Shown: in pieces, positions 1 through 64,000 of the stretch
How positions within the stretch are numbered: position 1 is the first letter of the stretch
How the letters are laid out: each line of letters opens with the position of its first letter
Source: Vibrio neptunius
GTDB lineage: Bacteria > Pseudomonadota > Gammaproteobacteria > Enterobacterales > Vibrionaceae
Assembly (NCBI RefSeq): GCF_000967495.1
Contig: NZ_JXXU01000011.1
Span: 1 to 64,000 of the forward strand
Direction: 5' to 3'
DNA: 64,000 nt
The notes under the pieces: generated by a model
Told to the model about the DNA's origin: nothing
The model's input: only the letters and a program-made list of their open reading frames with translations
Database searches by the model: none
Position numbers and translations under genes: made by a program

Positions 1-195
1 GCTCAGCAGCAAGCAGTACAAGAGGCCAAGGTGGTCTATCAATTTGAGCTCGTAAGACAGCGTCCCAACGATTACGTAACAATCTTGTTGTGGCTAAGCT
101 GGTGTTTGGAATCAATAAACGCAAACTCAATACTTCACGGCCTCAGTGTTCCATGGCACCAGAGCCGAAGCGAAAAGCGCTTAAACACGTGGTGA
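1..195 (+). CDS. 3' end of an unidentified ORF cut by the window edge
   Basis: Frame 1 is open from the first base for 64 codons and stops at TGA 193-195. No start is visible, so if real this is only the C-terminus of a gene lying mostly outside the window. The residues are polar at first (AQQQAVQEAKVVYQFELVRQ) and then tryptophan-rich. I recognise no family. It would overlap the tail of the leftward membrane-protein gene by 15 bases. An open frame of this length can occur by chance, so confidence is low. Confidence 0.3.
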   Translation, partial: AQQQAVQEAKVVYQFELVRQRPNDYVTILLWLSWCLESINANSILHGLSVPWHQSRSEKRLNTW

Positions 196-477
196 GTTTT
201 GGACGACTTCGGAGATAACATAAACATACAGTGTAAGTATCAGCGGACCTACCAAGAGATTCCAAATTTCGGTACCGACAAAAATACTCGGCTCAGGGAA
301 CTCAGAAGCGATGACACCAATCACTATAAGCCAGCCCACTGATAGCTCCAAAATAAGCACGATAAAAGACGTCACTAAAACCACCAGCGCGAAGGTAGAC
401 GAAATCACTTTTTCATCCCCAGCAAAATAAACCGTGATGGGGACCACAATTAAAACTAACTCCAAAAATGTTATCAT
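181..477 (-). CDS. small integral membrane protein, function unknown
   Basis: A 98-residue, strongly hydrophobic protein with about four predicted membrane segments (roughly residues 3-19, 26-46, 47-60 and 72-90) and almost no soluble domain. The ATG at 475-477 is preceded by a good ribosome-binding site (GAGG, seven bases upstream), which supports a real gene. I do not recognise the family. Its nearest neighbour upstream on the same strand is the PAS/CZB chemoreceptor about 200 bases away, and nothing ties them functionally. Confidence 0.6.
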   Translation of the reverse strand: MITFLELVLIVVPITVYFAGDEKVISSTFALVVLVTSFIVLILELSVGWLIVIGVIASEFPEPSIFVGTEIWNLLVGPLILTLYVYVISEVVQNSPRV

Positions 478-678
478 CTTCTTACCTCGATCACCGAAAA
501 CGAGTCATGCCTGAGAGATTTCATGGATAGAAAGGCTGTAGACTCTGGTCTCTAGATTTAAGAAAAGAGGACATACCCACAACAAGCTCTTGGCACTAAT
601 GCTCAATGCATTTTTCTCCCAACAGAGCCGACTCTCGTCGGTACTCCCCTTTTCTCTTTTAATTGGCTCAGTGCGGCG

Positions 679-2646
679 TCACCGCGACATTTTCTGATTA
701 ATCGCTCGCTCAAGATCGGAAATTTTACGCACAACCTCCTTAGATATTGGCTCTATTTGTTCAAACGCTCTATTGGCGTCTTCGTGTTGACCTTGGTCTA
801 TCAATTCGAGTACATCCTTAATCACACCATGGAGTTTCGCGTGAGGTGGCTCTAGAGCTTTGAATGTGGCCTCAGTACCATAAAGGCTTTTTCCTTCTCC
901 GTAGTACCATTTGCCCAATGCACAGAAATGATGGTCACAGGCGACTTTTTTGTCTAATGCTTGATGATCACCATTCAAATAAGAACGAACCTTGGTTTTC
1001 CAAGCTAAATGGGCGTTTTTAATATCAGTGAAATCAATCCGTTTAACACCACTCAGTTTGAAGTCTGCTAACTGCTCTCTTAGTTCTAAGGCTTGCTGGC
1101 TCAAAGCTTTGGCTTTGTTCTGCAGATGGAGGGCACTCTCTTCAGTGTCGACACTTTTTTCGCTGATGACTTCTACCGACTTGTTCATATCTTGAACGAC
1201 TGTAGATTGCTCTTCCGAGGCCGCCGCTATTTGCGTGCTCATATCATTGACATGGCTGACTTGATGAATAATCTCGGAGAAGGTTTCTCTGGCTTTAGAA
1301 ACACCTTCGTAGGCATTCTGAGCAAGAGTGTTGTTTTCGGAAATTCTTGTCGATGAGGCCTGAACGCCTTTCTGTAGGCTCTCTAGCATCGAATTAATGT
1401 CCTCTGTCGCGGTTTGTGTTCTCTGTGCCAAACTGCGCACCTCATCCGCCACGACAGCAAAACCACGACCTTGCTCACCCGCACGAGCTGCCTCTATTGC
1501 AGCATTCAATGCCAGTAGGTTGGTTTGCTCTGCAATCTCACTTATCGTTTTGGTTACTTGCCCTATACTTTGGCTCTGTTCTGACACGTGTGCTATCTGA
1601 GTAATGGTTGCATCTAGCTCAACCAAGAAGTTGGAAAGCTTCTCTAAACCTTGCTCTATAAGTTCGTCACCAGCCTGAACATTTTTTTGCGTTTCGAGTG
1701 CAGTGTGCGAGGTTTGGATCGTATTTTCCGTTACTTGTTGCACGGTGGCCGCCATTTGTGTCATTGCACTGGCGATTTGAGAAGTGTGGGATGACTGTGA
1801 GGCCATCATCTGCTGCATGTGGAAACTGTCCGACGACACCTTATCTGAGTCTTCGACAACTTTTTGTGACGCCCCAACGACTTGGCTAAGAATCGCTTTA
1901 TAGCGTGCTTGCAGCATTTTGACTGATTGGTTTAGACTGCCGATCTCGTCTTGTCTGGACAGGTTGATTTTCGTAGACAGATCGCCTTGAGACATCTTTT
2001 TGATCAGCGCTTCGGTCTCTTTCACTGACGTTAAGATGCGTTGTCGTACAACAAACCAATTGAGGCCAGCAATAACCGTTAAAATCACCGCGGCCAAAGC
2101 GTTGGTCAGCTGGTCAGAGAAGAAAGATTGGCCCGCAAAAATTGCCCCACCGAGCATCAAAATCAGATGAGTAAGTGAGAAAAACTGGTTGAATGTCACT
2201 CGCTCTAGCAGTGTTGGCCCAGGAAGTTCAAGAGAGGCGTTACTGCGCATTTTTTTGTATAAGGCTTCCGCATCAGCCACCTGTTGTTTGGATGGTTGTG
2301 AACGGACCGACTGTATGCCGACCAACTGACCATTTTTCATTATCGGGGAAACGAAAGCATCGACCCAGTAATGATCCCCATTTTTACAACGATTTTTGAC
2401 GGTGCCCCGCCAAATTTTACCCGCTCGGATTGTGCTCCATAAGCTTTTAAACGCGGCTGGCGGCATATCTGGATGCCTGACAATATTATGGTCTTTCCCT
2501 GTCAGCTCTTCTCGTGAAAAACCACTAATGGACACAAAGTCATCATTGACAAACTTTATTTTTCCCTGAATATCGGTGACCGAAACCAAATCGTTTTTGT
2601 CATCAAAGAACACTTCCCTCTGAGTAACGGGTCCATTGTCTTTCAT
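679..2646 (-). CDS. methyl-accepting chemotaxis protein, Aer-like PAS plus C-terminal CZB domain
   Basis: A 655-residue chemoreceptor. An N-terminal PAS domain (about residues 15-120) resembles that of the redox/energy receptor Aer. Two hydrophobic segments (about 155-172 and 185-203) anchor it without a large periplasmic domain. A HAMP-like region follows, then the signalling hairpin with the conserved [20 protein letters not shown] tip near residue 380. The C-terminus (about 550-615) carries a chemoreceptor zinc-binding (CZB) signature: an AHLAWK histidine, a CALGKWYYG cysteine motif and a PPHAKLH histidine pair. The ATG at 2644-2646 was chosen over one 25 codons upstream because GGAG sits nine bases before it and the PAS follows directly. 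It probably reports cytoplasmic redox or zinc/oxidant state to CheA. The gene diverges from the BLUF gene. Confidence 0.9.
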
Positions 2647-2902
2647 AGTGCTTTCTCCAACGCCTCTACTGTTGAAAGCCAACGACAATATTTTTAATAA
2701 TTTTTTATCAGAATAGCTCAAATACTATGCATGGGGTAGATGGACTTTAGTATAAGAAAAACCCATTATTTGCAGCGTCAGGCTGGTTGTCACACAGCAT
2801 AAACCCGTCGGCTTAGTCAAGTACAAGTTAACATCACAAGGTGTGTTTTATTGCATATACTGTTAGTGGGAACGAAAGCACGAGGCGAGCAAGGAGAACA
2901 CT

Positions 2903-3322
2903 ATGTACTTAGTCAGGTTGGTTTACGCAAGCACAATAACAAAAGGGATTACCGAATCGGATATTCAAAATATTCTAGATGTAGCGAGAAAAAACAACGC
3001 GCTAGTCGATGTGACGGGTTTACTGTTATTTAATCGCAATTACTTTTTGCAGTGCCTCGAGGGTTCAAGAGCTCAGGTAAACAAGATTTATCATCAAATT
3101 CTTAATGATCAGCGACATGAAGATATTTTGTTGCTCGATTACAGCGAGATCTTCGAGCGAGAATTCGGTGACTGGAGTATGGGCTATATTCCCGAAATGA
3201 ACCTGACCACACCGATCAACCTTAAATACTCGGTTCAAGCGAAATTTGACCCTTACGGTATGTCTGGTGGTAGTGCGCATAAGTTACTACTCAGCCTGCG
3301 CAATGTAGTGACCCTTGTTTAG
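2903..3322 (+). CDS. BLUF-domain blue-light photoreceptor, stand-alone
   Basis: A 139-residue protein that is essentially one BLUF (FAD-binding blue-light sensor) domain with a short C-terminal tail. By spacing against AppA the flavin-pocket residues are all present: Tyr8, Asn32, Gln50, Trp91 and Met93. No output domain is fused, so it would have to act through a partner, as short BLUF proteins do. AAGGAG lies just upstream of the ATG. It diverges from the PAS/CZB chemoreceptor and converges on the DUF2947 gene with a shared terminator. Photoreceptor identity is firm; the downstream target is unknown. Confidence 0.93.
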   Translation: MYLVRLVYASTITKGITESDIQNILDVARKNNALVDVTGLLLFNRNYFLQCLEGSRAQVNKIYHQILNDQRHEDILLLDYSEIFEREFGDWSMGYIPEMNLTTPINLKYSVQAKFDPYGMSGGSAHKLLLSLRNVVTLV

Positions 3323-3334
3323 CCAATAAACAGC

Positions 3335-3364
3335 AAAAAGCAGCCTTAAATGGCTGCTTTTTTT
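3335..3364. terminator. bidirectional intrinsic terminator
   Basis: An 11-bp perfect stem (AAAAAGCAGCC paired with GGCTGCTTTTT) with a six-base loop and A/T tracts on both sides. It lies between the convergent BLUF and DUF2947 genes and can end transcription from either. Confidence 0.9.
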
Positions 3365-3836
3365 AGCCTCGATAACCGAGTTTAACCTTGCCATCGGAAT
3401 CAAACCATAAAGATTCTTTGCGTCGACGACCGATTAAAATCGGGCCATCATCGTAGAACAAGAAATTTTTCCAATGTTTCTTAAAAATACTCCATTTAGT
3501 CTCGATGACGTTGTATTTTTCGTAGCAAAAATAGACCGTGACGTCGTCCTGCCAATCAATAAACTCGGCAACGCCTTCTGGCAACACGTCTTCGTCGGCT
3601 TCCCAAGCCGCCATCCAATCAAGACTTTCTTTCCAGTTGGATTCTTTCATTGGCCAGTCACTTGAACTCAGGCGTTCTGCATCTGGGCTTTGAGTACTGA
3701 TGTTCTCTTTCCATAACTGAGCAGCACGCGCCTGTGTCATCGGCTTGATCTGCTCAAGATCTTGCTCTGGTACGGGCATAGATTGGTGAGTGAAAATCCA
3801 TTTTCTTTGGTATTCATCCAAAGTGAGATACGACAT
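3363..3836 (-). CDS. DUF2947-like hypothetical protein
   Basis: A 157-residue soluble, acidic, tryptophan-rich protein (WPMKESNWKESLDWMAAWE in the middle) with no signal peptide or membrane segment. It resembles the uncharacterised DUF2947 proteins of Vibrio, but this comes from memory of the family and not from a search. The start has GAGG seven bases upstream. It is the last gene of the apparent leftward operon tyrR-acetyltransferase-HD protein-this gene and ends at the shared terminator. No function can be assigned. Confidence 0.7.
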   Translation of the reverse strand: MSYLTLDEYQRKWIFTHQSMPVPEQDLEQIKPMTQARAAQLWKENISTQSPDAERLSSSDWPMKESNWKESLDWMAAWEADEDVLPEGVAEFIDWQDDVTVYFCYEKYNVIETKWSIFKKHWKNFLFYDDGPILIGRRRKESLWFDSDGKVKLGYRG

Positions 3837-3861
3837 TCATTTTCCTCGTAGTATGGCCTGT

Positions 3862-4449
3862 TCAGGCTTTAAGCCATCCTTTTTGAGTGGCTTCTTCAAT
3901 GACTTGCTGAGCCTTCCCCCATAAAGCTTGCGAGCCATATTCTATTTTCTGGTTTACCGTCAGCGCTTGCTCACGAGTCACGCCATGCTCTAGCCAACTC
4001 TGACCGTTATTGTGATAATTAAGTAACATTGGGATTATCCTGTCCAGAGCTTTACCAAACTTAGCATCAGCTGACTCAGCTCGCTCAAACTCAAGCCATA
4101 GTTCAAGAAGCTCCTGCCCTTGATCATTAGGAAGCAAAGCAAACAATCGCTGTGCAGCGACAAGCTCTTTCTCCGCCTGTACTTTTGAGGCCGCTGTGTC
4201 GTACACGAATGTATCGCCAGCATCAATTTCAACAATATCGTGCAGCAGTAGCATCTTCACAACACGAGCAATATTAACAGGCTCGTTAGCGTGTTCTTCC
4301 ATTAATATCGCCATTAGAGCAACATGCCAGCTGTGTTCTGCGCTATTTTCAAGACGACCTTGAGCACTTTTGACACGGGTTCTTCGCAAAACGGATTTCA
4401 GTTGGTCTAGCTCCATCACCAAAGCCAGTTGTTTCTCTAATCTATCCAT
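3862..4449 (-). CDS. HD-domain metal-dependent phosphohydrolase (YfbR-like)
   Basis: A 195-residue HD-superfamily protein. The metal ligands are visible as His39 (AEHSWH), His70-Asp71 (LLLHDIVEIDAGD) and a later Asp in ADAKFGKALDRI. The arrangement resembles the small HD_3/YfbR group that includes 5'-deoxynucleotidases, so a nucleotide phosphohydrolase is a reasonable guess; the substrate cannot be read from sequence. The start codon lies two bases beyond the stop of the acetyltransferase gene, which points to co-transcription and coupled translation. The ribosome-binding site is weak, as expected for a coupled gene. Confidence 0.82.
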   Translation of the reverse strand: MDRLEKQLALVMELDQLKSVLRRTRVKSAQGRLENSAEHSWHVALMAILMEEHANEPVNIARVVKMLLLHDIVEIDAGDTFVYDTAASKVQAEKELVAAQRLFALLPNDQGQELLELWLEFERAESADAKFGKALDRIIPMLLNYHNNGQSWLEHGVTREQALTVNQKIEYGSQALWGKAQQVIEEATQKGWLKA

Positions 4450-4451
4450 GG

Positions 4452-5030
4452 TCAGTTTTTTATCCAGTTGGGGTTAAGCAATGACGTCAGGTTGTGGTCT
4501 TCCCACTTCCCATCAATCAGCAGATAATCTTTGGCGAATCCTTCCCTTTGGAATCCAAGACGCTCAAGCACGGCTTCACTGCGATGATTTCGTGGCATGT
4601 AGCCCGCCATAATTCGATGGATGTTTTGGATAGTAAACATATAGCGAACGGCCATCTTCAAAGCTCGCGTCATCACACCCCGCCCCTGTGCAGTTTTACC
4701 AAGTGAATAGCCAAGGTTACAGGCGTGAAAAGGGAATCGAGAAATATTGCTAAACGAAACCGTACCCAACATTTCGTTCGTTTCACTATCAATGATGAGC
4801 AAGTAGTAACCTAAACCCATACGGTGAAGCTCGTTCAACTTAATCAAACGCTGTGTCCAGCCAAACTCTGAGAAGAAAGCCTCTTCCCGTCTGGGTTCCC
4901 ACTGCTTGAGGTGTTCTCGATTAGCAATAAAGTAATCAGAGATCAACTGACCGTCGGTAGGTTCCGCGGTGCGCAGAATAATACCTTCATCCTGCTCAAA
5001 CACCTGTTGAGGAGTACTGATTCGTTCCAT
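4452..5030 (-). CDS. GNAT N-acetyltransferase, RimJ/RimL-like
   Basis: A 192-residue GNAT acetyltransferase. The acetyl-CoA pyrophosphate loop is seen as GKTAQGRGVM, followed by the NHRSEAVLERLGFQREG segment typical of RimJ/RimL-type enzymes. Such enzymes acetylate protein N-termini, amino acids or small amines; the substrate here is unknown. Its ATG follows the tyrR stop codon with no gap (TAGATG), so translation is probably coupled to tyrR. There is no evidence that it acts in aromatic amino-acid metabolism. Confidence 0.85.
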   Translation of the reverse strand: MERISTPQQVFEQDEGIILRTAEPTDGQLISDYFIANREHLKQWEPRREEAFFSEFGWTQRLIKLNELHRMGLGYYLLIIDSETNEMLGTVSFSNISRFPFHACNLGYSLGKTAQGRGVMTRALKMAVRYMFTIQNIHRIMAGYMPRNHRSEAVLERLGFQREGFAKDYLLIDGKWEDHNLTSLLNPNWIKN

Positions 5031-6575
5031 CTAGTTTTTTCTTATTCCGTATTCACGTAGTTTGTTAGCCACTGAGGTGTGGGAAACGTTGAGGCGTTTG
5101 GCCAATTTTCGGCTTGACGGGAACGACTGATAAAGGCGTTCCAGAACCTGAGACTCATAATCTTTCATGATTTCATCTAGTGAACCATCTAGATTAATGG
5201 TCGCCCCACTTGTGGAAGGAGTGTCGAGTTGCGGCAAATGAAATAGATCGACAGTCAACGTCTCTGTATCTAGCTCAGTTAACGCTCTCAACACCATATT
5301 CTCTAACTGTCGCATGTTCCCTGGCCACTGATAGTTAACCAACTGAGCAACTAAGGTTTCATCAATATTGGGCTTCTTGATACCGAGTTGTTTAACATAT
5401 TTGACGACAAACAGTTCGAGAAGCGGGCCAATATCATTTGAGCGCTCTCGTAGTGCAGGAATATTAAGTGTTAAAACATTCAAGCGGTAAAAAAGATCTT
5501 CACGGAACGATTTAGACTCCGCGAGATCAGCAAGGTTATGACGAGTAGAAGCGATCACTCGAACATCGACATGAATTTCTTGCTCAGCCCCTACGCGACG
5601 GAAAGTGCCATCTTGGAGTAAGCGTAATAACTTAATCTGTAGATGAGGGCTCATTTCGCCAATTTCATCTAAGAAAACCGTGCCGCCATCCGCTTGTTCA
5701 AAAATGCCCTTATGACCCTGTTCATGGTTGAACGAGCCCGGGGCATGACCAAACAGCTCAGTTTCGGCCACATCATCGGGCATTGAAGCACAACTCAGAA
5801 CAAGGAATGGTGAAGCCGCTCGATGGGAACGATTATGACACGCTCTGGCCAGCATCTCTTTCCCTGTGCCCGTCTCTCCTTGAATCAGCAATGGCTGCTC
5901 AAGCATCGACAGTTTTTTCGCTTGGCTCATTAGTGCCTTGTGCCGATTGGATATGCCGACAAAATGTTCAAAGCCGAGATTGTTGTGCAGGGGTAATGAA
6001 TCTTCTAAGACCGACTTTTCTTGCGTAGAGCGGATGATCATCACTGTACTGGCCAAGATCGATTCGTTGGATTCATCAGTGATGTAAACTGGCATGATCT
6101 CCATGCTGTAGTCGAGACCGCCAATAACAATGTTTTCTCGCTGACGGGTGATCTTCCCCTCAGCCCACTTAGAAAAATTAAAGCTGGGTAGCAGAGTGCT
6201 GATTTGGTGACCAATCATCTCCTGTTCTTCACACCTGAACAAGCCTAAAGCCGCGTGGTTCGCCATATCAACATTGCCTTTCAAATCAATCGCCAATACT
6301 GGCTCAGGCAAGTTATTAAGCAGAGAGATAAGTTCTGTATTGTGCCTTTCCATCGGCATGAACTGAATTTTACGAACGTCTCTCACACCTGAAATTCGAC
6401 GTATCTCGGCCATAAGTTCACTGAAAGTATCGAAATCGATATCAGGACAGTTGAGGTAGATAATACCTATGGTGTCGATTTCGATCCCTCGCAAATCAAT
6501 ATTTTTAGAAGCCAGAATATCGAGTAGCTCACGGGTGAGCCCTAATCTGTCTTCACATATCACTTCTAAACGCAC
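5031..6575 (-). CDS. tyrR: transcriptional regulator TyrR
   Basis: A 514-residue TyrR, nearly the same length as the E. coli protein (513). The N-terminus begins MRLEVICEDRLGLTRELLDI, an ACT domain (1-72). A PAS domain follows (about 78-190), then an AAA+ ATPase (about 205-430) with Walker A GETGTGKE and Walker B GGTVFLDEIGEM. A Fis-type helix-turn-helix lies at the end (RKLAKRLNVSHTSVANKLRE). The GAFTGA loop needed for sigma-54 contact is replaced (GSFNHEQGHKG), as known for TyrR, which works with sigma-70. It binds aromatic amino acids and controls aromatic synthesis and transport genes; the tyrosine-type permease in this window is a likely target. It heads the leftward operon with the acetyltransferase, HD and DUF2947 genes. 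Confidence 0.96.
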   Translation of the reverse strand: MRLEVICEDRLGLTRELLDILASKNIDLRGIEIDTIGIIYLNCPDIDFDTFSELMAEIRRISGVRDVRKIQFMPMERHNTELISLLNNLPEPVLAIDLKGNVDMANHAALGLFRCEEQEMIGHQISTLLPSFNFSKWAEGKITRQRENIVIGGLDYSMEIMPVYITDESNESILASTVMIIRSTQEKSVLEDSLPLHNNLGFEHFVGISNRHKALMSQAKKLSMLEQPLLIQGETGTGKEMLARACHNRSHRAASPFLVLSCASMPDDVAETELFGHAPGSFNHEQGHKGIFEQADGGTVFLDEIGEMSPHLQIKLLRLLQDGTFRRVGAEQEIHVDVRVIASTRHNLADLAESKSFREDLFYRLNVLTLNIPALRERSNDIGPLLELFVVKYVKQLGIKKPNIDETLVAQLVNYQWPGNMRQLENMVLRALTELDTETLTVDLFHLPQLDTPSTSGATINLDGSLDEIMKDYESQVLERLYQSFPSSRKLAKRLNVSHTSVANKLREYGIRKN

Positions 6576-6677
6576 TGATTAAATCCCTAGTCTTAGGTGT
6601 CAGGAAAAGTTGACAGTAGTTTCCCTTAAGCCTAGATCCTCGTCAAGCAAACCAGCATTACTTGCTTCACATTCACA

Positions 6678-7727
6678 CTATTTGATTGTTATAGAGGCGA
6701 TTTTTTCTACAATCTGCTTTCTTATCGCACCTAAACTAACTTTTCTTTCCTGATGCCAAGGTATAGGCCTAAGTAATGTCATCGCTTTGATTCCTAGCCT
6801 TGCGGTCAGTATACCAACCCCAAGCCCTTGCCCTGCTCTCGCGGATACTTTCCCCGCAAGATCCATCGACATTAAATCCATACTGGCATCTATCGCCAGT
6901 TCACTTGCCCCTGCCGCGGCCATGTTGATCAATGTTGCTTTGAAAAGCTTCAATCTAGACCAGTATCCGAGCTCTACACCGTAAACATCGGCGAGACTGT
7001 CGATCATTTTGAAATTGCGCCATGCGACCAGCAACATATCAACAATGGCCAGTGGGCTAATTGCCACCAAAGCGGCAGATTCCGTCGCGTACTGAGTGAC
7101 GATTTTGCTCGCTTTCTTGTCTTGTTCACTCACGACCATCGCGTCATACATGTCGAGTACTTCGGAGTCGCTGTGAGAAGCATTAACACTGTGTGCCCAG
7201 CGGTCATAGCTTGGTGATTCTGGCTTAATGCCGCTTTGCTTAGCGATAGCTTCACAAAAAGCTTTTCCGCGACCGACACTATTACCAGCAATTAGCGCTT
7301 CACTCTGTTCTTGAACCGAAAAGTGATGACGTAACGTCTTAAGCTTCCATAGTTCCTTACCCATTGCTCCTATGCCTAGCGCCGCCAGTGTCGACATAAA
7401 ACCAGCCCAGCCAAGCGCTAACCAATCTGCATTTTGAACAGACACCATAATACTGTCGATGGCTTGCCAGCCGACTAAGCCAGAAAAACCCGTAAGTAGA
7501 CCACTCGCTAGCCATCGACGCCCGGTTTTAGGTCGAATTACCTGTGCTAGGTTTTCCTCAGCCCCACTCAACGTTTCTTCAGAGCTGATTGCCGCTGGTA
7601 TGAACGTTTCTCGTTCTTCGAACTGCATTTGCGAGGTCAGGTCTGGCTCGCTACCCAAAGGTTCTTGATCCAATGTTTGGTTGAAGACTTGTTTTTGCTT
7701 CAGCTTTGGGTCTTGATAATCGGTCAT
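6678..7727 (-). CDS. ycjF: YcjF-family inner-membrane protein (TIGR01620/DUF697)
   Basis: A 349-residue membrane protein. An acidic cytoplasmic N-terminus is followed by two membrane segments (about 70-92 and 98-122) and a C-terminal DUF697 region with alanine-rich hydrophobic helices. In E. coli, ycjX-ycjF-tyrR lie next to the psp phage-shock genes, and the same order is kept here without psp genes in view. The start codon overlaps the end of ycjX by four bases, so the two are translationally coupled. Function remains uncharacterised; a role with YcjX at the membrane under envelope stress is inference. Confidence 0.9.
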
Positions 7728-9100
7728 TTCAGCTTGTCTCCAATCAGGTATTCCAGCGCTTTATCGAGACGAATATGAGGAATAGGATCATCTTCCGAGC
7801 TAGAAAGTGGCCGAAAGCCAATAAATTCGAATCCCTCGTTTTGCCAAAAACGCTTGTGAGGTAGTTTTTGCGGAACCTCTCCCGGAAATATTGTCATGGG
7901 TTGTCCCTCAAGGTTTATTCCTTGTATAGCAGGAACGGATTCAGTACCACGGTTGATGAAACCTGTTTTGGTTGCCTGAATAGACGCCATAGAGATACAG
8001 CTCATCTCGATGTTTTCATAGGACGCCGTTTGCCAAGAGGGATGAACCATCTGTTGCAGCAGAGAAACAAGGTTGGGATGCTGCTCTGGAGTAACATGGT
8101 CGGCCTTAGTCGCCGCAAACAATATCTTGTCGATTCTCGGCGCAAATAATCTCTTTAGTATATTGCTTCGGCCATAGCGGAAGCTATGCATGATCTGTTC
8201 AATGGCATGGCGCATGTCGTGGAACGATTCGTAACCAGCGTTTAAAGGTTGTAGGCAGTCGACCAAAACGATTTGACGGTCAAACGTCGAGAAGTGATGC
8301 TTGTAAAACGCTTTCACGACTTTTTGTTGATATTCCTGATAGCGCGCTTCGAGCATGGCTAAATTGGAGTCCTTACTCACTTTACTCTCTGTATCAAAGC
8401 GGCACGGGAAAAACTGCAACACTGGCGCACCTTCCAGCTCACCTGGTAAAACAAACCTACCAGGCTGAACCCAGTGCAACCCCGTCGCCTTGCAATTGTG
8501 TAAATACTGAGTGTAACTCTGTGCGATCGCTTCAAGCTCTCTTTCATTGACGTCACCAGTCAGGTCTAGTTGTTCGAGTTTAGCTAACCAGTCTTGTGCC
8601 AGCTCCCCACGTTGACCTTTAAGTGCGTTGAATTGTGTCTGTGACCATTGGTGAAAGCTCATGTCCAGTAACGGTAGATCGAGCAACCATTCACCAGGAT
8701 AGTCAATAATATCGATGTGTAACCTTGATGTGCTGCTAAACAGCTTTTTAGATTTTCTCGTCGATTTGTATTTCACAGCAAGACGAATTTCGCTGACATC
8801 GCGCGTCGGCTCGGGCCATGTTGGCGGCTCAGAGAATACGTCTTCCATCGCTTCATCATACGCAAAGCGCGGTACCATCATATTGGCTTGAGGTTCTCGC
8901 TTTGCACCCACGATACGTTTATCGCGAGCCGATGCCAATAGAGGTAGGTTGTCATGAGTGGAAGTGTGTAATAGTTGATTGACGAGTGAACTAATAAACG
9001 CTGTTTTACCAGCGCGTGATAACCCCGTCACGGCTACCCGCACATGGGAATCAACACTTCGATTTATAAAATCATTCACTTCCTGAGTTATGTTCTTCAT
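7724..9100 (-). CDS. ycjX: YcjX-family P-loop NTPase
   Basis: A 458-residue cytoplasmic P-loop protein. Walker A is GLSRAGKT (26-33), and a switch-like [11 protein letters not shown] follows further in, both characteristic of YcjX, a stress-associated GTPase-like family. I chose the internal ATG at 9098-9100 over a GTG eight codons upstream because the N-terminus [19 protein letters not shown] then aligns with E. coli YcjX. The ribosome-binding site is modest (GAGACGG). It is co-transcribed with ycjF. Biochemical role unknown; association with the Psp regulon is known in enterobacteria. Confidence 0.92.
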
Positions 9101-9164
9101 TGACCGTCTCTTTGCTTGGAACACACATTCATCCTAATCATTGTAATCTTAATGAAAGATGAAT

Positions 9165-9193
9165 AAAAAAGCCTCTGATAAAAATCAGAGGCT
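9165..9193 (-). terminator. intrinsic terminator after the 61-residue membrane protein
   Basis: A 10-bp stem (AAGCCTCTGA/TCAGAGGCTT) with a six-base loop, followed on the minus strand by six T. It separates the small membrane protein gene from ycjX. Confidence 0.88.
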
Positions 9194-9230
9194 TAGATGC
9201 TTTAAACGTGGGCAAACGCACCAGATAGCG

Positions 9231-9416
9231 TTAGTCATCTTCTATCAGCTTGTAGATCACAAACAAAGCGATTTCCAATAGAACCAATAAAGCACAAGTC
9301 ATGATGACGTACTTTTGATCAAAAATGCTAATCCCATTAAGGAATAAATCGTAGCCGAGCAACGTACCGACCACTACGGCAATAATCAGTTGTAGGATTT
9401 GAACAAATCGTGGCAT
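9231..9416 (-). CDS. small two-helix membrane protein, unknown
   Basis: A 61-residue protein of two hydrophobic segments (about 5-22 and 35-57) joined by a short loop, ending in an acidic tail (KLIEDD). It lies alone between two terminators, with a purine-rich GGAGCATTC just before the ATG on the minus strand, so it appears to be its own transcription unit. It has the size of small stress or assembly peptides such as the Psp membrane proteins, but I see no real similarity to PspB, PspC or PspD and assign no function. Confidence 0.65.
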   Translation of the reverse strand: MPRFVQILQLIIAVVVGTLLGYDLFLNGISIFDQKYVIMTCALLVLLEIALFVIYKLIEDD

Positions 9417-9451
9417 GAATGCTCCTTGAGTTCTTTAACGCGAAAAATCTG

Positions 9452-9480
9452 ATAAAAAGGTGCGGCATACCGCACCTTTA
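9452..9480 (-). terminator. intrinsic terminator after fumarase
   Basis: A perfect 10-bp GC-rich stem (AAAGGTGCGG/CCGCACCTTT) with a four-base loop, followed on the minus strand by a T tract (TTTTTATC). It ends the fumarase transcript. Confidence 0.9.
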
Positions 9481-9520
9481 TCCACTGTTTACCCTTTCAT
9501 TCAGTGGTTTCTCACCCGTT

Positions 9521-11044
9521 CTATGATTGAGACTCCATTTCCTGAATTTTTACTTTCCAAGTATCTGGGCCGATCTGGTGAGCATTAGCCCCCGTTGAAT
9601 CCACAGCAACCGTGACTGGCATATCTTCCACTTCGAATTCGTAAATCGCTTCCATGCCCAAGTCTTCAAACGCCACAACACGCGCTTTCTTGATGGCTTT
9701 TGCCACCAAGTAGGCAGCACCACCGACAGCCATTAGATAAACCGCTTTATGCTTTTTGATGGATTCCACGGTCGCTGGGCCACGCTCTGCTTTACCAATC
9801 ATGCCCATAATGCCTGTTTCTTCGAGCATCATGTCGGTGAATTTATCCATACGAGTTGAGGTCGTCGGGCCTGCTGGACCCACAGCCTCATCGCCCACAG
9901 CATCAACTGGGCCAACGTAGTAAATGAACTTGCCTTTAAGGTCAACGCCCGGTGGCAAACCTTCACCATTTTGCAGCATTGTCTGGATACGTTTATGCGC
10001 CGCATCACGCCCCGTCAAGATCTTTCCTGATAACAGTACCGTTTCGCCAGTCTTCCACTCTTCAACGTCTTTTTGCGTGACGTCATCAAGGTTGACACGA
10101 CGGGTATTGGCTCCTGCTTCCCAAGTGATATCTGGCCACTCTTCAAGCTTAGGTGGCGTCAAGTCCGCTGGACCTGAACCATCTAAGGTAAAATGCACGT
10201 GGCGCGTTGCAGCACAGTTGGGAATCAAACACACTGGCTTGGATGCCGCATGCGTCGGCGCTGTCTTGATTTTCACATCCACGACGGTGGTTAAACCACC
10301 TAGACCTTGAGCACCAATGCCCAGTTTGTTAACACGGTTGAAAATGTCGAGACGTAGCTCTTCTTCTGCGTTTTCAGGACCACGCTCAATCAACTCTTGA
10401 ATGTCGATGTGCTCCATCAGAGATTCTTTTGCCAGTACTGCTGCTTTTTCAGCTGTACCGCCAATACCTATGCCTAGCATTCCCGGAGGGCACCAACCCG
10501 CCCCCATTGTCGGCAGTGTTTTTTCAACCCATTCAGCCACATCATCAGACGGATTAAGCATGACCATCTTGGTCTTATTTTCAGAACCGCCGCCTTTGGC
10601 AGCGATTTGTATCTCAACCGTATTGCCCGGCACCATGTTGATGTGAACAACCGCAGGCGTGTTGTCCTTGGTATTGATTCGCTTACCTGCTGGGTCGAGC
10701 AAAACAGACGCTCGTAGAGGGTTATCAGGGTTTGTGTATGCCTGACGAACACCTTCATCGACCATTTGCTGAACCGTCATATCGGTAGAGTCCCACTGGA
10801 CTTCCATACCGATATTGACAAAGCAGGTAACGATGCCTGTGTCCTGACAGATTGGCCGGTGACCTTCTGCAGACATACGCGAGTTGATAAGAATCTGAGC
10901 AATCGCGTCTTTCGCCGCTTGGCTCTCTTCTTTGTGATAGGCTTCTTCAAGGGCTTGAACAAAGTCTAGAGGGTGATAGTAAGAAATATACTGAAGTGCA
11001 TCAGCGACACTGCTGATCACATCTTGCTTGCGAATTACCGTCAT
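9521..11044 (-). CDS. fumA: fumarate hydratase, class I (iron-sulfur)
   Basis: A 507-residue class I fumarase, converting fumarate to malate in the TCA cycle with an oxygen-sensitive [4Fe-4S] cluster. Likely cluster cysteines lie in GHRPICQDTGIV, in the AGWCPPGMLGIGIGGTAE loop and in IPNCAATRHVHF. The N-terminal and C-terminal domains are fused in one chain, as in FumA/FumB and unlike two-subunit archaeal forms. The ATG at 11042-11044 has GAGG upstream and gives the family N-terminus; the longer frame adds 25 unlikely residues. The gene diverges from pabB. A tartrate dehydratase is less likely given the length and fused domains. Confidence 0.93.
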   Translation of the reverse strand: MTVIRKQDVISSVADALQYISYYHPLDFVQALEEAYHKEESQAAKDAIAQILINSRMSAEGHRPICQDTGIVTCFVNIGMEVQWDSTDMTVQQMVDEGVRQAYTNPDNPLRASVLLDPAGKRINTKDNTPAVVHINMVPGNTVEIQIAAKGGGSENKTKMVMLNPSDDVAEWVEKTLPTMGAGWCPPGMLGIGIGGTAEKAAVLAKESLMEHIDIQELIERGPENAEEELRLDIFNRVNKLGIGAQGLGGLTTVVDVKIKTAPTHAASKPVCLIPNCAATRHVHFTLDGSGPADLTPPKLEEWPDITWEAGANTRRVNLDDVTQKDVEEWKTGETVLLSGKILTGRDAAHKRIQTMLQNGEGLPPGVDLKGKFIYYVGPVDAVGDEAVGPAGPTTSTRMDKFTDMMLEETGIMGMIGKAERGPATVESIKKHKAVYLMAVGGAAYLVAKAIKKARVVAFEDLGMEAIYEFEVEDMPVTVAVDSTGANAHQIGPDTWKVKIQEMESQS

Positions 11045-11248
11045 TGCATGCCTCGTTATAGTTATGCTTCCTTTAACACCGCCGTATAGACGCCAGTTTA
11101 TATTCTTGCTTTTAACCACAAGTTTAGAAGACTGACACCACCTTTTTATTATAAAACGTCACTGTAGCGGCGATAGTTGGCAATATGATACTCTTGGTTT
11201 CCCTCTCTTGCTATGCAGTGAACGATCTCTTTGTCACAAATTAAACAA

Positions 11249-12616
11249 ATGAATAACAGCACACTAAATTGCTTAGAAATCAAACCGATTAACTACCATC
11301 CAGAGCTTTCAAAACGTCTTTTTAGCCGAATTGAAGACAAACCGTGGTCGATGTTGTTACGTTCTGCATCCGATAACCACATAGATAGCCGATTTGATAT
11401 TTTAGTTGCTGATCCCATCGTTAAACTCACCACCTGTGGCGAATTAACGAAGATCGTTAACCCCGCTGGGCAATTTGAATCCGGTCAAGACCCTTTTACA
11501 CTCTTAGAGCAACAACAGAACCAATGGCTGCCCAACCAAGAATACAAAGGTGATTTGCCATTTATTGGTGGAGCACTAGGCTACTTTGCCTACGATTTAG
11601 GTCGCAGAGTAGAAAAACTTCCCAAAATGGCTGAGCGAGATCTCTCATCGCCAGATATGGCGGTAGGTATCTATGAGTGGGCAGTGGTGGTTGATCATAA
11701 AGAGAAACAAGCGTTCGTCGTCGGCGAGAACGTTGAACGTCATTATCATTGGCTCGAGTCGCAAACCAATCAAGGCTCGCAGGGCTTTTCTCTATGCAGT
11801 CCTTGGCAATCCAACATGTCAAAGCAAGCGTATCGCGATCGCTTTCATCAAGTCCAAGAGTATTTGCGCTCGGGAGACTGCTATCAGATTAACCTGGCTC
11901 AGAGGTTTAGTGCTCAATACTCAGGTAGTGAGTGGCATGCGTATCAGAAGCTCGAATCAGTCAATAAAGGGCCTTTTTCCGCCTTTGTCCGTACTGAATG
12001 CAGCGCAATCCTGAGTGTTTCACCTGAACGCTTTTTGCAAGTACACGACCGTCTAATTGAAACAAAGCCCATCAAAGGCACTCGGCCTAGGTATCAAGAC
12101 GCTGAATTAGATTCCGCTTCTGCAAAGGCACTGGCGATGGCAGAGAAAGATCAAGCGGAAAATCTGATGATCGTCGACTTGCTGAGAAATGATGTGGGAC
12201 GGGTTGCAAAACCTGGTTCAGTACATGTTCCCAAACTGTTCGATATTGAGAGTTTTCCAGCCGTGCATCACCTAGTGAGTACAATAAGAGCTGAGTTAGA
12301 TATTCAATACTCACCTGCAGATCTGCTGCGTGCTAGCTTTCCTGGGGGGTCAATCACAGGCGCTCCTAAAATTCGAGCCATGGAGATCATCGAAGAACTG
12401 GAGCCACATTGCCGCAGCGCCTACTGTGGTAGCATCGGCTACATAAGCCGCCATGGTTCGATGGATACGAGTATTACTATCCGAACACTGATCGCTGAGG
12501 GCCATCAAATTCATGTCTGGGCAGGTGGCGGCTTGGTCGCCGACAGTGACAGTGAAGCAGAATATCAAGAAACATTAGACAAGCTGTGCAGAATTCTGCC
12601 CGTGCTCGAGAATTAA
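11249..12616 (+). CDS. pabB: aminodeoxychorismate synthase component I
   Basis: A 455-residue chorismate-binding enzyme that makes 4-amino-4-deoxychorismate for folate, using ammonia from PabA. The catalytic block is ETKPIKGTRPR, where lysine replaces the alanine of the TrpE PIAGT motif, and this distinguishes PabB from anthranilate synthase. SFPGGSITGAPKIRAMEIIE and the CGSIGYIS segment complete the active site. No glutaminase domain is fused. The ATG at 11249 is preferred over an in-frame TTG at 11231, but neither has a good ribosome-binding site, so the start is uncertain. Its stop codon overlaps the stop of the convergent kinase gene. Confidence 0.92.
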   Translation: MNNSTLNCLEIKPINYHPELSKRLFSRIEDKPWSMLLRSASDNHIDSRFDILVADPIVKLTTCGELTKIVNPAGQFESGQDPFTLLEQQQNQWLPNQEYKGDLPFIGGALGYFAYDLGRRVEKLPKMAERDLSSPDMAVGIYEWAVVVDHKEKQAFVVGENVERHYHWLESQTNQGSQGFSLCSPWQSNMSKQAYRDRFHQVQEYLRSGDCYQINLAQRFSAQYSGSEWHAYQKLESVNKGPFSAFVRTECSAILSVSPERFLQVHDRLIETKPIKGTRPRYQDAELDSASAKALAMAEKDQAENLMIVDLLRNDVGRVAKPGSVHVPKLFDIESFPAVHHLVSTIRAELDIQYSPADLLRASFPGGSITGAPKIRAMEIIEELEPHCRSAYCGSIGYISRHGSMDTSITIRTLIAEGHQIHVWAGGGLVADSDSEAEYQETLDKLCRILPVLEN

Positions 12617-14304
12617 GCCCACTTTTCGAGCATGAGTTTTAGGTCTTTTGCCGTGTACGGTTTGGTTAAAATGTCATTCATGCCGCTTTGAATACATCTT
12701 TCACGCTCTTCCAGCGTTGTCCCAGCCGTTAAAGCTATGATAGGCAGTTCGAATTCTTGTTCACGTAAGTAACTGGTGGCTTCAAAACCGTCCATCTCTG
12801 GCATTCGACAATCCATAAAAATGAGATCATATCGGCTTCCAGATGCGGCTTTGATGGCTTCCACACCATTGTTAGCGATATCAGGCGTGATCGACAGCTT
12901 TTTCAACATTTGATTGATAATAACTTGATTCATGCGGATATCGTCCACCACCAAGATAGACAAATTTTCCAGCGGCTTTGTCGCCTTATTCTCCGTACTT
13001 TCACTCTGCAACGCTTGAGTGGCGACTTTAAGCGGAATAGATAGCTTAAACTCCGTGCCTACACCTTTTTGGCTGGTAAAACCGATTTCTCCTTTCATCA
13101 GATCGATGAGGTTTTTGCAGATTGCCAAACCCAAACCTGTTCCCTCAAAATGACGTTTAGCGGTTCTGTCGGCCTGCACAAAAGGATCAAAAAGAATCGC
13201 TTTTGCTTCTTCTGCTATACCTATGCCCGTATCTTTCACCATGACCTTAAGGTTATCTTCTAGCCAGAACACTTTGACTTGCACTGAGCCTGCTGAAGTA
13301 AACTTGATGGCATTGCCGACGAGGTTGATCAGAATCTGGCAAATCCGGTCAAAATCCCCTATCAAAAACTCTGGTACTTCTGGCGCCGAGTCAATTGAAA
13401 AATGAATCCCTTTGTCCTGTGCTCTATTCGCAAACACCCCATCGAGCATATTGGTCAGTTCTAGCCAAGCAAAAGTCGATGGAATTAGCTCCATCATACC
13501 TGCGCTCATTTTACTAAAATCAAGAATGTCATTGATGATATGCCTCAAGAAATCACCAGTATGAGAAAGGTTGGTTAGCAAGGTACGTTGCTCTTCATCC
13601 AACGAGGTATCCGACAATAATTCAGCGCTTCCTAGCAACCCATTTAGTGGTGTTCTTAACTCATGATTTATCATGGCGACAAACTCTTTGGTCGCCCTCT
13701 CTGATTCTTCTGCTCTGGCTCTCGCCTCTTGAGTATTGGTCAGCATAATTTGTCGGCTAATGGCGCTGCAAAGCAAATCCGCAACCAAACGCATTTGGCT
13801 AACGATAAATTCAGGTTCAATATCATGATCTTCGGTGAACACTGACAACTCACCCACCACCTGATGATCGACCTCTAATGGAAGAGAGAGCCTTTCTTCT
13901 TGCCAATATGCATAAGGCTTAATTCCATCTATTGTGTCTCGCTGTTGGTAACCAAAGTGGCTATCGTGAATCGTCGAGGCAATGCCAGGGTCGAGAAAAA
14001 GCCCAGACGCTGTCAACGCGGAAGAGGAATCAAGGCGTTCAAGCAGGTTGGACAGCAAGCCATCATCTAACGTGCGACTAAGGAAAGCTCGGCCGAAGTG
14101 GATCAGAATCTCGTTTATTTGCTCTTCAAAAGCCAGTTTGTGTAAATCTTTGTGCGTTTGCCTTTTCAGTTGGGTAAGCACCAACTTTAAGTGTTCATTC
14201 GCCTCATAAAGTTCGAGACTTTTCTGCTCTAGCAACAACTCCGCTTGCTTGCGTGCAGCAATTTCTCTGGCAATTTTCCGTTCCAGCGCAGACTGATTAC
14301 TCAT
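12613..14304 (-). CDS. hybrid sensor histidine kinase/response regulator, H-NOX partner (HqsK-like)
   Basis: A 563-residue cytoplasmic hybrid kinase. An N-terminal coiled coil and GAF-like region (1-200) lacks membrane segments. The phosphoacceptor motif [10 protein letters not shown] is near His214. The ATPase has an N box (NLVGNAIKF) and G boxes (DTGIGI, GTGLGL). A C-terminal receiver domain (ILVVDD... and phospho-Asp near 496 in [13 protein letters not shown]) completes it. The gene starts four bases after the H-NOX stop, as in NO-sensing H-NOX/kinase operons. In V. harveyi the corresponding kinase (HqsK) feeds LuxU in quorum sensing; the same output here is inference from architecture and context. 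It ends convergently, overlapping the pabB stop. Confidence 0.92.
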
Positions 14305-14308
14305 TCAT

Positions 14309-14851
14309 TTACCCTACGACTGCTACCTTGAACCTAACATCATTGCCGCTTTTATGATTGTTTTCCATCTCAATGTTAAGCGATTCATTAAAATGCTGAG
14401 CACACCCTTCAATCAAACCCAAGCAGACATGGGACATACAGCGGGCGCTTTTGTAATCAAAGACCATTTCTGTTTCGGTTTCAGAGATAAATTCAAAGCG
14501 TGGAGGATTGGCTTGTTGATACAGTTTTTTCACTTCGATGTGGATATAATCTTCAACCAAACGAATAAACTGAAGTGAGTTTTTACACCCTTGTAAGCTA
14601 CTTCGTTCAGGCAAAGACTGATAGAGGTTTTCAAACACAGATTGGCCAAAAACACGCTGCAATTCTTCGGCAGAAATACCCGTTTGTTTGCTTAACTGAA
14701 CGATAAGCTTTACCAAGTCTCTGTGATCATAGCTGCCGACTGAGGTGTAGACACCTTCATCGCCTGCATCAGAAAGAAGTTTATCAAGAGCATCGAGGCC
14801 AAACTTCTCTTCAACTAAGTCCATAAATTCTGTAAAGATAAGTCCTTTCAT
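14309..14851 (-). CDS. hnoX: H-NOX haem nitric-oxide sensor protein
   Basis: A 180-residue H-NOX (HNOB) protein starting MKGLIFTEFMDLVEEKFG, the canonical N-terminus. The proximal haem ligand is His104 (DYIHIEVKKLY). Pro117 sits in the haem-distorting position, and Tyr133-Ser135-Arg137 (YKSAR) form the propionate-binding YxSxR motif. NO binding to the haem inhibits the partner kinase in known systems. The ATG at 14849-14851 has AAGGA upstream; a frame 12 codons longer is less likely. It is the first gene of a two-gene operon with the hybrid kinase. No distal-pocket tyrosine of the oxygen-binding type is evident, which favours NO over O2 sensing. Confidence 0.94.
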   Translation of the reverse strand: MKGLIFTEFMDLVEEKFGLDALDKLLSDAGDEGVYTSVGSYDHRDLVKLIVQLSKQTGISAEELQRVFGQSVFENLYQSLPERSSLQGCKNSLQFIRLVEDYIHIEVKKLYQQANPPRFEFISETETEMVFDYKSARCMSHVCLGLIEGCAQHFNESLNIEMENNHKSGNDVRFKVAVVG

Positions 14852-14934
14852 ATATTGAGCTATCCTTAGTATATGGTGGTCTCTCAAGCATGAGTCATAA
14901 AGTATAGTTTTTCAAATAAGCATTCGGAGCTAAC

Positions 14935-15543
14935 GTGTTGTCAGAACTCAATAAAAACCTATTAATTCAAAAGTTCCAGTTACAGCAAACCGTCGATTAT
15001 CACCATGAAGCTTTGAAACGAGTTGCACACATTCATCATGAATCATTACGTAAAGCCTCAGTACTTATAGGGTTTGTAGAAAGGGGGAACGGGCTAAATA
15101 TCATTTTCACCAAACGCGCAAAGCACCTAAAACATCACCCCGGGCAAGTCAGTTTTCCCGGTGGTAAATATGAAGATTGGGACCACTCATTGGCGGATAC
15201 TGCATTAAGAGAGACTTACGAAGAAATTGGTATCAAACACCGACAAATTGCCATTTTTGGCCAGATGCCAGAACTCATCACCATCAGTAAGTTTACGGTG
15301 ACCCCCTTTCTCGCCTTCGTATCCCCTGATTACCAAGCAAACATTGACGCCAATGAAGTGGACGAAGTGTTCGAAGTACCCGCTGAAATCGTGCTCGACA
15401 AACGTCACTTGCATAGCGAACGCTTCCAGTTTCGTAACCATTCACACCGTGTGTTTGGCCTGTCCTACGAAAAGCACTTTATTTGGGGGATGACAGCACA
15501 AATTATCCACGCCATGCAAAACCATATCATGCCGCAACATTAA
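14935..15543 (+). CDS. CoA pyrophosphatase, Nudix hydrolase (NudL-like)
   Basis: A 202-residue Nudix hydrolase. The CoA-pyrophosphatase signature LKHHPGQVSFPGG (65-77) runs into the Nudix box ending RETYEEIGI (92-100), which is the pattern of the NudL/YeaB group hydrolysing CoA and its oxidised derivatives to 3',5'-ADP and 4'-phosphopantetheine. The start is GTG at 14935 with GGAG six bases upstream. It diverges from the H-NOX operon and precedes the serine transporter with a 290-base gap. The substrate class is well supported by the motif but not proven. Confidence 0.88.
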   Translation: MLSELNKNLLIQKFQLQQTVDYHHEALKRVAHIHHESLRKASVLIGFVERGNGLNIIFTKRAKHLKHHPGQVSFPGGKYEDWDHSLADTALRETYEEIGIKHRQIAIFGQMPELITISKFTVTPFLAFVSPDYQANIDANEVDEVFEVPAEIVLDKRHLHSERFQFRNHSHRVFGLSYEKHFIWGMTAQIIHAMQNHIMPQH

Positions 15544-15833
15544 CATTTATTGGTATTGTTCGACGTTTAATCACATTAGTTAAACTATTCATCAATAAGG
15601 CAAACGTTTTCTCGCGACATACATAAAACAAATTTGCAACAAGATTAGTTTTTCTAATGCATTGGATTAGCATAAATCACTAGTAGCACATCATTTTCGT
15701 GAGCAAAAACCTGTTTTTGACATATCATATTATGACTCGCATCAATTCATGATTTAGATCTATTTTTCGTGCAAGATTTTTATGCAAAATTGCACCCGAC
15801 TTATTTCCTGTTCCCAAAAATGAGTATCACAAA

Positions 15834-17087
15834 ATGAATGCTACAAAATCAGCGGTTTCGACCGCACAATCGTCTAGTAAGTTTTCTTACAAAGACTTCA
15901 CCTGGTGCCTGTCACTTTTCGGTACTGCGGTAGGTGCTGGCGTACTATTTCTACCAATTAAAGCGGGAGCTGGTGGTTTCTGGCCATTAGTAATCCTTGC
16001 TCTCATCGCAGCACCAATGACTTGGTTCGCTCACAAATCCCTTGCTCGCTTCGTTCTCTCTGCGAAAAACCCTCAAGCTGATATCACTGATACAGTGGAA
16101 GAACACTTCGGTAAAAATGGCGCAAACCTTATCACTTTCGCTTACTTCTTCGCTATTTACCCTATTGTTCTTATCTATGGTGTTGGCATTACAAACACAG
16201 TAGATTCTTTCCTAGTAAACCAAATGGGCATGGAATCCATACCTCGCTGGTTGCTGTCTGGGGCACTTATTGCTGCTATGACCGCTGGCGTAGTATTTGG
16301 TAAAGAGCTCATGCTGAAAGCGACCTCTGCCATGGTTTACCCATTGGTATTGGTTCTACTGGCACTCTCTGTCTATCTGATTCCAGATTGGAATAGCTCT
16401 ATGGTGGAAGTCGCACCTGACTGGTCTGCCCTTCCTTCTGTCGTATGGCTAGCAATTCCGATCATCGTATTCTCTTTCAACCACAGCCCAATTATTTCTC
16501 AGTTCACTAAAGAACAACGCCGTGTATACGGAGAAGGTGCAGTAAAGAAAACCGATACGATTACTGGCGGCGCGGCAATGATGCTGATGGGCTTCGTGAT
16601 GTTCTTTGTATTTTCTGTTGTGCTGTCTCTTTCACCAGAAGAGCTTGCCATGGCGCAAGAGCAAAACATCTCGGTATTGTCTTACCTAGCGAACGTTCAC
16701 GAGTCACCTCTGATCTCTTACATGGGCCCTCTAGTCGCGTTTGCGGCGATTACATCGAGCTACTTTGGTCACTTCCTAGGTGCTCATGAAGGTATGGTTG
16801 GTCTGATCAAATCTCGCTCTTCAGTACCCGTGGATCAGATTGAAAAATTCTCTTTAGTATTTATCGTTATCACCACTTGGATTGTGGCTATTGCTAACCC
16901 TAGCATCCTAGGCATGATTGAAACCATGGGCGCGCCTATGATTGCAGCAATCTTATTCCTAATGCCTGTTATTGCCATGCAACTCGTGCCAGCAATGGCG
17001 AAGTACAAAACTTCTGCGCCTGTTCAGATTTTCACAACAATCTGTGGTCTTGCGGCAATTAGTTCTGTAATCTACGGAGCACTTTAA
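15834..17087 (+). CDS. sdaC: serine transporter, HAAAP family
   Basis: A 417-residue polytopic permease with about eleven membrane segments. Helix 1 carries LFGTAVGAGVLFLPIKAGAGG, the glycine-rich substrate-binding turn of the hydroxy/aromatic amino acid permease (HAAAP) family. It resembles SdaC, a proton/serine symporter of the inner membrane. The next gene encodes serine deaminase, so the pair imports and degrades serine. A terminator hairpin lies between the two genes, so sdaC may be expressed above sdaA. The 290 bases upstream are AT-rich and hold the promoter; I could not identify a clear regulator site. Confidence 0.93.
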   Translation: MNATKSAVSTAQSSSKFSYKDFTWCLSLFGTAVGAGVLFLPIKAGAGGFWPLVILALIAAPMTWFAHKSLARFVLSAKNPQADITDTVEEHFGKNGANLITFAYFFAIYPIVLIYGVGITNTVDSFLVNQMGMESIPRWLLSGALIAAMTAGVVFGKELMLKATSAMVYPLVLVLLALSVYLIPDWNSSMVEVAPDWSALPSVVWLAIPIIVFSFNHSPIISQFTKEQRRVYGEGAVKKTDTITGGAAMMLMGFVMFFVFSVVLSLSPEELAMAQEQNISVLSYLANVHESPLISYMGPLVAFAAITSSYFGHFLGAHEGMVGLIKSRSSVPVDQIEKFSLVFIVITTWIVAIANPSILGMIETMGAPMIAAILFLMPVIAMQLVPAMAKYKTSAPVQIFTTICGLAAISSVIYGAL

Positions 17088-17136
17088 TCACGCTAGTGAA
17101 TTAAGTGGTTAAATAAAAAATATAACGATAATAATA

Positions 17137-17170
17137 AGCCTCCCGCTCCCCGTTGGGAGGCTTTGTTTTG
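17137..17170 (+). terminator. intergenic terminator between sdaC and sdaA
   Basis: An 8-bp GC-rich stem (AGCCTCCC/GGGAGGCT) with a ten-base loop, then TTGTTTTG. It lies immediately before sdaA, whose start is 20 bases after the stem, so it could act as a partial terminator or attenuator in a sdaC-sdaA transcript. Confidence 0.8.
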
Positions 17171-17181
17171 AGGAAATCGAT

Positions 17182-18543
17182 ATGATTAGTGTTTTTGACA
17201 TCTATAAAATCGGTGTTGGTCCTTCAAGTTCACACACTGTAGGCCCAATGAAAGCGGGTAAAGAATTTATTGATGATTTACGTTCAATGGGAAAATTGCG
17301 CGACATCACTAAAATCACCGTTGACGTTTATGGATCGCTATCACTGACAGGGAAAGGTCACCACACCGATATCGCCATCATCATGGGTCTTGCAGGCAAT
17401 ACCCCTGAGAAAGTAGATATTGACTCTATTCCGGGTTTTATCGCTCGCGTAGAGGAAACGGAACGACTTCCTGTTGGCATGCACTGTCATACAGTATCCT
17501 TCCCGAAAGAAGGTGGAATGAACTTCCATAAAACTAACCTTGAGTTGCACGAAAATGGTATGCAGATCCATGCATGGATCGAGAACGAGAAGGTCTACTC
17601 AAAAACCTATTACTCGATCGGAGGGGGATTCATCGTCGATGAAGAGAACTTCGGCAAGGAGCAAGCAAACCCGGTTAAAGCACCTTATGAGTTCACCACG
17701 GCAGAAGAGCTGGTCAACCAATGTAAAGAAAGTGGTCTTTCCATCAGCACGCTTGTGATGAAAAACCAAGCTGCTCTTCACTCTGAGGAAGAATCTCGCA
17801 CTTACTTCGCTAAGATCTGGAAAACCATGCGTGAGTGTATGGATCGCGGTATGAATACAGAAGGTATATTACCAGGTCCACTGCGTGTACCTCGTCGTGC
17901 TGCGGCTCTTCGCCAACAATTGATGACTTCGGAAAAAACGACTAACGATCCAATGGCTGTCGTCGATTGGGTCAACATGTTTGCTTTTGCAGTCAATGAA
18001 GAAAATGCTGCTGGTGGCCGAGTTGTAACGGCACCAACCAATGGTGCGTGTGGCATTATCCCTGCGGTATTAGCATACTACGACAAGTTTATTCAGACTG
18101 TTACTGAGAAAGATTACATCCGCTACTTTGCGGCTTCTGGCGCAATAGGTGGCCTATATAAACGTAACGCCTCAATTTCTGGTGCGGAAGTCGGTTGTCA
18201 GGGCGAAGTCGGTGTAGCATGCTCAATGGCAGCGGCTGGTCTTGCGGAACTAATGGGTGGAAGCCCAGAGCAAGTTTGTATGGCTGCGGAAATCGCTATG
18301 GAACACAACTTAGGTCTCACCTGTGATCCTGTCGCTGGTCAGGTGCAGGTTCCATGTATCGAGCGTAACGGTATTGCCGCCGTAAAATCGATCAACTCAT
18401 CTCGTATGGCTCTGCGTCGTTCATCAGCCCCTACGGTGTCTCTGGACAAGGTTATTGAAACCATGCTAGAAACCGGTAAAGACATGAACGCCAAGTACCG
18501 CGAAACATCTCAAGGTGGTCTTGCAGTAAAAGTTATCTGCTAA
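17182..18543 (+). CDS. sdaA: L-serine ammonia-lyase (serine deaminase)
   Basis: A 453-residue single-chain, iron-sulfur L-serine dehydratase, matching the E. coli SdaA/SdaB length. It converts serine to pyruvate and ammonia. The N-terminus ISVFDIYKIGVGPSSSHTVG is diagnostic. The C-terminal catalytic half has APTNGACGIIPAVLAYY, EVGCQGEVGVACSMAAAG and LGLTCDPVAGQVQVPCIERN, which supply the cluster cysteines. GAGG is just upstream of the ATG. It works with SdaC upstream and has its own terminator downstream. Confidence 0.96.
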   Translation: MISVFDIYKIGVGPSSSHTVGPMKAGKEFIDDLRSMGKLRDITKITVDVYGSLSLTGKGHHTDIAIIMGLAGNTPEKVDIDSIPGFIARVEETERLPVGMHCHTVSFPKEGGMNFHKTNLELHENGMQIHAWIENEKVYSKTYYSIGGGFIVDEENFGKEQANPVKAPYEFTTAEELVNQCKESGLSISTLVMKNQAALHSEEESRTYFAKIWKTMRECMDRGMNTEGILPGPLRVPRRAAALRQQLMTSEKTTNDPMAVVDWVNMFAFAVNEENAAGGRVVTAPTNGACGIIPAVLAYYDKFIQTVTEKDYIRYFAASGAIGGLYKRNASISGAEVGCQGEVGVACSMAAAGLAELMGGSPEQVCMAAEIAMEHNLGLTCDPVAGQVQVPCIERNGIAAVKSINSSRMALRRSSAPTVSLDKVIETMLETGKDMNAKYRETSQGGLAVKVIC

Positions 18544-18564
18544 TGCCACACTCTACCTCTCTTC

Positions 18565-18590
18565 AAAGCCCGTTTTAACGGGCTTTTTTA
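18565..18590 (+). terminator. intrinsic terminator after sdaA
   Basis: A perfect stem (AAAGCCCGTT/AACGGGCTTT) with a two-base spacer followed by a T tract, 21 bases after the sdaA stop. Confidence 0.9.
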
Positions 18591-18774
18591 TTGCCAGTCC
18601 ACTTTTTCTTACTGTTAGCTTCAATCTACTCGCATTTCTATCATCTAAGTTATAAAAAAAACTAAATCGGACACTATATCCTCACACTTAGGATATGCTC
18701 GCAATGTATCACATCTAACTTGTCTCATTATTGATAGTTTCCCGCTACATTTAATCCCAGGAGCGCCTTCACAA

Positions 18775-20487
18775 ATGATTAGGTTTGAATTAGGAAACCA
18801 AATCTGCGTTTGTTTGTCAGACAGCAACATTTCATTAGAATTAAACCACACACGACACTCTTCTCTTTCGATCAGTCAGAATGAATACCTGATTTTAAGT
18901 ATCATCTCTTGCTACGGAACGCTAAACGCGCCAATAAGTCAGCGTTGTATTGAGCGCAAGATCTCTCAATATCACAACATCACACTGCCTGAAAATGGAT
19001 TTAAAAACATCGTTGCTTCTCTTCGAAAAAAATTCAAACAACTGACCAAGTCACATCTGAACTCTCGTAAAAACATCATTGAAAACATCCACAGAGTCGG
19101 TTATTTCGTCCCGTTTAAAAGCCATGACAATCAACAAAATGGGGCTCAACAACAAGCCAAGCTCAATAAAACATCCAAGTCCGCTATGCGTCACGCTATC
19201 GCGTTTTGTCTGACAGATAAGAAGCTCTATGTCGATTTGGGGCTGACCTTGGCCATAGCCAGTTTTATATTCTTTGCCACATGCTATTACGCAATCAATA
19301 GCATTTTACATCAGGGATACTTTGGTAATGTTGAAGACTTTACCGATTCCCTCTCCGAACAATCTTGTTTCTCGGACCCGAATACACTGCAGTCGCTTTT
19401 TGATAATGTTGAACTGATTGAATCAAGTATGATGATAGATAAGTTCAATACCTACTGCCTTGTCACTGCCGAATCCGTGATGCCCATCAATCATGACCAA
19501 TATGATGACTGGTTCAAAAATGGCAATTACACCACTCAAACTCTGGAGAAAAATAACACCAAGATAACGGTGCGAGTTAAGAATATTAACTTATACCGTT
19601 CCATTGAGAACTACATTTCTAGTACTTTCCTAAAAGGTATGAAGGTTTGCACCAATACGGGTAATTCTTTTGATATAGGCAGTACGGAAGGAAAGGTGTT
19701 TGTTTCCAAAGAGCAAAGCGATGGATTCAAAGAGTTTTTCTACGTTTCAAATCCATTTAAAAATATCTTGCTCTTCACAGCGTTGCTTGCTGTAACGATG
19801 CGATACAAACGCTTACTCGCAGTCATTCAATATTTTTGGGCAATTCGCCGTTTAAATCTCAAACTTGAGCCTATTTATGACACCACCTGTCATCAGAATA
19901 TTCACTACGAAGCTTTATCACGCTTTAGTGTTAAAAACACTCAACAGTTCATTGAAACCCTCATCGCCAACAAGCTGCTATTACTGCATACCTTGTTAGT
20001 TATCCGCATTATATATAGCGATAGTAAGTCTCTTATTGCACCATTAAGTATCAACGTATGTCCTTCTCTGTTAAGCGGTAAACACTTCTCCGTGCTTTAT
20101 TGGGAGCTCAAGCAATATGATTGCAATCATCTGACAATTGAAATCACTGAAAATGCCTCTATGTACTATACACAAGAGATCTATCGGAATATCACTAGAC
20201 TAAAAACACTCGGGTGCTCCATCAGCATTGATGATTTCGGTACCGGTAACAACAACGTTGAACTTATTGGTAAGATAAAGCCCGACTACCTTAAGATTGA
20301 TCGCGAGTTTGTTCTCGGCCTAAAAAAGGACATCAAGCGTATCGAAACATTGAGACAGCTAATTGCGATTGGTAGAGCCAATCAGTGCAAGGTTATTGTT
20401 GAAGGGGTTGAAACTGCCGACTGTGCGCATTTACTGACCACCTTGGGTGCCCACATCCATCAAGGTTTCTACTATTCATTAAGTTAA
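18775..20487 (+). CDS. membrane-spanning wHTH/EAL regulator with periplasmic cysteine sensor domain
   Basis: A 570-residue protein with an unusual order of parts. A ToxR/OmpR-type winged helix (1-120, with NEYLILSIISCYGTL and RKNIIENIHRVGYFVPF) is followed by a membrane helix (about 155-177), a periplasmic region (178-325), a second helix (327-345) and a cytoplasmic EAL domain (375-570). The EAL motifs look complete: Glu379 in YEALSRF, INVCPS, IEITENA, DDFGTG, YLKIDREF, VEGVET and HQGF, so c-di-GMP hydrolysis is likely. The periplasmic part has Cys198, Cys228 and Cys292, and resembles the redox-sensing CSS-motif domain of some E. coli EAL proteins. AGGAG lies upstream of the ATG. Likely a regulator linking periplasmic redox state, c-di-GMP and transcription; the target genes are unknown. 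Confidence 0.85.
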   Translation: MIRFELGNQICVCLSDSNISLELNHTRHSSLSISQNEYLILSIISCYGTLNAPISQRCIERKISQYHNITLPENGFKNIVASLRKKFKQLTKSHLNSRKNIIENIHRVGYFVPFKSHDNQQNGAQQQAKLNKTSKSAMRHAIAFCLTDKKLYVDLGLTLAIASFIFFATCYYAINSILHQGYFGNVEDFTDSLSEQSCFSDPNTLQSLFDNVELIESSMMIDKFNTYCLVTAESVMPINHDQYDDWFKNGNYTTQTLEKNNTKITVRVKNINLYRSIENYISSTFLKGMKVCTNTGNSFDIGSTEGKVFVSKEQSDGFKEFFYVSNPFKNILLFTALLAVTMRYKRLLAVIQYFWAIRRLNLKLEPIYDTTCHQNIHYEALSRFSVKNTQQFIETLIANKLLLLHTLLVIRIIYSDSKSLIAPLSINVCPSLLSGKHFSVLYWELKQYDCNHLTIEITENASMYYTQEIYRNITRLKTLGCSISIDDFGTGNNNVELIGKIKPDYLKIDREFVLGLKKDIKRIETLRQLIAIGRANQCKVIVEGVETADCAHLLTTLGAHIHQGFYYSLS

Positions 20488-20513
20488 AAAAGGCGGGAGA
20501 CCCGCCTTTTATT
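20485..20513. terminator. bidirectional intrinsic terminator
   Basis: A 10-bp stem (AAAAGGCGGG/CCCGCCTTTT) with a three-base loop and A/T tracts on both flanks, between the convergent wHTH-EAL and permease genes. Confidence 0.9.
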
Positions 20514-21667
20514 TAGATAACTTGGGAAACAAGCAAGAAGCCACCAAAAAACAAAGAAAACATCAACATTATACTTCCACCTTCTGCGGTGTATCGCGTC
20601 GTCTCTGCATTGGCAAGCCTTATCTTGTATACCATAGCAAGTGGTACAAACACTGCCAAAAACACCAGAATGATCCCAGCGTAGCTCAACACTGCCAAAA
20701 ACTTGTCTGCAGCCAACAAGGCTCCTGCAAGTGGCAAAATGAACGTAATCACGTAGGTGACAAGATGGTTCTGCCGGAACATATCACGGTTTTGATTGAA
20801 TAAAGACATGGCCACACCAAAGAACGACGTCAATAGCGCCAACCCTGTAAACACCGATAGAATAGTACCAATCCAAGGCGAGTGATGTTCAAAGGCTTGG
20901 ATAAGCTCTGACACATTGGAGAACTCGCCTAGCTGTTCGGGTTGTAAGTTACCGACAACAGCAAACAACCAGCATAAGTAGCAGAGCAAGGGAATCACTG
21001 AACCAACAATCACCATGTTTCGTAATTGGTGATCGGTCGCTTCATGGTTGTAAGAGACGAGAGAAGGTATAACAACCATAAACCCGAAGCTAGTAAACAG
21101 TACAGCACTGGTTTTGAACAGGGCTAAATGATCATGATTCATCACCTGAGTGATGTTAGCGAAACGAAAGTCTGGCAGTAGCAGAGCCAAACTCAAACTT
21201 AGACTAGCAATCATGATGAAAAACAGTGAGCGGTTGAGTTTGTCAATAACACCTGTACCACAGGCGATAACCGCACCAGCAATAAGCGTGAAGAGAATTT
21301 GAGTCTGGCTAGCAGAGAGTTCAATACCTATTTCTCTGGTAAACTGACCTAAGAGGTCTGCCGCACCAAGAATGTAAGCCATTAGCAAACAAATCAATAA
21401 AGCGTATAGCAGCAGGTTCGTTACTAACTGCCCCACTTTTCCTAGTGTCTGACGAGCCACAGAGTTAAGGCCCAAACCACCGCCTGCCTTTAACGTCGCT
21501 TCGAGTAACAACAAAGCCGCGTAAGTTGTCCCAAAGCAGATAAAAATCATTAATAATGATCCATACCACAAACCAAATTGTGCTAGAACCATTGGAATGG
21601 CTAGCATGCCAGCACCGAGTGCAGTACCGGAAATAATCAGGGAGCTACCCAGAAGTTTAGTATTCAT
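20513..21667 (-). CDS. tyrP: aromatic amino-acid permease, TyrP-like (HAAAP family)
   Basis: A 384-residue permease with about eleven membrane helices. The N-terminus LGSSLIISGTALGAGMLAIP carries the HAAAP family helix-1 glycine turn. Overall it looks closer to TyrP (tyrosine) than to Mtr or TnaB (tryptophan), but the substrate call is from general resemblance and could be wrong. TyrR, which regulates tyrP in E. coli, is encoded 14 kb away, but I did not find a convincing TGTAAA-N6-TTTACA box in the 466 bases upstream. The ribosome-binding site is poor. It shares a terminator with the convergent EAL gene. Confidence 0.82.
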   Translation of the reverse strand: MNTKLLGSSLIISGTALGAGMLAIPMVLAQFGLWYGSLLMIFICFGTTYAALLLLEATLKAGGGLGLNSVARQTLGKVGQLVTNLLLYALLICLLMAYILGAADLLGQFTREIGIELSASQTQILFTLIAGAVIACGTGVIDKLNRSLFFIMIASLSLSLALLLPDFRFANITQVMNHDHLALFKTSAVLFTSFGFMVVIPSLVSYNHEATDHQLRNMVIVGSVIPLLCYLCWLFAVVGNLQPEQLGEFSNVSELIQAFEHHSPWIGTILSVFTGLALLTSFFGVAMSLFNQNRDMFRQNHLVTYVITFILPLAGALLAADKFLAVLSYAGIILVFLAVFVPLAMVYKIRLANAETTRYTAEGGSIMLMFSLFFGGFLLVSQVI

Positions 21668-22133
21668 AATTGTCGTATCTGTTTTAATAAATAAAAGATT
21701 GAGATGTGCGCGTGCCTAGCGCGGGGCCAAGAATCAAAAACGATACGAATAGCGGGCTTTATAGAAAAAAAGGCTTAGGAAAGAGTGGCGCAGAGAAAAA
21801 ACGCAGTTGAACATGGAGAGGGGAACGAGTGACGTCGATAAAACGTGTGGCGAACCTTCTGTCGGTTCGATGATCGGGGTTGTAATTTTGAAGATCATTG
21901 AGGTGTCCGATTAAGTGAGACAGTCCTTTAAAACAAAGCAGCAATTCCTCTGCTACCTACTCTTCAGCATGAAGAGAATAAACATCTTAAACATTGACGA
22001 TAGGATTGCAATCTCCCCAAGAGAGAAAATGCGCTATTCACTGACAAAAACACAGAATACGCTTTAAAGCTGGCGGATGAGTATCAAAAAAGCGAAGCTC
22101 TGTGCTTCGCTTCTTTTCAAACATATAGGTATG
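21668..22133 (-). other. 466-base non-coding leader region upstream of the permease
   Basis: No protein gene is convincing here. It must hold the permease promoter. On the minus strand a 26-codon frame (21814 to 21734) encodes an aromatic-rich peptide with six Phe and three Tyr, including LFFYKARYSYRF, but it lacks a ribosome-binding site, and the only hairpin after it (GCGC arms near 21708-21725) is weak. A palindrome CTCTTCAGCATGAAGAG lies near 21960. No clear TyrR box was seen. Confidence 0.4.
22086..22111 (-). terminator. intrinsic terminator after queD
   Basis: An 8-bp stem (AGCGAAGC/GCTTCGCT) with a five-base loop, followed on the minus strand by a run of T. It ends queD. Confidence 0.85.
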
Positions 22134-22496
22134 TTATTCGCCTGCGTAAATGCAACCTGCGGTACACGTCTCTTTAATTTCAACTTTGCTCAGTAGTGGC
22201 AAGGTTGGCTTCACTTTCTGCCAAATCCATTTCGCCAGTACTTCGCTGGTCGGATTCTCTAAACCTTCAATATCATTGAGGTAGTAGTGGTCAAGTTGAT
22301 CATAAATAGGTTTAAACGCGGCTTTGATTTCCGCAAAGTCGACAACCCACCCGGTATGAGGATCAACTTCGCCTTCTACATATAGACGAACTAAGAAAGA
22401 GTGGCCATGCAGTCGACCGCACTTATGCCCTTCCGGTACATGTGGAAGGTGATGTGCCGCTTCAAACATAAACTCTTTGTATAATTCAGTTTTCAT
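22134..22496 (-). CDS. queD: 6-carboxy-5,6,7,8-tetrahydropterin synthase
   Basis: A 120-residue QueD enzyme, which turns 7,8-dihydroneopterin triphosphate into 6-carboxytetrahydropterin in queuosine (tRNA modification) synthesis. The zinc ligands are His15, His30 and His32, and the catalytic cysteine is Cys26, all within [13 protein letters not shown] and the preceding EAAHH. Length and motifs match E. coli QueD. It is a single-gene unit here with its own terminator. No preQ1 riboswitch was recognised in the 290-base upstream gap. Confidence 0.95.
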
Positions 22497-22789
22497 TTTG
22501 GATCTCAGGCATTACAAAAAGACAGGCAATACTAAGGAAATAGTGTAGTAGTGACAAGGTGCACTCAGCGATTAATAAAATTATTTATAAGATGGTGAAT
22601 TCTCAATTTTTGTAGCACGCCGAAAAAATGTCGCTACGTCAAAGTTTTGATTACATAAGCCCCACATCACATTTACATAATCCACACATTGTGTAGGGTC
22701 ACAATAACCATGTACATCCATTGAGTGAATGTGCATATAAGTCATTATATTTGACGTCTATTCCAATTCTAACAATTAAGCAGTTGTAA

Positions 22790-24403
22790 ATGAGCTCAAC
22801 CATTACTACCAAGTTGCTGGCAACCCTAGTCACCGTGTTCTCTCTGGTACTGGCTTCCTCCACCGCCTATCAGTATTGGCAACAAAAAGAGCTGATGAAT
22901 TCCGTTCTCAGCGAACAGTTACACGACAAAGCCAGTAACTACTTCGACAGCCTCAATATGATGATGCTAACCGGAACCATGGCGCAAAAAGAAACACTTC
23001 GCCAAAAAGCCTTAGCTCAGGATGGTATCGAGCAGGTCAAAGTCCTTCGTGCTGACGCAGTCAGTAAGCTGTATGGCCCAGGCCAACCAAACCAAGCACC
23101 TGAAGACGAGATTGATCAACGTGCTCTCAGTGGCGAACTAGTTATCGAGCCCATTTCTGCCGCATGGGGTAATGGTTTAGTTGTCGCTTTACCTATGAAG
23201 GCCAGTGAAAACTATCGTGGTACCAATTGTGTCTCTTGTCACATGGCCCCAGAAGGCGAGGTACTCGGTGCTATTCGCCTAGAGTACAACTTATCTCACG
23301 TCAATAGTATGATCAGCCAGCGCACAATGATCGCCGTAACCATTATGGCAACATTTGGCTTCATCGGCTTTTTGTTGACTCTGTTCCTGATCCGTAAATT
23401 CATTGTTCGTCCTATCCAGAAAACATCACGTTACATGCAGAGTGTGAGTGAAAGTAAAGATCTCTCGAAACGGATTGAGCATAATAACAAGGATGAAATT
23501 GGCCAGCTGTCTATGGCGATCAACTCGTTTATGGATACTGTGAGTCACAGTTTAGAGAGAGTACAAGAAACCTCCCACCATCTGACCCATTCAGCAACGG
23601 GACTCACAGATGTTGCTCGAGTCACAGACCAAGCTGCGCATAATCAGCAAAATGAAACCTCGGATGTCCAAACCAGCATCGAGCAAATGCAGTCCCAGCA
23701 GGTACAAGTTGAGCGAGCCACTGATGATGCCTCTAGCTTGATCAAACACACCACCAGCATCGCTGAACAAAGCGCGACTCAGGCGCATAACGCCAGTACT
23801 GAAATTAAGAGCCTAGTCACCGATATTGAACAAGTGAAAGTCAACATTGTTGAACTCAACGATCAAACGGCAGAAGTATCGACTATTTTGGAGGTCATCA
23901 AAGGTATTGCGGAGCAAACTAATCTGCTAGCGCTGAACGCTGCTATCGAAGCGGCACGAGCAGGTGATCAAGGTCGTGGTTTTGCTGTGGTCGCGGATGA
24001 AGTACGTCAGCTAGCAAGTCGAACGTCGCAGGCTACCGGCAGTATCGAAAACATCATTTCTCAGTTCCAAAAAGATAGTGAAAGCTCACTGTCCTCGGTT
24101 GATACCGTGTGCGAAACCGCTCATCAACGCTCCAATGAGATTGAAGCGCTGTCTGTGGCAATGTCTGAAGTAGTGACGGAAATGCAACAAGCACTCTCTC
24201 ATGCACAAAGTATTCAGCAGCAAACAAGCAATACCACTCATATTAGTCAGCAGGTACAGCACAAAGTCGAAATCATCACCCTGCATGCCGATGACACCTC
24301 TCAATCTGCCGCAAAAACGCGCGACATCAGCATGAATCTAGAGCAACTTTCAGAACATTTGGAGTCTTTGATCAACCAATTTACCCTTTCGCGGAAGAAT
24401 TGA
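22790..24403 (+). CDS. methyl-accepting chemotaxis protein with periplasmic c-type haem motif
   Basis: A 537-residue chemoreceptor. TM1 spans about residues 6-28, a periplasmic sensor 29-178 and TM2 about 183-205, then HAMP and the signalling domain with [20 protein letters not shown] near the tip. The sensor carries a covalent haem-binding CxxCH motif at Cys147-Cys150-His151 ([13 protein letters not shown]). It resembles the Tll0287-like/haem-PAS sensors known from Geobacter chemoreceptors, which respond to redox or gas ligands. The start ATG lacks a good ribosome-binding site. It is not in an operon; asnS follows after a promoter and hairpin. Confidence 0.9.
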
Positions 24404-24445
24404 GTCGATTTGGACATTTTTTGCGCCACTATTAGCGAATAAAGG

Positions 24446-24473
24446 TTGAAGCCTAAGAATTGAAAGGTAATAT
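24446..24473 (+). promoter_or_regulatory. predicted sigma-70 promoter for asnS
   Basis: TTGAAG at 24446-24451 and TAATAT at 24468-24473, spaced by 16 bases. Transcription would start near 24480, just before a short leader frame and the hairpin upstream of asnS. Predicted by eye only. Confidence 0.5.
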
Positions 24474-24500
24474 GTTCCATTGAATAGATGAAATTCAATC

Positions 24501-24563
24501 CAACCCAATGTTTGCTCGCTTTTTATTCAGTGAGTCCACAATAAAACATTGGGTTGATTTTTT
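24501..24563 (+). promoter_or_regulatory. terminator-like hairpin in the asnS leader, possible attenuator
   Basis: A perfect 13-bp stem (CAACCCAATGTTT at 24501-24513 with AAACATTGGGTTG at 24544-24556) is followed by A and six T. The 30-base loop contains a smaller inner stem (CTCGCT/AGTGAG). It lies 30 bases before the asnS start and downstream of the predicted asnS promoter, so it could regulate asnS by premature termination. It may instead be the terminator of the chemoreceptor gene. A 17-codon frame at 24488 has only one Asn codon. Confidence 0.6.
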
Positions 24564-24586
24564 ACTCAATGGAGAATATTTACAAC

Positions 24587-25987
24587 ATGACTTACGCGCC
24601 TGTATCAGACGTATTAAGCGGTAAGCTAGCAGTTGACAGTGAGGTAACTGTCCGCGGCTGGATCCGCTCGCGTCGTGATTCCAAAGCTGGAATCTCTTTC
24701 CTTGCCATCTACGACGGCTCTTGTTTCGACCCGATTCAGGCCGTGGTCCCTAATAATCTAAATAATTACAACGAAGAAGTTCTAAAACTGACAACAGGTT
24801 GTTCTGTTGAAGTGACAGGTACTATCGTTGAATCTCCAGCAAAAGGTCAGGACTTTGAGCTTGCAGCGACAGATGTAAAAGTCGTTGGCTGGGTTGAAGA
24901 TGCTGATACTTATCCGATGGCGAAAACTCGTCACTCGATTGAATACCTACGTGAAGTAGCACACCTTCGTCCACGTACGAACGTTATTGGCGCTGTCGCG
25001 CGTGTACGTAACTGTTTGTCTCAGGCAATTCACCGTTTCTACCACGAGCAAGGTTACTTCTGGGTGTCTGCACCGCTTATTACCGCTTCTGATGCAGAAG
25101 GTGCAGGTGAAATGTTCCGCGTATCTACGCTAGACATGGAAAACCTACCGCGCACAGAACAAGGTAAAGTGGACTACAACGAAGACTTCTTTGGTAAAGA
25201 GACGTTCCTAACCGTATCTGGCCAGCTTAATGGCGAAGCTTACGCTTGTGCGCTAAGCAAAGTGTACACATTTGGCCCTACCTTCCGTGCAGAAAACTCA
25301 AACACCAGCCGCCACCTAGCGGAATTCTGGATGGTTGAGCCTGAAGTTGCTTTCGCTGATCTTGAAGATATCGCGAAACTGTCTGAAGACATGCTGAAGT
25401 ACGTATTTAAAGCAGTACTGGAAGAGCGTCGTGATGACCTTGAGTTCTTTGCACAACGTATCGACAAAGAAGCGATTACTCGCCTAGAGAAATTTGTTGA
25501 GTCTGATTTCGCTCAGGTTGATTACACTGATGCCATCCAGATTCTTCTCGACTCTGGCCGTGACTTCGAATTCCCAGTTGAATGGGGTATCGATATGTCT
25601 TCAGAGCACGAGCGTTATCTCGCTGAAGAACACTTCAAAGCACCAGTAATCGTTAAGAACTACCCGAAAGACATCAAAGCCTTCTACATGCGCCTCAACG
25701 AAGATGGAAAAACAGTAGCAGCAATGGATGTACTTGCACCAGGCATTGGTGAAATCATCGGTGGTTCTCAGCGTGAAGAGCGTCTGGACGTTCTTGATGC
25801 CCGCATGCGCGATATCGGCATCGATCCAGAGCACATGGATTGGTACCGTGACCTTCGTCGCTACGGCACAGTTCCTCACTCAGGTTTCGGTCTGGGCTTT
25901 GAGCGTCTGGTTTCTTACGTAACAGGTATGGGTAACGTACGTGACGTCATTCCATTCCCACGTACACCGCGCTCAGCTAATTTCTAA
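24587..25987 (+). CDS. asnS: asparagine--tRNA ligase
   Basis: A 466-residue class IIb aminoacyl-tRNA synthetase charging tRNA-Asn. The N-terminal OB-fold anticodon domain begins [19 protein letters not shown]. Class II motif 2 is [21 protein letters not shown]-like, and motif 3 is [15 protein letters not shown]. The ATG at 24587 (MTYAPVSDV) with GGAG 12 bases upstream fits the family N-terminus better than in-frame ATGs 5-11 codons upstream. Its leader holds a strong hairpin. A clear terminator follows. Confidence 0.97.
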
Positions 25988-26010
25988 GCAAAAAGCACAC
26001 TGATAACATT

Positions 26011-26037
26011 AAAAAGCCTCCTCATGGAGGCTTTTTT
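26011..26037 (+). terminator. intrinsic terminator after asnS
   Basis: A stem AAAAAGCCTCC/GGAGGCTTTTTT with a TCAT loop and a T tract, 23 bases after the asnS stop. Confidence 0.92.
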
Positions 26038-26067
26038 AATGTCTGCCACTATTCAAATTTGGCCGTA

Positions 26068-26268
26068 GTGAAAACGTCACATTATTATCAAGCGCGCAAC
26101 ACCAAGGTGTTTGGGTTGGATGATTTGTATTAAGCATGGAAACCACGAACATGGATTAGGAGCATACAAGCCCTATGTCGAGGTAGCAGCGCGTTGCAGA
26201 ATGCGGAAGATTTGATGGCCTTCTATCCCGATAATAGTCGCCCAACCTCCGCAAATCCTGAGAAATAG
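26068..26268 (+). pseudogene. possible small decayed reading frame
   Basis: A frame from GTG 26068 reads 21 codons (KTSHYYQARNTKVFGLDDLY) to a TAA at 26131, then continues in the same frame for another 44 sense codons to TAG 26266-26268. A terminator-like hairpin follows directly. One in-frame stop in an otherwise open 66-codon frame could be a broken gene or chance. I recognise no family, and there is no ribosome-binding site before the GTG. Low confidence. Confidence 0.25.
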
Positions 26269-26276
26269 AGTATCGG

Positions 26277-26303
26277 AGCCTCCCTCATTTAGGGAGGCTT
26301 TCG
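26277..26303 (+). terminator. terminator-like hairpin without a clear gene
   Basis: An 8-bp stem (AGCCTCCC/GGGAGGCT) and a seven-base loop, with only a short T-rich tail (TTTCGTT). The rightward transcript it would end is not obvious; it could serve the possible decayed frame or a small RNA. The stem arms are identical to those of the sdaC-sdaA hairpin. Confidence 0.5.
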
Positions 26304-26310
26304 TTCGCTG

Positions 26311-26517
26311 TTAAGAATCTTGTGCTTTTGAGGCGTATTTGATACCAAACAGGCAAAGCCCAAACATGACAAATGGAATCGCGGCAGCCGTGTATTCTGT
26401 CCAAACCATATCAGCAAAAGACTTAGCAAGAATCAGGTGACCAAAAATCAATAAGAATGCACAGAAAATCGCGACAATAATCAAACGAAATTCCTGCTTA
26501 TGGCGTTGTTTTTCCAT
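26311..26517 (-). CDS. small two-helix membrane protein, unknown
   Basis: A 68-residue protein with two hydrophobic segments (about 11-30 and 42-60) and basic, polar ends. AGCGAGGAAAGT precedes the ATG on the minus strand, which gives a clear ribosome-binding site. No family recognised. It lies downstream of the MocR regulator gene, but about 100 bases separate them with no sign of coupling. Confidence 0.6.
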   Translation of the reverse strand: MEKQRHKQEFRLIIVAIFCAFLLIFGHLILAKSFADMVWTEYTAAAIPFVMFGLCLFGIKYASKAQDS

Positions 26518-26613
26518 ACTTTCCTCGCTAACTGTATAAATTTCCCGATTATTTCATCACAGAGTTGATCGGTAAGCGCAGTACAGTTGAAGCGAAAAAT
26601 GACCAAACAGTGA

Positions 26614-28005
26614 TTAATCAGTGATCGCCTTAGCAATTTCCATCATGATCTGCTCCAGCTTGCTGGTCATAGGATATGAAGCGTTCAAACGGATACAATT
26701 CTGGAACTGCTCACGGGAGCTAAACAGCCGCCCATAAGCAATAGTAATTCCACGCTGTTGTAATCTTTGGTAAAGCAAGTAAGTGTCTACCCCCTTGCTC
26801 AATTCTATCCAGACAAAGTACCCCCCCTGAGGCTGACTAACTATAGTCCCTTGAGGGAAACAACGTTTCACGACCTCAATAAAAACCTGTTGTCTGACCG
26901 CTAATTCCTTACGCAGTTTTCTGAGGTGATTATCAAGGCTTTCATATTGAAGGAAGTGCGCGACGCCTTCCTGAACGGGCACACTGCCTGATAACGTCGA
27001 TACCAGCTGCAGCTTCTGTAGTCGCTCATTAAACTGACCATTAACCACCCAACCAACCCGATACCCTGGGCATAAGGATTTAGACAATGAGCCGCACAGA
27101 AGAACCCTATCTTCTTGGTCCCAGTACTTAAGCGGCATAGGTTTATCATCACCAAAATACAATTCAGAATAAACGTCATCTTCGACGACCGCGATCTGGT
27201 ATCGGTTCGCTAGCTCGACCACCTTTTTCCTACCACTGGGCGCCAAGCTCGCGCCAGTCGGGTTATGAAAATTTGGCATTAACCAGCACGCTGATACTTT
27301 GTGCCTCTTAATCGCTCGTTCAAACTTCTTTATACACAACCCGGTTTCAGGGTGGACCGGAACTTCAATCGCTTTGAGGTTTAATCGCTCAATCGCCTGA
27401 ATAGCGCCATAGAATGCCGGTGCTTCAACAATCACTGTATCACCCGGCTGAGTGACCACCTGCAGCCCTAGGTTCAACGCTTCCATTGCGCCTGAGGTAA
27501 TAACGATATCAGTATGAGCGACCGTTATACCTTGCTTAAGATAACGTTGGGCGATTTGACGGCGCAGCGCTTCGTTACCTGGTGGCATGTTGTCAAACAC
27601 ACTATTGAGTGGCATTTTTCTGCCAGCGCTGGCTAGATGACGATTCAATGCTTGTAGAGGGAATAAATTAGGATCAGGAAAAGCCGAACCGAGCGCAATA
27701 TCGGCTTTACTATTGCTTTGTAGGAACTCGTATAGCTTGTCGTTAAACTCAGGTGCAACCACTTTGCTTTCTGGCTCAGGCGTTGAAACCCGTTCCATGA
27801 TCGAAGTGACGAAATAGCCTGACTGCGGTTTGGCGAGTAACCAACCTTGAGATTCAAGAAGTTGATAAGCTTGAAGGACAGTTGAAGCGCTGACTGAGCG
27901 GTTACGGCTGGTCATTCGAATCGACGGCACTTTTTCCCCTGCTCGCCAAATGCCATTCTCAATTTGTAACTTAAGCTGTTCGGCCAATTGTTGATAGCGA
28001 TTCAT
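26614..28005 (-). CDS. MocR-family transcriptional regulator (GntR wHTH fused to aminotransferase-like domain)
   Basis: A 463-residue MocR/PdxR-type regulator. The N-terminal GntR winged helix (1-75) begins MNRYQQLAEQLKLQIENGIW and includes SASTVLQAYQLLESQGWL. The C-terminal fold type I aminotransferase domain carries the PLP-binding lysine (about residue 306) in GSLSKSLCPGYRVGW. Such proteins sense PLP or an amino-acid adduct and usually regulate a nearby or divergent gene. The divergent neighbour here is a small hypothetical protein. GAGGGAAGT precedes the ATG. The effector and target are unknown; PdxR or TauR identity is not supported. Confidence 0.92.
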   Translation of the reverse strand: MNRYQQLAEQLKLQIENGIWRAGEKVPSIRMTSRNRSVSASTVLQAYQLLESQGWLLAKPQSGYFVTSIMERVSTPEPESKVVAPEFNDKLYEFLQSNSKADIALGSAFPDPNLFPLQALNRHLASAGRKMPLNSVFDNMPPGNEALRRQIAQRYLKQGITVAHTDIVITSGAMEALNLGLQVVTQPGDTVIVEAPAFYGAIQAIERLNLKAIEVPVHPETGLCIKKFERAIKRHKVSACWLMPNFHNPTGASLAPSGRKKVVELANRYQIAVVEDDVYSELYFGDDKPMPLKYWDQEDRVLLCGSLSKSLCPGYRVGWVVNGQFNERLQKLQLVSTLSGSVPVQEGVAHFLQYESLDNHLRKLRKELAVRQQVFIEVVKRCFPQGTIVSQPQGGYFVWIELSKGVDTYLLYQRLQQRGITIAYGRLFSSREQFQNCIRLNASYPMTSKLEQIMMEIAKAITD

Positions 28006-28200
28006 ACTTCCCTCACCTTGTCATTCAGGAAACAAAAGATATCACACATTTGATTGACACTGGCTTAAGCTCACTAAACAATTTTATTAATTTTTAACGC
28101 ACCCCGTTTGTTGACACTTATCACATTAAATATTTACTTCTCTGTTACATTTAATCACGTATCAGTGATCCGAATAACTCAACGTAAGGACCGGGTAAGA

Positions 28201-28446
28201 ATGAAAAAATACGATGAATCACATATCGAATATAAAGGTGAAAGCAATGGTGTCCACAGTTGGATTGCTCCACACGGTCAACCCTATTACTGGCACCCTG
28301 ACTGGCTGCATATCGCCGAAGACGCTACTGGCTCACACCCTAAGAAAGACATAGAAGTAGACCAGAATGAGAAAGCGACTGAAAAGCATGCGATAAGAGC
28401 AATTCTTTCACACCTAAATGACTGGGCAGCGAAAAAGCTAAAGTAA
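28201..28446 (+). CDS. hypothetical 81-residue protein
   Basis: A small, soluble, hydrophilic protein rich in His and Trp near the start (GVHSWIAPHGQPYYWHPDWL). AAGGA lies about ten bases before the ATG at 28201; a longer frame from 28108 looks spurious. No family recognised. It diverges from the MocR regulator, so it could be a regulated target, but this is only positional inference. Confidence 0.6.
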   Translation: MKKYDESHIEYKGESNGVHSWIAPHGQPYYWHPDWLHIAEDATGSHPKKDIEVDQNEKATEKHAIRAILSHLNDWAAKKLK

Positions 28447-28479
28447 TTGTTTTCGGTCTTATTCAACCACCTACCTTCC

Positions 28480-28518
28480 ACAAGTCACACGCTGCTCTAA
28501 CACCGTGTGGCTTGTTAA
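28480..28518 (+). terminator. probable terminator after the 81-residue protein
   Basis: A 12-bp stem (ACAAGTCACACG/CGTGTGGCTTGT, one G-T wobble) with a twelve-base loop. The T tract after it is poor, so it may be a weak or Rho-assisted terminator. Confidence 0.4.
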
Positions 28519-28691
28519 TCACCTTCAGTTCGATGCACTCCTCTCAATTGGTACTACCACTACTACTAAAGTGGCAAAAATGTATCTAAACTCGAAATTA
28601 AACGATAGTATCGCGGGTCATTTTATAAGTGAAGACTATGAAACTTGGCTTTGCGTAAGCTGAGTTGGGCTTTAAGAATAAGGGCTAGAAA

Positions 28692-30197
28692 ATGGCTAAC
28701 TCCAACTATAACGCGCCTCTAACGCTAAAACTGTACGCGATTGCGGCTGTGGTTTTCGGTACTTATGGCGGGCGGGTTTGCCCATTTTTAGAAACCCTGA
28801 CAACCCAGGAAATTTTATTCCACGTCGGGGTAACCTTTGGCGCGCTGTTTGTCGTTCGACATTTTTTGCTCAATGACCACTCTTTACTTGAAGAGCAACG
28901 CCAAGCCCGACTCGATGCCACCCTGTTTTTTATGGGCAGCGTCCCACTCGCAATATTCTATAACCTTCATTACGACTTTGGACTCGACAGTAATCTCAAG
29001 GTTTTGTTTGGGATGACCTTGTTCGGCTTTTTCTCTGGTTTGATTTTACAGCTCGCTTCCAAGCTCGAGAAATTTGATCAATTAACACAAACAGAACACT
29101 ATCATTTTGAACTCAGTGGTGAGCGTCAATCTATGGTCAAACAAATGATCATGATGATTGCTATGCTCCTCATCACCTTAACGACCATGCTCACCATGGT
29201 TGCAGTAAAAGATATATTCTGGTTACAACATAATCCTGAGCGCATTCTCGATGGCAGTGCTACCGTTAGTGTGATTAAAGAGTTCATCTATTTGTCATTG
29301 GTGCTCGGTGCTTACGTCGCGACGATTCTCATACTGTGGACCAAACTAATGCGTAAAGTTTTGTTGTCTCAGGAGTGTTCTTTACAACAAGTCGCACAGG
29401 GCAATATTGCCAAGCGTTTACCTATTTTTGAGCATAATGAGCTCGGTTCGATGGCCTCTCTGACCAACAAGATGCTCGATAGCCTGCAATCGACTCAAGA
29501 CGAAGTCAAAACCACTCGTGATGTTGCCATTGTCTCTCTTTCAGCACTGGCAGAATCTAGAGATAACGAAACTGGCGCGCATATTTTGCGTACCCAAGAG
29601 TACATTCGCGCCTTAGCCAACTACCTTTGCCAATTTGACAAACATAGGGCGCTGCTTACTCCTAATTACATAGAACTGTTATACAAATCGGCGCCATTGC
29701 ACGACGTAGGTAAAGTGGGTATTCCTGACAGTATTTTGCTCAAACCCGGTAAACTCACCGACGACGAGTTTAAGACGATGAAACGCCATCCAGAAATTGG
29801 GGCGAAGGCCCTCTCGATTGCAGAGAAACATCTGGGCAGTAACTCTTTCCTTCAATTGGCGAAAGAGATCGCTCTAAATCACCACGAAAAATGGGACGGT
29901 AGTGGCTATCCGAAGGGATTAAAAGGCGATGAAATCCCACTTTCTGGTCGTTTGATGGCGCTTGCTGATGTGTATGACGCGCTAATCTCCGAGCGTGTTT
30001 ACAAAAAAGCCTTCAGCCATGAGAAAGCGAAATCCATTATCCTTGAGGGTAAAGGCAGTCATTTTGACCCTGAGCTGGTTGACGCCTTCCTTACAATAGA
30101 ACAGGAATTTGTCGATATCGCCGATAAATACCGTAGCTTAGAAGCCGAAGAGAATGCGATGGCTTTGGAAGAACTTCAAGCCAATGAGCCGACTTAA
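28692..30197 (+). CDS. membrane-bound HD-GYP c-di-GMP phosphodiesterase
   Basis: A 501-residue protein. The N-terminal half has about six membrane segments (1-220), with no large periplasmic domain. A HAMP-like linker (about 222-275) leads to an HD-GYP domain (290-460). The metal motif is His337-Asp338 in HDVGKVGIPD, and the HHEKWDGSGYPKGLKGDEI segment includes the GYP signature with its second HH pair, so activity is likely. HD-GYP enzymes degrade c-di-GMP to pGpG or GMP. AAGGG precedes the ATG. It appears to be a single-gene unit. The signal read by the membrane part is unknown. Confidence 0.93.
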   Translation: MANSNYNAPLTLKLYAIAAVVFGTYGGRVCPFLETLTTQEILFHVGVTFGALFVVRHFLLNDHSLLEEQRQARLDATLFFMGSVPLAIFYNLHYDFGLDSNLKVLFGMTLFGFFSGLILQLASKLEKFDQLTQTEHYHFELSGERQSMVKQMIMMIAMLLITLTTMLTMVAVKDIFWLQHNPERILDGSATVSVIKEFIYLSLVLGAYVATILILWTKLMRKVLLSQECSLQQVAQGNIAKRLPIFEHNELGSMASLTNKMLDSLQSTQDEVKTTRDVAIVSLSALAESRDNETGAHILRTQEYIRALANYLCQFDKHRALLTPNYIELLYKSAPLHDVGKVGIPDSILLKPGKLTDDEFKTMKRHPEIGAKALSIAEKHLGSNSFLQLAKEIALNHHEKWDGSGYPKGLKGDEIPLSGRLMALADVYDALISERVYKKAFSHEKAKSIILEGKGSHFDPELVDAFLTIEQEFVDIADKYRSLEAEENAMALEELQANEPT

Positions 30198-30405
30198 ACT
30201 TCTTGCATCGAATTAACACCTACTTCCAAAGTTAATGCGCTTTGCGCTGTTTTTAATGGGTAAAAAGTAGGTTAGGCGCCGAGTGCATTTTAAATGTGCC
30301 TATTTTGTCATTTTCTTACTGGTTGATGTTGTCTCGACAAGCGCAGATAAGGTATAAATAACCGAAATATTTATATCCTCCCTTCGACTCACATGGATGA
30401 CAATT

Positions 30406-31596
30406 ATGTTTGAAAAAGTAGTTGCTGCGCCGGCAGATCCTATCCTTGGACTGACAGAAGAGTTCAAAAAAGACTCGCGAGCAGACAAAATTAACCTTGG
30501 CGTTGGTATTTATAAAAATGAACAAGGTGAAACCCCTGTTCTAGCCACCGTTAAAAAAGCGGAAGCCGCCCTAATTGAAAGCGAAAAAACCAAGTCATAC
30601 CTTACTATCGAAGGGACCGCTGAGTATGGCCTAGCGGTACAGAAACTCCTATTTGGTGGAGATTCTGATATTGTTAATAACAAATTAGCAAAAACCGCTC
30701 AGGCTCCTGGTGGTACAGGCGCATTGCGCGTGGCGGGTGAGTTCATCAAACGTCAGTTAGGTGATGTGAAGATCTGGATCAGCAACCCAACTTGGGCTAA
30801 CCACAACGGTGTATTCACTGCAGCAGGTATCGAAACCGCTCAGTACAGCTACTACAACGCTGAGACAAAAGATAAAGATTTCGCGGCAATGGTAGCCGAT
30901 CTTGAGCAAGCGTCTGAAGGCGATATTGTCCTTCTTCATGGCTGCTGCCATAACCCAACAGGCATTGACCCAACACTTGAAGAATGGGAAACACTTGCCA
31001 AGCTGGTTGCGGACAAAAAACTGCTACCTCTGTTCGACTTCGCTTACCAAGGATTCGCCAAAGGCGTTGAAGAAGATGCGGCAGGTTTACGTATTTTTGC
31101 TAAATACAACAAAGAGATCTTAGTCGCGAGCTCCTTCTCTAAGAACTTTGGCCTCTACAACGAGCGTGTAGGTGCATTCACCTTGGTTGCGGAATCAGAG
31201 CAGACAGCGGACACAGCATTCTCTCAAGTGAAAGCCATCATCCGTTCTATCTACTCAAACCCACCAGCACACGGTAGCGCAGTTGTGACGCACATTCTTA
31301 ACAATGTTGAACTGCGCAATGAGTGGGAAGCGGAAGTAAAAGAAATGCGTGACCGTATTCAAGACATGCGCGAACTGTTTGTTGCCACCCTCAAAGAACA
31401 AGGCGTTGACGCTGACTTTAGCTTCATTGAACGTCAAAACGGTATGTTCTCATTCTCTGGCCTTTCAAAACAACAGGTGACTCGCCTTAAAGATGAGTTC
31501 GCCATCTACATCGTAGGTTCAGGCCGCATCAGCGTAGCAGGTATGACTCGTTCGAACATGCTACCACTTTGTAAAGCACTGGCCGCTGTTCTATAA
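30406..31596 (+). CDS. aspC: aromatic/aspartate aminotransferase (AspC/TyrB family)
   Basis: A 396-residue class Ia aminotransferase, the same length as E. coli AspC, starting [20 protein letters not shown]. The PLP lysine is Lys246 in [17 protein letters not shown]. It transfers amino groups between aspartate or aromatic amino acids and 2-oxoglutarate; sequence alone does not separate AspC from TyrB function. The ATG at 30406 was chosen over an in-frame ATG three codons upstream because it matches the family N-terminus. It may be connected to TyrR control, but no operator was identified. Confidence 0.93.
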
Positions 31597-31612
31597 GCGA
31601 CCAGAATCCAAT

Positions 31613-31643
31613 AAAAAAGAGCCAGCTGATGCTGGCTCTTTTT
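31613..31643. terminator. bidirectional intrinsic terminator
   Basis: A 13-bp stem (AAAAAGAGCCAGC/GCTGGCTCTTTTT) with a four-base loop and A/T tracts on both sides, between the convergent aminotransferase and outer-membrane barrel genes. Confidence 0.93.
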
Positions 31644-31655
31644 GTGTGATAGCGC

Positions 31656-32285
31656 CTAGAAAAGATAACGTATGCTAACGCCACCTTCATTGGTCGTCGT
31701 TGAACCATTGTTTCGATGCGTATAGAAACCACCGAAGACCAACTTCGTCGACACCTGATAATCCCCCCGCATATTAAAGATATCTTCATCAAGAATGTCG
31801 CTCCGTCGTAACCCACCGGTCACTGACAGCTCCCAGGACTTATTTAACTCATATTTAAGCGTCAAATCTCCGCCCCACATGAACTTATTGTCGCTCGAAA
31901 TCTTTGCATCTGTAATATCGTTGGTTTGTGTTGACCAAACAAAGCCGGCTTTCGCGCCTGCGACCAAATCCCACTTATCCTCTAATGGGTACCTAAATGC
32001 AGCACCAGGCAGTAAAGTGTAAATCTCGGTGGTTGTGTTTTGCGGATGGATAAACCTGGCTTCGTAATCCAATGTAGCGAGAAACTGATTGTCGATAAGC
32101 ATGTTGCCCCCCACCGCTAGAGAAGTCACATTGCTATTTACCCCTAAATTCTCATCAAGCGAGCCCGCACTTAAGTCGGCGTACAGAAAGTTGTAATTGA
32201 GGTTGTTTGTCGCACTTTGCCCGTGAGCAGTAAATGATGCCGCCACGAGAATTGGAATAAGGAGATGAGGCCGTTTTACTTCCAT
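31656..32285 (-). CDS. outer-membrane beta-barrel protein, hypothetical
   Basis: A 209-residue exported protein. A signal peptide is evident (MEVKRPHLLIPILVAASFTAHGQS), and the rest shows alternating polar/hydrophobic strands typical of a small beta-barrel, ending in aromatic Phe (VSIRYLF), the outer-membrane insertion signal. AGAGG lies upstream of the ATG at 32283-32285; a frame 17 codons longer would spoil the signal peptide. No specific family or substrate is recognised. It forms a single-gene unit. Confidence 0.75.
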   Translation of the reverse strand: MEVKRPHLLIPILVAASFTAHGQSATNNLNYNFLYADLSAGSLDENLGVNSNVTSLAVGGNMLIDNQFLATLDYEARFIHPQNTTTEIYTLLPGAAFRYPLEDKWDLVAGAKAGFVWSTQTNDITDAKISSDNKFMWGGDLTLKYELNKSWELSVTGGLRRSDILDEDIFNMRGDYQVSTKLVFGGFYTHRNNGSTTTNEGGVSIRYLF

Positions 32286-32432
32286 GAATACCTCTTTAGA
32301 CGAACGAATAAAGCCAGTGTATGGGAGAGAACGCACTTTTAATAATCACAAATGACTGCCGTTCTGGATTTGAAAGTATAGCTCAGCTTGGCGCAAGTTA
32401 TTGAGAGATCAACAGGATTGTCACAATAGAGA

Positions 32433-32452
32433 AAGGCCCAAACTTGGGCCTT
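32433..32452 (-). terminator. intrinsic terminator overlapping the end of the 125-residue protein gene
   Basis: An 8-bp stem (AAGGCCCA/TGGGCCTT) with a four-base loop that starts within the stop-codon region of the minus-strand gene, followed by TTTCTCTATT on that strand. Confidence 0.7.
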
Positions 32453-32828
32453 AGAAAGTAATGATCAATTCATCTTGCTGATGGCTTTCAATATGAGTAT
32501 TGGAGCGGTTCCTCAGTTTTTCGATTTGTTCTCGCTCGAGCTCATAAGGCATCACCAGTTTCAGCTCTTCAATGCCTTCACTCCGTGCTAATTGCATCAG
32601 TGTCAGAATATTGGACTCATCGCTCCGACTTACCGACAGTGATTTCATTGCCTGATCCCACAGGCGGTCTTCCGCAGATACCGCCTCTTTGATCGTACTT
32701 TTCCAAGCCAAACTGAAAATAGGTGCGAAGGTACTCATTGCTTCTAAGAAAGTCCATTTCTTACTGCACGACGCGCCAAGAAAAGAGGTATAGTCGAATA
32801 CCACACTTGCCTTGCCCTGATGTTCCAT
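32451..32828 (-). CDS. hypothetical 125-residue protein
   Basis: A soluble protein without signal peptide or membrane segment, containing an LAR-SEGIEELKLVMPYELEREQ type helical segment near the middle and a His/Gln-rich tail (THIESHQQDELIITF). The ATG at 32826-32828 has AGAGGAG upstream; the longer frame of 137 residues is less likely. I do not recognise the family with certainty. It stands alone between the outer-membrane barrel gene and the helicase gene. Confidence 0.6.
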   Translation of the reverse strand: MEHQGKASVVFDYTSFLGASCSKKWTFLEAMSTFAPIFSLAWKSTIKEAVSAEDRLWDQAMKSLSVSRSDESNILTLMQLARSEGIEELKLVMPYELEREQIEKLRNRSNTHIESHQQDELIITF

Positions 32829-33039
32829 ATCAATCTCCTCTGGTAGGCAACACAGTATCCTCAATATCGTCTATCACTATCCATATAGCAATAGGATATA
32901 GAACAATCATCTTTTATAGCTATTTTTTCGGTCAAAAAGCTATATCAAAACCAACCCGATAACAAAAGATGCACAAGATAGAGACATGGGTAATCAGTTG
33001 CGTAATATTTCAGGGCAGGAATTTATCCCAAGCCACTTG

Positions 33040-35394
33040 CTAGCGGATATCTATAATTCGACTCGCTCTTTTGTATTGCACACGCCATCCTGCCCATCGC
33101 GGTAGCTCCCAACGCTTTGGGTCGCCTTTACGTAAGCCCGACTTATACACCACGTAGACCCGCTTTTTCATCGGTTGATATTCGACGCTTAATTGCAAGT
33201 CACCAATATAGAGTTCAAATGGGTACATGGCAGCAAAGTCTTCATACTCCCAGTAAGGAATGCCTTCAAAAGGAAAATCTTCTGCGCTGAACATCGCAAG
33301 CTCCGACGCATCTGCCAGCTCCAATGTTACGAGCTGTTCAGTAAACCAAGAGTCAAATGTCAACGATTCCTGAATCGGTGTTGCAGAGGGGTTATCCAGT
33401 GAGTGGTATAATTTCCAGTGCTCGATTTGTTGATGTCGCTGTTTAGCAAATCCCGGTAACAACTCTTCACGTTTAACGGCTTCAACGAGTGATTTAATCG
33501 CAAACTCACCTTTTGCTAGCGCTTTCTTGTAGGCCACTTCTCGTCCGGCATACATCATATGGAGTTGAATGTAGGGGACATCTCCCACACTGATCACCTC
33601 GCCTTCTACCCAGTGCCCAATGTCCAGTTGTTCAAAAAGCGATAGTTTAACTGGCATCGTCACCGTCGCGAGTGTCAATGTTTGTTTAACTCCTCGCCCC
33701 GGTAAACTGTGAGTATCTAGCACCAGTGCAGCCTCAATATCATCGGGTAAACGACTTGCCCGGCCCAGTGAGACTTCCATTTGACCATTGCCCAACGCCT
33801 CACGACGACGTTCTCTTCTGACAAACAATAACTCAGGGTGAAGAGAGGCAATAGCTTCAACTAGCTCATTATGAGAGTAACGGGAAGCCACACTAAGTTC
33901 GGGCAACTCGAACACTGTCCGCATTTGTTGAGAAAGTGCCTGCGCTTCTGTGAGTACATCATCATCTATGGTAACACCGGGGAGCTTTTCTCCACGTACG
34001 ACTCTAATCGCGATTTCAGCATCACATCCCAAAGGCTCTTCTTTGCCAAGCTCTTCTAGTGCTTCTTCATTTGACGATAAACGGTACATAGATGCAGGTG
34101 TCGCGAGCACTGCGGTTAAATCCACCATGGCTTCTTGTAGCTTTCGCTGTGGCATTCGCGTCACCAAATCAGCATACAGAGCATCAATAGGCAGAGGGTA
34201 AATACGTTGTCCATGTGAAGTGACTAGGCCAGATTCATCTATCGCACCCATGGCGTGCAAAATATCAGTCGCCTGAACAAGCGACTTTTCAGGTAGTGGT
34301 TCTAAAAAGCTCAGTGCAGAAAGAGAATACCCACAACTGGCGCAGGCCAACATGGCTTCTGTGAGTGTTTCTCGATGAAGCTCTGGAGGAGTAACTTCAG
34401 CCAACGCAGCATGTTCACCATACAAGCGAATACAAATGCCATCCATCACTCTTCCCGCTCGACCGCTGCGCTGTCTCGCGCTTGCTTTAGAAATATGTTT
34501 TAGGCTCAATGTGGTTTTTCCGTTTCTCTGCTCAGTACGTCGCTCCAAGCCAGAATCAACAACGGCAACCACATTCAGTATGGTTAGTGAGGTTTCAGCA
34601 ACGTTAGTCGCAAGCACGACTTTTTGCAGCTCTTGCTGGTTAAGCGCAACTTCCCTCTGTTTGTTAGTCACAGAAGCATGCAATGGCACGACTACCACTT
34701 TGTCAAGATGAGCGAGCGCACTCTGGCATTGGGTAATTTCTTTACGCCCTGGCAAGAAAACCAGAATATCCCCCTCTAAGTCGAGTAAACTCTCCACCTC
34801 TGCTCGGACTCTTTGTTCTAGGTTACGGCTATCTGGAAGCTGCCTTGAATCACCGGCCCGATGAGCGATGGCTACGTCAAAATTGCGCCCCTTAGCTTGT
34901 AGGCGTTGCGCTCCAACGTATCGTGCAAGCTTCTCACCCTCAATCGTGGCTGACGTAATAACTAAACGATGCTGATTGTGCTGATTCAACAACGCCACCA
35001 GCAAGTCAGTATCCCAGCGGCGCTCATGAAACTCATCGACAATAATGGTTTTAAAATCGCTGAGCCGATTTTCAGAGTACCAACGCAATGCAACACCCGG
35101 CGTAACGAAAACAATGTTTGTTTTCTCATCACAACGGTTTTCCAGCTTAATCGAATAGCCCACTGAGCAACCTAGTGGCTCATTTTTTTGCTCTGCGAGA
35201 AACTGCGCTAATGACGTACAGGCAATACGCCGAGGTTCAATCACCAGTACTTTTCCCTGCTCCGCTGCCCATAATGGTAATCGAGTTGATTTGCCCGAGC
35301 CGGTTTCCGCTTCTACTATCATATGGTGAGTAGAAAGAAGTTTCAGAAATTCGGTTTTGAGAGTGTCTATAGGTAAGCTGAACATCGTTTGCAT
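33040..35394 (-). CDS. DEAH-box ATP-dependent helicase, HrpA/HrpB-like
   Basis: A 784-residue superfamily 2 helicase. Walker A is EAETGSGKSTRLPLW, motif II is DEFHERRWDTDLLVALL, motif III is SATIEG and motif VI is SARQRSGRAGR. The DEFH form and length fit HrpB (809 residues in E. coli) better than the longer HrpA, but the sequence differs enough that it may be a distinct HrpB-like paralogue. It would unwind RNA or RNP, with unknown target. The start is uncertain, as another in-frame ATG lies three codons downstream and neither has a good ribosome-binding site. It diverges from maeA. Confidence 0.87.
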   Translation of the reverse strand: MQTMFSLPIDTLKTEFLKLLSTHHMIVEAETGSGKSTRLPLWAAEQGKVLVIEPRRIACTSLAQFLAEQKNEPLGCSVGYSIKLENRCDEKTNIVFVTPGVALRWYSENRLSDFKTIIVDEFHERRWDTDLLVALLNQHNQHRLVITSATIEGEKLARYVGAQRLQAKGRNFDVAIAHRAGDSRQLPDSRNLEQRVRAEVESLLDLEGDILVFLPGRKEITQCQSALAHLDKVVVVPLHASVTNKQREVALNQQELQKVVLATNVAETSLTILNVVAVVDSGLERRTEQRNGKTTLSLKHISKASARQRSGRAGRVMDGICIRLYGEHAALAEVTPPELHRETLTEAMLACASCGYSLSALSFLEPLPEKSLVQATDILHAMGAIDESGLVTSHGQRIYPLPIDALYADLVTRMPQRKLQEAMVDLTAVLATPASMYRLSSNEEALEELGKEEPLGCDAEIAIRVVRGEKLPGVTIDDDVLTEAQALSQQMRTVFELPELSVASRYSHNELVEAIASLHPELLFVRRERRREALGNGQMEVSLGRASRLPDDIEAALVLDTHSLPGRGVKQTLTLATVTMPVKLSLFEQLDIGHWVEGEVISVGDVPYIQLHMMYAGREVAYKKALAKGEFAIKSLVEAVKREELLPGFAKQRHQQIEHWKLYHSLDNPSATPIQESLTFDSWFTEQLVTLELADASELAMFSAEDFPFEGIPYWEYEDFAAMYPFELYIGDLQLSVEYQPMKKRVYVVYKSGLRKGDPKRWELPRWAGWRVQYKRASRIIDIR

Positions 35395-35527
35395 TGAGAT
35401 CGTGGAAAAGGCGGAAAGTATATAACTAATCTGTGCCAGAATGCAGGAATATTCGGTTTACAATATGGTCACTAATCCCTATCATTTTCTGGTTCCCGTT
35501 CCTTAATACCCTACAACAAGGCAAGTA

Positions 35528-37216
35528 ATGAATAACGACAAACGCCCTTTATATATTCCTTTCGCTGGTCCAGCGCTTCTTAGTACGCCTCTTCTCAATA
35601 AGGGAAGTGCATTCTCAGCAGAAGAAAGAGCTTCTTTCAACCTCGAAGGTTTGTTACCAGAAACAACTGAAACCATTCAGGAACAAGTGGAACGTGCTTA
35701 CCAACAATATCGCAACTTCGAAAGCGATATGGATAAACACATCTACCTACGTAACATTCAGGATACCAACGAAACCTTGTTCTATCGCCTAGTGCAGAAC
35801 CATGTTTCAGAAATGATGCCAATCATCTACACACCTACAGTGGGTGCGGCATGTGAGAACTTCTCAAACATCTATCGCCGTGGTCGCGGCCTTTTCGTTT
35901 CTTATGCAAACCGGGATCGCATTGATGATCTTCTTAACAATGCATCCAACCACAATGTTAAAGTGATTGTTGTTACCGATGGCGAACGTATTCTGGGCCT
36001 AGGTGACCAAGGCATCGGTGGCATGGGCATTCCTATCGGTAAGCTTGCGCTGTACACCGCCTGTGGTGGTATCAGCCCAGCATATACGCTGCCTATCGTA
36101 CTAGATGTCGGTACTAATAATCCTCAGCGACTTGCGGACCCAATGTACATGGGGTGGCGTCATCCGCGTATTACAAGCGCTGAATATGATGCGTTTGTTG
36201 AAGAGTTCATCCAAGCAGTTCAGCGTCGTTGGCCTGATGCGTTAATTCAATTTGAAGATTTCGCACAGAAAAACGCAATGCCTTTGCTTGAGCGCTATAA
36301 AGACCGAATCTGCTGTTTCAATGATGACATTCAAGGCACGGCGGCTATCACTGTCGGTTCTCTACTGGCAGCATGTCGAGCAGCAGGCACACAATTGTCA
36401 GAACAACGCGTAACCTTCCTTGGTGCAGGTTCTGCAGGCTGCGGTATTGCAGAAGCTATCATTGCCCAAATGGTTTCGGAAGGAATCTCTGACGAGCAAG
36501 CACGCTCTCAGGTTTACATGGTCGACCGCTGGGGTCTGCTACAGGAAGGCATGCCAAATCTACTTGATTTTCAGCAACGCTTAGTACAGAAACACATCAA
36601 CACTGACGACTGGGAAGCAGAAGGCAGTGGCTATTCACTACTTGATGTTATGCGTAACGCAAAACCTACTGTTCTTATTGGTGTTTCTGGCGCCCCGGGC
36701 CTGTTCAGTGAAGAGGTCATTAAAGAGATGCACAAACACTGCGCTAGGCCAATCGTGTTCCCACTATCGAATCCAACTAGCCGAGTTGAAGCGACGCCAA
36801 ATGACATTATTCGCTGGACTAACGGTGAAGCATTAGTGGCGACTGGTAGCCCATTTGATCCTGTCGTTCATGATGGCAAAACCTACCCGATCGCACAATG
36901 TAACAACAGCTACATTTTCCCAGGGATTGGCTTAGGCGTGCTTGCAGTACAGGCTAAGCGCGTGACTGACGAAATGCTGATGGAATCAAGTCGAGCTCTG
37001 GCCACTTGCTCTCCATTGGCAATCAATGGTCAAGGACCACTATTGCCTCCTCTGGAAGCGATCCACTCAGTCTCGAAGAAGATTGCGTTTGCTGTAGCGA
37101 AGAAGGCAATTAAACAAGGCGTGGCGCTAGAGATTACTGACGAGGCACTGGAAGAAGCGATTGAAAACCACTTCTGGCAGCCAGTTTACCGTCGTTACAA
37201 GCGTACTTCATTCTAA
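35528..37216 (+). CDS. maeA: NAD-dependent malic enzyme
   Basis: A 562-residue malate dehydrogenase (oxaloacetate-decarboxylating), close to E. coli MaeA (565). It converts malate to pyruvate and CO2 with reduction of NAD. Key segments are [10 protein letters not shown], the [20 protein letters not shown] region, [10 protein letters not shown] (metal/substrate binding) and the nucleotide fold [23 protein letters not shown] precedes the ATG. A terminator follows, so it is a single-gene unit. Together with fumarase it can drain malate toward pyruvate. Confidence 0.96.
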
Positions 37217-37230
37217 CTTTTTATTGATTC

Positions 37231-37256
37231 AGCCCCTGGTAGCAGGGGCTTTTTAT
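37231..37256 (+). terminator. intrinsic terminator after maeA
   Basis: An 8-bp stem (AGCCCCTG/CAGGGGCT) with a four-base loop, then TTTTTATAT, 15 bases after the maeA stop. Confidence 0.9.
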
Positions 37257-37258
37257 AT

Positions 37259-37588
37259 ATGATGATTTTTGAATTTTTTTCCCCAGCGGGGGAATATCTA
37301 TTTCCATATTTAACTGAAATATCCACAGCGCTGATTGCCTGCTTTTTGGTGATGGCGGGCGGTGAGATAAACACATTATTGAGAAGAACACTGAGAAACC
37401 ACAACTTTGTACTCAGAACCGTCGTATTTATCTTGATTAACGCTTTTGGTTACGGCTTAATCATTGTCAAAGTAACCCCTTACCTCGCTCGGACATTACG
37501 CGATATGGACGCTGGCATCATGTTCACTATTATTATTGTCAGCTTTGTATTGATTGGCTCATGGGCACAACGGAATCGACAAATTTAG
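37259..37588 (+). CDS. DUF3392-like membrane protein
   Basis: A 109-residue inner-membrane protein with three predicted helices (about 18-36, 50-70 and 85-103). It resembles the uncharacterised DUF3392 family of Vibrio and relatives. It overlaps sanA by 28 bases, so the two are likely translated together. The start immediately follows the maeA terminator; a second ATG one codon later is also possible, and no strong ribosome-binding site is visible. Function unknown. Confidence 0.75.
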   Translation: MMIFEFFSPAGEYLFPYLTEISTALIACFLVMAGGEINTLLRRTLRNHNFVLRTVVFILINAFGYGLIIVKVTPYLARTLRDMDAGIMFTIIIVSFVLIGSWAQRNRQI

Positions 37589-38343
37589 TGCGAAGACTCT
37601 TTCACAGACCTAAACCCTCTGACCATTATTTGGCCTACGCGCTAAAGGGGCTTCGCTTGATCCCATTTTTGCTTATCTGTGCGACTATTGCTCTGTTCTT
37701 GATTGATCGTTGGGTCTCCCATCAAACCAAAGATCAGCTCTATACAAGTCCAGAGCAAATCGGTAATTTCGACGTTGCCGTTGTACTGGGAACCAGTAAA
37801 TATTTAGGAAAAATCCTTAATGATTACTACGCCAATCGTATCAGTGCGGCAATAGCTTTGTATCAGAGTGAAAAAGTCGATAATTTCTTGTTAAGCGGTG
37901 ACAATGCCCATCGCTCTTACAATGAGCCTTGGACTATGAAACGAGACTTGCTCAAAGCAGACGTTCCTGAGAATCATATATACCTCGACTATGCAGGCTT
38001 TCGAACTCTTGACTCAGTAGTTCGAGCAAAGGAAATTTTTGATACCGACAACTTCTTGATCATTACTCAGAAATTTCACTGCGAACGAGCCTTGTTTATC
38101 GCTAACTTTCATAATATCAATGCCAAGTGTTTTGCGGTTCCAGGCCCATCAGCACACTCTGGTTATAAGATCAGGCTAAGGGAAGTGTTTGCAAGAGCTA
38201 AAGCTGTATTGGATCTTTATATCACACGCGCAAAACCTAAATTCCTTGGCCCCAAAGAGCCCATCCAAACCGACAATGGTGAATCAACTACGATAGAAGA
38301 CGCTAATCCCCAACGTAGCCTAGAATCACTGACAACAAATTGA
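37561..38343 (+). CDS. sanA: SanA/YdcF-family envelope protein
   Basis: A 260-residue DUF218 (SanA/ElyC) protein. A membrane helix (about 32-50) anchors a domain starting VAVVLGTSKYLG and containing FLLSGDN and FLIITQKFHCERALFIA, the conserved active-site-like blocks of the family. In E. coli SanA affects vancomycin resistance and the envelope barrier at high temperature. The start overlaps the DUF3392 gene; a GTG at 37588 is an alternative, and neither has a good ribosome-binding site. Family is clear, biochemical reaction unknown. Confidence 0.87.
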   Translation: MGTTESTNLVRRLFHRPKPSDHYLAYALKGLRLIPFLLICATIALFLIDRWVSHQTKDQLYTSPEQIGNFDVAVVLGTSKYLGKILNDYYANRISAAIALYQSEKVDNFLLSGDNAHRSYNEPWTMKRDLLKADVPENHIYLDYAGFRTLDSVVRAKEIFDTDNFLIITQKFHCERALFIANFHNINAKCFAVPGPSAHSGYKIRLREVFARAKAVLDLYITRAKPKFLGPKEPIQTDNGESTTIEDANPQRSLESLTTN

Positions 38344-38745
38344 ATTTGAGTATCTGGCGCTCGTTTATATTCGTTCACAATTAAGAGTGTGTCCCAACCC
38401 AAAGCACCAGGTGGTGTTCTGAGCTTAAATCAGCCTGTAAGCTTCGAACAAGCCACCATAAAGTGGCATCAATAGTTACCTATTACTACTTACCTTGAAT
38501 TGCGTTATCGTGTTTTCACGGCAGGCGAATTGTATTGGCGATAAAGACAACATACGCGCCTGTACATTGCGACTACTCCCACAATAGTCGTCGATAAATC
38601 CATCATAAAATCCAACGATCGCTGGGCAACCAAGGTATTCATATTGCCAGTCGAAATTCTCTGCTACACTGAATGCCGAGTGAATCAGCTTAAATAAAAC
38701 ATTTATCGATACAAGAGCTGAAGAATATTAAAAAAGAGCAATGTC
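38344..38745. other. 402-base intergenic region with no identified gene
   Basis: No ORF of note on either strand. Small inverted repeats are present, including GCCACCATAAAGTGGC near 38451 and GCGACTACTCCCACAATAGTCG near 38565. Neither has a T tract that would make it a convincing terminator for sanA. The promoter of the DUF2797 gene presumably lies near the right edge. I could not identify a mobile-element end or known RNA. Confidence 0.4.
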
Positions 38746-39570
38746 ATGTCTTTAATCGCAAAAGGTACGCTAAACAAAATGCGTGCTTCCTTAGATGGTG
38801 AGGTCCACTATCGTCTTCCTGTGGGCGAAGAACTCGTCGATCTTAAACCCTTCATCGGTCAGAGCATTACCCTAACCCACACGGGCAACATTTTTTGTAG
38901 CGCTTGCGGCAAGAAAACCAAGAAGAGCTATTCCCAAGGTCACTGCTTTGTATGCATGAAAAAACTCGCCAGCTGCGATATGTGCATTATGAAACCAGAG
39001 AGCTGCCACTACGACCAAGGTACGTGTCGCGAACCGCAGTGGGGTGAAGAGAACTGTATGGTTGACCACTTCGTCTATTTATCAAATACATCCAGCCTCA
39101 AAGTAGGGATTACTCGCCATACCCAAATCCCGACTCGTTGGATCGATCAAGGGGCAACCCAAGGTCTCCCCATATTCAAAGTCAAAACTCGTCATATTTC
39201 TGGCCTGATTGAAGTTGAACTGGCTAAGCACATTGCAGATAAAACCAACTGGCGTACCTTGCTGAAAGAAGATGGCGAGCCAATGCCGCTTGAAGAGAAG
39301 TTTGCAGAGCTATTGCCGTTGGTTGAAGACAAAATCGCTGAGATAAAACATCAGTTCGGTGATGATGCGATTGAGATACTCAACGCTGATATCACGTCCA
39401 TCAGCTACCCAGTTTTACAGCACCCAACAAAAATCACATCGCATAACTTTGATAAGAACCCTGAAGTCACTGGGCTCTTACAGGGGATAAAAGGCCAGTA
39501 TATGATTTTTGATACTGGTGTTATCAACATCCGTAAATTCACTTCCTACGAAGTCGAAGTCAGCGTTTGA
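38746..39570 (+). CDS. DUF2797 zinc-ribbon-like protein
   Basis: A 274-residue cytoplasmic protein. The N-terminal third is cysteine-rich (FCSACGKK, HCFVCMKK, CDMCIMKPESC, then Cys at GTC), with at least three CxxC pairs that look like metal-binding knuckles. The rest resembles DUF2797 proteins of unknown function, and the VGITRH-type segment may be a GIY-YIG-related fold (inference only). GAGCAATGTC precedes the ATG. It is a single-gene unit ending at a strong shared terminator. Confidence 0.85.
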   Translation: MSLIAKGTLNKMRASLDGEVHYRLPVGEELVDLKPFIGQSITLTHTGNIFCSACGKKTKKSYSQGHCFVCMKKLASCDMCIMKPESCHYDQGTCREPQWGEENCMVDHFVYLSNTSSLKVGITRHTQIPTRWIDQGATQGLPIFKVKTRHISGLIEVELAKHIADKTNWRTLLKEDGEPMPLEEKFAELLPLVEDKIAEIKHQFGDDAIEILNADITSISYPVLQHPTKITSHNFDKNPEVTGLLQGIKGQYMIFDTGVINIRKFTSYEVEVSV

Positions 39571-39593
39571 TCCAAGGATACCCTGATGTAATC

Positions 39594-39629
39594 AAAAAGC
39601 CCTTTCATTAAACAATGAAAGGGCTTTTT
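39594..39629. terminator. bidirectional intrinsic terminator
   Basis: A perfect 16-bp stem (AAAAAGCCCTTTCATT/AATGAAAGGGCTTTTT) with a four-base loop, between the convergent DUF2797 and M16 protease genes. Confidence 0.95.
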
Positions 39630-39642
39630 CAAGTGCGAAGGC

Positions 39643-42390
39643 TTATTGATCGAGGGGACTAAGTATGTATTTGTATTTCTCTGCACCTTGACCAAATGAT
39701 TCAACGATACGGACTCTCACGTCTTCTAGCATGATGGTTTTTGCCATCTCTCTTGCCTGAGTAAAGGCTTCCTCACCAAAACCGTTCACCAAAGTTAAAG
39801 CACGGAACCAAGCGACATCAGAGGGGTAGTTGATCGTGTCTTTGAGATACGCATCCAGTTGTTCCCTAGCGATAGTAAATTCTTCTTGGGTAACTTCAGC
39901 AATGAGTTCTTGAATAACCTTGTCGATAGCTTGCTCTACCTTGGGCAGATCCTCTGCGGCTACTTGCGCTTCGAGCGTCCAATCTGTTGCAGGTTCATTG
40001 TAGTCCGTAGAATAGTAACTATCTGGAGCGTAGTCTAAACTGAGCTCTTCACGCACATACGCATCCAATCGTCTTGCTAGAATACGCTGAATAACTTTAT
40101 CAACTAATACCAGTTTTGCATCCTGAACCCGAGCCGATTTGTTGATGGCACGTAACCTATAACGGCTATTTTGTTCATTGTTGATCGCCAGATTAACTTT
40201 GCTGTCAGGGCGATCATTATAATTCACCCGATAAGATGGCATTGGCGCCTCTTCCTGTGAGATGGTCGCAACAAAATTCTTCACACCCTCTGCAACCTGC
40301 GCTGAATCTAAACCAGCCACAATGACCAGTTTACTATTTCGTGATTTCCTGAATAGCTCATCATAGACTTGTTGAACTTGATCGACCGTTACGCTTTCAA
40401 AGTCATGAGCTGTGGTAGGAAAATAGACACTTTGCTGCGCGTAGGTATTACTCTCAATGGCGTCATACCACTGGCCAAGTGGAGATTTGACGTAAGACAT
40501 AAGTTCATCAGAGTATTCCTTCTTCAACACGTCAAGCTGCTGTTCACTGAACTTGGGGTATGTCATTACGTTGTATAGAAGTTTTAGGGCATCATTGACC
40601 TGATCTGTAGGTACACTAATTTCGAAACCATGTTCCGTGCCATTAATGTAACTTTGCACATCAATGTCATTTTTGCGGACATACGTTTTTAGCTGTACCC
40701 CATTAAATTGACCAACACCGCTCTTGATGATCGTTGCAAGCAGAAGTTGAGATGCAGGTAGCAGTTCCCTATCCAATACGGCTTTACCGCCGGCTGACAT
40801 GTAAACAATGTGGGCAAAATCGCTGTCATTTTCAGGATCGAACAACACATCGATGCCGTTCTCCAAGGACCAGGTTAGTTCACCATTTTTCCCATCGATA
40901 GCGGCAGGTAATGGGTCAACAGACTCCACTTCAATTAGCCCATCTACGTCTGTAGTGATACGATTACTGGTAACACCAGGCATTCCATACATGCTTTTCC
41001 ACTCTGGTAGAGTTTGCTTCGCTTGCTCAATTGATTCTGTTTGATCAGTGCCAACGAACATATCATATGAATAAGATAGCATATTTCTCGCATGTTGATT
41101 AATATCATCAAGACTGGTTGTTGCTAGCAGCTGATCGAGGCTGCGCTTATAGTCAGCTAAAGATTGAGAAGGTTCGCCTTCCGCCAGTTGGTACGTTCTG
41201 TCTTCAGCAAAAGCTTCTGCTCCACGCTTAAACCAATCATCATCAGCATGTTTACGACTACTGCGATACCCCGCCATCACAACATCGAATTCCCCCGAAC
41301 TCACACCATGGTCCCTTAGTGACGCCAAAGTACTAAAAAACAAAGGCTGGACGGTATCTCTGTCTTGTGGAGCGAATGCAATAGATACGTCGTATATCCG
41401 TTCATCCACGCTAGTGTATATGCTGGAATCGAAGTCGCGTAACGGTAGTGCATGCTCTGAGTAAACGGCATCCAAGCGATTTGATACAAGTCGCGCAACG
41501 ATACTGTCTTTCCAATACTCAATAAGATCTTCTCTCGTTAGCAGCACATCATCACCAAGGTAGAATGTTAGTCCGGCCACAGACGGTTCACCAATGTTAA
41601 CTTGCGCGACAAAATCACCTTTATTGATCTTCGCTTTTGGTCGAACAGGAGGTTGAGAGTCACTGGTCGATTGCCAATCAGAGAACATTTTTTTAATCAG
41701 CTCTCTGGCATCTTCGCGCTTAATGTCACCTACAATAATTAGCTCACTCAATTGGGGCTGATACCAAGTATCATAAAACGCTTTGAGCGATTGAGATGTC
41801 GCGTTTTGAATGCTATCTGGCGTACCGATCGCCGCCTTTCCCTCATAAGGCGTTCCTTTAATACTGTTTTCATAAGCTTTATCGTAGAAAGACCGGTTTT
41901 CTGGGGCCCTGCGGCGATATTCTGCAAGTACAACGCCTTTTTCGCGTTCAACTTCATCAGGCGAGAATGTAACGCGATTGGCAACATCTCTTAACCAAAG
42001 CATCGCCTTATCGAGCTCATCTTGATTGGGTAAACTCAGTGTGTAAACCGTTTCCTCATATGAAGTGTAAGCATTGACATCGTGCCCACTCGCACCCGTT
42101 TTTTCCATCAGTTCAATGACTTCGTTAGGGGTAAAGTTTTTACTGCCATTAAATGCCATATGCTCGACAAAATGAGCGTATCCAAGTTGGTCTGGGGTTT
42201 CTTCGAGAGATCCTGCATGAATAAACAAGCGAAGAGACAAGGCTTCGGTATCAATCGGATAAATGTGATACTTTAACCCGTTGTTTAACTGACCAGACGT
42301 CCAGTTGGTATTCTTCTCAATGGGAATGCTAGTCGTTTGCTGAGCACAAGCTGTCAGCAGTAAGACGACCAAAATCAGGATATTCTTCAT
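39643..42390 (-). CDS. M16-family zinc metalloprotease, lipoprotein (PqqL-like)
   Basis: A 915-residue protease with four tandem M16 units. The inverted zinc motif is His73-x-x-Glu76-His77 (YAHFVEHMAFNG), with the downstream ligand glutamate in EREKGVVLAEYRRR. The N-terminus is a lipoprotein signal (MKNILILVVLLLTAC) with Cys15 as the lipid site, so the enzyme is likely anchored in the envelope facing the periplasm. Length and layout match E. coli PqqL (931). Such enzymes degrade peptides; the natural substrate is unknown. The ribosome-binding site is weak. It ends convergently with the DUF2797 gene. Confidence 0.92.
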   Translation of the reverse strand: MKNILILVVLLLTACAQQTTSIPIEKNTNWTSGQLNNGLKYHIYPIDTEALSLRLFIHAGSLEETPDQLGYAHFVEHMAFNGSKNFTPNEVIELMEKTGASGHDVNAYTSYEETVYTLSLPNQDELDKAMLWLRDVANRVTFSPDEVEREKGVVLAEYRRRAPENRSFYDKAYENSIKGTPYEGKAAIGTPDSIQNATSQSLKAFYDTWYQPQLSELIIVGDIKREDARELIKKMFSDWQSTSDSQPPVRPKAKINKGDFVAQVNIGEPSVAGLTFYLGDDVLLTREDLIEYWKDSIVARLVSNRLDAVYSEHALPLRDFDSSIYTSVDERIYDVSIAFAPQDRDTVQPLFFSTLASLRDHGVSSGEFDVVMAGYRSSRKHADDDWFKRGAEAFAEDRTYQLAEGEPSQSLADYKRSLDQLLATTSLDDINQHARNMLSYSYDMFVGTDQTESIEQAKQTLPEWKSMYGMPGVTSNRITTDVDGLIEVESVDPLPAAIDGKNGELTWSLENGIDVLFDPENDSDFAHIVYMSAGGKAVLDRELLPASQLLLATIIKSGVGQFNGVQLKTYVRKNDIDVQSYINGTEHGFEISVPTDQVNDALKLLYNVMTYPKFSEQQLDVLKKEYSDELMSYVKSPLGQWYDAIESNTYAQQSVYFPTTAHDFESVTVDQVQQVYDELFRKSRNSKLVIVAGLDSAQVAEGVKNFVATISQEEAPMPSYRVNYNDRPDSKVNLAINNEQNSRYRLRAINKSARVQDAKLVLVDKVIQRILARRLDAYVREELSLDYAPDSYYSTDYNEPATDWTLEAQVAAEDLPKVEQAIDKVIQELIAEVTQEEFTIAREQLDAYLKDTINYPSDVAWFRALTLVNGFGEEAFTQAREMAKTIMLEDVRVRIVESFGQGAEKYKYILSPLDQ

Positions 42391-42669
42391 AATAGAAATA
42401 CTTTTTGTTTTTTTATTTATGCGGAATATAACTGGTAAACTGTTCTGTCGATAGTCAATTTCACATGAATGGACTCATCTACGCCCCTTTTCTTCCTTCG
42501 ATGTTGCCTTTTTAATCAACTACACGCAATGCATCGCTCCCAACAAATAAATGAGACTATTGTCATTAAATGTGTTTTATTTCAATACTTTGAAAGTTTT
42601 CAATATGCCGACTAGATTAAATCTGAGCGCAATTAAGTGCGTGACGTCAATCTATTAGTGAGAAGAAAA

Positions 42670-43413
42670 ATGAAAACCATTTATAAGAACAGTAAAGTTG
42701 GCTCTTCACCTCTATTTAAAACTGTGACCACCGCGGCTCTAGTCGCTGCCCTTGCAGGCTGTGCAGGTAATCCGTACGTAACCGAGGCTGAACGCAACGA
42801 TGTCATTACTTTAGGAGATTCCATTTTTGACCTTTCAGGAGAACTGCAACAATTTCTTGAGGGACCTGAAATGGCTAATACCACGTTCCGTGATTACACC
42901 TTAAGTGGCGCTAAGCTGAGCGGAGGAATTGTTGCCAAGCCAGTTGTTGAGCAATATCAGGATGCCAAAAGCGATGACTCCAATATCAATGTTATTGTGA
43001 TGGATGGAGGCGGTAACGACATCCTACTGCCCGCCGCCATCTTTGACCCTCACAAATGTAAAACCACTTGGTACCGCCCAGAGCTAAGCAGCAAATGTAA
43101 AAGCTTGGTTGATGATGTCTATGTGGAAACCGTTAATCTACTCAACGAAATGGACCAAGATGGTGTACAACAGGTCATCTATCTGGGTTACTACTACACC
43201 ACGGGCGATAAGGAAAATCTTCATCAGGCTATCGATTTTGGCGATACCCGACTTGCTGACGCTTGTACCAACACCACAGTATCCTGTCAGTTTGTCGACC
43301 CTAGACCTCACATCACACCAGACGATGTCCTATCGGACAATATTCATCCCACAACTTCGGGCTCTCAAAAACTGGCGCAGCTAATCTGGCCTTACCTTCA
43401 AGCCGTAATCTAG
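42670..43413 (+). CDS. SGNH/GDSL-hydrolase lipoprotein
   Basis: A 247-residue exported hydrolase. A long N-terminal signal ends in lipobox LAGC with Cys31 as lipid site. The SGNH blocks are VITLGDSIFD (Ser51 nucleophile), a conserved glycine region, DGGGNDILLPA (block III Asn) and DNIHPT (catalytic Asp223 and His226). Such enzymes are esterases or lipases. The ATG at 42670 was chosen because GAGAAG lies upstream and the frame from 42637 adds only 11 poor residues. The next gene, 66 bases on with its own good ribosome-binding site, resembles lipase chaperones, so the pair may form an operon. Confidence 0.87.
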   Translation: MKTIYKNSKVGSSPLFKTVTTAALVAALAGCAGNPYVTEAERNDVITLGDSIFDLSGELQQFLEGPEMANTTFRDYTLSGAKLSGGIVAKPVVEQYQDAKSDDSNINVIVMDGGGNDILLPAAIFDPHKCKTTWYRPELSSKCKSLVDDVYVETVNLLNEMDQDGVQQVIYLGYYYTTGDKENLHQAIDFGDTRLADACTNTTVSCQFVDPRPHITPDDVLSDNIHPTTSGSQKLAQLIWPYLQAVI

Positions 43414-43479
43414 TCGCTTCAATACACTCACCGGTGGTCAACCATCGGTGAGCTATGGATATCTGATAAGGAGAAAACA

Positions 43480-44505
43480 ATGAGTAAGTGGGTGTGGGCT
43501 TCCGCAGTATGTGCCATTGCAGGGGTAGGAGCTTGGTTTGCGCCTATCGGTATCAACACTGTTCCTGTTGTCATATCAGCGTACAACAATAAGGATAATA
43601 CTGAAGCACAATTATCCGGCCAAACCAAAATCAAAGAAGAACAGGAAGCTGCAAACATTACCGATCGCCTCGCGATTCAATTGCAAAAGGAGTTAGGTGA
43701 TCGAGTTAATCGGATCGAAATTCAAGTTGGCTTGCGTGATTTCAGAGACTATCTAACAGAAACATATCCGGACCAATCCCCCTTCCTTTTTAATGAGGTG
43801 ATCAAACAAGCTTTTCCGGAATACGCAGACATGATCTTTGAGAAAATCGCTTTGATGGAGGATTATGAACAATGGCTACTCTCGGAAATGAAGCCTCTAC
43901 TCACAATGACATTTGAAGAGAAGCAAATAGCAGTATGGGCAAAACGGCGTGAGCTGTTTGGCGATGACGCCGATATCATATGGTCTGCAGAGCTTGCTGA
44001 ACGAGAGCAAAGAATTGCCGATACGCAAAAATCGATTGAACTACTCAACAGCGCTTATGATATGGAAATCAACCAGCGGCTTTTTTCACTTAAAGCCACG
44101 ATTGAAACCAATTTTGTTGAACATGCTGGAGGCAAAATCCTTAGCCCTGCGATGATGGCAAGCACTTTCTTCAGTTTAGATTCTGTTCAACGTGATTTGA
44201 GCAACATGTCTTCCTACCAACGAGCAGAGCAGCTAGCCAGTATCCGCAGAGATTTGGGCTATAGCGAATCACAAATCGAAAAAGCGGCAAAGCAAGATCG
44301 AGACAATGAGCTTCGCTGGCAAATTGGTTATCAATATATGGGAGAAAGGCAAGCACTATTGGCTAGTCTATCCGGTGAAGAGCTGGACAGTCAGCTGACC
44401 CAACTTCGAATCGACTATTTTGGCGAGCAGGCCTCCACACTCGAAAAAGAAGAGCAACAAGGTTTCTATCGCTTTGAGCGTCCGCGCGTATACGGAAGAA
44501 ACTAG
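43480..44505 (+). CDS. lipase-chaperone (LifO)-like membrane-anchored protein
   Basis: A 341-residue protein with one N-terminal membrane helix (about 4-26) and a long, charged, helical periplasmic part. Segments RRELFGDDAD, ELAEREQRI and the C-terminal RWQIGYQYMGERQALL plus QLRIDYFGEQA resemble lipase-specific foldases (Lif/LifO), which hold secreted lipases while they fold. Known Lif partners are alpha/beta-hydrolase lipases, whereas the upstream neighbour here is an SGNH hydrolase. AAGGAG precedes the ATG. The family call comes from remembered similarity to the B. glumae Lif and is moderately sure. Confidence 0.68.
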   Translation: MSKWVWASAVCAIAGVGAWFAPIGINTVPVVISAYNNKDNTEAQLSGQTKIKEEQEAANITDRLAIQLQKELGDRVNRIEIQVGLRDFRDYLTETYPDQSPFLFNEVIKQAFPEYADMIFEKIALMEDYEQWLLSEMKPLLTMTFEEKQIAVWAKRRELFGDDADIIWSAELAEREQRIADTQKSIELLNSAYDMEINQRLFSLKATIETNFVEHAGGKILSPAMMASTFFSLDSVQRDLSNMSSYQRAEQLASIRRDLGYSESQIEKAAKQDRDNELRWQIGYQYMGERQALLASLSGEELDSQLTQLRIDYFGEQASTLEKEEQQGFYRFERPRVYGRN

Positions 44506-44527
44506 GCGGCGCTCAGTGGGGTCTGGT

Positions 44528-45361
44528 TTAAGCTGGCAGCAAGTCTAAGCCACGAACCGTTACACGGTGAAGTCGACGCGGTTGATCGCCATAATCAGTC
44601 ACAGCAAAATGTTGAGTACAGATATTATCCCAGATGGCAACAGAGCCCGGCTGCCATGAAAACCGTACCTGATGTTCAGGTTGTCGCGCTAAAGCAAATA
44701 GTTGGTCGAGCCATTTTCGACTTTCTCTTTCTTCTAGCTCGTTAATACGCAGGGTAAACTGCTCATTGACGAATGCGGTCAGATTACCTGTTTCCGGATG
44801 ACGGACAATAAGAGGATGTTTAACCGGCGGGTAGCCTTTAGATACTGTTGCAACGCGGCTCTCCCCTTGTTCATTAACGGAGTCATAACGGCTGCCTTCA
44901 AACGCATGCAGCCCGTGTGTCGCCGTGAGTCCTTGTAAAGCTTGTTGCTCATCACGCGTTAGACGTGACCATACCGCTTCCATCGATGTCCAGATGGTGT
45001 CTCCTCCATGTGGAGGACAGTGCTGTGCTTGCAGGATAGAACAACGGCACGGCGTAGCCTGCCAGGTTAAATCTGTGTGCCAATAGCTTTCACCGGGGGG
45101 ATTACCGGGAGAAGTCTCAATCACAACCACCTGTTCTTCATCATCTAGGTGAGGAAAAAACGGGTGTACTGGCTCCAAATCACCAAAACGCTTTGCTAGC
45201 CCGATCTGCTGCTGCGGTGTCATTCCTTGGGCTTGAAAGAACAATACCTTATGTTTCAGGTAAGCTTGGTAAAGAGCAGAAAATTCTTGCTCACTCAAAT
45301 TAGAAAGATCAACGCCTTCAACTAAAGCGCCAATGTGCTCTGATAACGGAGTTAGATTCAC
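44528..45361 (-). CDS. TauD/TfdA-family Fe(II)/2-oxoglutarate dioxygenase
   Basis: A 277-residue dioxygenase. The iron facial triad is His95 and Asp97 (YWHTDLTW) with His251 (CTQHFAVTDYG), and Arg266 is a likely 2-oxoglutarate contact. TauD itself releases sulfite from taurine; related enzymes act on other sulfonates, aryloxy acids or amino acids, so the substrate is open. No tau transporter genes are nearby. The GTG start has AAGGATAAACC upstream. A terminator lies between it and the PLP-enzyme gene, so it is probably a separate transcript despite lying downstream on the same strand. Confidence 0.9.
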   Translation of the reverse strand: MNLTPLSEHIGALVEGVDLSNLSEQEFSALYQAYLKHKVLFFQAQGMTPQQQIGLAKRFGDLEPVHPFFPHLDDEEQVVVIETSPGNPPGESYWHTDLTWQATPCRCSILQAQHCPPHGGDTIWTSMEAVWSRLTRDEQQALQGLTATHGLHAFEGSRYDSVNEQGESRVATVSKGYPPVKHPLIVRHPETGNLTAFVNEQFTLRINELEERESRKWLDQLFALARQPEHQVRFSWQPGSVAIWDNICTQHFAVTDYGDQPRRLHRVTVRGLDLLPA

Positions 45362-45432
45362 GGTTTATCCTTATACATTCTGCTTAGAGAAATCAGACCG
45401 TTAGATAGAGTAATTCCTTTCGCACGATCAAA

Positions 45433-45455
45433 AAAGACCCTACATGAGGGTCTTT
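45433..45455 (-). terminator. intrinsic terminator after the PLP-enzyme gene
   Basis: An 8-bp stem (AAAGACCC/GGGTCTTT) with a seven-base loop and a following T run on the minus strand. Confidence 0.85.
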
Positions 45456-45494
45456 ATCGCTACTCAGAAGCCAGATGAAAAATCTCAGACGACT

Positions 45495-46730
45495 CTATTG
45501 CCCTAAGATTAGTTTCAATTCATCAAACAAGATATCTACTTCTTCTAATGTGTTGTAGTGCATGAAGCCAATTCGGACAACACCACCTGATTCTTCGAGA
45601 CCGAGTTGACGAACCAAACCGAGCGCATAGAAGTGTCCGTTCCAGACACAGATGTTGCGCTTACCAAGTTTCTTAGCGATCTCTTCAGGCGAATGGTGGT
45701 CAAACGTTAGAGCAAAAGTTGGTGTTCTGATTTCACTGTTGGCTTCATTACGGCCCAACAATGCCACGCCTTTCAATTCTGCGAAACGAGCCAAAAAACG
45801 TTCGCTGATCGCCGATTCATGCTGATTGAACTGCTGGAAAGAGTCGATCAGTCGAGTACGGAGATCATCACCATCGTTGCCCCATTGAGCCAGATACTTC
45901 ACTGCCGCAATTACACCGGCTAATCCTTCAAAACTCTGAGTCCCAGTTTCAAACCGACCAGGTCCCGTATTGGTTGCAGGCTCAACTTTGTAGGGCTGCA
46001 AAGCATGCAGCCACTTAGGTGCCACATACGCTACCCCAACGTGAGGGCCAAAGAACTTATAGGCAGAGCAAGCAAGGAAATCACAACCCAATTGTTGAAC
46101 ATCGACTAAATGGTGCGGAGCGTAGTGCACCGCATCAACGTAAACCATCGCTCCGAACTTGTGTGCTGCTTCAACGACACGTTTCACATCTACAATCGAG
46201 CCTGTGGTATTCGATGCGTAAGTCAGTGCGATAAGCTTAGTCTTAGGACTGATCAGCGATAGCAAATGCTCTATGTCTAGTGAACAGTCTTGCTCGTTAA
46301 CTCGAGCCTGAAGGACTTTAGCTTGCTTATCATCGGCCGCTTGCTGCCAGCTAGAGACATTCGAATAATGATCGAGAGATGTAACAATGATTTCGTCACC
46401 CGCTTGCCAATTCCGACTGATAGCTCGGCTGAGCTGAAAAGTGAGAGACGTCATGTTGGCGCCAAAGACAATATTATCACTCGACTCTGCATTTAACAGT
46501 GCTTGTGCGGACTCTCTCGCTAGTTTCATTAAATCTGTAGTGTGGGCACTGGAAAAATAGTGACCACCCAGATTCGAATTAAAAAAGCCCAGATATGCGG
46601 TCATCGCTTCCAGAACACCATTTGGTACCTGTGAACCGCCTGGTCCATCTAGAAACATCACCGGCAAATCATTGTGGCTTTGCTGCAGCGCACGAAACTG
46701 TGCGCGTACCAAATTAGGAGTGAAGTTCAT
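45495..46730 (-). CDS. class V aminotransferase-fold PLP enzyme, cysteine desulfurase-like (VC1184 subfamily) without catalytic Cys
   Basis: A 411-residue PLP enzyme of the SufS/NifS fold. The Schiff-base lysine is Lys225 (CSAYKFFGPHVG), and TSLDHYSN and VYVDAVHYAPH match the cofactor region. At the place where SufS/CsdA carry the persulfide-forming cysteine (GHHCA) this protein has NGHFYAL, so the catalytic Cys is replaced and simple desulfurase action is doubtful. The subfamily resembles TIGR01976, named after V. cholerae VC1184, next to trxB there as here. It overlaps the dioxygenase gene by 17 bases, and its AAGGA site lies inside that gene, so the two are co-translated. Confidence 0.9.
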   Translation of the reverse strand: MNFTPNLVRAQFRALQQSHNDLPVMFLDGPGGSQVPNGVLEAMTAYLGFFNSNLGGHYFSSAHTTDLMKLARESAQALLNAESSDNIVFGANMTSLTFQLSRAISRNWQAGDEIIVTSLDHYSNVSSWQQAADDKQAKVLQARVNEQDCSLDIEHLLSLISPKTKLIALTYASNTTGSIVDVKRVVEAAHKFGAMVYVDAVHYAPHHLVDVQQLGCDFLACSAYKFFGPHVGVAYVAPKWLHALQPYKVEPATNTGPGRFETGTQSFEGLAGVIAAVKYLAQWGNDGDDLRTRLIDSFQQFNQHESAISERFLARFAELKGVALLGRNEANSEIRTPTFALTFDHHSPEEIAKKLGKRNICVWNGHFYALGLVRQLGLEESGGVVRIGFMHYNTLEEVDILFDELKLILGQ

Positions 46731-47376
46731 TCACGGCTTCCTTCGCGGTTAGTACAAATACGTCCATATACCCTTCTTCACCTTCAATTACAGAGCGAAT
46801 AGGCGTCGCGTTATGCCAAAGCTTATTATCGGCCAACATAGCGACTTCACCGTTTTGCAATACTTTACGGAAGAAAGGTGCCTCGTTGAAGCTGCTGTAA
46901 AGCATCACGTCACCACCTTCGATGTTGTGTCGCCCCATACCAATCAGAGCAATATGCTCAAACCCATCTTGATGCACGCCTTCAGGGGCTACCTGAGTTT
47001 CATCGAAAATAGCAGAGATGCGCATTTGGTGAATTTCAATTTCCTGACCGTCAATCAGCTTGTTTGCCTCTACAAATAACTGGCAAATTTCACGCATTCC
47101 TTCACTTTGAAGAGTCGGTATTTCAATCGGCTCGAATTGTCGTACGACATTACCCTGAAAACGATTAATATCATCGGTTTGCATAAACTCATTTTTCTGA
47201 AGATCAATAACCTGACCATCTTTAAACTGAATCACAGAGTAACGTCGCAAACGATATTGACCATCTGCATGCTCGGTATTGGGTAGCTTGGTAAAAGACG
47301 GCGCCAACTGTGCAAAAGCATTGTCACTTAGCTTAGTGAGCTGCAGAGTTGTTTCGCGGTTAGGTAACATCATCAT
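46714..47376 (-). CDS. 2-oxoglutarate/Fe(II) dioxygenase, PF10014-like (amino-acid hydroxylase family)
   Basis: A 220-residue protein. The iron-binding residues are His135 and Asp137 (PEGVHQDGFEH) with His188 (LWHNATPIRS), and Arg194 could hold 2-oxoglutarate. The pattern fits the PF10014 family, which includes free amino-acid hydroxylases such as the B. thuringiensis isoleucine 4-hydroxylase. Substrate here is unknown. AAGGAG precedes a run of three ATGs, so the exact start could be 47376, 47373 or 47370. It is the first gene of a two-gene operon with the Cys-less PLP enzyme and diverges from trxB. Confidence 0.83.
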   Translation of the reverse strand: MMMLPNRETTLQLTKLSDNAFAQLAPSFTKLPNTEHADGQYRLRRYSVIQFKDGQVIDLQKNEFMQTDDINRFQGNVVRQFEPIEIPTLQSEGMREICQLFVEANKLIDGQEIEIHQMRISAIFDETQVAPEGVHQDGFEHIALIGMGRHNIEGGDVMLYSSFNEAPFFRKVLQNGEVAMLADNKLWHNATPIRSVIEGEEGYMDVFVLTAKEAVNELHS

Positions 47377-48733
<1,357 letters not shown>

Positions 48734-48760
48734 TATTTTTCATTTTTGACTCAAATCCTT

Positions 48761-48795
48761 AAAGCCTCGTGGTATTCCCACGAGGCTTTCTTTTG
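48761..48795 (+). terminator. intrinsic terminator after trxB
   Basis: A stem AAAGCCTCGTGG/CCACGAGGCTTT with a five-base loop and a T-rich tail, between trxB and cydD. Confidence 0.9.
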
Positions 48796-48845
48796 TATAA
48801 TCGCGAGCCTCGATTAGTCATAATAATTATCATTAAGCCTTCACG

Positions 48846-50633
48846 ATGGACAAAAAGAAACAGCGCAGCTTGAATAAATGGCTCAAGCAGCAAAGTAAGT
48901 TAGCGAAACGCTGGCTAATGATTGCTGTTGGCCTCGGCGTACTTTCAAGCGTGTTCTTATTAGCTCAAGCAGCCTTGCTCGCCACCATTCTTCATCAATT
49001 GATCATTGAACAGGTCGACAAATATGAACTGATTCCATATTTCCTAGGTTTAGCTGCCGTTATTGGCGTTCGAGCACTGTGTTCCTGGGGTCGGGAGATC
49101 GCAGGTTATCGCTGCGGTGAGCAAATTCGTCTCTATATACGTCAGCTTATTCTCGATAAACTTCGAGAGTTAGGGCCCGCTTACATCAAAGGTAAACCTG
49201 CTGGTTCTTGGGCCACACTGCTGCTTGAACAAGTAGAAGATATGCATGATTTCTTTGCTCGCTATCTACCTCAGATGTCCTTATCTGTGCTGGTTCCTTT
49301 CGTGATTCTTATTGTTGTCTTCCCAGTGAACTGGGCAGCTGGACTTATCTTCTTGCTAACTGCCCCCTTGGTGCCGATGTTTATGGCCCTAGTTGGTATG
49401 AAAGCAGCCGACGCAAACCGCAAAAATTTCAAAGCGTTGCAACGTTTGTCCGGTCACTTTTATGACCGTTTACAGTCGATGACCACCATTCGTCTGTTTG
49501 ACCGAACCAAAGCGGAAACTGAAGTGATGCGCGGCGCTTCCGAAGTGTTCCGAACTCGCACAATGGATGTTCTTAAGATTGCGTTTCTTTCATCTGCCGT
49601 TCTAGAATTCTTTACCTCTATTTCCATTGCACTGACAGCCGTTTATTTCGGTTTTGCCTTTATCGGCGAGCTTAACTTTGGCGACTATGGTGCGGGTGTA
49701 ACTTTAATGGCTGGTCTGTTCATTCTGGTGCTGGCTCCTGAGTTTTATCAGCCGCTGCGTGATTTAGGCACTTTCTATCATGCTAAGCAACAAGCGGTTG
49801 GGGCTGCTGAAAGCATTGTTGAGTTCCTTGATACTGATGTCGGTGCCGTTCGTTCAGGTGACAAAACGCTCAGCGCGAGTGACGCAATTTCTATCCAAGC
49901 AAAAGATTTAGAGGTGTTCTCACCTGAAGGCACTAAATTGCTTGGCCCGGTGAGTTTTGAGCTCTCGACGGCTCAAACGACAGCTTTAGTTGGCCCAAGT
50001 GGCGCCGGTAAAACCAGCTTAATCAATGCGATACTCGGATTCCTACCATATCAAGGGTCACTCATCATCAATGGTATTGAAAGAACAGAACTGAACCTCG
50101 AGAACTGGCGAGAAAAAATCAGCTGGGTTGGCCAGAATCCGTTGCTGTTACATGGTTCTATTCGTGACAACATCACGTTAGGCAAAGACAACGTATCGGA
50201 TGATACCATTCAAACCGCATTACAAGAGTCTTTCTCCGCAGAATTCGTTGAGCAACACGGGTTCGATTACGCCGTATCTGACCGCTCTGGTGGCCTTTCC
50301 GTCGGTCAGGCGCAACGACTTGCTTTGGCACGAGCAATGGTTCAAAACGGTCAGTTCTGGTTACTTGATGAACCAACCGCAAGTCTGGATGCACGTAGTG
50401 AGCGCTTGGTTATGCAGGGGTTAGCGGATCAGGTCGTAGGTAAAACAACACTGATGGTCACCCACCAGCTCAGCCATCTACAAAGGGTTGAACAGATTCT
50501 GGTCATGGAAAACGGCGAGATTGTTCAAAGTGGTCCCTACAATAAACTCTCCAATCAAGAGGGGTTATTCCAAAATATGCTTCAGGCGAGTAATGCTCTC
50601 AACCAAGCCAATAAGGGGAATCTCGATGCGTGA
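48846..50633 (+). CDS. cydD: glutathione/cysteine ABC exporter subunit CydD
   Basis: A 595-residue half-ABC transporter with six N-terminal membrane helices and a C-terminal ATPase (Walker A GPSGAGKT near 382, signature LSVGQAQR, Walker B WLLDEPTAS). With CydC it exports cysteine and glutathione to the periplasm, needed for assembly of cytochrome bd oxidase and c-type cytochromes. It overlaps cydC by eight bases. The ATG has no clear ribosome-binding site. The c-haem chemoreceptor elsewhere in the window depends on the same periplasmic redox environment in general terms. Confidence 0.95.
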   Translation: MDKKKQRSLNKWLKQQSKLAKRWLMIAVGLGVLSSVFLLAQAALLATILHQLIIEQVDKYELIPYFLGLAAVIGVRALCSWGREIAGYRCGEQIRLYIRQLILDKLRELGPAYIKGKPAGSWATLLLEQVEDMHDFFARYLPQMSLSVLVPFVILIVVFPVNWAAGLIFLLTAPLVPMFMALVGMKAADANRKNFKALQRLSGHFYDRLQSMTTIRLFDRTKAETEVMRGASEVFRTRTMDVLKIAFLSSAVLEFFTSISIALTAVYFGFAFIGELNFGDYGAGVTLMAGLFILVLAPEFYQPLRDLGTFYHAKQQAVGAAESIVEFLDTDVGAVRSGDKTLSASDAISIQAKDLEVFSPEGTKLLGPVSFELSTAQTTALVGPSGAGKTSLINAILGFLPYQGSLIINGIERTELNLENWREKISWVGQNPLLLHGSIRDNITLGKDNVSDDTIQTALQESFSAEFVEQHGFDYAVSDRSGGLSVGQAQRLALARAMVQNGQFWLLDEPTASLDARSERLVMQGLADQVVGKTTLMVTHQLSHLQRVEQILVMENGEIVQSGPYNKLSNQEGLFQNMLQASNALNQANKGNLDA

Positions 50634-52347
50634 TTTAATTCCCTATCTAAAACTGTATAAAAAGCACTGGTTCGGCCTATCGCTGGGCATGCTGTTGGCT
50701 TTCCTGACTCTCTTCGCTTCTATAGGCTTGTTGACTTTGTCAGGCTGGTTCCTATCTGCTGCTGCAGTAGCCGGATTAACTATCGCCCGAGAAACCTTCA
50801 ACTACATGCTGCCAGGGGCTTTTGTTCGTGGCTTTGCTATGGGACGTACCGCCGGTCGATGGGGAGAGCGCGTAGTCAGTCACAACGCCACCTTCAAGCT
50901 ACTGACCGATCTGCGTATTTTCTTCTTCGCTAAGCTCGCACCATTAATTCCGGGTCGAGTATCAAACCTGCGTGATGCAGACTTGCTTAACCGCCTAGTT
51001 GCCGACATCGACGCAATGGACCACGTCTACCTTCGCCTTGTCAGTCCTATGGTCGTAGGCACACTTGGCATCCTAGGTATAACAACGCTAATTTGCTGGT
51101 TTGACATGGAGCTCGGCTTAACACTTGGCGCCATTCTTATGGCTTTACTGCTTATCTGGCCAGTGTTGTTCTACAAATTAGGTAAAACTAATGGCGCAGA
51201 GCTGACACAAAACAAAGCCGACCTGCGTATCGCGACATTAGATTGGTTACAAGGCTATAGCGAGCTCACTCTGTTTGGAGCCGAAGAACGTTACCGCAAT
51301 GCAATTCTAAATGTGCAAGAACGCTTACTGAAGAATCAGTATTTTAACGCTCACTTTGCTGGTTTAGCCCAAGCATTGCTGATGCTTGCTAACGGTTGGA
51401 CAATTGTTCTGATGCTATGGCTAGCGGCAGATGGTGTCGGCGGTAATATGCCAGACCCTATGATTGCCTTGGTGGTATTCGCCACTATGGCCAGTGTCGA
51501 GCTTCTGATGCCAATTGCCGGCGCCTTCCAGCATTTGGGTCAAACACTGACTTCAGCACGTCGATTAAACGACATCATCTTGTCCGAGCCTGATGTTCAG
51601 TTCCCAGAAGAGAACACGCAGCACAACAACGCGTATTCAATTGAGTATGAGAATGTCACTTTCCGCTATCCGGATGGCGACTCAAATACACTGAAAGACA
51701 TTAGCCTACAAATCCCTGCCAAGCACCGCATCGCAGTGGTGGGTCAAACCGGCTCGGGCAAATCGACATTAATGCAGTTGCTGAATCGCTATTGGGACAC
51801 CCAACAAGGCGACATTAAGATTGCAGGCCAATCCATTCGTCATTGGAGTGAAAGCCAACTTCGTCAGGCAATCAGTGTAGTCAGCCAAAGGGTTGATATC
51901 TTGAATGGTACTTTGCGTGACAACGTGTTGATGGCCTCCCCTGATGCTAGTGATGAAGCGCTAAGCGAATCTCTGACTAGAGTAGGACTTGAGAAACTAC
52001 TTGACGATCAGGGCTTGGATACTTGGTTAGGTGACGGTGGTCGACAGTTGTCCGGAGGTGAGAAACGCCGTATCGGTATAGCGAGAGCGCTGCTTCATAA
52101 TGGCCCTATTCTGTTGCTAGACGAGCCGACAGAAGGCTTGGATAAACAGACTGAGCAACAAATCATGCAGCTGTTTGAACAGCATTTTGAAGATAAAACC
52201 GTCGTTTTCATCACTCACCGCTTGGTCAACCTTGATAAGATGGATTCGATTTGTCTGATTGAACAAGGCCAAATCGTTGAGCATGGCAGCCATCAGGCGC
52301 TGCTTGAGAAACAAGGGCGGTATTTCGCGCTTAACCAAACGCTATAA
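50626..52347 (+). CDS. cydC: glutathione/cysteine ABC exporter subunit CydC
   Basis: A 573-residue half-ABC transporter, partner of CydD. Membrane domain in residues 1-310, then ATPase with Walker A GQTGSGKST, signature QLSGGEKRR and Walker B ILLLDEPTEG. The ATG at 50626 (MRDLIPYLKLYKKHW) with AAGGGG upstream was chosen; a longer frame from 50488 is a shadow within cydD. The eight-base overlap with cydD shows translational coupling. A terminator follows. Confidence 0.95.
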   Translation: MRDLIPYLKLYKKHWFGLSLGMLLAFLTLFASIGLLTLSGWFLSAAAVAGLTIARETFNYMLPGAFVRGFAMGRTAGRWGERVVSHNATFKLLTDLRIFFFAKLAPLIPGRVSNLRDADLLNRLVADIDAMDHVYLRLVSPMVVGTLGILGITTLICWFDMELGLTLGAILMALLLIWPVLFYKLGKTNGAELTQNKADLRIATLDWLQGYSELTLFGAEERYRNAILNVQERLLKNQYFNAHFAGLAQALLMLANGWTIVLMLWLAADGVGGNMPDPMIALVVFATMASVELLMPIAGAFQHLGQTLTSARRLNDIILSEPDVQFPEENTQHNNAYSIEYENVTFRYPDGDSNTLKDISLQIPAKHRIAVVGQTGSGKSTLMQLLNRYWDTQQGDIKIAGQSIRHWSESQLRQAISVVSQRVDILNGTLRDNVLMASPDASDEALSESLTRVGLEKLLDDQGLDTWLGDGGRQLSGGEKRRIGIARALLHNGPILLLDEPTEGLDKQTEQQIMQLFEQHFEDKTVVFITHRLVNLDKMDSICLIEQGQIVEHGSHQALLEKQGRYFALNQTL

Positions 52348-52351
52348 ACAC

Positions 52352-52378
52352 AAGGGGCAATGTTGATTGCCCCTTTTT
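52352..52378 (+). terminator. intrinsic terminator after cydC
   Basis: A 9-bp stem (AAGGGGCAA/TTGCCCCTT) with a six-base loop and TTTTTG tail. Confidence 0.9.
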
Positions 52379-52506
52379 GTTCACCTCCCAATCATTCTCA
52401 CTCATAAAGGGTTTGTCGTCATTGGAAATACCCGTTGTCGCATTTGCCACTCGCGGTTCCCTCAAGCGCAATTTAGTATCAGGACTTCTCAGTTCGCGAG
52501 GTTTCC

Positions 52507-53700
52507 ATGATTCGATTTTTGCTTTGTAGCTTTACTCTTGTTTTACTTTATCCCACGGCCATAGACCTGTATCTGGTTGGTTTACCGCAAATTGCTCAAG
52601 ACTTGAACGCAACAGAAGCCGAGCTACACATCGCCTTTTCGGTCTATCTGGCTGGCATGGCGACCACGATGTTAGTTGCTGGTCGAATTGCGGATTCATC
52701 GGGAAGAAAACCCGTAGCGATTGCCGGTGCTGCTATATTTGTCGCGGCGTCAATTATGGGCGGAACATCGACCCAAAGTACGGAGTTTCTCATTGCGAGA
52801 TTTGCCCAGGGTATCGGCGCTGGTTCATGTTACGTCGTTGCGTTCGCGATTTTGCGCGATGTGTTGGACGACCAGCGAAGAGCCAAGGTTCTATCAATGA
52901 TCAACGGCATCACTTGCATCGTGCCAGTCATTGCTCCCGTCATCGGCCATTTGATTATGCTTCACTCCCCTTGGCCTGCGCTTTTCACCACCATGTCCGG
53001 CATGGGAGTGATCGTCTGTCTTCTATCGCTATTTGCTCTAAAAGAGAGCCGACCTAAGGCCACCAAGCAACCTTTGAATGAGCCGACTAATTTAGAGAGT
53101 GAATCTTTTAAAGACCGTTACTTCTTGAGTCGCCTGATGGTGACTTCATTTAGTGTCACCATGATCCTGACATACGTTAATGTTTCACCAATGCTGATTA
53201 TGAGTGATATGGGTTTCGATCGCGGCGGCTATTCGACCGTTATGGCGCTCACTGCGTTAATCAGTATGCTAACGTCTTTTTCTGCGCCTCTCCTGCTGGC
53301 CAGATTTGAGCAGCGAAGTCTGAGCCTGTTATCCCAAGCGTTTTTTTCGGCGTCTGCTGCTACGTTAATCATCACTCACTTTATTCAATTGAGTCATATC
53401 GGGTACTTCGTAGGCTTTGGGCTGTTGTGCGCTGGCTTTTCTCTCGGCTTTGGCGTGGCCATGAGTCAGGCACTCAGCCCTTTTTCAAAACGTGCCGGCC
53501 TTGCCAGCTCTTTGTTGGGCATTTCACAAGTATGCAGCTCAGCCTTCTACATATGGTTTGCGGGTATTTTGGGCATCAGTGCTCTAAACATGCTGATAAT
53601 AATACTGGCGGCAGGTAGCCTAATCAGCTTTGCTCTAATACTATGGATACCAAAACCGACACCACTACAGCGTTATGAAGAAATCTCTGGCACGGCTTGA
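52507..53700 (+). CDS. mdtL: MFS multidrug efflux transporter MdtL-like
   Basis: A 397-residue major facilitator with twelve predicted helices. The N-terminus [20 protein letters not shown] and the loop [14 protein letters not shown] closely match E. coli MdtL, which exports drugs such as chloramphenicol. GAGGTTTCC precedes the ATG. It overlaps the following LysR gene by 26 bases, so a same-operon regulator is likely. The physiological substrate is unknown. Confidence 0.9.
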
Positions 53701-54637
53701 TCTCAATTTACTGTTTACATTGCAGCTTCTGCTTCAGGAGCTGAGTGTTTCCAGAGCAGCGAAAAAGCTCAATGTTACGCCTTCGACCGTGAGTAAATCA
53801 CTGGGAAAGCTGCGCGATTGGTTTGATGATCCTTTGTTTGTCAAAACTCCAACCGGACTGGCACCCACACCGCTGACCCTCAGTATGGAACAAGACCTCA
53901 ATGACTGGCTGCAAATCGGTGCTCAAATTGCAGAAAGGCGCACTCAAGAGTCCACGAAAGGGATTCAGTTTCATCTCGCGATAGAGTCGCCTTTGTTACT
54001 GACTTTGCTGGGGGAGTTGATTCAGCAAATACACGGACGCTACCCGCAGGCCAAAATAAAAACCAGCAACTGGGATTACGATTCACTTGAGGCCATCATC
54101 CGTGGCGATGCTGACATCGGTTTTACTGGTCGGGAGAGTCATCCTCGCTCTAAAGAGTCACTTGACCTTCTCCCCTACTTTGTGGACTACGAAGTCCTGT
54201 TTACCGATCTACCCAAAGTCTATTTACGTGATGACCACCCAGCGCTTAAGCAAGAGTGGAATCTGGATACCTTTCTTCGTTACACCCACATTAATATCCT
54301 TTGGGAGAAGAGTGAAACTTGGGCCCTTGATGACGTCCTTGCAGAGCAAGGCCTGAGCCGAGCCAGTACATTAACCATGGCAAGCTTTGAGCAATCTCTG
54401 TTTATGGCAGCCCAAACAGGTCATGAGTACATCACTACTGCCCCCAATTACTGCGAGCATTATGTCAAACAGTTGCACCCGAATCTCACCAGCTTACCTA
54501 TCCCTGTTGAAGAAGAGTTTAAGCAAAAGTTGTTGATTCCATTTACATTGATTTGGCATAAGCGCAATGCATACAATCCGAAAATCAATTGGTTGCGAGA
54601 AAACATTAAGCAACTTAGTATGCGCAATCACACTTAA
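53675..54637 (+). CDS. LysR-family transcriptional regulator
   Basis: A 320-residue LysR-type regulator. N-terminal winged helix (residues 1-65) with [39 protein letters not shown]-type recognition region, then the effector domain. Its start lies inside the 3' end of mdtL (26-base overlap), which points to co-transcription with the exporter, and the PhzF gene follows 19 bases after its stop. It may control this operon; ligand unknown. Confidence 0.92.
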
Positions 54638-54656
54638 TCAGAGCGGAATACAAGAC

Positions 54657-55457
54657 ATGGAATTAGACATCTATCAAGTCGACTCATTTACCACAGAAAC
54701 TTTCAAAGGCAATCCAGCGGGTGTCTGCATTACGGACCAGCCACTTGATGAGTCATTGATGTTTGCTATTGCCGCAGAAATGGCGGTGTCTGAAACGGCA
54801 TTTTTGTCCTTAAGCGATATGCGCTTGCGCTGGTTCACACCCGAAGTAGAAGTCAAACTGTGCGGGCACGGCACGCTTGCTGTTGCCCATGTCCTAAAGC
54901 AACAAGGAAAGATGGCAACTGGCGACAGCATTACTTTTAATACCCTTTCTGGCTTGCTTAGTGTTAGAGTGCTGAGTTCGACTTATACGTTGGACTTCCC
55001 CGCACCTAAATTGGAGTACCAACAACAGTGTTCTGAAGAGAGACTTCGTGCACTTGGGTTATCTGAACAACAGGTAGTGTCCTACTGTGAGTTTGACTCT
55101 AAAGAGCTGTTCGAGCTTAGCAACGAACAAGCGGTGCATGAGCTAAACCCAGATTTTTCCTCATTGGTTAGACAAACGGGGCGAGGGATCATCGTTACCG
55201 CTCAATCCACCCAATCCAATAGCGATATCGTCTCTCGCTACTTTGCGCCTTGGGTCGGCGTGAATGAAGATCCGGTGACAGGTTCAGCGCACTGTGCATT
55301 GGCTGAGTTCTGGGCAGGAAAAATCGATAAGCCTGTCCTCACCGCCTACCAAGCATCTTCAAGGGGCGGCTATCTGGATATCGAACGAGTGGAAAGTGGG
55401 CGAGTCAAGCTTTCTGGTAGCGCAGTGATTGCGCTTAAAGGCACGCTATTTATCTGA
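54657..55457 (+). CDS. PhzF-family epimerase/isomerase
   Basis: A 266-residue PhzF-like protein with the two-lobed diaminopimelate-epimerase fold. The N-terminus ELDIYQVDSFTTETFKGNPA, the AVSETAFLS segment with its catalytic-type glutamate, and DPVTGSAHCALAEFW are the family landmarks. Most such proteins outside phenazine clusters are of unknown function, and no phenazine genes are near. The ATG at 54657 is favoured over an in-frame start inside the LysR gene. It is the last gene of the mdtL-lysR-phzF unit and ends at a shared terminator. Confidence 0.9.
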   Translation: MELDIYQVDSFTTETFKGNPAGVCITDQPLDESLMFAIAAEMAVSETAFLSLSDMRLRWFTPEVEVKLCGHGTLAVAHVLKQQGKMATGDSITFNTLSGLLSVRVLSSTYTLDFPAPKLEYQQQCSEERLRALGLSEQQVVSYCEFDSKELFELSNEQAVHELNPDFSSLVRQTGRGIIVTAQSTQSNSDIVSRYFAPWVGVNEDPVTGSAHCALAEFWAGKIDKPVLTAYQASSRGGYLDIERVESGRVKLSGSAVIALKGTLFI

Positions 55458-55467
55458 TTTTAAATAC

Positions 55468-55496
55468 AAAAAAGCAGCCTATGTGGCTGCTTTTTT
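55468..55496. terminator. bidirectional intrinsic terminator
   Basis: A 12-bp stem (AAAAAAGCAGCC/GGCTGCTTTTTT) with a five-base loop, between the convergent phzF-like and rluB genes. Confidence 0.93.
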
Positions 55497-55506
55497 ATTC
55501 ATATTT

Positions 55507-56451
55507 CTAACGCTGGCGCTGTTTATTACGAGCACCTTGCTCGCCTGCACCTTTACGCGGTTTACGACGCGCTGGATTGTTGCTGCGTCCACCACCGTTG
55601 TTCATTCGCTCTTCATGACGCTTAACTGCGCGACGAATTTTCTGACTACGTGAGCGTTCACGCTTGCGTGATGTATTCGCTTTGTTTTCATCAAGCATCG
55701 TCTCTTTTTCAGGACGCAGTTCTACCAATTCACGTAGGTAGTTCACTTCTTTGAGGTCTAGCTCCATCCATCCGCCACGAGGCAGTTTCTTATCAAGGAA
55801 GATATCACCGTAACGGACACGCTTTAGGCGGCTAACTGTACAGTCTTGAGATTCCCACAAACGACGTACTTCGCGGTTACGACCTTCGTTGATCACAACG
55901 TAGAAAGTGTGGTTCATACCATCACCGCCTGCGTAAACAACGTCTTCAAATCGCGCTAGACCATCTTCAAGCTCTACACCACTAACTAGATTACGTATTT
56001 TCTTCTCGTCAACATCGCCAAATACGCGCACAAGGTATTCACGCTCAACCTGACGACTTGGGTGCATCAAACGGTTAGCAAGCTCACCATCGGTTGTGAA
56101 TAGTAGTAGGCCAGATGTGTTCGCATCCAGACGACCAACAGAGATCCAACGAGAACCACGGATTTTTGGCAGACGGTCAAATACAGTTCGACGACCTTCT
56201 GGATCATGACGAGTACACAGCTCACCCTCAGGTTTGTAGTACGCAAGTACACGACACACCACTTCTTCCTGCGCCTTCGCAGAAACAGTGTGGCCGTCAA
56301 TACGAACTACCGCATTCTCGTCTTCTAGTCGTTCACCAAGCTTAGCCACAACGCCGTTCACACTCACACGACCCGCTTTAATCAAAGCTTCAAGTTCGCG
56401 TCGTGAGCCATGGCCTGCTCGCGCTAACACTTTCTGTAATTTTTCGTTCAT
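55507..56451 (-). CDS. rluB: 23S rRNA pseudouridine(2605) synthase
   Basis: A 314-residue pseudouridine synthase. An S4 RNA-binding domain (residues 1-62, [20 protein letters not shown]) is followed by the catalytic domain with the active-site aspartate in [15 protein letters not shown]. The long basic C-terminal tail (Arg/Lys/Gly/Asn-rich, from about 260) is typical of RluB. The ATG at 56449-56451 has AAGG upstream. In E. coli rluB also lies near rnm, yciO and trp, which supports the identity. Confidence 0.94.
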
Positions 56452-56639
56452 CAATCTACCTTTGTGTCGTCTTCTCAGACGTCGATTCTATTTTGCGACC
56501 CTAAATCGCGGTCGCGTATTATCGCAAATTCTCTAAAAAAACGCATGCATTATTTTCATTTCCAACAGCAATCACCAGAGCCATAAAACGAGTGAGGGTA
56601 AGATTTTACAACCTCAAATACGCTGTTAATTAGACGGCA

Positions 56640-59006
56640 CTATTGTCCTGAGTGCACCGAGCCTATCTCAGTGGCTTTTAGCTCTGTTTTGCTCCAACGT
56701 TGTTCATCTAACAACTCTAACCAACTGGTTAACTTTTCAACCGCTTGTGGACGACTGATAAAATACCCCTGCGCATGATCACAGCCATGGGCAACCAACC
56801 AATCCAGTGAAGCTTGATCTTCAACACCTTCCGCGACTATTTTAAGCCCAAAGCGTTTGGCGAGTTTAATCGTCGACTGTGCGATCGTCTGATCTTGCTG
56901 ATCACTGGCAACGTTAAGAATGAAGGATTTGTCTATTTTCAGTTCTGTTGCCGGTAAGTGCTTGAGTTGCGACAGCGACGAATAACCCGTGCCGTAATCA
57001 TCAATTGAAATAGATAGCCCCCTCTCAGACAATCGGCTGAGTATACACAAGGCGTACTCAGGGTCTTCAGCCAATGCACTTTCTGTAACTTCAATTGTGA
57101 CCTCGTTTTCACGGCATTCAAACTGGGAGAGTAGGGTCAGTATTTTGTCGTCAAAGTTCTTCTGCTTTAGATTAACCGCGGAGATATTGATTGCCACACC
57201 TAATTCGAATCCGCTCTCTCGCCAGACTTGTAGTTGCTGCAAGGCACTGCGCATGACCCAATCCGTCAAGGCATCTATCTGCCCAGTGGTTTCTGCAATT
57301 TCAATAAATTCATCCGGTGGAATCATACCCAGTTGTGGATGAATCCATCTTACTAAAGCTTCGACTTTATCCACCTGCGAGGTCTTAAGGTTGAGTTTTG
57401 GCTGGTAGTAAAGTACCAGCTGTTCGCCTTGAATGGCTTCCGTCAGTTCATGCGTCAAACGAACACGATGGATTGCGCTTTCTGCCATACTGGAGGCAAA
57501 CTCAAGCGTTGGTACTTTAATCTTCATCGCTCGTTGTAAGGCAATACCGGCATTGTGTAACAACTGACGGGCAGTTTCACCATGTTTAGGATAGCGGCAG
57601 TACCCTGACACAGTATGCACGCTTACCGAAATGCGCTGTAAGTTGAACGCTCCGGACAAACATGCAAGAACGACATTAGCAGTGTACTCATCCGACTGCT
57701 GTGTATTGCATTGGGAGAGCAAAGCAAATTCTGACGATTCGAGTTGATAAAATTGTGCTTTCTCTTCCAACGCCATTAATCGACTGACCGCTGCAACCTG
57801 AAGCTCTTCGCCAGTATCTAGCCCTAGGCTGTAATTGAGCTCTTCAAATTCTAACACTCTGAAACGAATGAGCAAAAAACCATCACAGGATTTGTTGATA
57901 AGATTGGCAATGTCTTCAAACAACTTTTTCTTATTCGGCATTTTTGTAAGATCAGAGTGATAAGCGCGGTAGTTTAACTCAGCCTGTCGGTCGTTAACGG
58001 CCTGATTCATGAGGTTAAACTCATGGGCTAATACACCAAGTTCATCTTTACGATTCACCACCAAGGCTTCGATGTTTTCTCCTTGAGCAATTTGCTTCGC
58101 TTTACTCACAAGTCCCTGCAATGGCTTCGCGATACTTTTTGATAGTAAAAAGGCAGCGACGATCGAACAACCAAACGTTACCAAGACGATCAACATGATC
58201 TGTAGCCATCGGTTTTGTAGTGTTGCGAATAAGTCCGCTCTGGAGAGATAAAGGGATGCGATGAGATCTTTTTCGTCTTTAAAGCCAATCGCCACTTCAG
58301 TCGCAATAGTGTGTGCATCTGATTGTTGAGGCTCTATAGCGGAAAGGCCATTGCCCGCATCTGCTACACTGCTGGCAAGCAATGACCATTGCCCGCTCTC
58401 ATGGTAACCGATATCGACATTCATACCTGTCAGTAGCGCGAGTCGCTGCGCTAAAGTCTGGTCGATAGCAAAACCAAAGCCTATCCAAGCGACCGTTTCA
58501 GCACCACTTTGAACTGGAACCAATACTAATTGAAACACCGCTCCCTGATAGTCATAGAGTATTGGGCGGTCCTCATCTGGAGCAGCGGTTTCCTCCATGG
58601 TCAGCATGTTGTTTTCTGTATCGGCACGGGTTCGATTAGTGCCTTTGTCGTAAACCAGCTTGCCGATGAAATTACCATTCTCATCAACTGCAATCGCCAA
58701 GTCGGCAGAAATCCGCTGGCGATGATTATTCAACGCCACTAAGAAACTGCGCGCGTCCTCTCTCAAAGCCTGTTTAAGGCCAAAATCTTTTGCGACGGTT
58801 TGAGCAAACCCGGTTAAATTACGCGTACGTTGATCAAACTGATTTTCAAACACCGCCTTTGCTGTACTGAGGTGTATTTGCGCTCGCTCTTCTCTTTCTT
58901 TTTCATTCGATTGGAAAATGGAGTAAAACAAAATGCATTGAACAGCGATCAACACCGCGAGAAAAGAGAACAGTATTTGAGTCTGGATACTTTTAAATTG
59001 ATTCAT
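56640..59006 (-). CDS. membrane EAL phosphodiesterase with degenerate GGDEF and Cache-like sensor
   Basis: A 788-residue protein. TM1 (about 8-30), a large periplasmic region (31-255) like a double Cache sensor, TM2 (262-285) and HAMP lead to a GGDEF-like domain whose signature is replaced (LESSEFALL), so cyclase activity is unlikely. The EAL domain (about 525-770) looks intact: VEALVRW, INISAVN, IEVTESA, DDYGTGYSS, ELKIDKSF, VAEGVED and HAQGYF. It should hydrolyse c-di-GMP in response to a periplasmic signal. The start overlaps the stop of the upstream cupredoxin gene (ATGA), so the two are translationally coupled and probably act together. Confidence 0.93.
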   Translation of the reverse strand: MNQFKSIQTQILFSFLAVLIAVQCILFYSIFQSNEKEREERAQIHLSTAKAVFENQFDQRTRNLTGFAQTVAKDFGLKQALREDARSFLVALNNHRQRISADLAIAVDENGNFIGKLVYDKGTNRTRADTENNMLTMEETAAPDEDRPILYDYQGAVFQLVLVPVQSGAETVAWIGFGFAIDQTLAQRLALLTGMNVDIGYHESGQWSLLASSVADAGNGLSAIEPQQSDAHTIATEVAIGFKDEKDLIASLYLSRADLFATLQNRWLQIMLIVLVTFGCSIVAAFLLSKSIAKPLQGLVSKAKQIAQGENIEALVVNRKDELGVLAHEFNLMNQAVNDRQAELNYRAYHSDLTKMPNKKKLFEDIANLINKSCDGFLLIRFRVLEFEELNYSLGLDTGEELQVAAVSRLMALEEKAQFYQLESSEFALLSQCNTQQSDEYTANVVLACLSGAFNLQRISVSVHTVSGYCRYPKHGETARQLLHNAGIALQRAMKIKVPTLEFASSMAESAIHRVRLTHELTEAIQGEQLVLYYQPKLNLKTSQVDKVEALVRWIHPQLGMIPPDEFIEIAETTGQIDALTDWVMRSALQQLQVWRESGFELGVAINISAVNLKQKNFDDKILTLLSQFECRENEVTIEVTESALAEDPEYALCILSRLSERGLSISIDDYGTGYSSLSQLKHLPATELKIDKSFILNVASDQQDQTIAQSTIKLAKRFGLKIVAEGVEDQASLDWLVAHGCDHAQGYFISRPQAVEKLTSWLELLDEQRWSKTELKATEIGSVHSGQ

Positions 59007-59644
59007 TTATAGGACCCGTAGAAATCAATCATCTGAGCATTTTTCTGCTTCGGTATCGGTGACATTTTCTTGGTTAACGCCAGTTCAAATTCTTGGTCAC
59101 CCGCCACTTCCGTTTGCAGCGTTTCGTTCATCTGTGGGTGCCAAGCGGTTAAGGTCGCTCTTTCTAACCCATCTGGAAGCGTTATTCTGGCAACCCCTGA
59201 CTTACCGGTAATGGTGTAATAAGGAGTATCGACCACCTTGATGTAACCACTCATCCAGTCATGAATGTTACATCCCATGGCGACCACGCCTTCACTAGGA
59301 AAAGATTTCTCAACACCCTGTTCAGAAGCACGAATCACAAAAGAAAAATCGAGAGGGCCTGTGATGGAATAAATATGGTGGGAGATGTCGTCTTTGTTGG
59401 TAAATAGGACCGGTTGGTTGACTCTTACTACTGAAATATAAGGCTTAAAAGCACGGCCGTTTTGAGATACTTCGGTCACTAACGTTTTGTTAGTTGTCGT
59501 TTGCTCAACGGGTAAGTTTGACGCGGTAACATAGACCACCGCATCTTTGACTGGTTTGCCATTACTTTGTACAACGCGCACTTCTATCGGTGCAGCAGAA
59601 GAAATAGCGGGAAACAAGAATAGAATAAGAAGCAAATGACGCAT
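59003..59644 (-). CDS. periplasmic cupredoxin-like protein
   Basis: A 213-residue secreted protein. A signal peptide (MRHLLLILFLFPAISSAAP) precedes a region with a blue-copper pattern: His89 or His90 (DISHHIYS), then Cys125-x-x-His128-x-x-Met131 (GCNIHDWMSGY), the same Cys/His/Met spacing as amicyanin. It resembles the methylamine-utilisation/plastocyanin-like group. The ATG at 59644 is preferred over an in-frame TTG ten codons upstream because the signal peptide then starts correctly. It overlaps the EAL gene by four bases. An electron-transfer or copper-sensing role next to a c-di-GMP enzyme is inference. Confidence 0.85.
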   Translation of the reverse strand: MRHLLLILFLFPAISSAAPIEVRVVQSNGKPVKDAVVYVTASNLPVEQTTTNKTLVTEVSQNGRAFKPYISVVRVNQPVLFTNKDDISHHIYSITGPLDFSFVIRASEQGVEKSFPSEGVVAMGCNIHDWMSGYIKVVDTPYYTITGKSGVARITLPDGLERATLTAWHPQMNETLQTEVAGDQEFELALTKKMSPIPKQKNAQMIDFYGSYK

Positions 59645-59770
59645 ATTGCATATCTGGTTTGTTAGACTTAACAATCAGCATAGCAGTCACGCGGTTTTTT
59701 TGCGGGTTGAAAGAGCATAGGTATCAACACACTATGCTCAGATAATTGGACGTTTGGGAAAGAGGCGTCC

Positions 59771-60391
59771 TTACTCGAACGCTGCTGGATCACCGGACCC
59801 GACTCGAGCAATAACAGGCTCGTCATCACTGAAATCGACCACGGTCGTCGGTTGCTCACCCAAGTAGCCACCATTTAGGATGCAGTCCACCGCGTGCTCC
59901 AATTGATCACGAATCTCTTCTGGGTCAGATTCAGTGACGTCATTGCCCGGAAGAATTAAAGATGTCGACATCAAAGGTTCACCAAGCGCTTCCAGCAAAT
60001 CCAACGCAATCTGGTTGTCAGGTACACGGATACCAATCGTCTTACGTTTAGAGTTCATCAAACGACGCGGTACTTCTTTCGTCCCCTTGAAGATGAAAGT
60101 GTACGGCCCTGGCGTATTGTTCTTTAGCAAGCGAAACGCTGTGTTGTCGACCCGAGCGTACAGCGACAGCTCAGAAAGATCACGACACAACAAAGTAAAG
60201 TTATGCTTTTCATCCAATCGACGAATCTTACAAATTCGTTCTAAAGCCTGTTTATTCTCCAACTGACAACCCAATGCATAACCGGAATCTGTCGGATAGA
60301 TAACCACACCGCCATTACGAATGATTGCCACAGCCTGATTGATCAAGCGAGCCTGGGGGTTTTCTGGGTGAACATAAAAAAACTGGCTCAT
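59771..60391 (-). CDS. yciO: YciO-family (Sua5/TsaC-like) protein
   Basis: A 206-residue protein of the YrdC/Sua5 fold, starting SQFFYVHPENPQARLINQA. The segments GGVVIYPTDSGYALGCQ, KHNFTLLCRDLSELS, TPGPYTFIFKGT and PVIARVGSGDPAAFE match E. coli YciO. Relatives make the threonylcarbamoyl-AMP used for tRNA t6A; whether YciO does so in vivo is unsettled. GAGGAATTACC precedes the ATG. It is next to rnm as in E. coli, on the same strand with a 67-base gap. Confidence 0.93.
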   Translation of the reverse strand: MSQFFYVHPENPQARLINQAVAIIRNGGVVIYPTDSGYALGCQLENKQALERICKIRRLDEKHNFTLLCRDLSELSLYARVDNTAFRLLKNNTPGPYTFIFKGTKEVPRRLMNSKRKTIGIRVPDNQIALDLLEALGEPLMSTSLILPGNDVTESDPEEIRDQLEHAVDCILNGGYLGEQPTTVVDFSDDEPVIARVGSGDPAAFE

Positions 60392-60458
60392 GGTAATTCC
60401 TCATCATCGAGTCTCTCGACTCTATTTTTAACGTATTGATTTAATGCCAATCTATTGA

Positions 60459-61310
60459 CTAATTAACTTGCGAAGGCTCAATACCCCAATCTTTCCATAC
60501 AGGTTCTACACCTGCTGGCAGCCACAAATTCCTGCCAAGTTCCATCCAAGGAGACGGATAGTGGAAGTCACTGCCTTGAGACGCTAATAGTTTGTATTGT
60601 ATAGCATAATCGGCCAAGTTGCGCCTTTCTTGTTGGCCTTGTTGTGGTTGGGCTACTTCCATCGCATCCCCACCCGCTTCAACAAATGCTGCAAGCAGTC
60701 GCTTGAGCCACTTTGCAGTAAGATCGTAGCGTCCGGGGTGAGCAAGCACCGCTTGACCACCTGCACTATGGATGGCACAGATTGCTTCAGCCATCGAACA
60801 CCAACTTGGTGGTACATAACCAGGGTTATTACGGGTCAGGTATTTTTTAAATACCTGTTGCATGGTTTTAGCATAGCCATTGTCCACCAGCCATTTTGCA
60901 AAGTGTGCTCGTGTGATAGGTGCATCACCAGCAATGGCTTGTACCTCTTCAAGCACCCCTTCTCGGGTTGCTTTACTCAGGCGATGAGCGATCATTTCTG
61001 CTCGCCCTTCACGGTGCTTTTTCTGCTGTTCGATTAACTGAGCCAACTCGGCGGACTGCGGGTCTATATTCAACCCAACAATGTGGATGTCTTTGTTTTG
61101 CCACACCGTGGATATTTCAATACCGTTAATGATTGTTATGGGTAGCTGGTTATCTTGAACATACTGATGCGCAATCTCTAAACCATCTACCGTATCGTGA
61201 TCGGTAATCGCCAGCACATCGATATCAAAACCGAGCGCTCTGTCTATCAGTTCGTTAGCAGGTAACCGTCCGTCAGAGGCCGTGGTATGGCTGTGTAAAT
61301 CAATTCTCAT
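60459..61310 (-). CDS. rnm: PHP-domain 5'-3' exoribonuclease / 3',5'-nucleotide phosphatase (RNase AM)
   Basis: A 283-residue PHP-domain metalloenzyme, E. coli YciV/Rnm type. Metal-binding motifs include [13 protein letters not shown] at the start, [11 protein letters not shown] and HPGRYD, with SQGSDFHYP near the C-terminus. RNase AM trims 5' ends of RNAs such as 5S and 23S rRNA and removes phosphates from short nucleotides. It diverges from the trp operon, as in E. coli. No ribosome-binding site is evident before the ATG, so the start is less sure. Confidence 0.93.
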
Positions 61311-61326
61311 AAATGTGTTTTTTTAG

Positions 61327-61358
61327 TTGACTTTTTACCTCTGCACTAGTTAACTAGT
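61327..61358 (+). promoter_or_regulatory. trp promoter with TrpR operator
   Basis: TTGACT at 61327-61332 and TTAACT at 61350-61355 are spaced 17 bases, as in the E. coli trp promoter. The perfect palindrome ACTAGTTAACTAGT (61345-61358) overlaps the -10 and matches the TrpR operator core, so repression by TrpR with tryptophan is expected. Transcription should start near 61362. Confidence 0.93.
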
Positions 61359-61392
61359 ACACAAATACGAAGTACCTGAATTAAGGCTCACT

Positions 61393-61518
61393 ATGTTACA
61401 AGAAATTAACCAAAACCAGAAAGCGAATCTTGCAGCTGACTCTCTACGTGACAGTTCTGCAAACCTTGCTTGGTGGCGCACTTGGACAAGTTCTTGGTGG
61501 GCTAACGTGTACTTTTAA
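61393..61518 (+). CDS. trpL: trp operon leader peptide
   Basis: A 41-codon leader peptide starting ATG at 61393 and ending TAA 61516-61518. The last third holds five Trp codons in clusters (LAWWRTWTSSWWANVYF), so ribosome stalling at low tryptophan can block the downstream terminator. It is far longer than the 14-residue E. coli TrpL, as typical of Vibrio trp leaders. It lies between the TrpR-controlled promoter and the attenuator. Confidence 0.93.
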   Translation: MLQEINQNQKANLAADSLRDSSANLAWWRTWTSSWWANVYF

Positions 61519-61539
61519 TTTACCAAATTAATGTTACCA

Positions 61540-61567
61540 AGCCCGCTACTAAAGCGGGCTTTTTGTT
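61540..61567 (+). terminator. trp attenuator terminator
   Basis: A 7-bp GC-rich stem (AGCCCGC/GCGGGCT) with a seven-base loop and TTTTGTTT tail, 22 bases after the trpL stop. It is the terminator of the trp attenuator. The alternative antiterminator pairing was not worked out in detail. Confidence 0.9.
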
Positions 61568-61698
61568 TTGTCGGATACTCAGCACTCAACTGGTCAAACA
61601 TTCATCAAATAGAGCAAATTCCACATTGGGTGAATGTTTTCTTTGTGCGACTATGTACGGCAGGAAGTAAAAAAGATTACAAATGAAAAGGAGGTCTT

Positions 61699-63264
61699 GT
61701 GAACAAGGCCATTGAAATCAAAAAGCTGGGAAATCTTGAAGTTATCCAAGCATCTGCACCTTACACGCAGGATCCTACTCGTCTGTTTCATACTCTGTGT
61801 GAAAACAAAACCGACAGCCTGTTATTGGAGTCTGCAGAGATAGATTCAAAACAGAACCTCAAAAGTCTGCTAATCGTTGATTCCGCTGTTCGCATTGTTT
61901 GCAATGGCCACATTGTGACCATGCAAGCACTGACCAATAACGGTAAACACCTGCTTTCTCATTTGACCTACAACATTCATAGCAATGTGGCTCAATCATT
62001 TGATGGTCAAACACTGACACTAGAGTTTGAAGCGCCTTGCGATACACTCGATGAAGATTCTCGCTTACGAGAAGCGTCTTCTTTTGATGCGTTGCGTCTG
62101 GTCCAGCACAGTTTTGACCTTACTGAACATCAGCAACACGCCGTTTTCCTTGGTGGTCTATTCGCATACGACATGGTGGCGAACTTTGAACCTTTAGGTG
62201 ATGCTGAAGCATCAAACCAATGCCCAGACTACGTTTTTTACGTCGCAGAAACTCTGCTCGTGGTAGACCATCAGAGCGAGTCTTGTGATTTACAAGCGAC
62301 ATTGTTTGCGAATAGCGAAGAAAAAACGACGCTGGAAGCGCGCATTGAAAGCATTCAATCACAGTGCGCTAACCTGAAACATTTACCGCAAGCGACCAAA
62401 TTGACCGACGTATCTCCGCAGCCAAGCGTTTCAGACCAAGATTTCTGCCAAATCGTTCGAGATCTAAAGCAATACGTGGTACGAGGCGATATCTTTCAGG
62501 TTGTACCATCACGCCGCTTCATTCTGCCTTGCCCATCACCACTCGCGGCATACAAAGAGTTAAAGTTGAGCAACCCAAGCCCATACATGTTCTACATGCA
62601 AGATGAACTATTTACTCTGTTTGGCGCATCACCTGAAAGCGCACTTAAATACGAAACCCACACCAACCAAGTCGAGATTTACCCAATCGCAGGCACGCGT
62701 CGCCGTGGCAAACGCTCAGACGGCGCTATCGATTTCGATCTAGATAGCCGTATTGAACTTGAACTGCGGACTGATATGAAAGAGAACGCAGAACACATGA
62801 TGTTGGTGGATCTCGCGCGTAACGACGTCGCTCGTATTTCCCAAGCAGGTTCTCGCCACGTTGCAGACTTGCTTAAGGTCGACCGCTACAGCCATGTAAT
62901 GCACTTAGTATCCCGAGTGGTTGGTCAGCTTCGTGACGATCTGGACGCTCTGCACGCTTATCAAGCTTGTATGAACATGGGAACACTGACAGGCGCACCG
63001 AAAATTCGTGCAATGCAACTTATCAGAGACGTCGAAGGAGCACGCCGTGGTAGCTATGGCGGTGCTGTCGGCTACCTCACTGGCGAAGGCACATTAGACA
63101 CTTGTATCGTTATCCGTTCTGCTTATGTTGAGAATGGCATCGCTCAAGTTCAAGCGGGAGCAGGTGTGGTGTTTGATTCAGAACCACAAGCCGAAGCAGA
63201 TGAAACTCGTGGTAAGGCACAAGCCGTTATCTCTGCAATTCAGTCAGCGCATAAGGAGTCGTAG
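61699..63264 (+). CDS. trpE: anthranilate synthase component I
   Basis: A 521-residue chorismate enzyme that makes anthranilate with TrpG. The feedback-inhibition site for tryptophan includes LLLESAEID near residue 39. Catalytic blocks are YPIAGTRRRG (Ala in the PIAGT motif, versus Lys in PabB), MNMGTLTGAPKIRAMQLIRD and YGGAVGYLTGEG. The start is GTG at 61699 with a strong AGGAGG site. It is the first structural gene of the trp operon, with trpG two bases downstream. Confidence 0.97.
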   Translation: MNKAIEIKKLGNLEVIQASAPYTQDPTRLFHTLCENKTDSLLLESAEIDSKQNLKSLLIVDSAVRIVCNGHIVTMQALTNNGKHLLSHLTYNIHSNVAQSFDGQTLTLEFEAPCDTLDEDSRLREASSFDALRLVQHSFDLTEHQQHAVFLGGLFAYDMVANFEPLGDAEASNQCPDYVFYVAETLLVVDHQSESCDLQATLFANSEEKTTLEARIESIQSQCANLKHLPQATKLTDVSPQPSVSDQDFCQIVRDLKQYVVRGDIFQVVPSRRFILPCPSPLAAYKELKLSNPSPYMFYMQDELFTLFGASPESALKYETHTNQVEIYPIAGTRRRGKRSDGAIDFDLDSRIELELRTDMKENAEHMMLVDLARNDVARISQAGSRHVADLLKVDRYSHVMHLVSRVVGQLRDDLDALHAYQACMNMGTLTGAPKIRAMQLIRDVEGARRGSYGGAVGYLTGEGTLDTCIVIRSAYVENGIAQVQAGAGVVFDSEPQAEADETRGKAQAVISAIQSAHKES

Positions 63265-63266
63265 AG

Positions 63267-63872
63267 ATGGCTAACATTGTATTTATCGATAACTTTGACT
63301 CGTTTACCTATAACTTAGTCGACCAGTTTCGTTCACTCGGACATGACGTCAAAATCTACCGTAACCACATCGCTGCAGCAGTGATTGAAAGTGCGGTCAA
63401 CGAACTAGACAATCCGGTTGTGTTATTGTCTCCCGGCCCAGGGGCACCATCCGAAGCAGGCTCTATGCCAGAAGTCATCCAACGCCTGAAAGGTAAAGTG
63501 CCGATGATCGGTATCTGTCTTGGGCATCAAGCCATCGTTGAAGCCTATGGTGGTACCGTTGCTGGCGCGGGTGAAATTGTCCATGGCAAAGTGTCGATGA
63601 TGGAGCACCGGAATCATCCGACATATGCTGACCTGCCTTCACCACTTGCCATTGCGCGTTACCATTCATTGGTAGCCACACAGGTACCGGAAACACTTAC
63701 CGTAACCGCAGAAGTCGATGGCCTCGTCATGTCTGTGGTCCATGAACAAGATAAAATTTGTGGCTTCCAATTTCACCCGGAGTCCATCATGACTACCCAT
63801 GGCGCAACCCTGTTAGCCAATGCGATCGAGTGGGCTTTACAAGATTCCAATCTAACGTCAGTGCAGCAATAA
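63267..63872 (+). CDS. trpG: anthranilate synthase component II (glutamine amidotransferase)
   Basis: A 201-residue class I glutamine amidotransferase supplying ammonia to TrpE. The active-site cysteine lies in IGICLGHQAIVE, the triad His/Glu in FQFHPESIMTTHG, and LLSPGPGAP marks the oxyanion region. The start lies two bases after the trpE stop, and trpD follows as a separate gene, so trpG is not fused to trpD here as it is in E. coli. Confidence 0.96.
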   Translation: MANIVFIDNFDSFTYNLVDQFRSLGHDVKIYRNHIAAAVIESAVNELDNPVVLLSPGPGAPSEAGSMPEVIQRLKGKVPMIGICLGHQAIVEAYGGTVAGAGEIVHGKVSMMEHRNHPTYADLPSPLAIARYHSLVATQVPETLTVTAEVDGLVMSVVHEQDKICGFQFHPESIMTTHGATLLANAIEWALQDSNLTSVQQ

Positions 63873-63884
63873 GGAGAAGAGAAA

Positions 63885-64000
63885 ATGGAAACGATCATTA
63901 ATAAACTCTATGAACAACAACCGCTCACTCAGGAAGAAAGCCAGCATCTTTTCGATATCATTATTCGCGGTGACCTTGATCCAATCCTTATGGCATCAGC
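63885..64000 (+). CDS. trpD: anthranilate phosphoribosyltransferase, N-terminal part
   Basis: The first 38 codons of a trpD gene cut by the window end. The residues ETIINKLYEQQPLTQEESQ and FDIIIRGDLDPILMASA fit the N-terminal helical domain. AAGGAGAAG lies upstream of the ATG, 12 bases after the trpG stop. It would transfer a phosphoribosyl group to anthranilate. The remainder of the gene is outside the window. Confidence 0.9.
   Translation, partial: METIINKLYEQQPLTQEESQHLFDIIIRGDLDPILMAS

Follow-up and report, generated by a model that had tools for sequence, protein, structure and literature searches.

The 64,000-nucleotide stretch of Vibrio neptunius DNA analyzed here (hereafter, the window) carries two overlapping genes, encoding a PF10014 (2OG-Fe_Oxy_2) oxygenase and a VC1184-type (TIGR01976) fold-type-I PLP enzyme, which form a real unit and whose adjacency is not a matter of chance. 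As a whole, the pair is best explained as a self-contained two-step pathway of amino-acid cleavage with L-leucine as the most likely substrate, a reading to which we assign an even chance. The general chemistry, gamma-hydroxylation followed by cleavage of the Cβ-Cγ bond, appears slightly better than evenly probable by analogy with described relatives.

Both genes lie on the minus strand, with the oxygenase (46714..47376, 220 aa) first and the PLP enzyme, the proposed lyase, second (45495..46730, 411 aa). Their reading frames share 17 bases (46714..46730, minus strand), as the original prediction had described. An AAGGAA motif, read by eye, stands inside the oxygenase gene 7 bases 5' of the ATG of the PLP enzyme, which makes coupled translation of the two likely. 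A neighboring minus-strand gene for a TauD/TfdA-family dioxygenase (44528..45361, 277 aa) was considered as a third component and judged to lie outside the unit: its relatives, sought at E ≤ 1e-60, occur in 19 of 61 Vibrionaceae genomes, and by coordinates the window genome is the sole one in which the gene adjoins the pair. In several other Vibrionaceae genomes, a relative of this TauD protein is encoded some 10 kb away from a PF10014 gene that is itself unpaired.

Across the 61 Vibrionaceae genomes, the oxygenase is directly upstream, on the same strand, for 45 of the 49 TIGR01976 matches, and the pair is present in 44 genomes; the rare adjacency that was to count against a joint pathway is thus not what this family displays. 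Similarly, among 80 named loci, 52 have the oxygenase just upstream of the PLP gene, with Serratia, Pseudoalteromonas and five cyanobacteria represented, and one Gloeothece and one Salinivibrio record annotate the two proteins as “2OG-Fe dioxygenase” and “cysteine desulfurase-like.” No third neighbor is common to more than 3 of the 17 genus labels in the 52 paired loci. Adjacency is nevertheless no family-wide rule, and outside the paired groups the PLP family is mostly unpaired: 28 of the 80 named loci have no partner (L204 and L214 with upstream DNA too short to tell), and only one of 20 newly fetched non-Vibrionaceae loci from a phylum-wide sample has an oxygenase within 1.5 kb, a further oxygenase being about 3.6 kb from the PLP gene (L156). 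Among 369 gammaproteobacterial genomes, the PLP enzyme was detected in 11 (E ≤ 1e-90), a PF10014 protein in 22 (E ≤ 1e-8) and both in 5, which leaves too few independent cases to weigh: one is the window genome, three represent one family (G545, G657, G753) with unlinked genes and an oxygenase that keeps the 2-oxoglutarate-anchoring Arg, and the fifth (G079) has an Arg-type PF10014 protein far from the PLP gene.

The PLP enzyme scores 524.2 bits against TIGR01976 (“am_tr_V_VC1184”; curated cut-off 352.35) and 228.8 bits against Aminotran_5, and it falls below the cut-offs for SufS-type enzymes (TIGR01979, 223.4 bits versus 475.1) and for CsdA (TIGR03392, 155.6 bits versus 493.6). It carries Lys225, Tyr224, His121, Asp199, His202 and Arg386. 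SufS-type enzymes head the best 50 fold matches listed for its model in either fold search, with a Z score of 53.8 and 1.2 Å over 381 residues for 7rw3. It shares with SufS and CsdA the fold, the PLP-binding Lys, a His over PLP and a carboxylate Arg. In contrast, their catalytic Cys is replaced by Tyr368, their loop Arg by Trp363 and the His preceding their Lys by Tyr224. Lys225 and the NGHFYAL motif are as first reported: in the alignment, Tyr368 falls on the catalytic Cys of Bacillus subtilis SufS, the residue changed to Ala in the C361A entries. This Cys-to-Tyr change is the rule across the family, Tyr368 being conserved in 105 of 107 rows (the exceptions are one gap and one His) and Tyr224-Lys225 in all 107. 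An alternative conserved active-site Cys, if shown by structure, had been named as a possible objection; by sequence, none of the columns is invariantly Cys in the 107 rows, the commonest being positions 216 (94 of 107), 221 (88), 149 (87) and 361 (60).

The best solved match by sequence is FGM3 of Fusarium graminearum (PDB 9x4u and others), the PLP retro-aldolase of the fusaoctaxin cluster, at 4.6e-51 and 177 bits with phmmer and 5.3e-95 with a profile. The original prediction, which treated the VC1184 family as uncharacterized, had overlooked this nearest described relative. FGM3 is described as a retro-aldol enzyme acting on gamma-hydroxyarginine (PMC10367076). Like the window enzyme, it is without a catalytic Cys (GHFF, against GHFY here), has a Tyr before the PLP Lys and shares the YAPH, GPH and HYNT motifs; residues Y224, H230 and H391 are also found in FGM3 and are not present in the SufS chains with printed alignments. 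Its proposed general base is Tyr225 in a numbering whose offset is uncertain, and the window enzyme has the invariant Tyr224 and a Phe at K+2. FGM3 was not among the best 50 fold matches listed in either search, the library of which extends to April 2026 and may lack it. The analogy would be limited by the fact that FGM3 is a distant, fungal relative with an Arg-derived rather than a Leu substrate, and its cluster, so far as it is described, carries a P450 (FGM1) and no PF10014 gene.

The oxygenase matches PF10014 at 190.4 bits (gathering cut-off 23.1), and the HxD...H iron triad reported for it, H135/D137/H188, is conserved in 82 of 82 rows. It is not, however, the ordinary dioxygenase that the original prediction assumed, which missed that the 2-oxoglutarate-anchoring Arg (Arg267 of GlbB) is Met204. 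Position 204 is hydrophobic in 61 of the 82 rows, clustered on one branch of the tree, with Met, Leu or Trp as the replacements. Of the seven solved PF10014-related chains matched, the five with printed alignments keep the Arg. So do 22 of the 23 gammaproteobacterial PF10014 loci retrieved (L098-L120); the remaining one is a fragment unreadable at this position. The window oxygenase also has His141, where relatives mostly have Phe, Tyr or Leu. Arg45 was rejected as a substitute for the absent Arg204, given that Arg-bearing PF10014 proteins often have it as well. This leaves only His141 as a candidate, and one Arg-bearing protein (L112 and L152, a single gene) shares that residue. From these residues, the co-substrate pocket is judged to be rebuilt, and the co-substrate may be other than 2-oxoglutarate; the loss of the anchoring Arg places the usual form of the first step, 2-oxoglutarate-dependent hydroxylation, in doubt.

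The amino-acid oxygenases of or near PF10014 (IDO, MFL, GlbB and HrmJ-BelL) have the family, fold and triad in common with the window protein, whose model matches HrmJ (9dq0) at Z 25.1 and IDO (6lnh) at Z 21.9; they differ in retaining the 2-oxoglutarate-binding Arg and in mostly having Phe, Tyr or Leu in place of His141. Characterized PF10014 enzymes attack the gamma carbon (C4) in most cases. IDO also accepts Leu (PMC13336071). The family is not strictly confined to C4, as IDO acts on Met and norleucine too and TqaL forms aziridines. The IDO and Hil operons for 4-hydroxyisoleucine likewise cluster a PF10014 hydroxylase with the enzyme of the next step; there, that enzyme is a short-chain dehydrogenase accompanied by exporters, whereas here its counterpart is a PLP enzyme, and no exporter is shared.

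From these relationships we infer the reactions, their order and the substrate. Judging from its family, the Fe(II) oxygenase would use O2 and a 2-oxo acid to hydroxylate a free L-amino acid at C4. The PLP enzyme would then bind the gamma-hydroxy product as an aldimine via Lys225, and a retro-aldol break of Cβ-Cγ would release L-alanine and a carbonyl compound, as suggested by FGM3 and by the chemistry of the cysteine-desulfurase fold. What leaves would be a carbonyl carbon and not sulfur, so that no catalytic Cys would be needed. In the favored case, L-leucine would be converted to 4-hydroxyleucine and then to acetone and L-alanine. Of the two-step scheme proposed originally, hydroxylation followed by cleavage is retained on the basis of the pairing, FGM3 and the C4 preference, while on balance nothing favors the transamination or the sulfur substrate that it also allowed.

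L-leucine is the leading guess because acetone formation from leucine is a trait of vibrios for which we know of no genes. None are named in the titles and abstract openings of the open-licence papers listed on the subject, and they may be in print elsewhere. Marine Vibrio degrading leucine form acetone at concentrations of up to 8.7 mM, as stated in a paper citing Nemecek-Marshall 1995 (PMC4033308). HMG-CoA lyase had no match at E ≤ 1e-60 in 31 of the 44 pair-bearing Vibrionaceae genomes, which therefore seem barred from the usual conversion of leucine via acetoacetate; the window genome itself has the enzyme. A 1999 J Bacteriol paper reportedly found the trait to be spread in Vibrionaceae, with producers including Listonella and Photobacterium angustum, and to depend on O2. 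The same work is said to have observed retention of methyl deuterium, alpha-ketoisocaproate as a precursor and about 0.61 mol acetone per mol leucine. V. splendidus is a further acetone producer, and Shewanella is a poor one. Counting against leucine, the pair also occurs in cyanobacteria, for which we know of no leucine-to-acetone trait. That the pair accounts genetically for the leucine-dependent formation of acetone in Vibrionaceae is a tentative proposal, well short of an even chance. It is improbable, in our estimate, that the cassette is this orphan pathway in a form where the oxygenase uses a hydrophobic 2-oxo acid, perhaps leucine-derived alpha-ketoisocaproate, as electron donor; each leucine hydroxylated would then be paid for by a second one, for a yield of roughly half a mole of acetone per leucine.

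The same chemistry could instead serve gamma-hydroxyarginine, gamma-hydroxylysine or 4-hydroxyisoleucine, with alanine (or 2-aminobutyrate) and an aldehyde as products, which we consider somewhat unlikely. FGM3 acts on the first of these compounds, GlbB produces 4-hydroxylysine, and a Rhizobium homologue adjoins agmatinase and creatininase genes, a setting that points to a guanidino compound as the substrate of that branch. Against this, no transporter or ureohydrolase is common across genera in the 52 paired loci, although such enzymes could be encoded elsewhere. In rhizobia, an aldehyde dehydrogenase gene lies 1-3 genes upstream of unpaired homologues in 4 of 7 annotated plasmid neighborhoods, three of which are near-copies of one cluster. 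Searches with two rhizobial queries (E ≤ 1e-6) detected this enzyme neither in the 52 paired loci, of which 46 have complete 4 kb flanks in either direction, nor in the 28 unpaired ones, so its absence beside the pair tells little about the type of product. Aldehyde dehydrogenase was therefore dropped as a marker of product type across the 80 named loci, and the odds for leucine were lowered, this contrast being weaker than first read.

Other readings assign a different role to one of the partners. The oxygenase might first oxidize a sulfur amino acid and the PLP enzyme act as a C-S or sulfinate lyase, in the manner of CsdA on cysteine sulfinate or of EgtE/OvoB; this would be in keeping with the cysteine-desulfurase fold and its SufS matches, with the acceptance of Met by IDO, and with the dispensability of the catalytic Cys for cleaving cysteine sulfinate. 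We nonetheless find it quite improbable, as the Arg two residues before GHHC in SufS is Trp363, the His before Lys is Tyr224, the Y224, H230 and H391 set is that of FGM3, and no sulfur genes were recognized among a selection of scanned neighbors. An EgtC-like protein (201.4 bits, under the cut-off of 218.65) adjoins an unpaired oxygenase relative in L141 and would speak for the sulfur reading; since it is not near the pair, an ergothioneine-type C-S lyase was rejected. Direct action of the oxygenase on alpha-ketoisocaproate, in the style of HPPD or KIC dioxygenase, with the PLP enzyme serving another reaction, would accommodate the lost Arg and the 1999 work, in which whole cells are said to turn alpha-ketoisocaproate efficiently into acetone. 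It seems very unlikely all the same: the PLP partner would be left unexplained, and the same pairing with the PLP enzyme is seen for oxygenases that keep the Arg (cyanobacteria, Enterovibrio type). Least probable of all is transamination of the hydroxylated product without cleavage, for which membership in the aminotransferase class V family speaks, while the described solved relatives FGM3, SufS, CsdA and UstD all break a Cβ bond.

If the preferred two-step cleavage pathway is correct, two genes that carry only the labels “cysteine desulfurase-like” and “2OG-Fe dioxygenase family” would be recognized as a defined catabolic pathway, one found in 44 of the 61 Vibrionaceae genomes sampled, the VC1184 family would gain a reaction, and a misleading name would be corrected. 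The hydrophobic replacement at the 2-oxoglutarate anchor would represent a natural 2-oxoglutarate-type oxygenase that changes or re-anchors its co-substrate, and the two proteins would offer a natural enzyme pair for making alanine and a ketone or aldehyde. The old question of the origin of vibrio acetone, a trace gas of importance to marine and atmospheric chemistry, would also become answerable.

On the minus strand, a PF10014 oxygenase gene (46714-47376; 220 residues, 190.4 bits to PF10014) lies upstream of a PLP-enzyme gene (45495-46730; 411 residues), and the two frames overlap by 17 bases. The PLP enzyme scores 524.2 bits against TIGR01976 'am_tr_V_VC1184' (cut-off 352.35), which NCBI holds as a hypothetical equivalog named 'cysteine desulfurase-like protein'. 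The original prediction's observation of an overlapping oxygenase and cysteine-less PLP enzyme was confirmed; its interpretation, hydroxylation followed by cleavage or transamination, was partly right, with hydroxylation and cleavage retained, and is extended here beyond the original reading.

The predicted model of the PLP enzyme (mean pLDDT 96.0) has SufS-type proteins as its best fold matches, including E. coli SufS (7rw3; Z 53.8, 1.2 A over 381 residues). Profile alignment places the loop W363-N-G-H-F-Y368-A on R-A-G-H-H-C-A of B. subtilis SufS, and Tyr368 falls on the position that reads Ala in SufS C361A entries, which bears out the claimed absence of the catalytic cysteine. Tyrosine occupies this position in 105 of 107 PLP-family rows, every row keeps Tyr224 and Lys225, and no column is cysteine throughout, so the Cys-to-Tyr change is a family trait. 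The best cysteine columns are positions 216 (94 rows) and 221 (88 rows). Conservation in the 107 rows lends no support to an alternative conserved active-site cysteine, although Cys221 lies four residues upstream of Lys225.

The best solved relative by sequence is FGM3, the PLP enzyme of the Fusarium fusaoctaxin cluster (4.6e-51; 5.3e-95 by profile). FGM3 likewise lacks the catalytic cysteine, with GHFF in the loop, and shares with the window enzyme a tyrosine before the lysine and YAPH, GPH, and HYNT motifs, positions at which the SufS chains with printed alignments differ. FGM3 was not among the best 50 rows of two fold searches led by SufS-type proteins, whose library may lack it. Cβ-Cγ cleavage leaving alanine is chemically near the Cβ-S cleavage of desulfurases. 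Fgm3 is described in a passage of the GntC paper (PMC10367076) as acting on gamma-hydroxyarginine in a retro-aldol reaction, with Tyr225, in Fgm3 numbering, proposed as the base. An excerpt of PMC6389888 states that fgm3 deletion left fusaoctaxin A production unaffected in an overexpressing strain.

Among 61 Vibrionaceae genomes, TIGR01976 (E <= 1e-100) gave 49 matches in 46 genomes and PF10014 (E <= 1e-10) gave 61 matches in 48. For 45 of the 49 PLP matches the next gene upstream is a same-strand PF10014 gene, so that, in this family, the pair is not the rare neighborhood that would have spoken against a joint role. The pair occurs in 44 of the 46 TIGR01976-bearing genomes, including all 11 sampled from the window's genus; in 43 of 45 pairs the gap between the matched domains is 14 to 35 bases, and 16 of the 61 PF10014 matches lie outside such a pair. 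In two Vibrionaceae loci the PLP gene looks interrupted beside an open oxygenase gene, by two separate frames (L145:1813-2966) or an in-frame TAA (G057:C2:881946-883094).

A scan of named genomes, from which the best 80 loci were kept and which is not a survey, found an adjoining oxygenase in 52, from Vibrio (including V. anguillarum and V. crassostreae), Photobacterium, Salinivibrio, Aliivibrio, Enterovibrio, Serratia, Pseudoalteromonas, Marinomonas, Alteromonas, Aliamphritea, Alginatibacterium, and five cyanobacteria. The other 28 lack one, the upstream DNA of L204 and L214 being too short to tell, and include Chloroflexi, Nostoc-like cyanobacteria, Aeromonas, Planctomycetota, and Acidobacteria. 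A phylum-wide sample contained the PLP enzyme in 30 of 398 genomes (E <= 1e-90), with an oxygenase within 1.5 kb in two of 21 newly fetched loci (L077, from Vibrionaceae; L082, from outside that family) and about 3.6 kb away in one further genome (L156). Pairing is not a rule across the whole PLP family.

Neighboring genes, clustered in 41 stretches and in the 80 named loci, are often stable inside a genus (most Vibrio shown carry genes read as trxB-cydDC) and change from genus to genus. Beyond the pair, no cluster is common to more than three of 17 genus labels across the 52 paired loci, 46 of which are complete to 4 kb on both flanks. Small clusters are common to Vibrio and Aliivibrio (10), Salinivibrio and Enterovibrio (28), and Aliamphritea and Alteromonas (43), with four more among cyanobacteria. 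Since only two genes are kept while their surroundings change, the pair probably needs no dedicated third gene.

Unpaired relatives occur on rhizobial plasmids. Ten alphaproteobacterial records were found, nine fetched, and seven annotated; in four of the seven (R. leguminosarum Vaf10, R. etli Mim1 twice, and Rhizobium CB3060) an aldehyde dehydrogenase lies one to three genes upstream of the PLP gene, and the cluster also carries ABC transporter genes. The two Mim1 clusters and that of CB3060 are near-copies of a single layout. In Rhizobium CIAT894, agmatinase and creatininase genes precede the PLP gene and two short-chain dehydrogenase genes follow it; two Shinella records show neither arrangement. 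There is a hint here of a lyase that turns imported hydroxy amino acids into an aldehyde, which these clusters would suit. Two rhizobial aldehyde dehydrogenases used as queries gave no matches in the available flanks of the 52 paired and 28 unpaired loci; because the unpaired loci gave none either, the lack of a match near the pair says little.

The rhizobial genes on plasmids (L250, L251, L253-L255) have ABC transporters in the cluster, four of the five also with an aldehyde dehydrogenase and an M20-type hydrolase; three records come from Mimosa, Leucaena, or Vavilovia hosts, and these clusters possibly serve host-plant hydroxy amino acids. Plasmids of Piscirickettsia salmonis (L248) and Aeromonas (L249) also carry VC1184-type genes, with no oxygenase annotated in the stretch shown, where the gene table is incomplete and L249 ends upstream at the record end. 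In an Acidobacteria MAG (L237:1307-5242), an open frame of 1311 residues carries the PLP domain at its end and gives no Pfam match (E <= 1e-5) over its first 900 residues; it is either a fusion or an overlong frame.

The oxygenase model (pLDDT 90.2) has HrmJ (Z 25.1) and IDO (Z 21.9) among its matches, and the HxD...H triad is present in 82 of 82 oxygenase rows, a set that includes some unpaired Vibrionaceae genes. Excerpts on characterized relatives give Leu, Met, norvaline, and norleucine as IDO substrates (PMC13336071), aziridine formation for the more distant TqaL, and, from a homology model, a probably 2-oxoglutarate (2OG)-binding Arg in GlbB, 16 residues past the second His. The window protein has Met204 at this position, which reads Arg in the five solved chains with printed alignments of seven matched (3pl0, 9dq0, 8jms, 9dqp, 8w8h). 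Arg also stands there in two plasmid loci of cyanobacteria, in both of the second-copy Vibrionaceae genes that were checked, and in 22 of the 23 gammaproteobacterial loci fetched as L098-L120, the exception being L120, a fragment lacking this part. Across the 82 rows, 21 have Arg and 61 do not (Met 35, Leu 18, Trp 5, Ile 2, Phe 1).

In a quick 63-row tree, a single branch (SH-aLRT 89) sets the non-Arg proteins apart, a split kept when positions 141 and 204 were blanked before building; a single loss of the 2OG Arg appears likely from this unrooted tree with several long branches. Position 141, four residues past the triad Asp, is basic, mostly His, in 57 of 61 non-Arg rows and in about 6% of 18 Arg rows, argG-linked second copies left out. 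The simplest reading would be one remodeling of the co-substrate pocket, in which 2-oxoglutarate may now be held by His141 or may have given way to a 2-oxo acid whose side chain is apolar. Because the pocket reads as remodeled, we do not file the oxygenase as a plain 2OG dioxygenase.

The window's own genome encodes a second PF10014 protein, which has the 2OG Arg (contig C18, about 62990-63571; L146:8560-12454). It is flanked by an argininosuccinate synthase-related protein (NF038212, 607 bits) and an EamA-type exporter, with a LysR regulator adjoining, and may belong to an operon of its own for tailoring and exporting an amino acid. Elsewhere (L141:9440-16822, L142:2686-10005), a run of oligopeptide-type ABC transporter genes that includes an EgtC-like amidohydrolase closes with an unpaired relative of the non-Arg oxygenase, and a TauD relative lies slightly further on.

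Marine vibrios form up to 8.7 mM acetone during leucine degradation, a 1995 finding cited in a passage of PMC4033308. By the proposed route, C4 hydroxylation of leucine, requiring O2, would give 4-hydroxyleucine, and retro-aldol cleavage would then release alanine and acetone, leaving the two methyl groups intact. A 1999 paper by the group behind the 1995 finding reportedly described the acetone trait as widespread in Vibrionaceae and O2-requiring, with leucine methyl deuteriums kept in acetone and the HMG-CoA route not used. The classical leucine-to-acetone route requires HMG-CoA lyase; at E <= 1e-60 this enzyme was found in 18 of 61 Vibrionaceae genomes, the window genome among them, and not found in 31 of the 44 pair-bearing ones. 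Our search of open-licence literature listed no paper naming the pair's genes for a leucine-to-acetone pathway. The pair is a conserved cassette that most likely hydroxylates an amino acid at the gamma carbon and cleaves it, and conversion of leucine to acetone and alanine is the leading, still tentative, candidate reaction, for which chemistry, lineage, and phenotype make a good, though circumstantial, fit.
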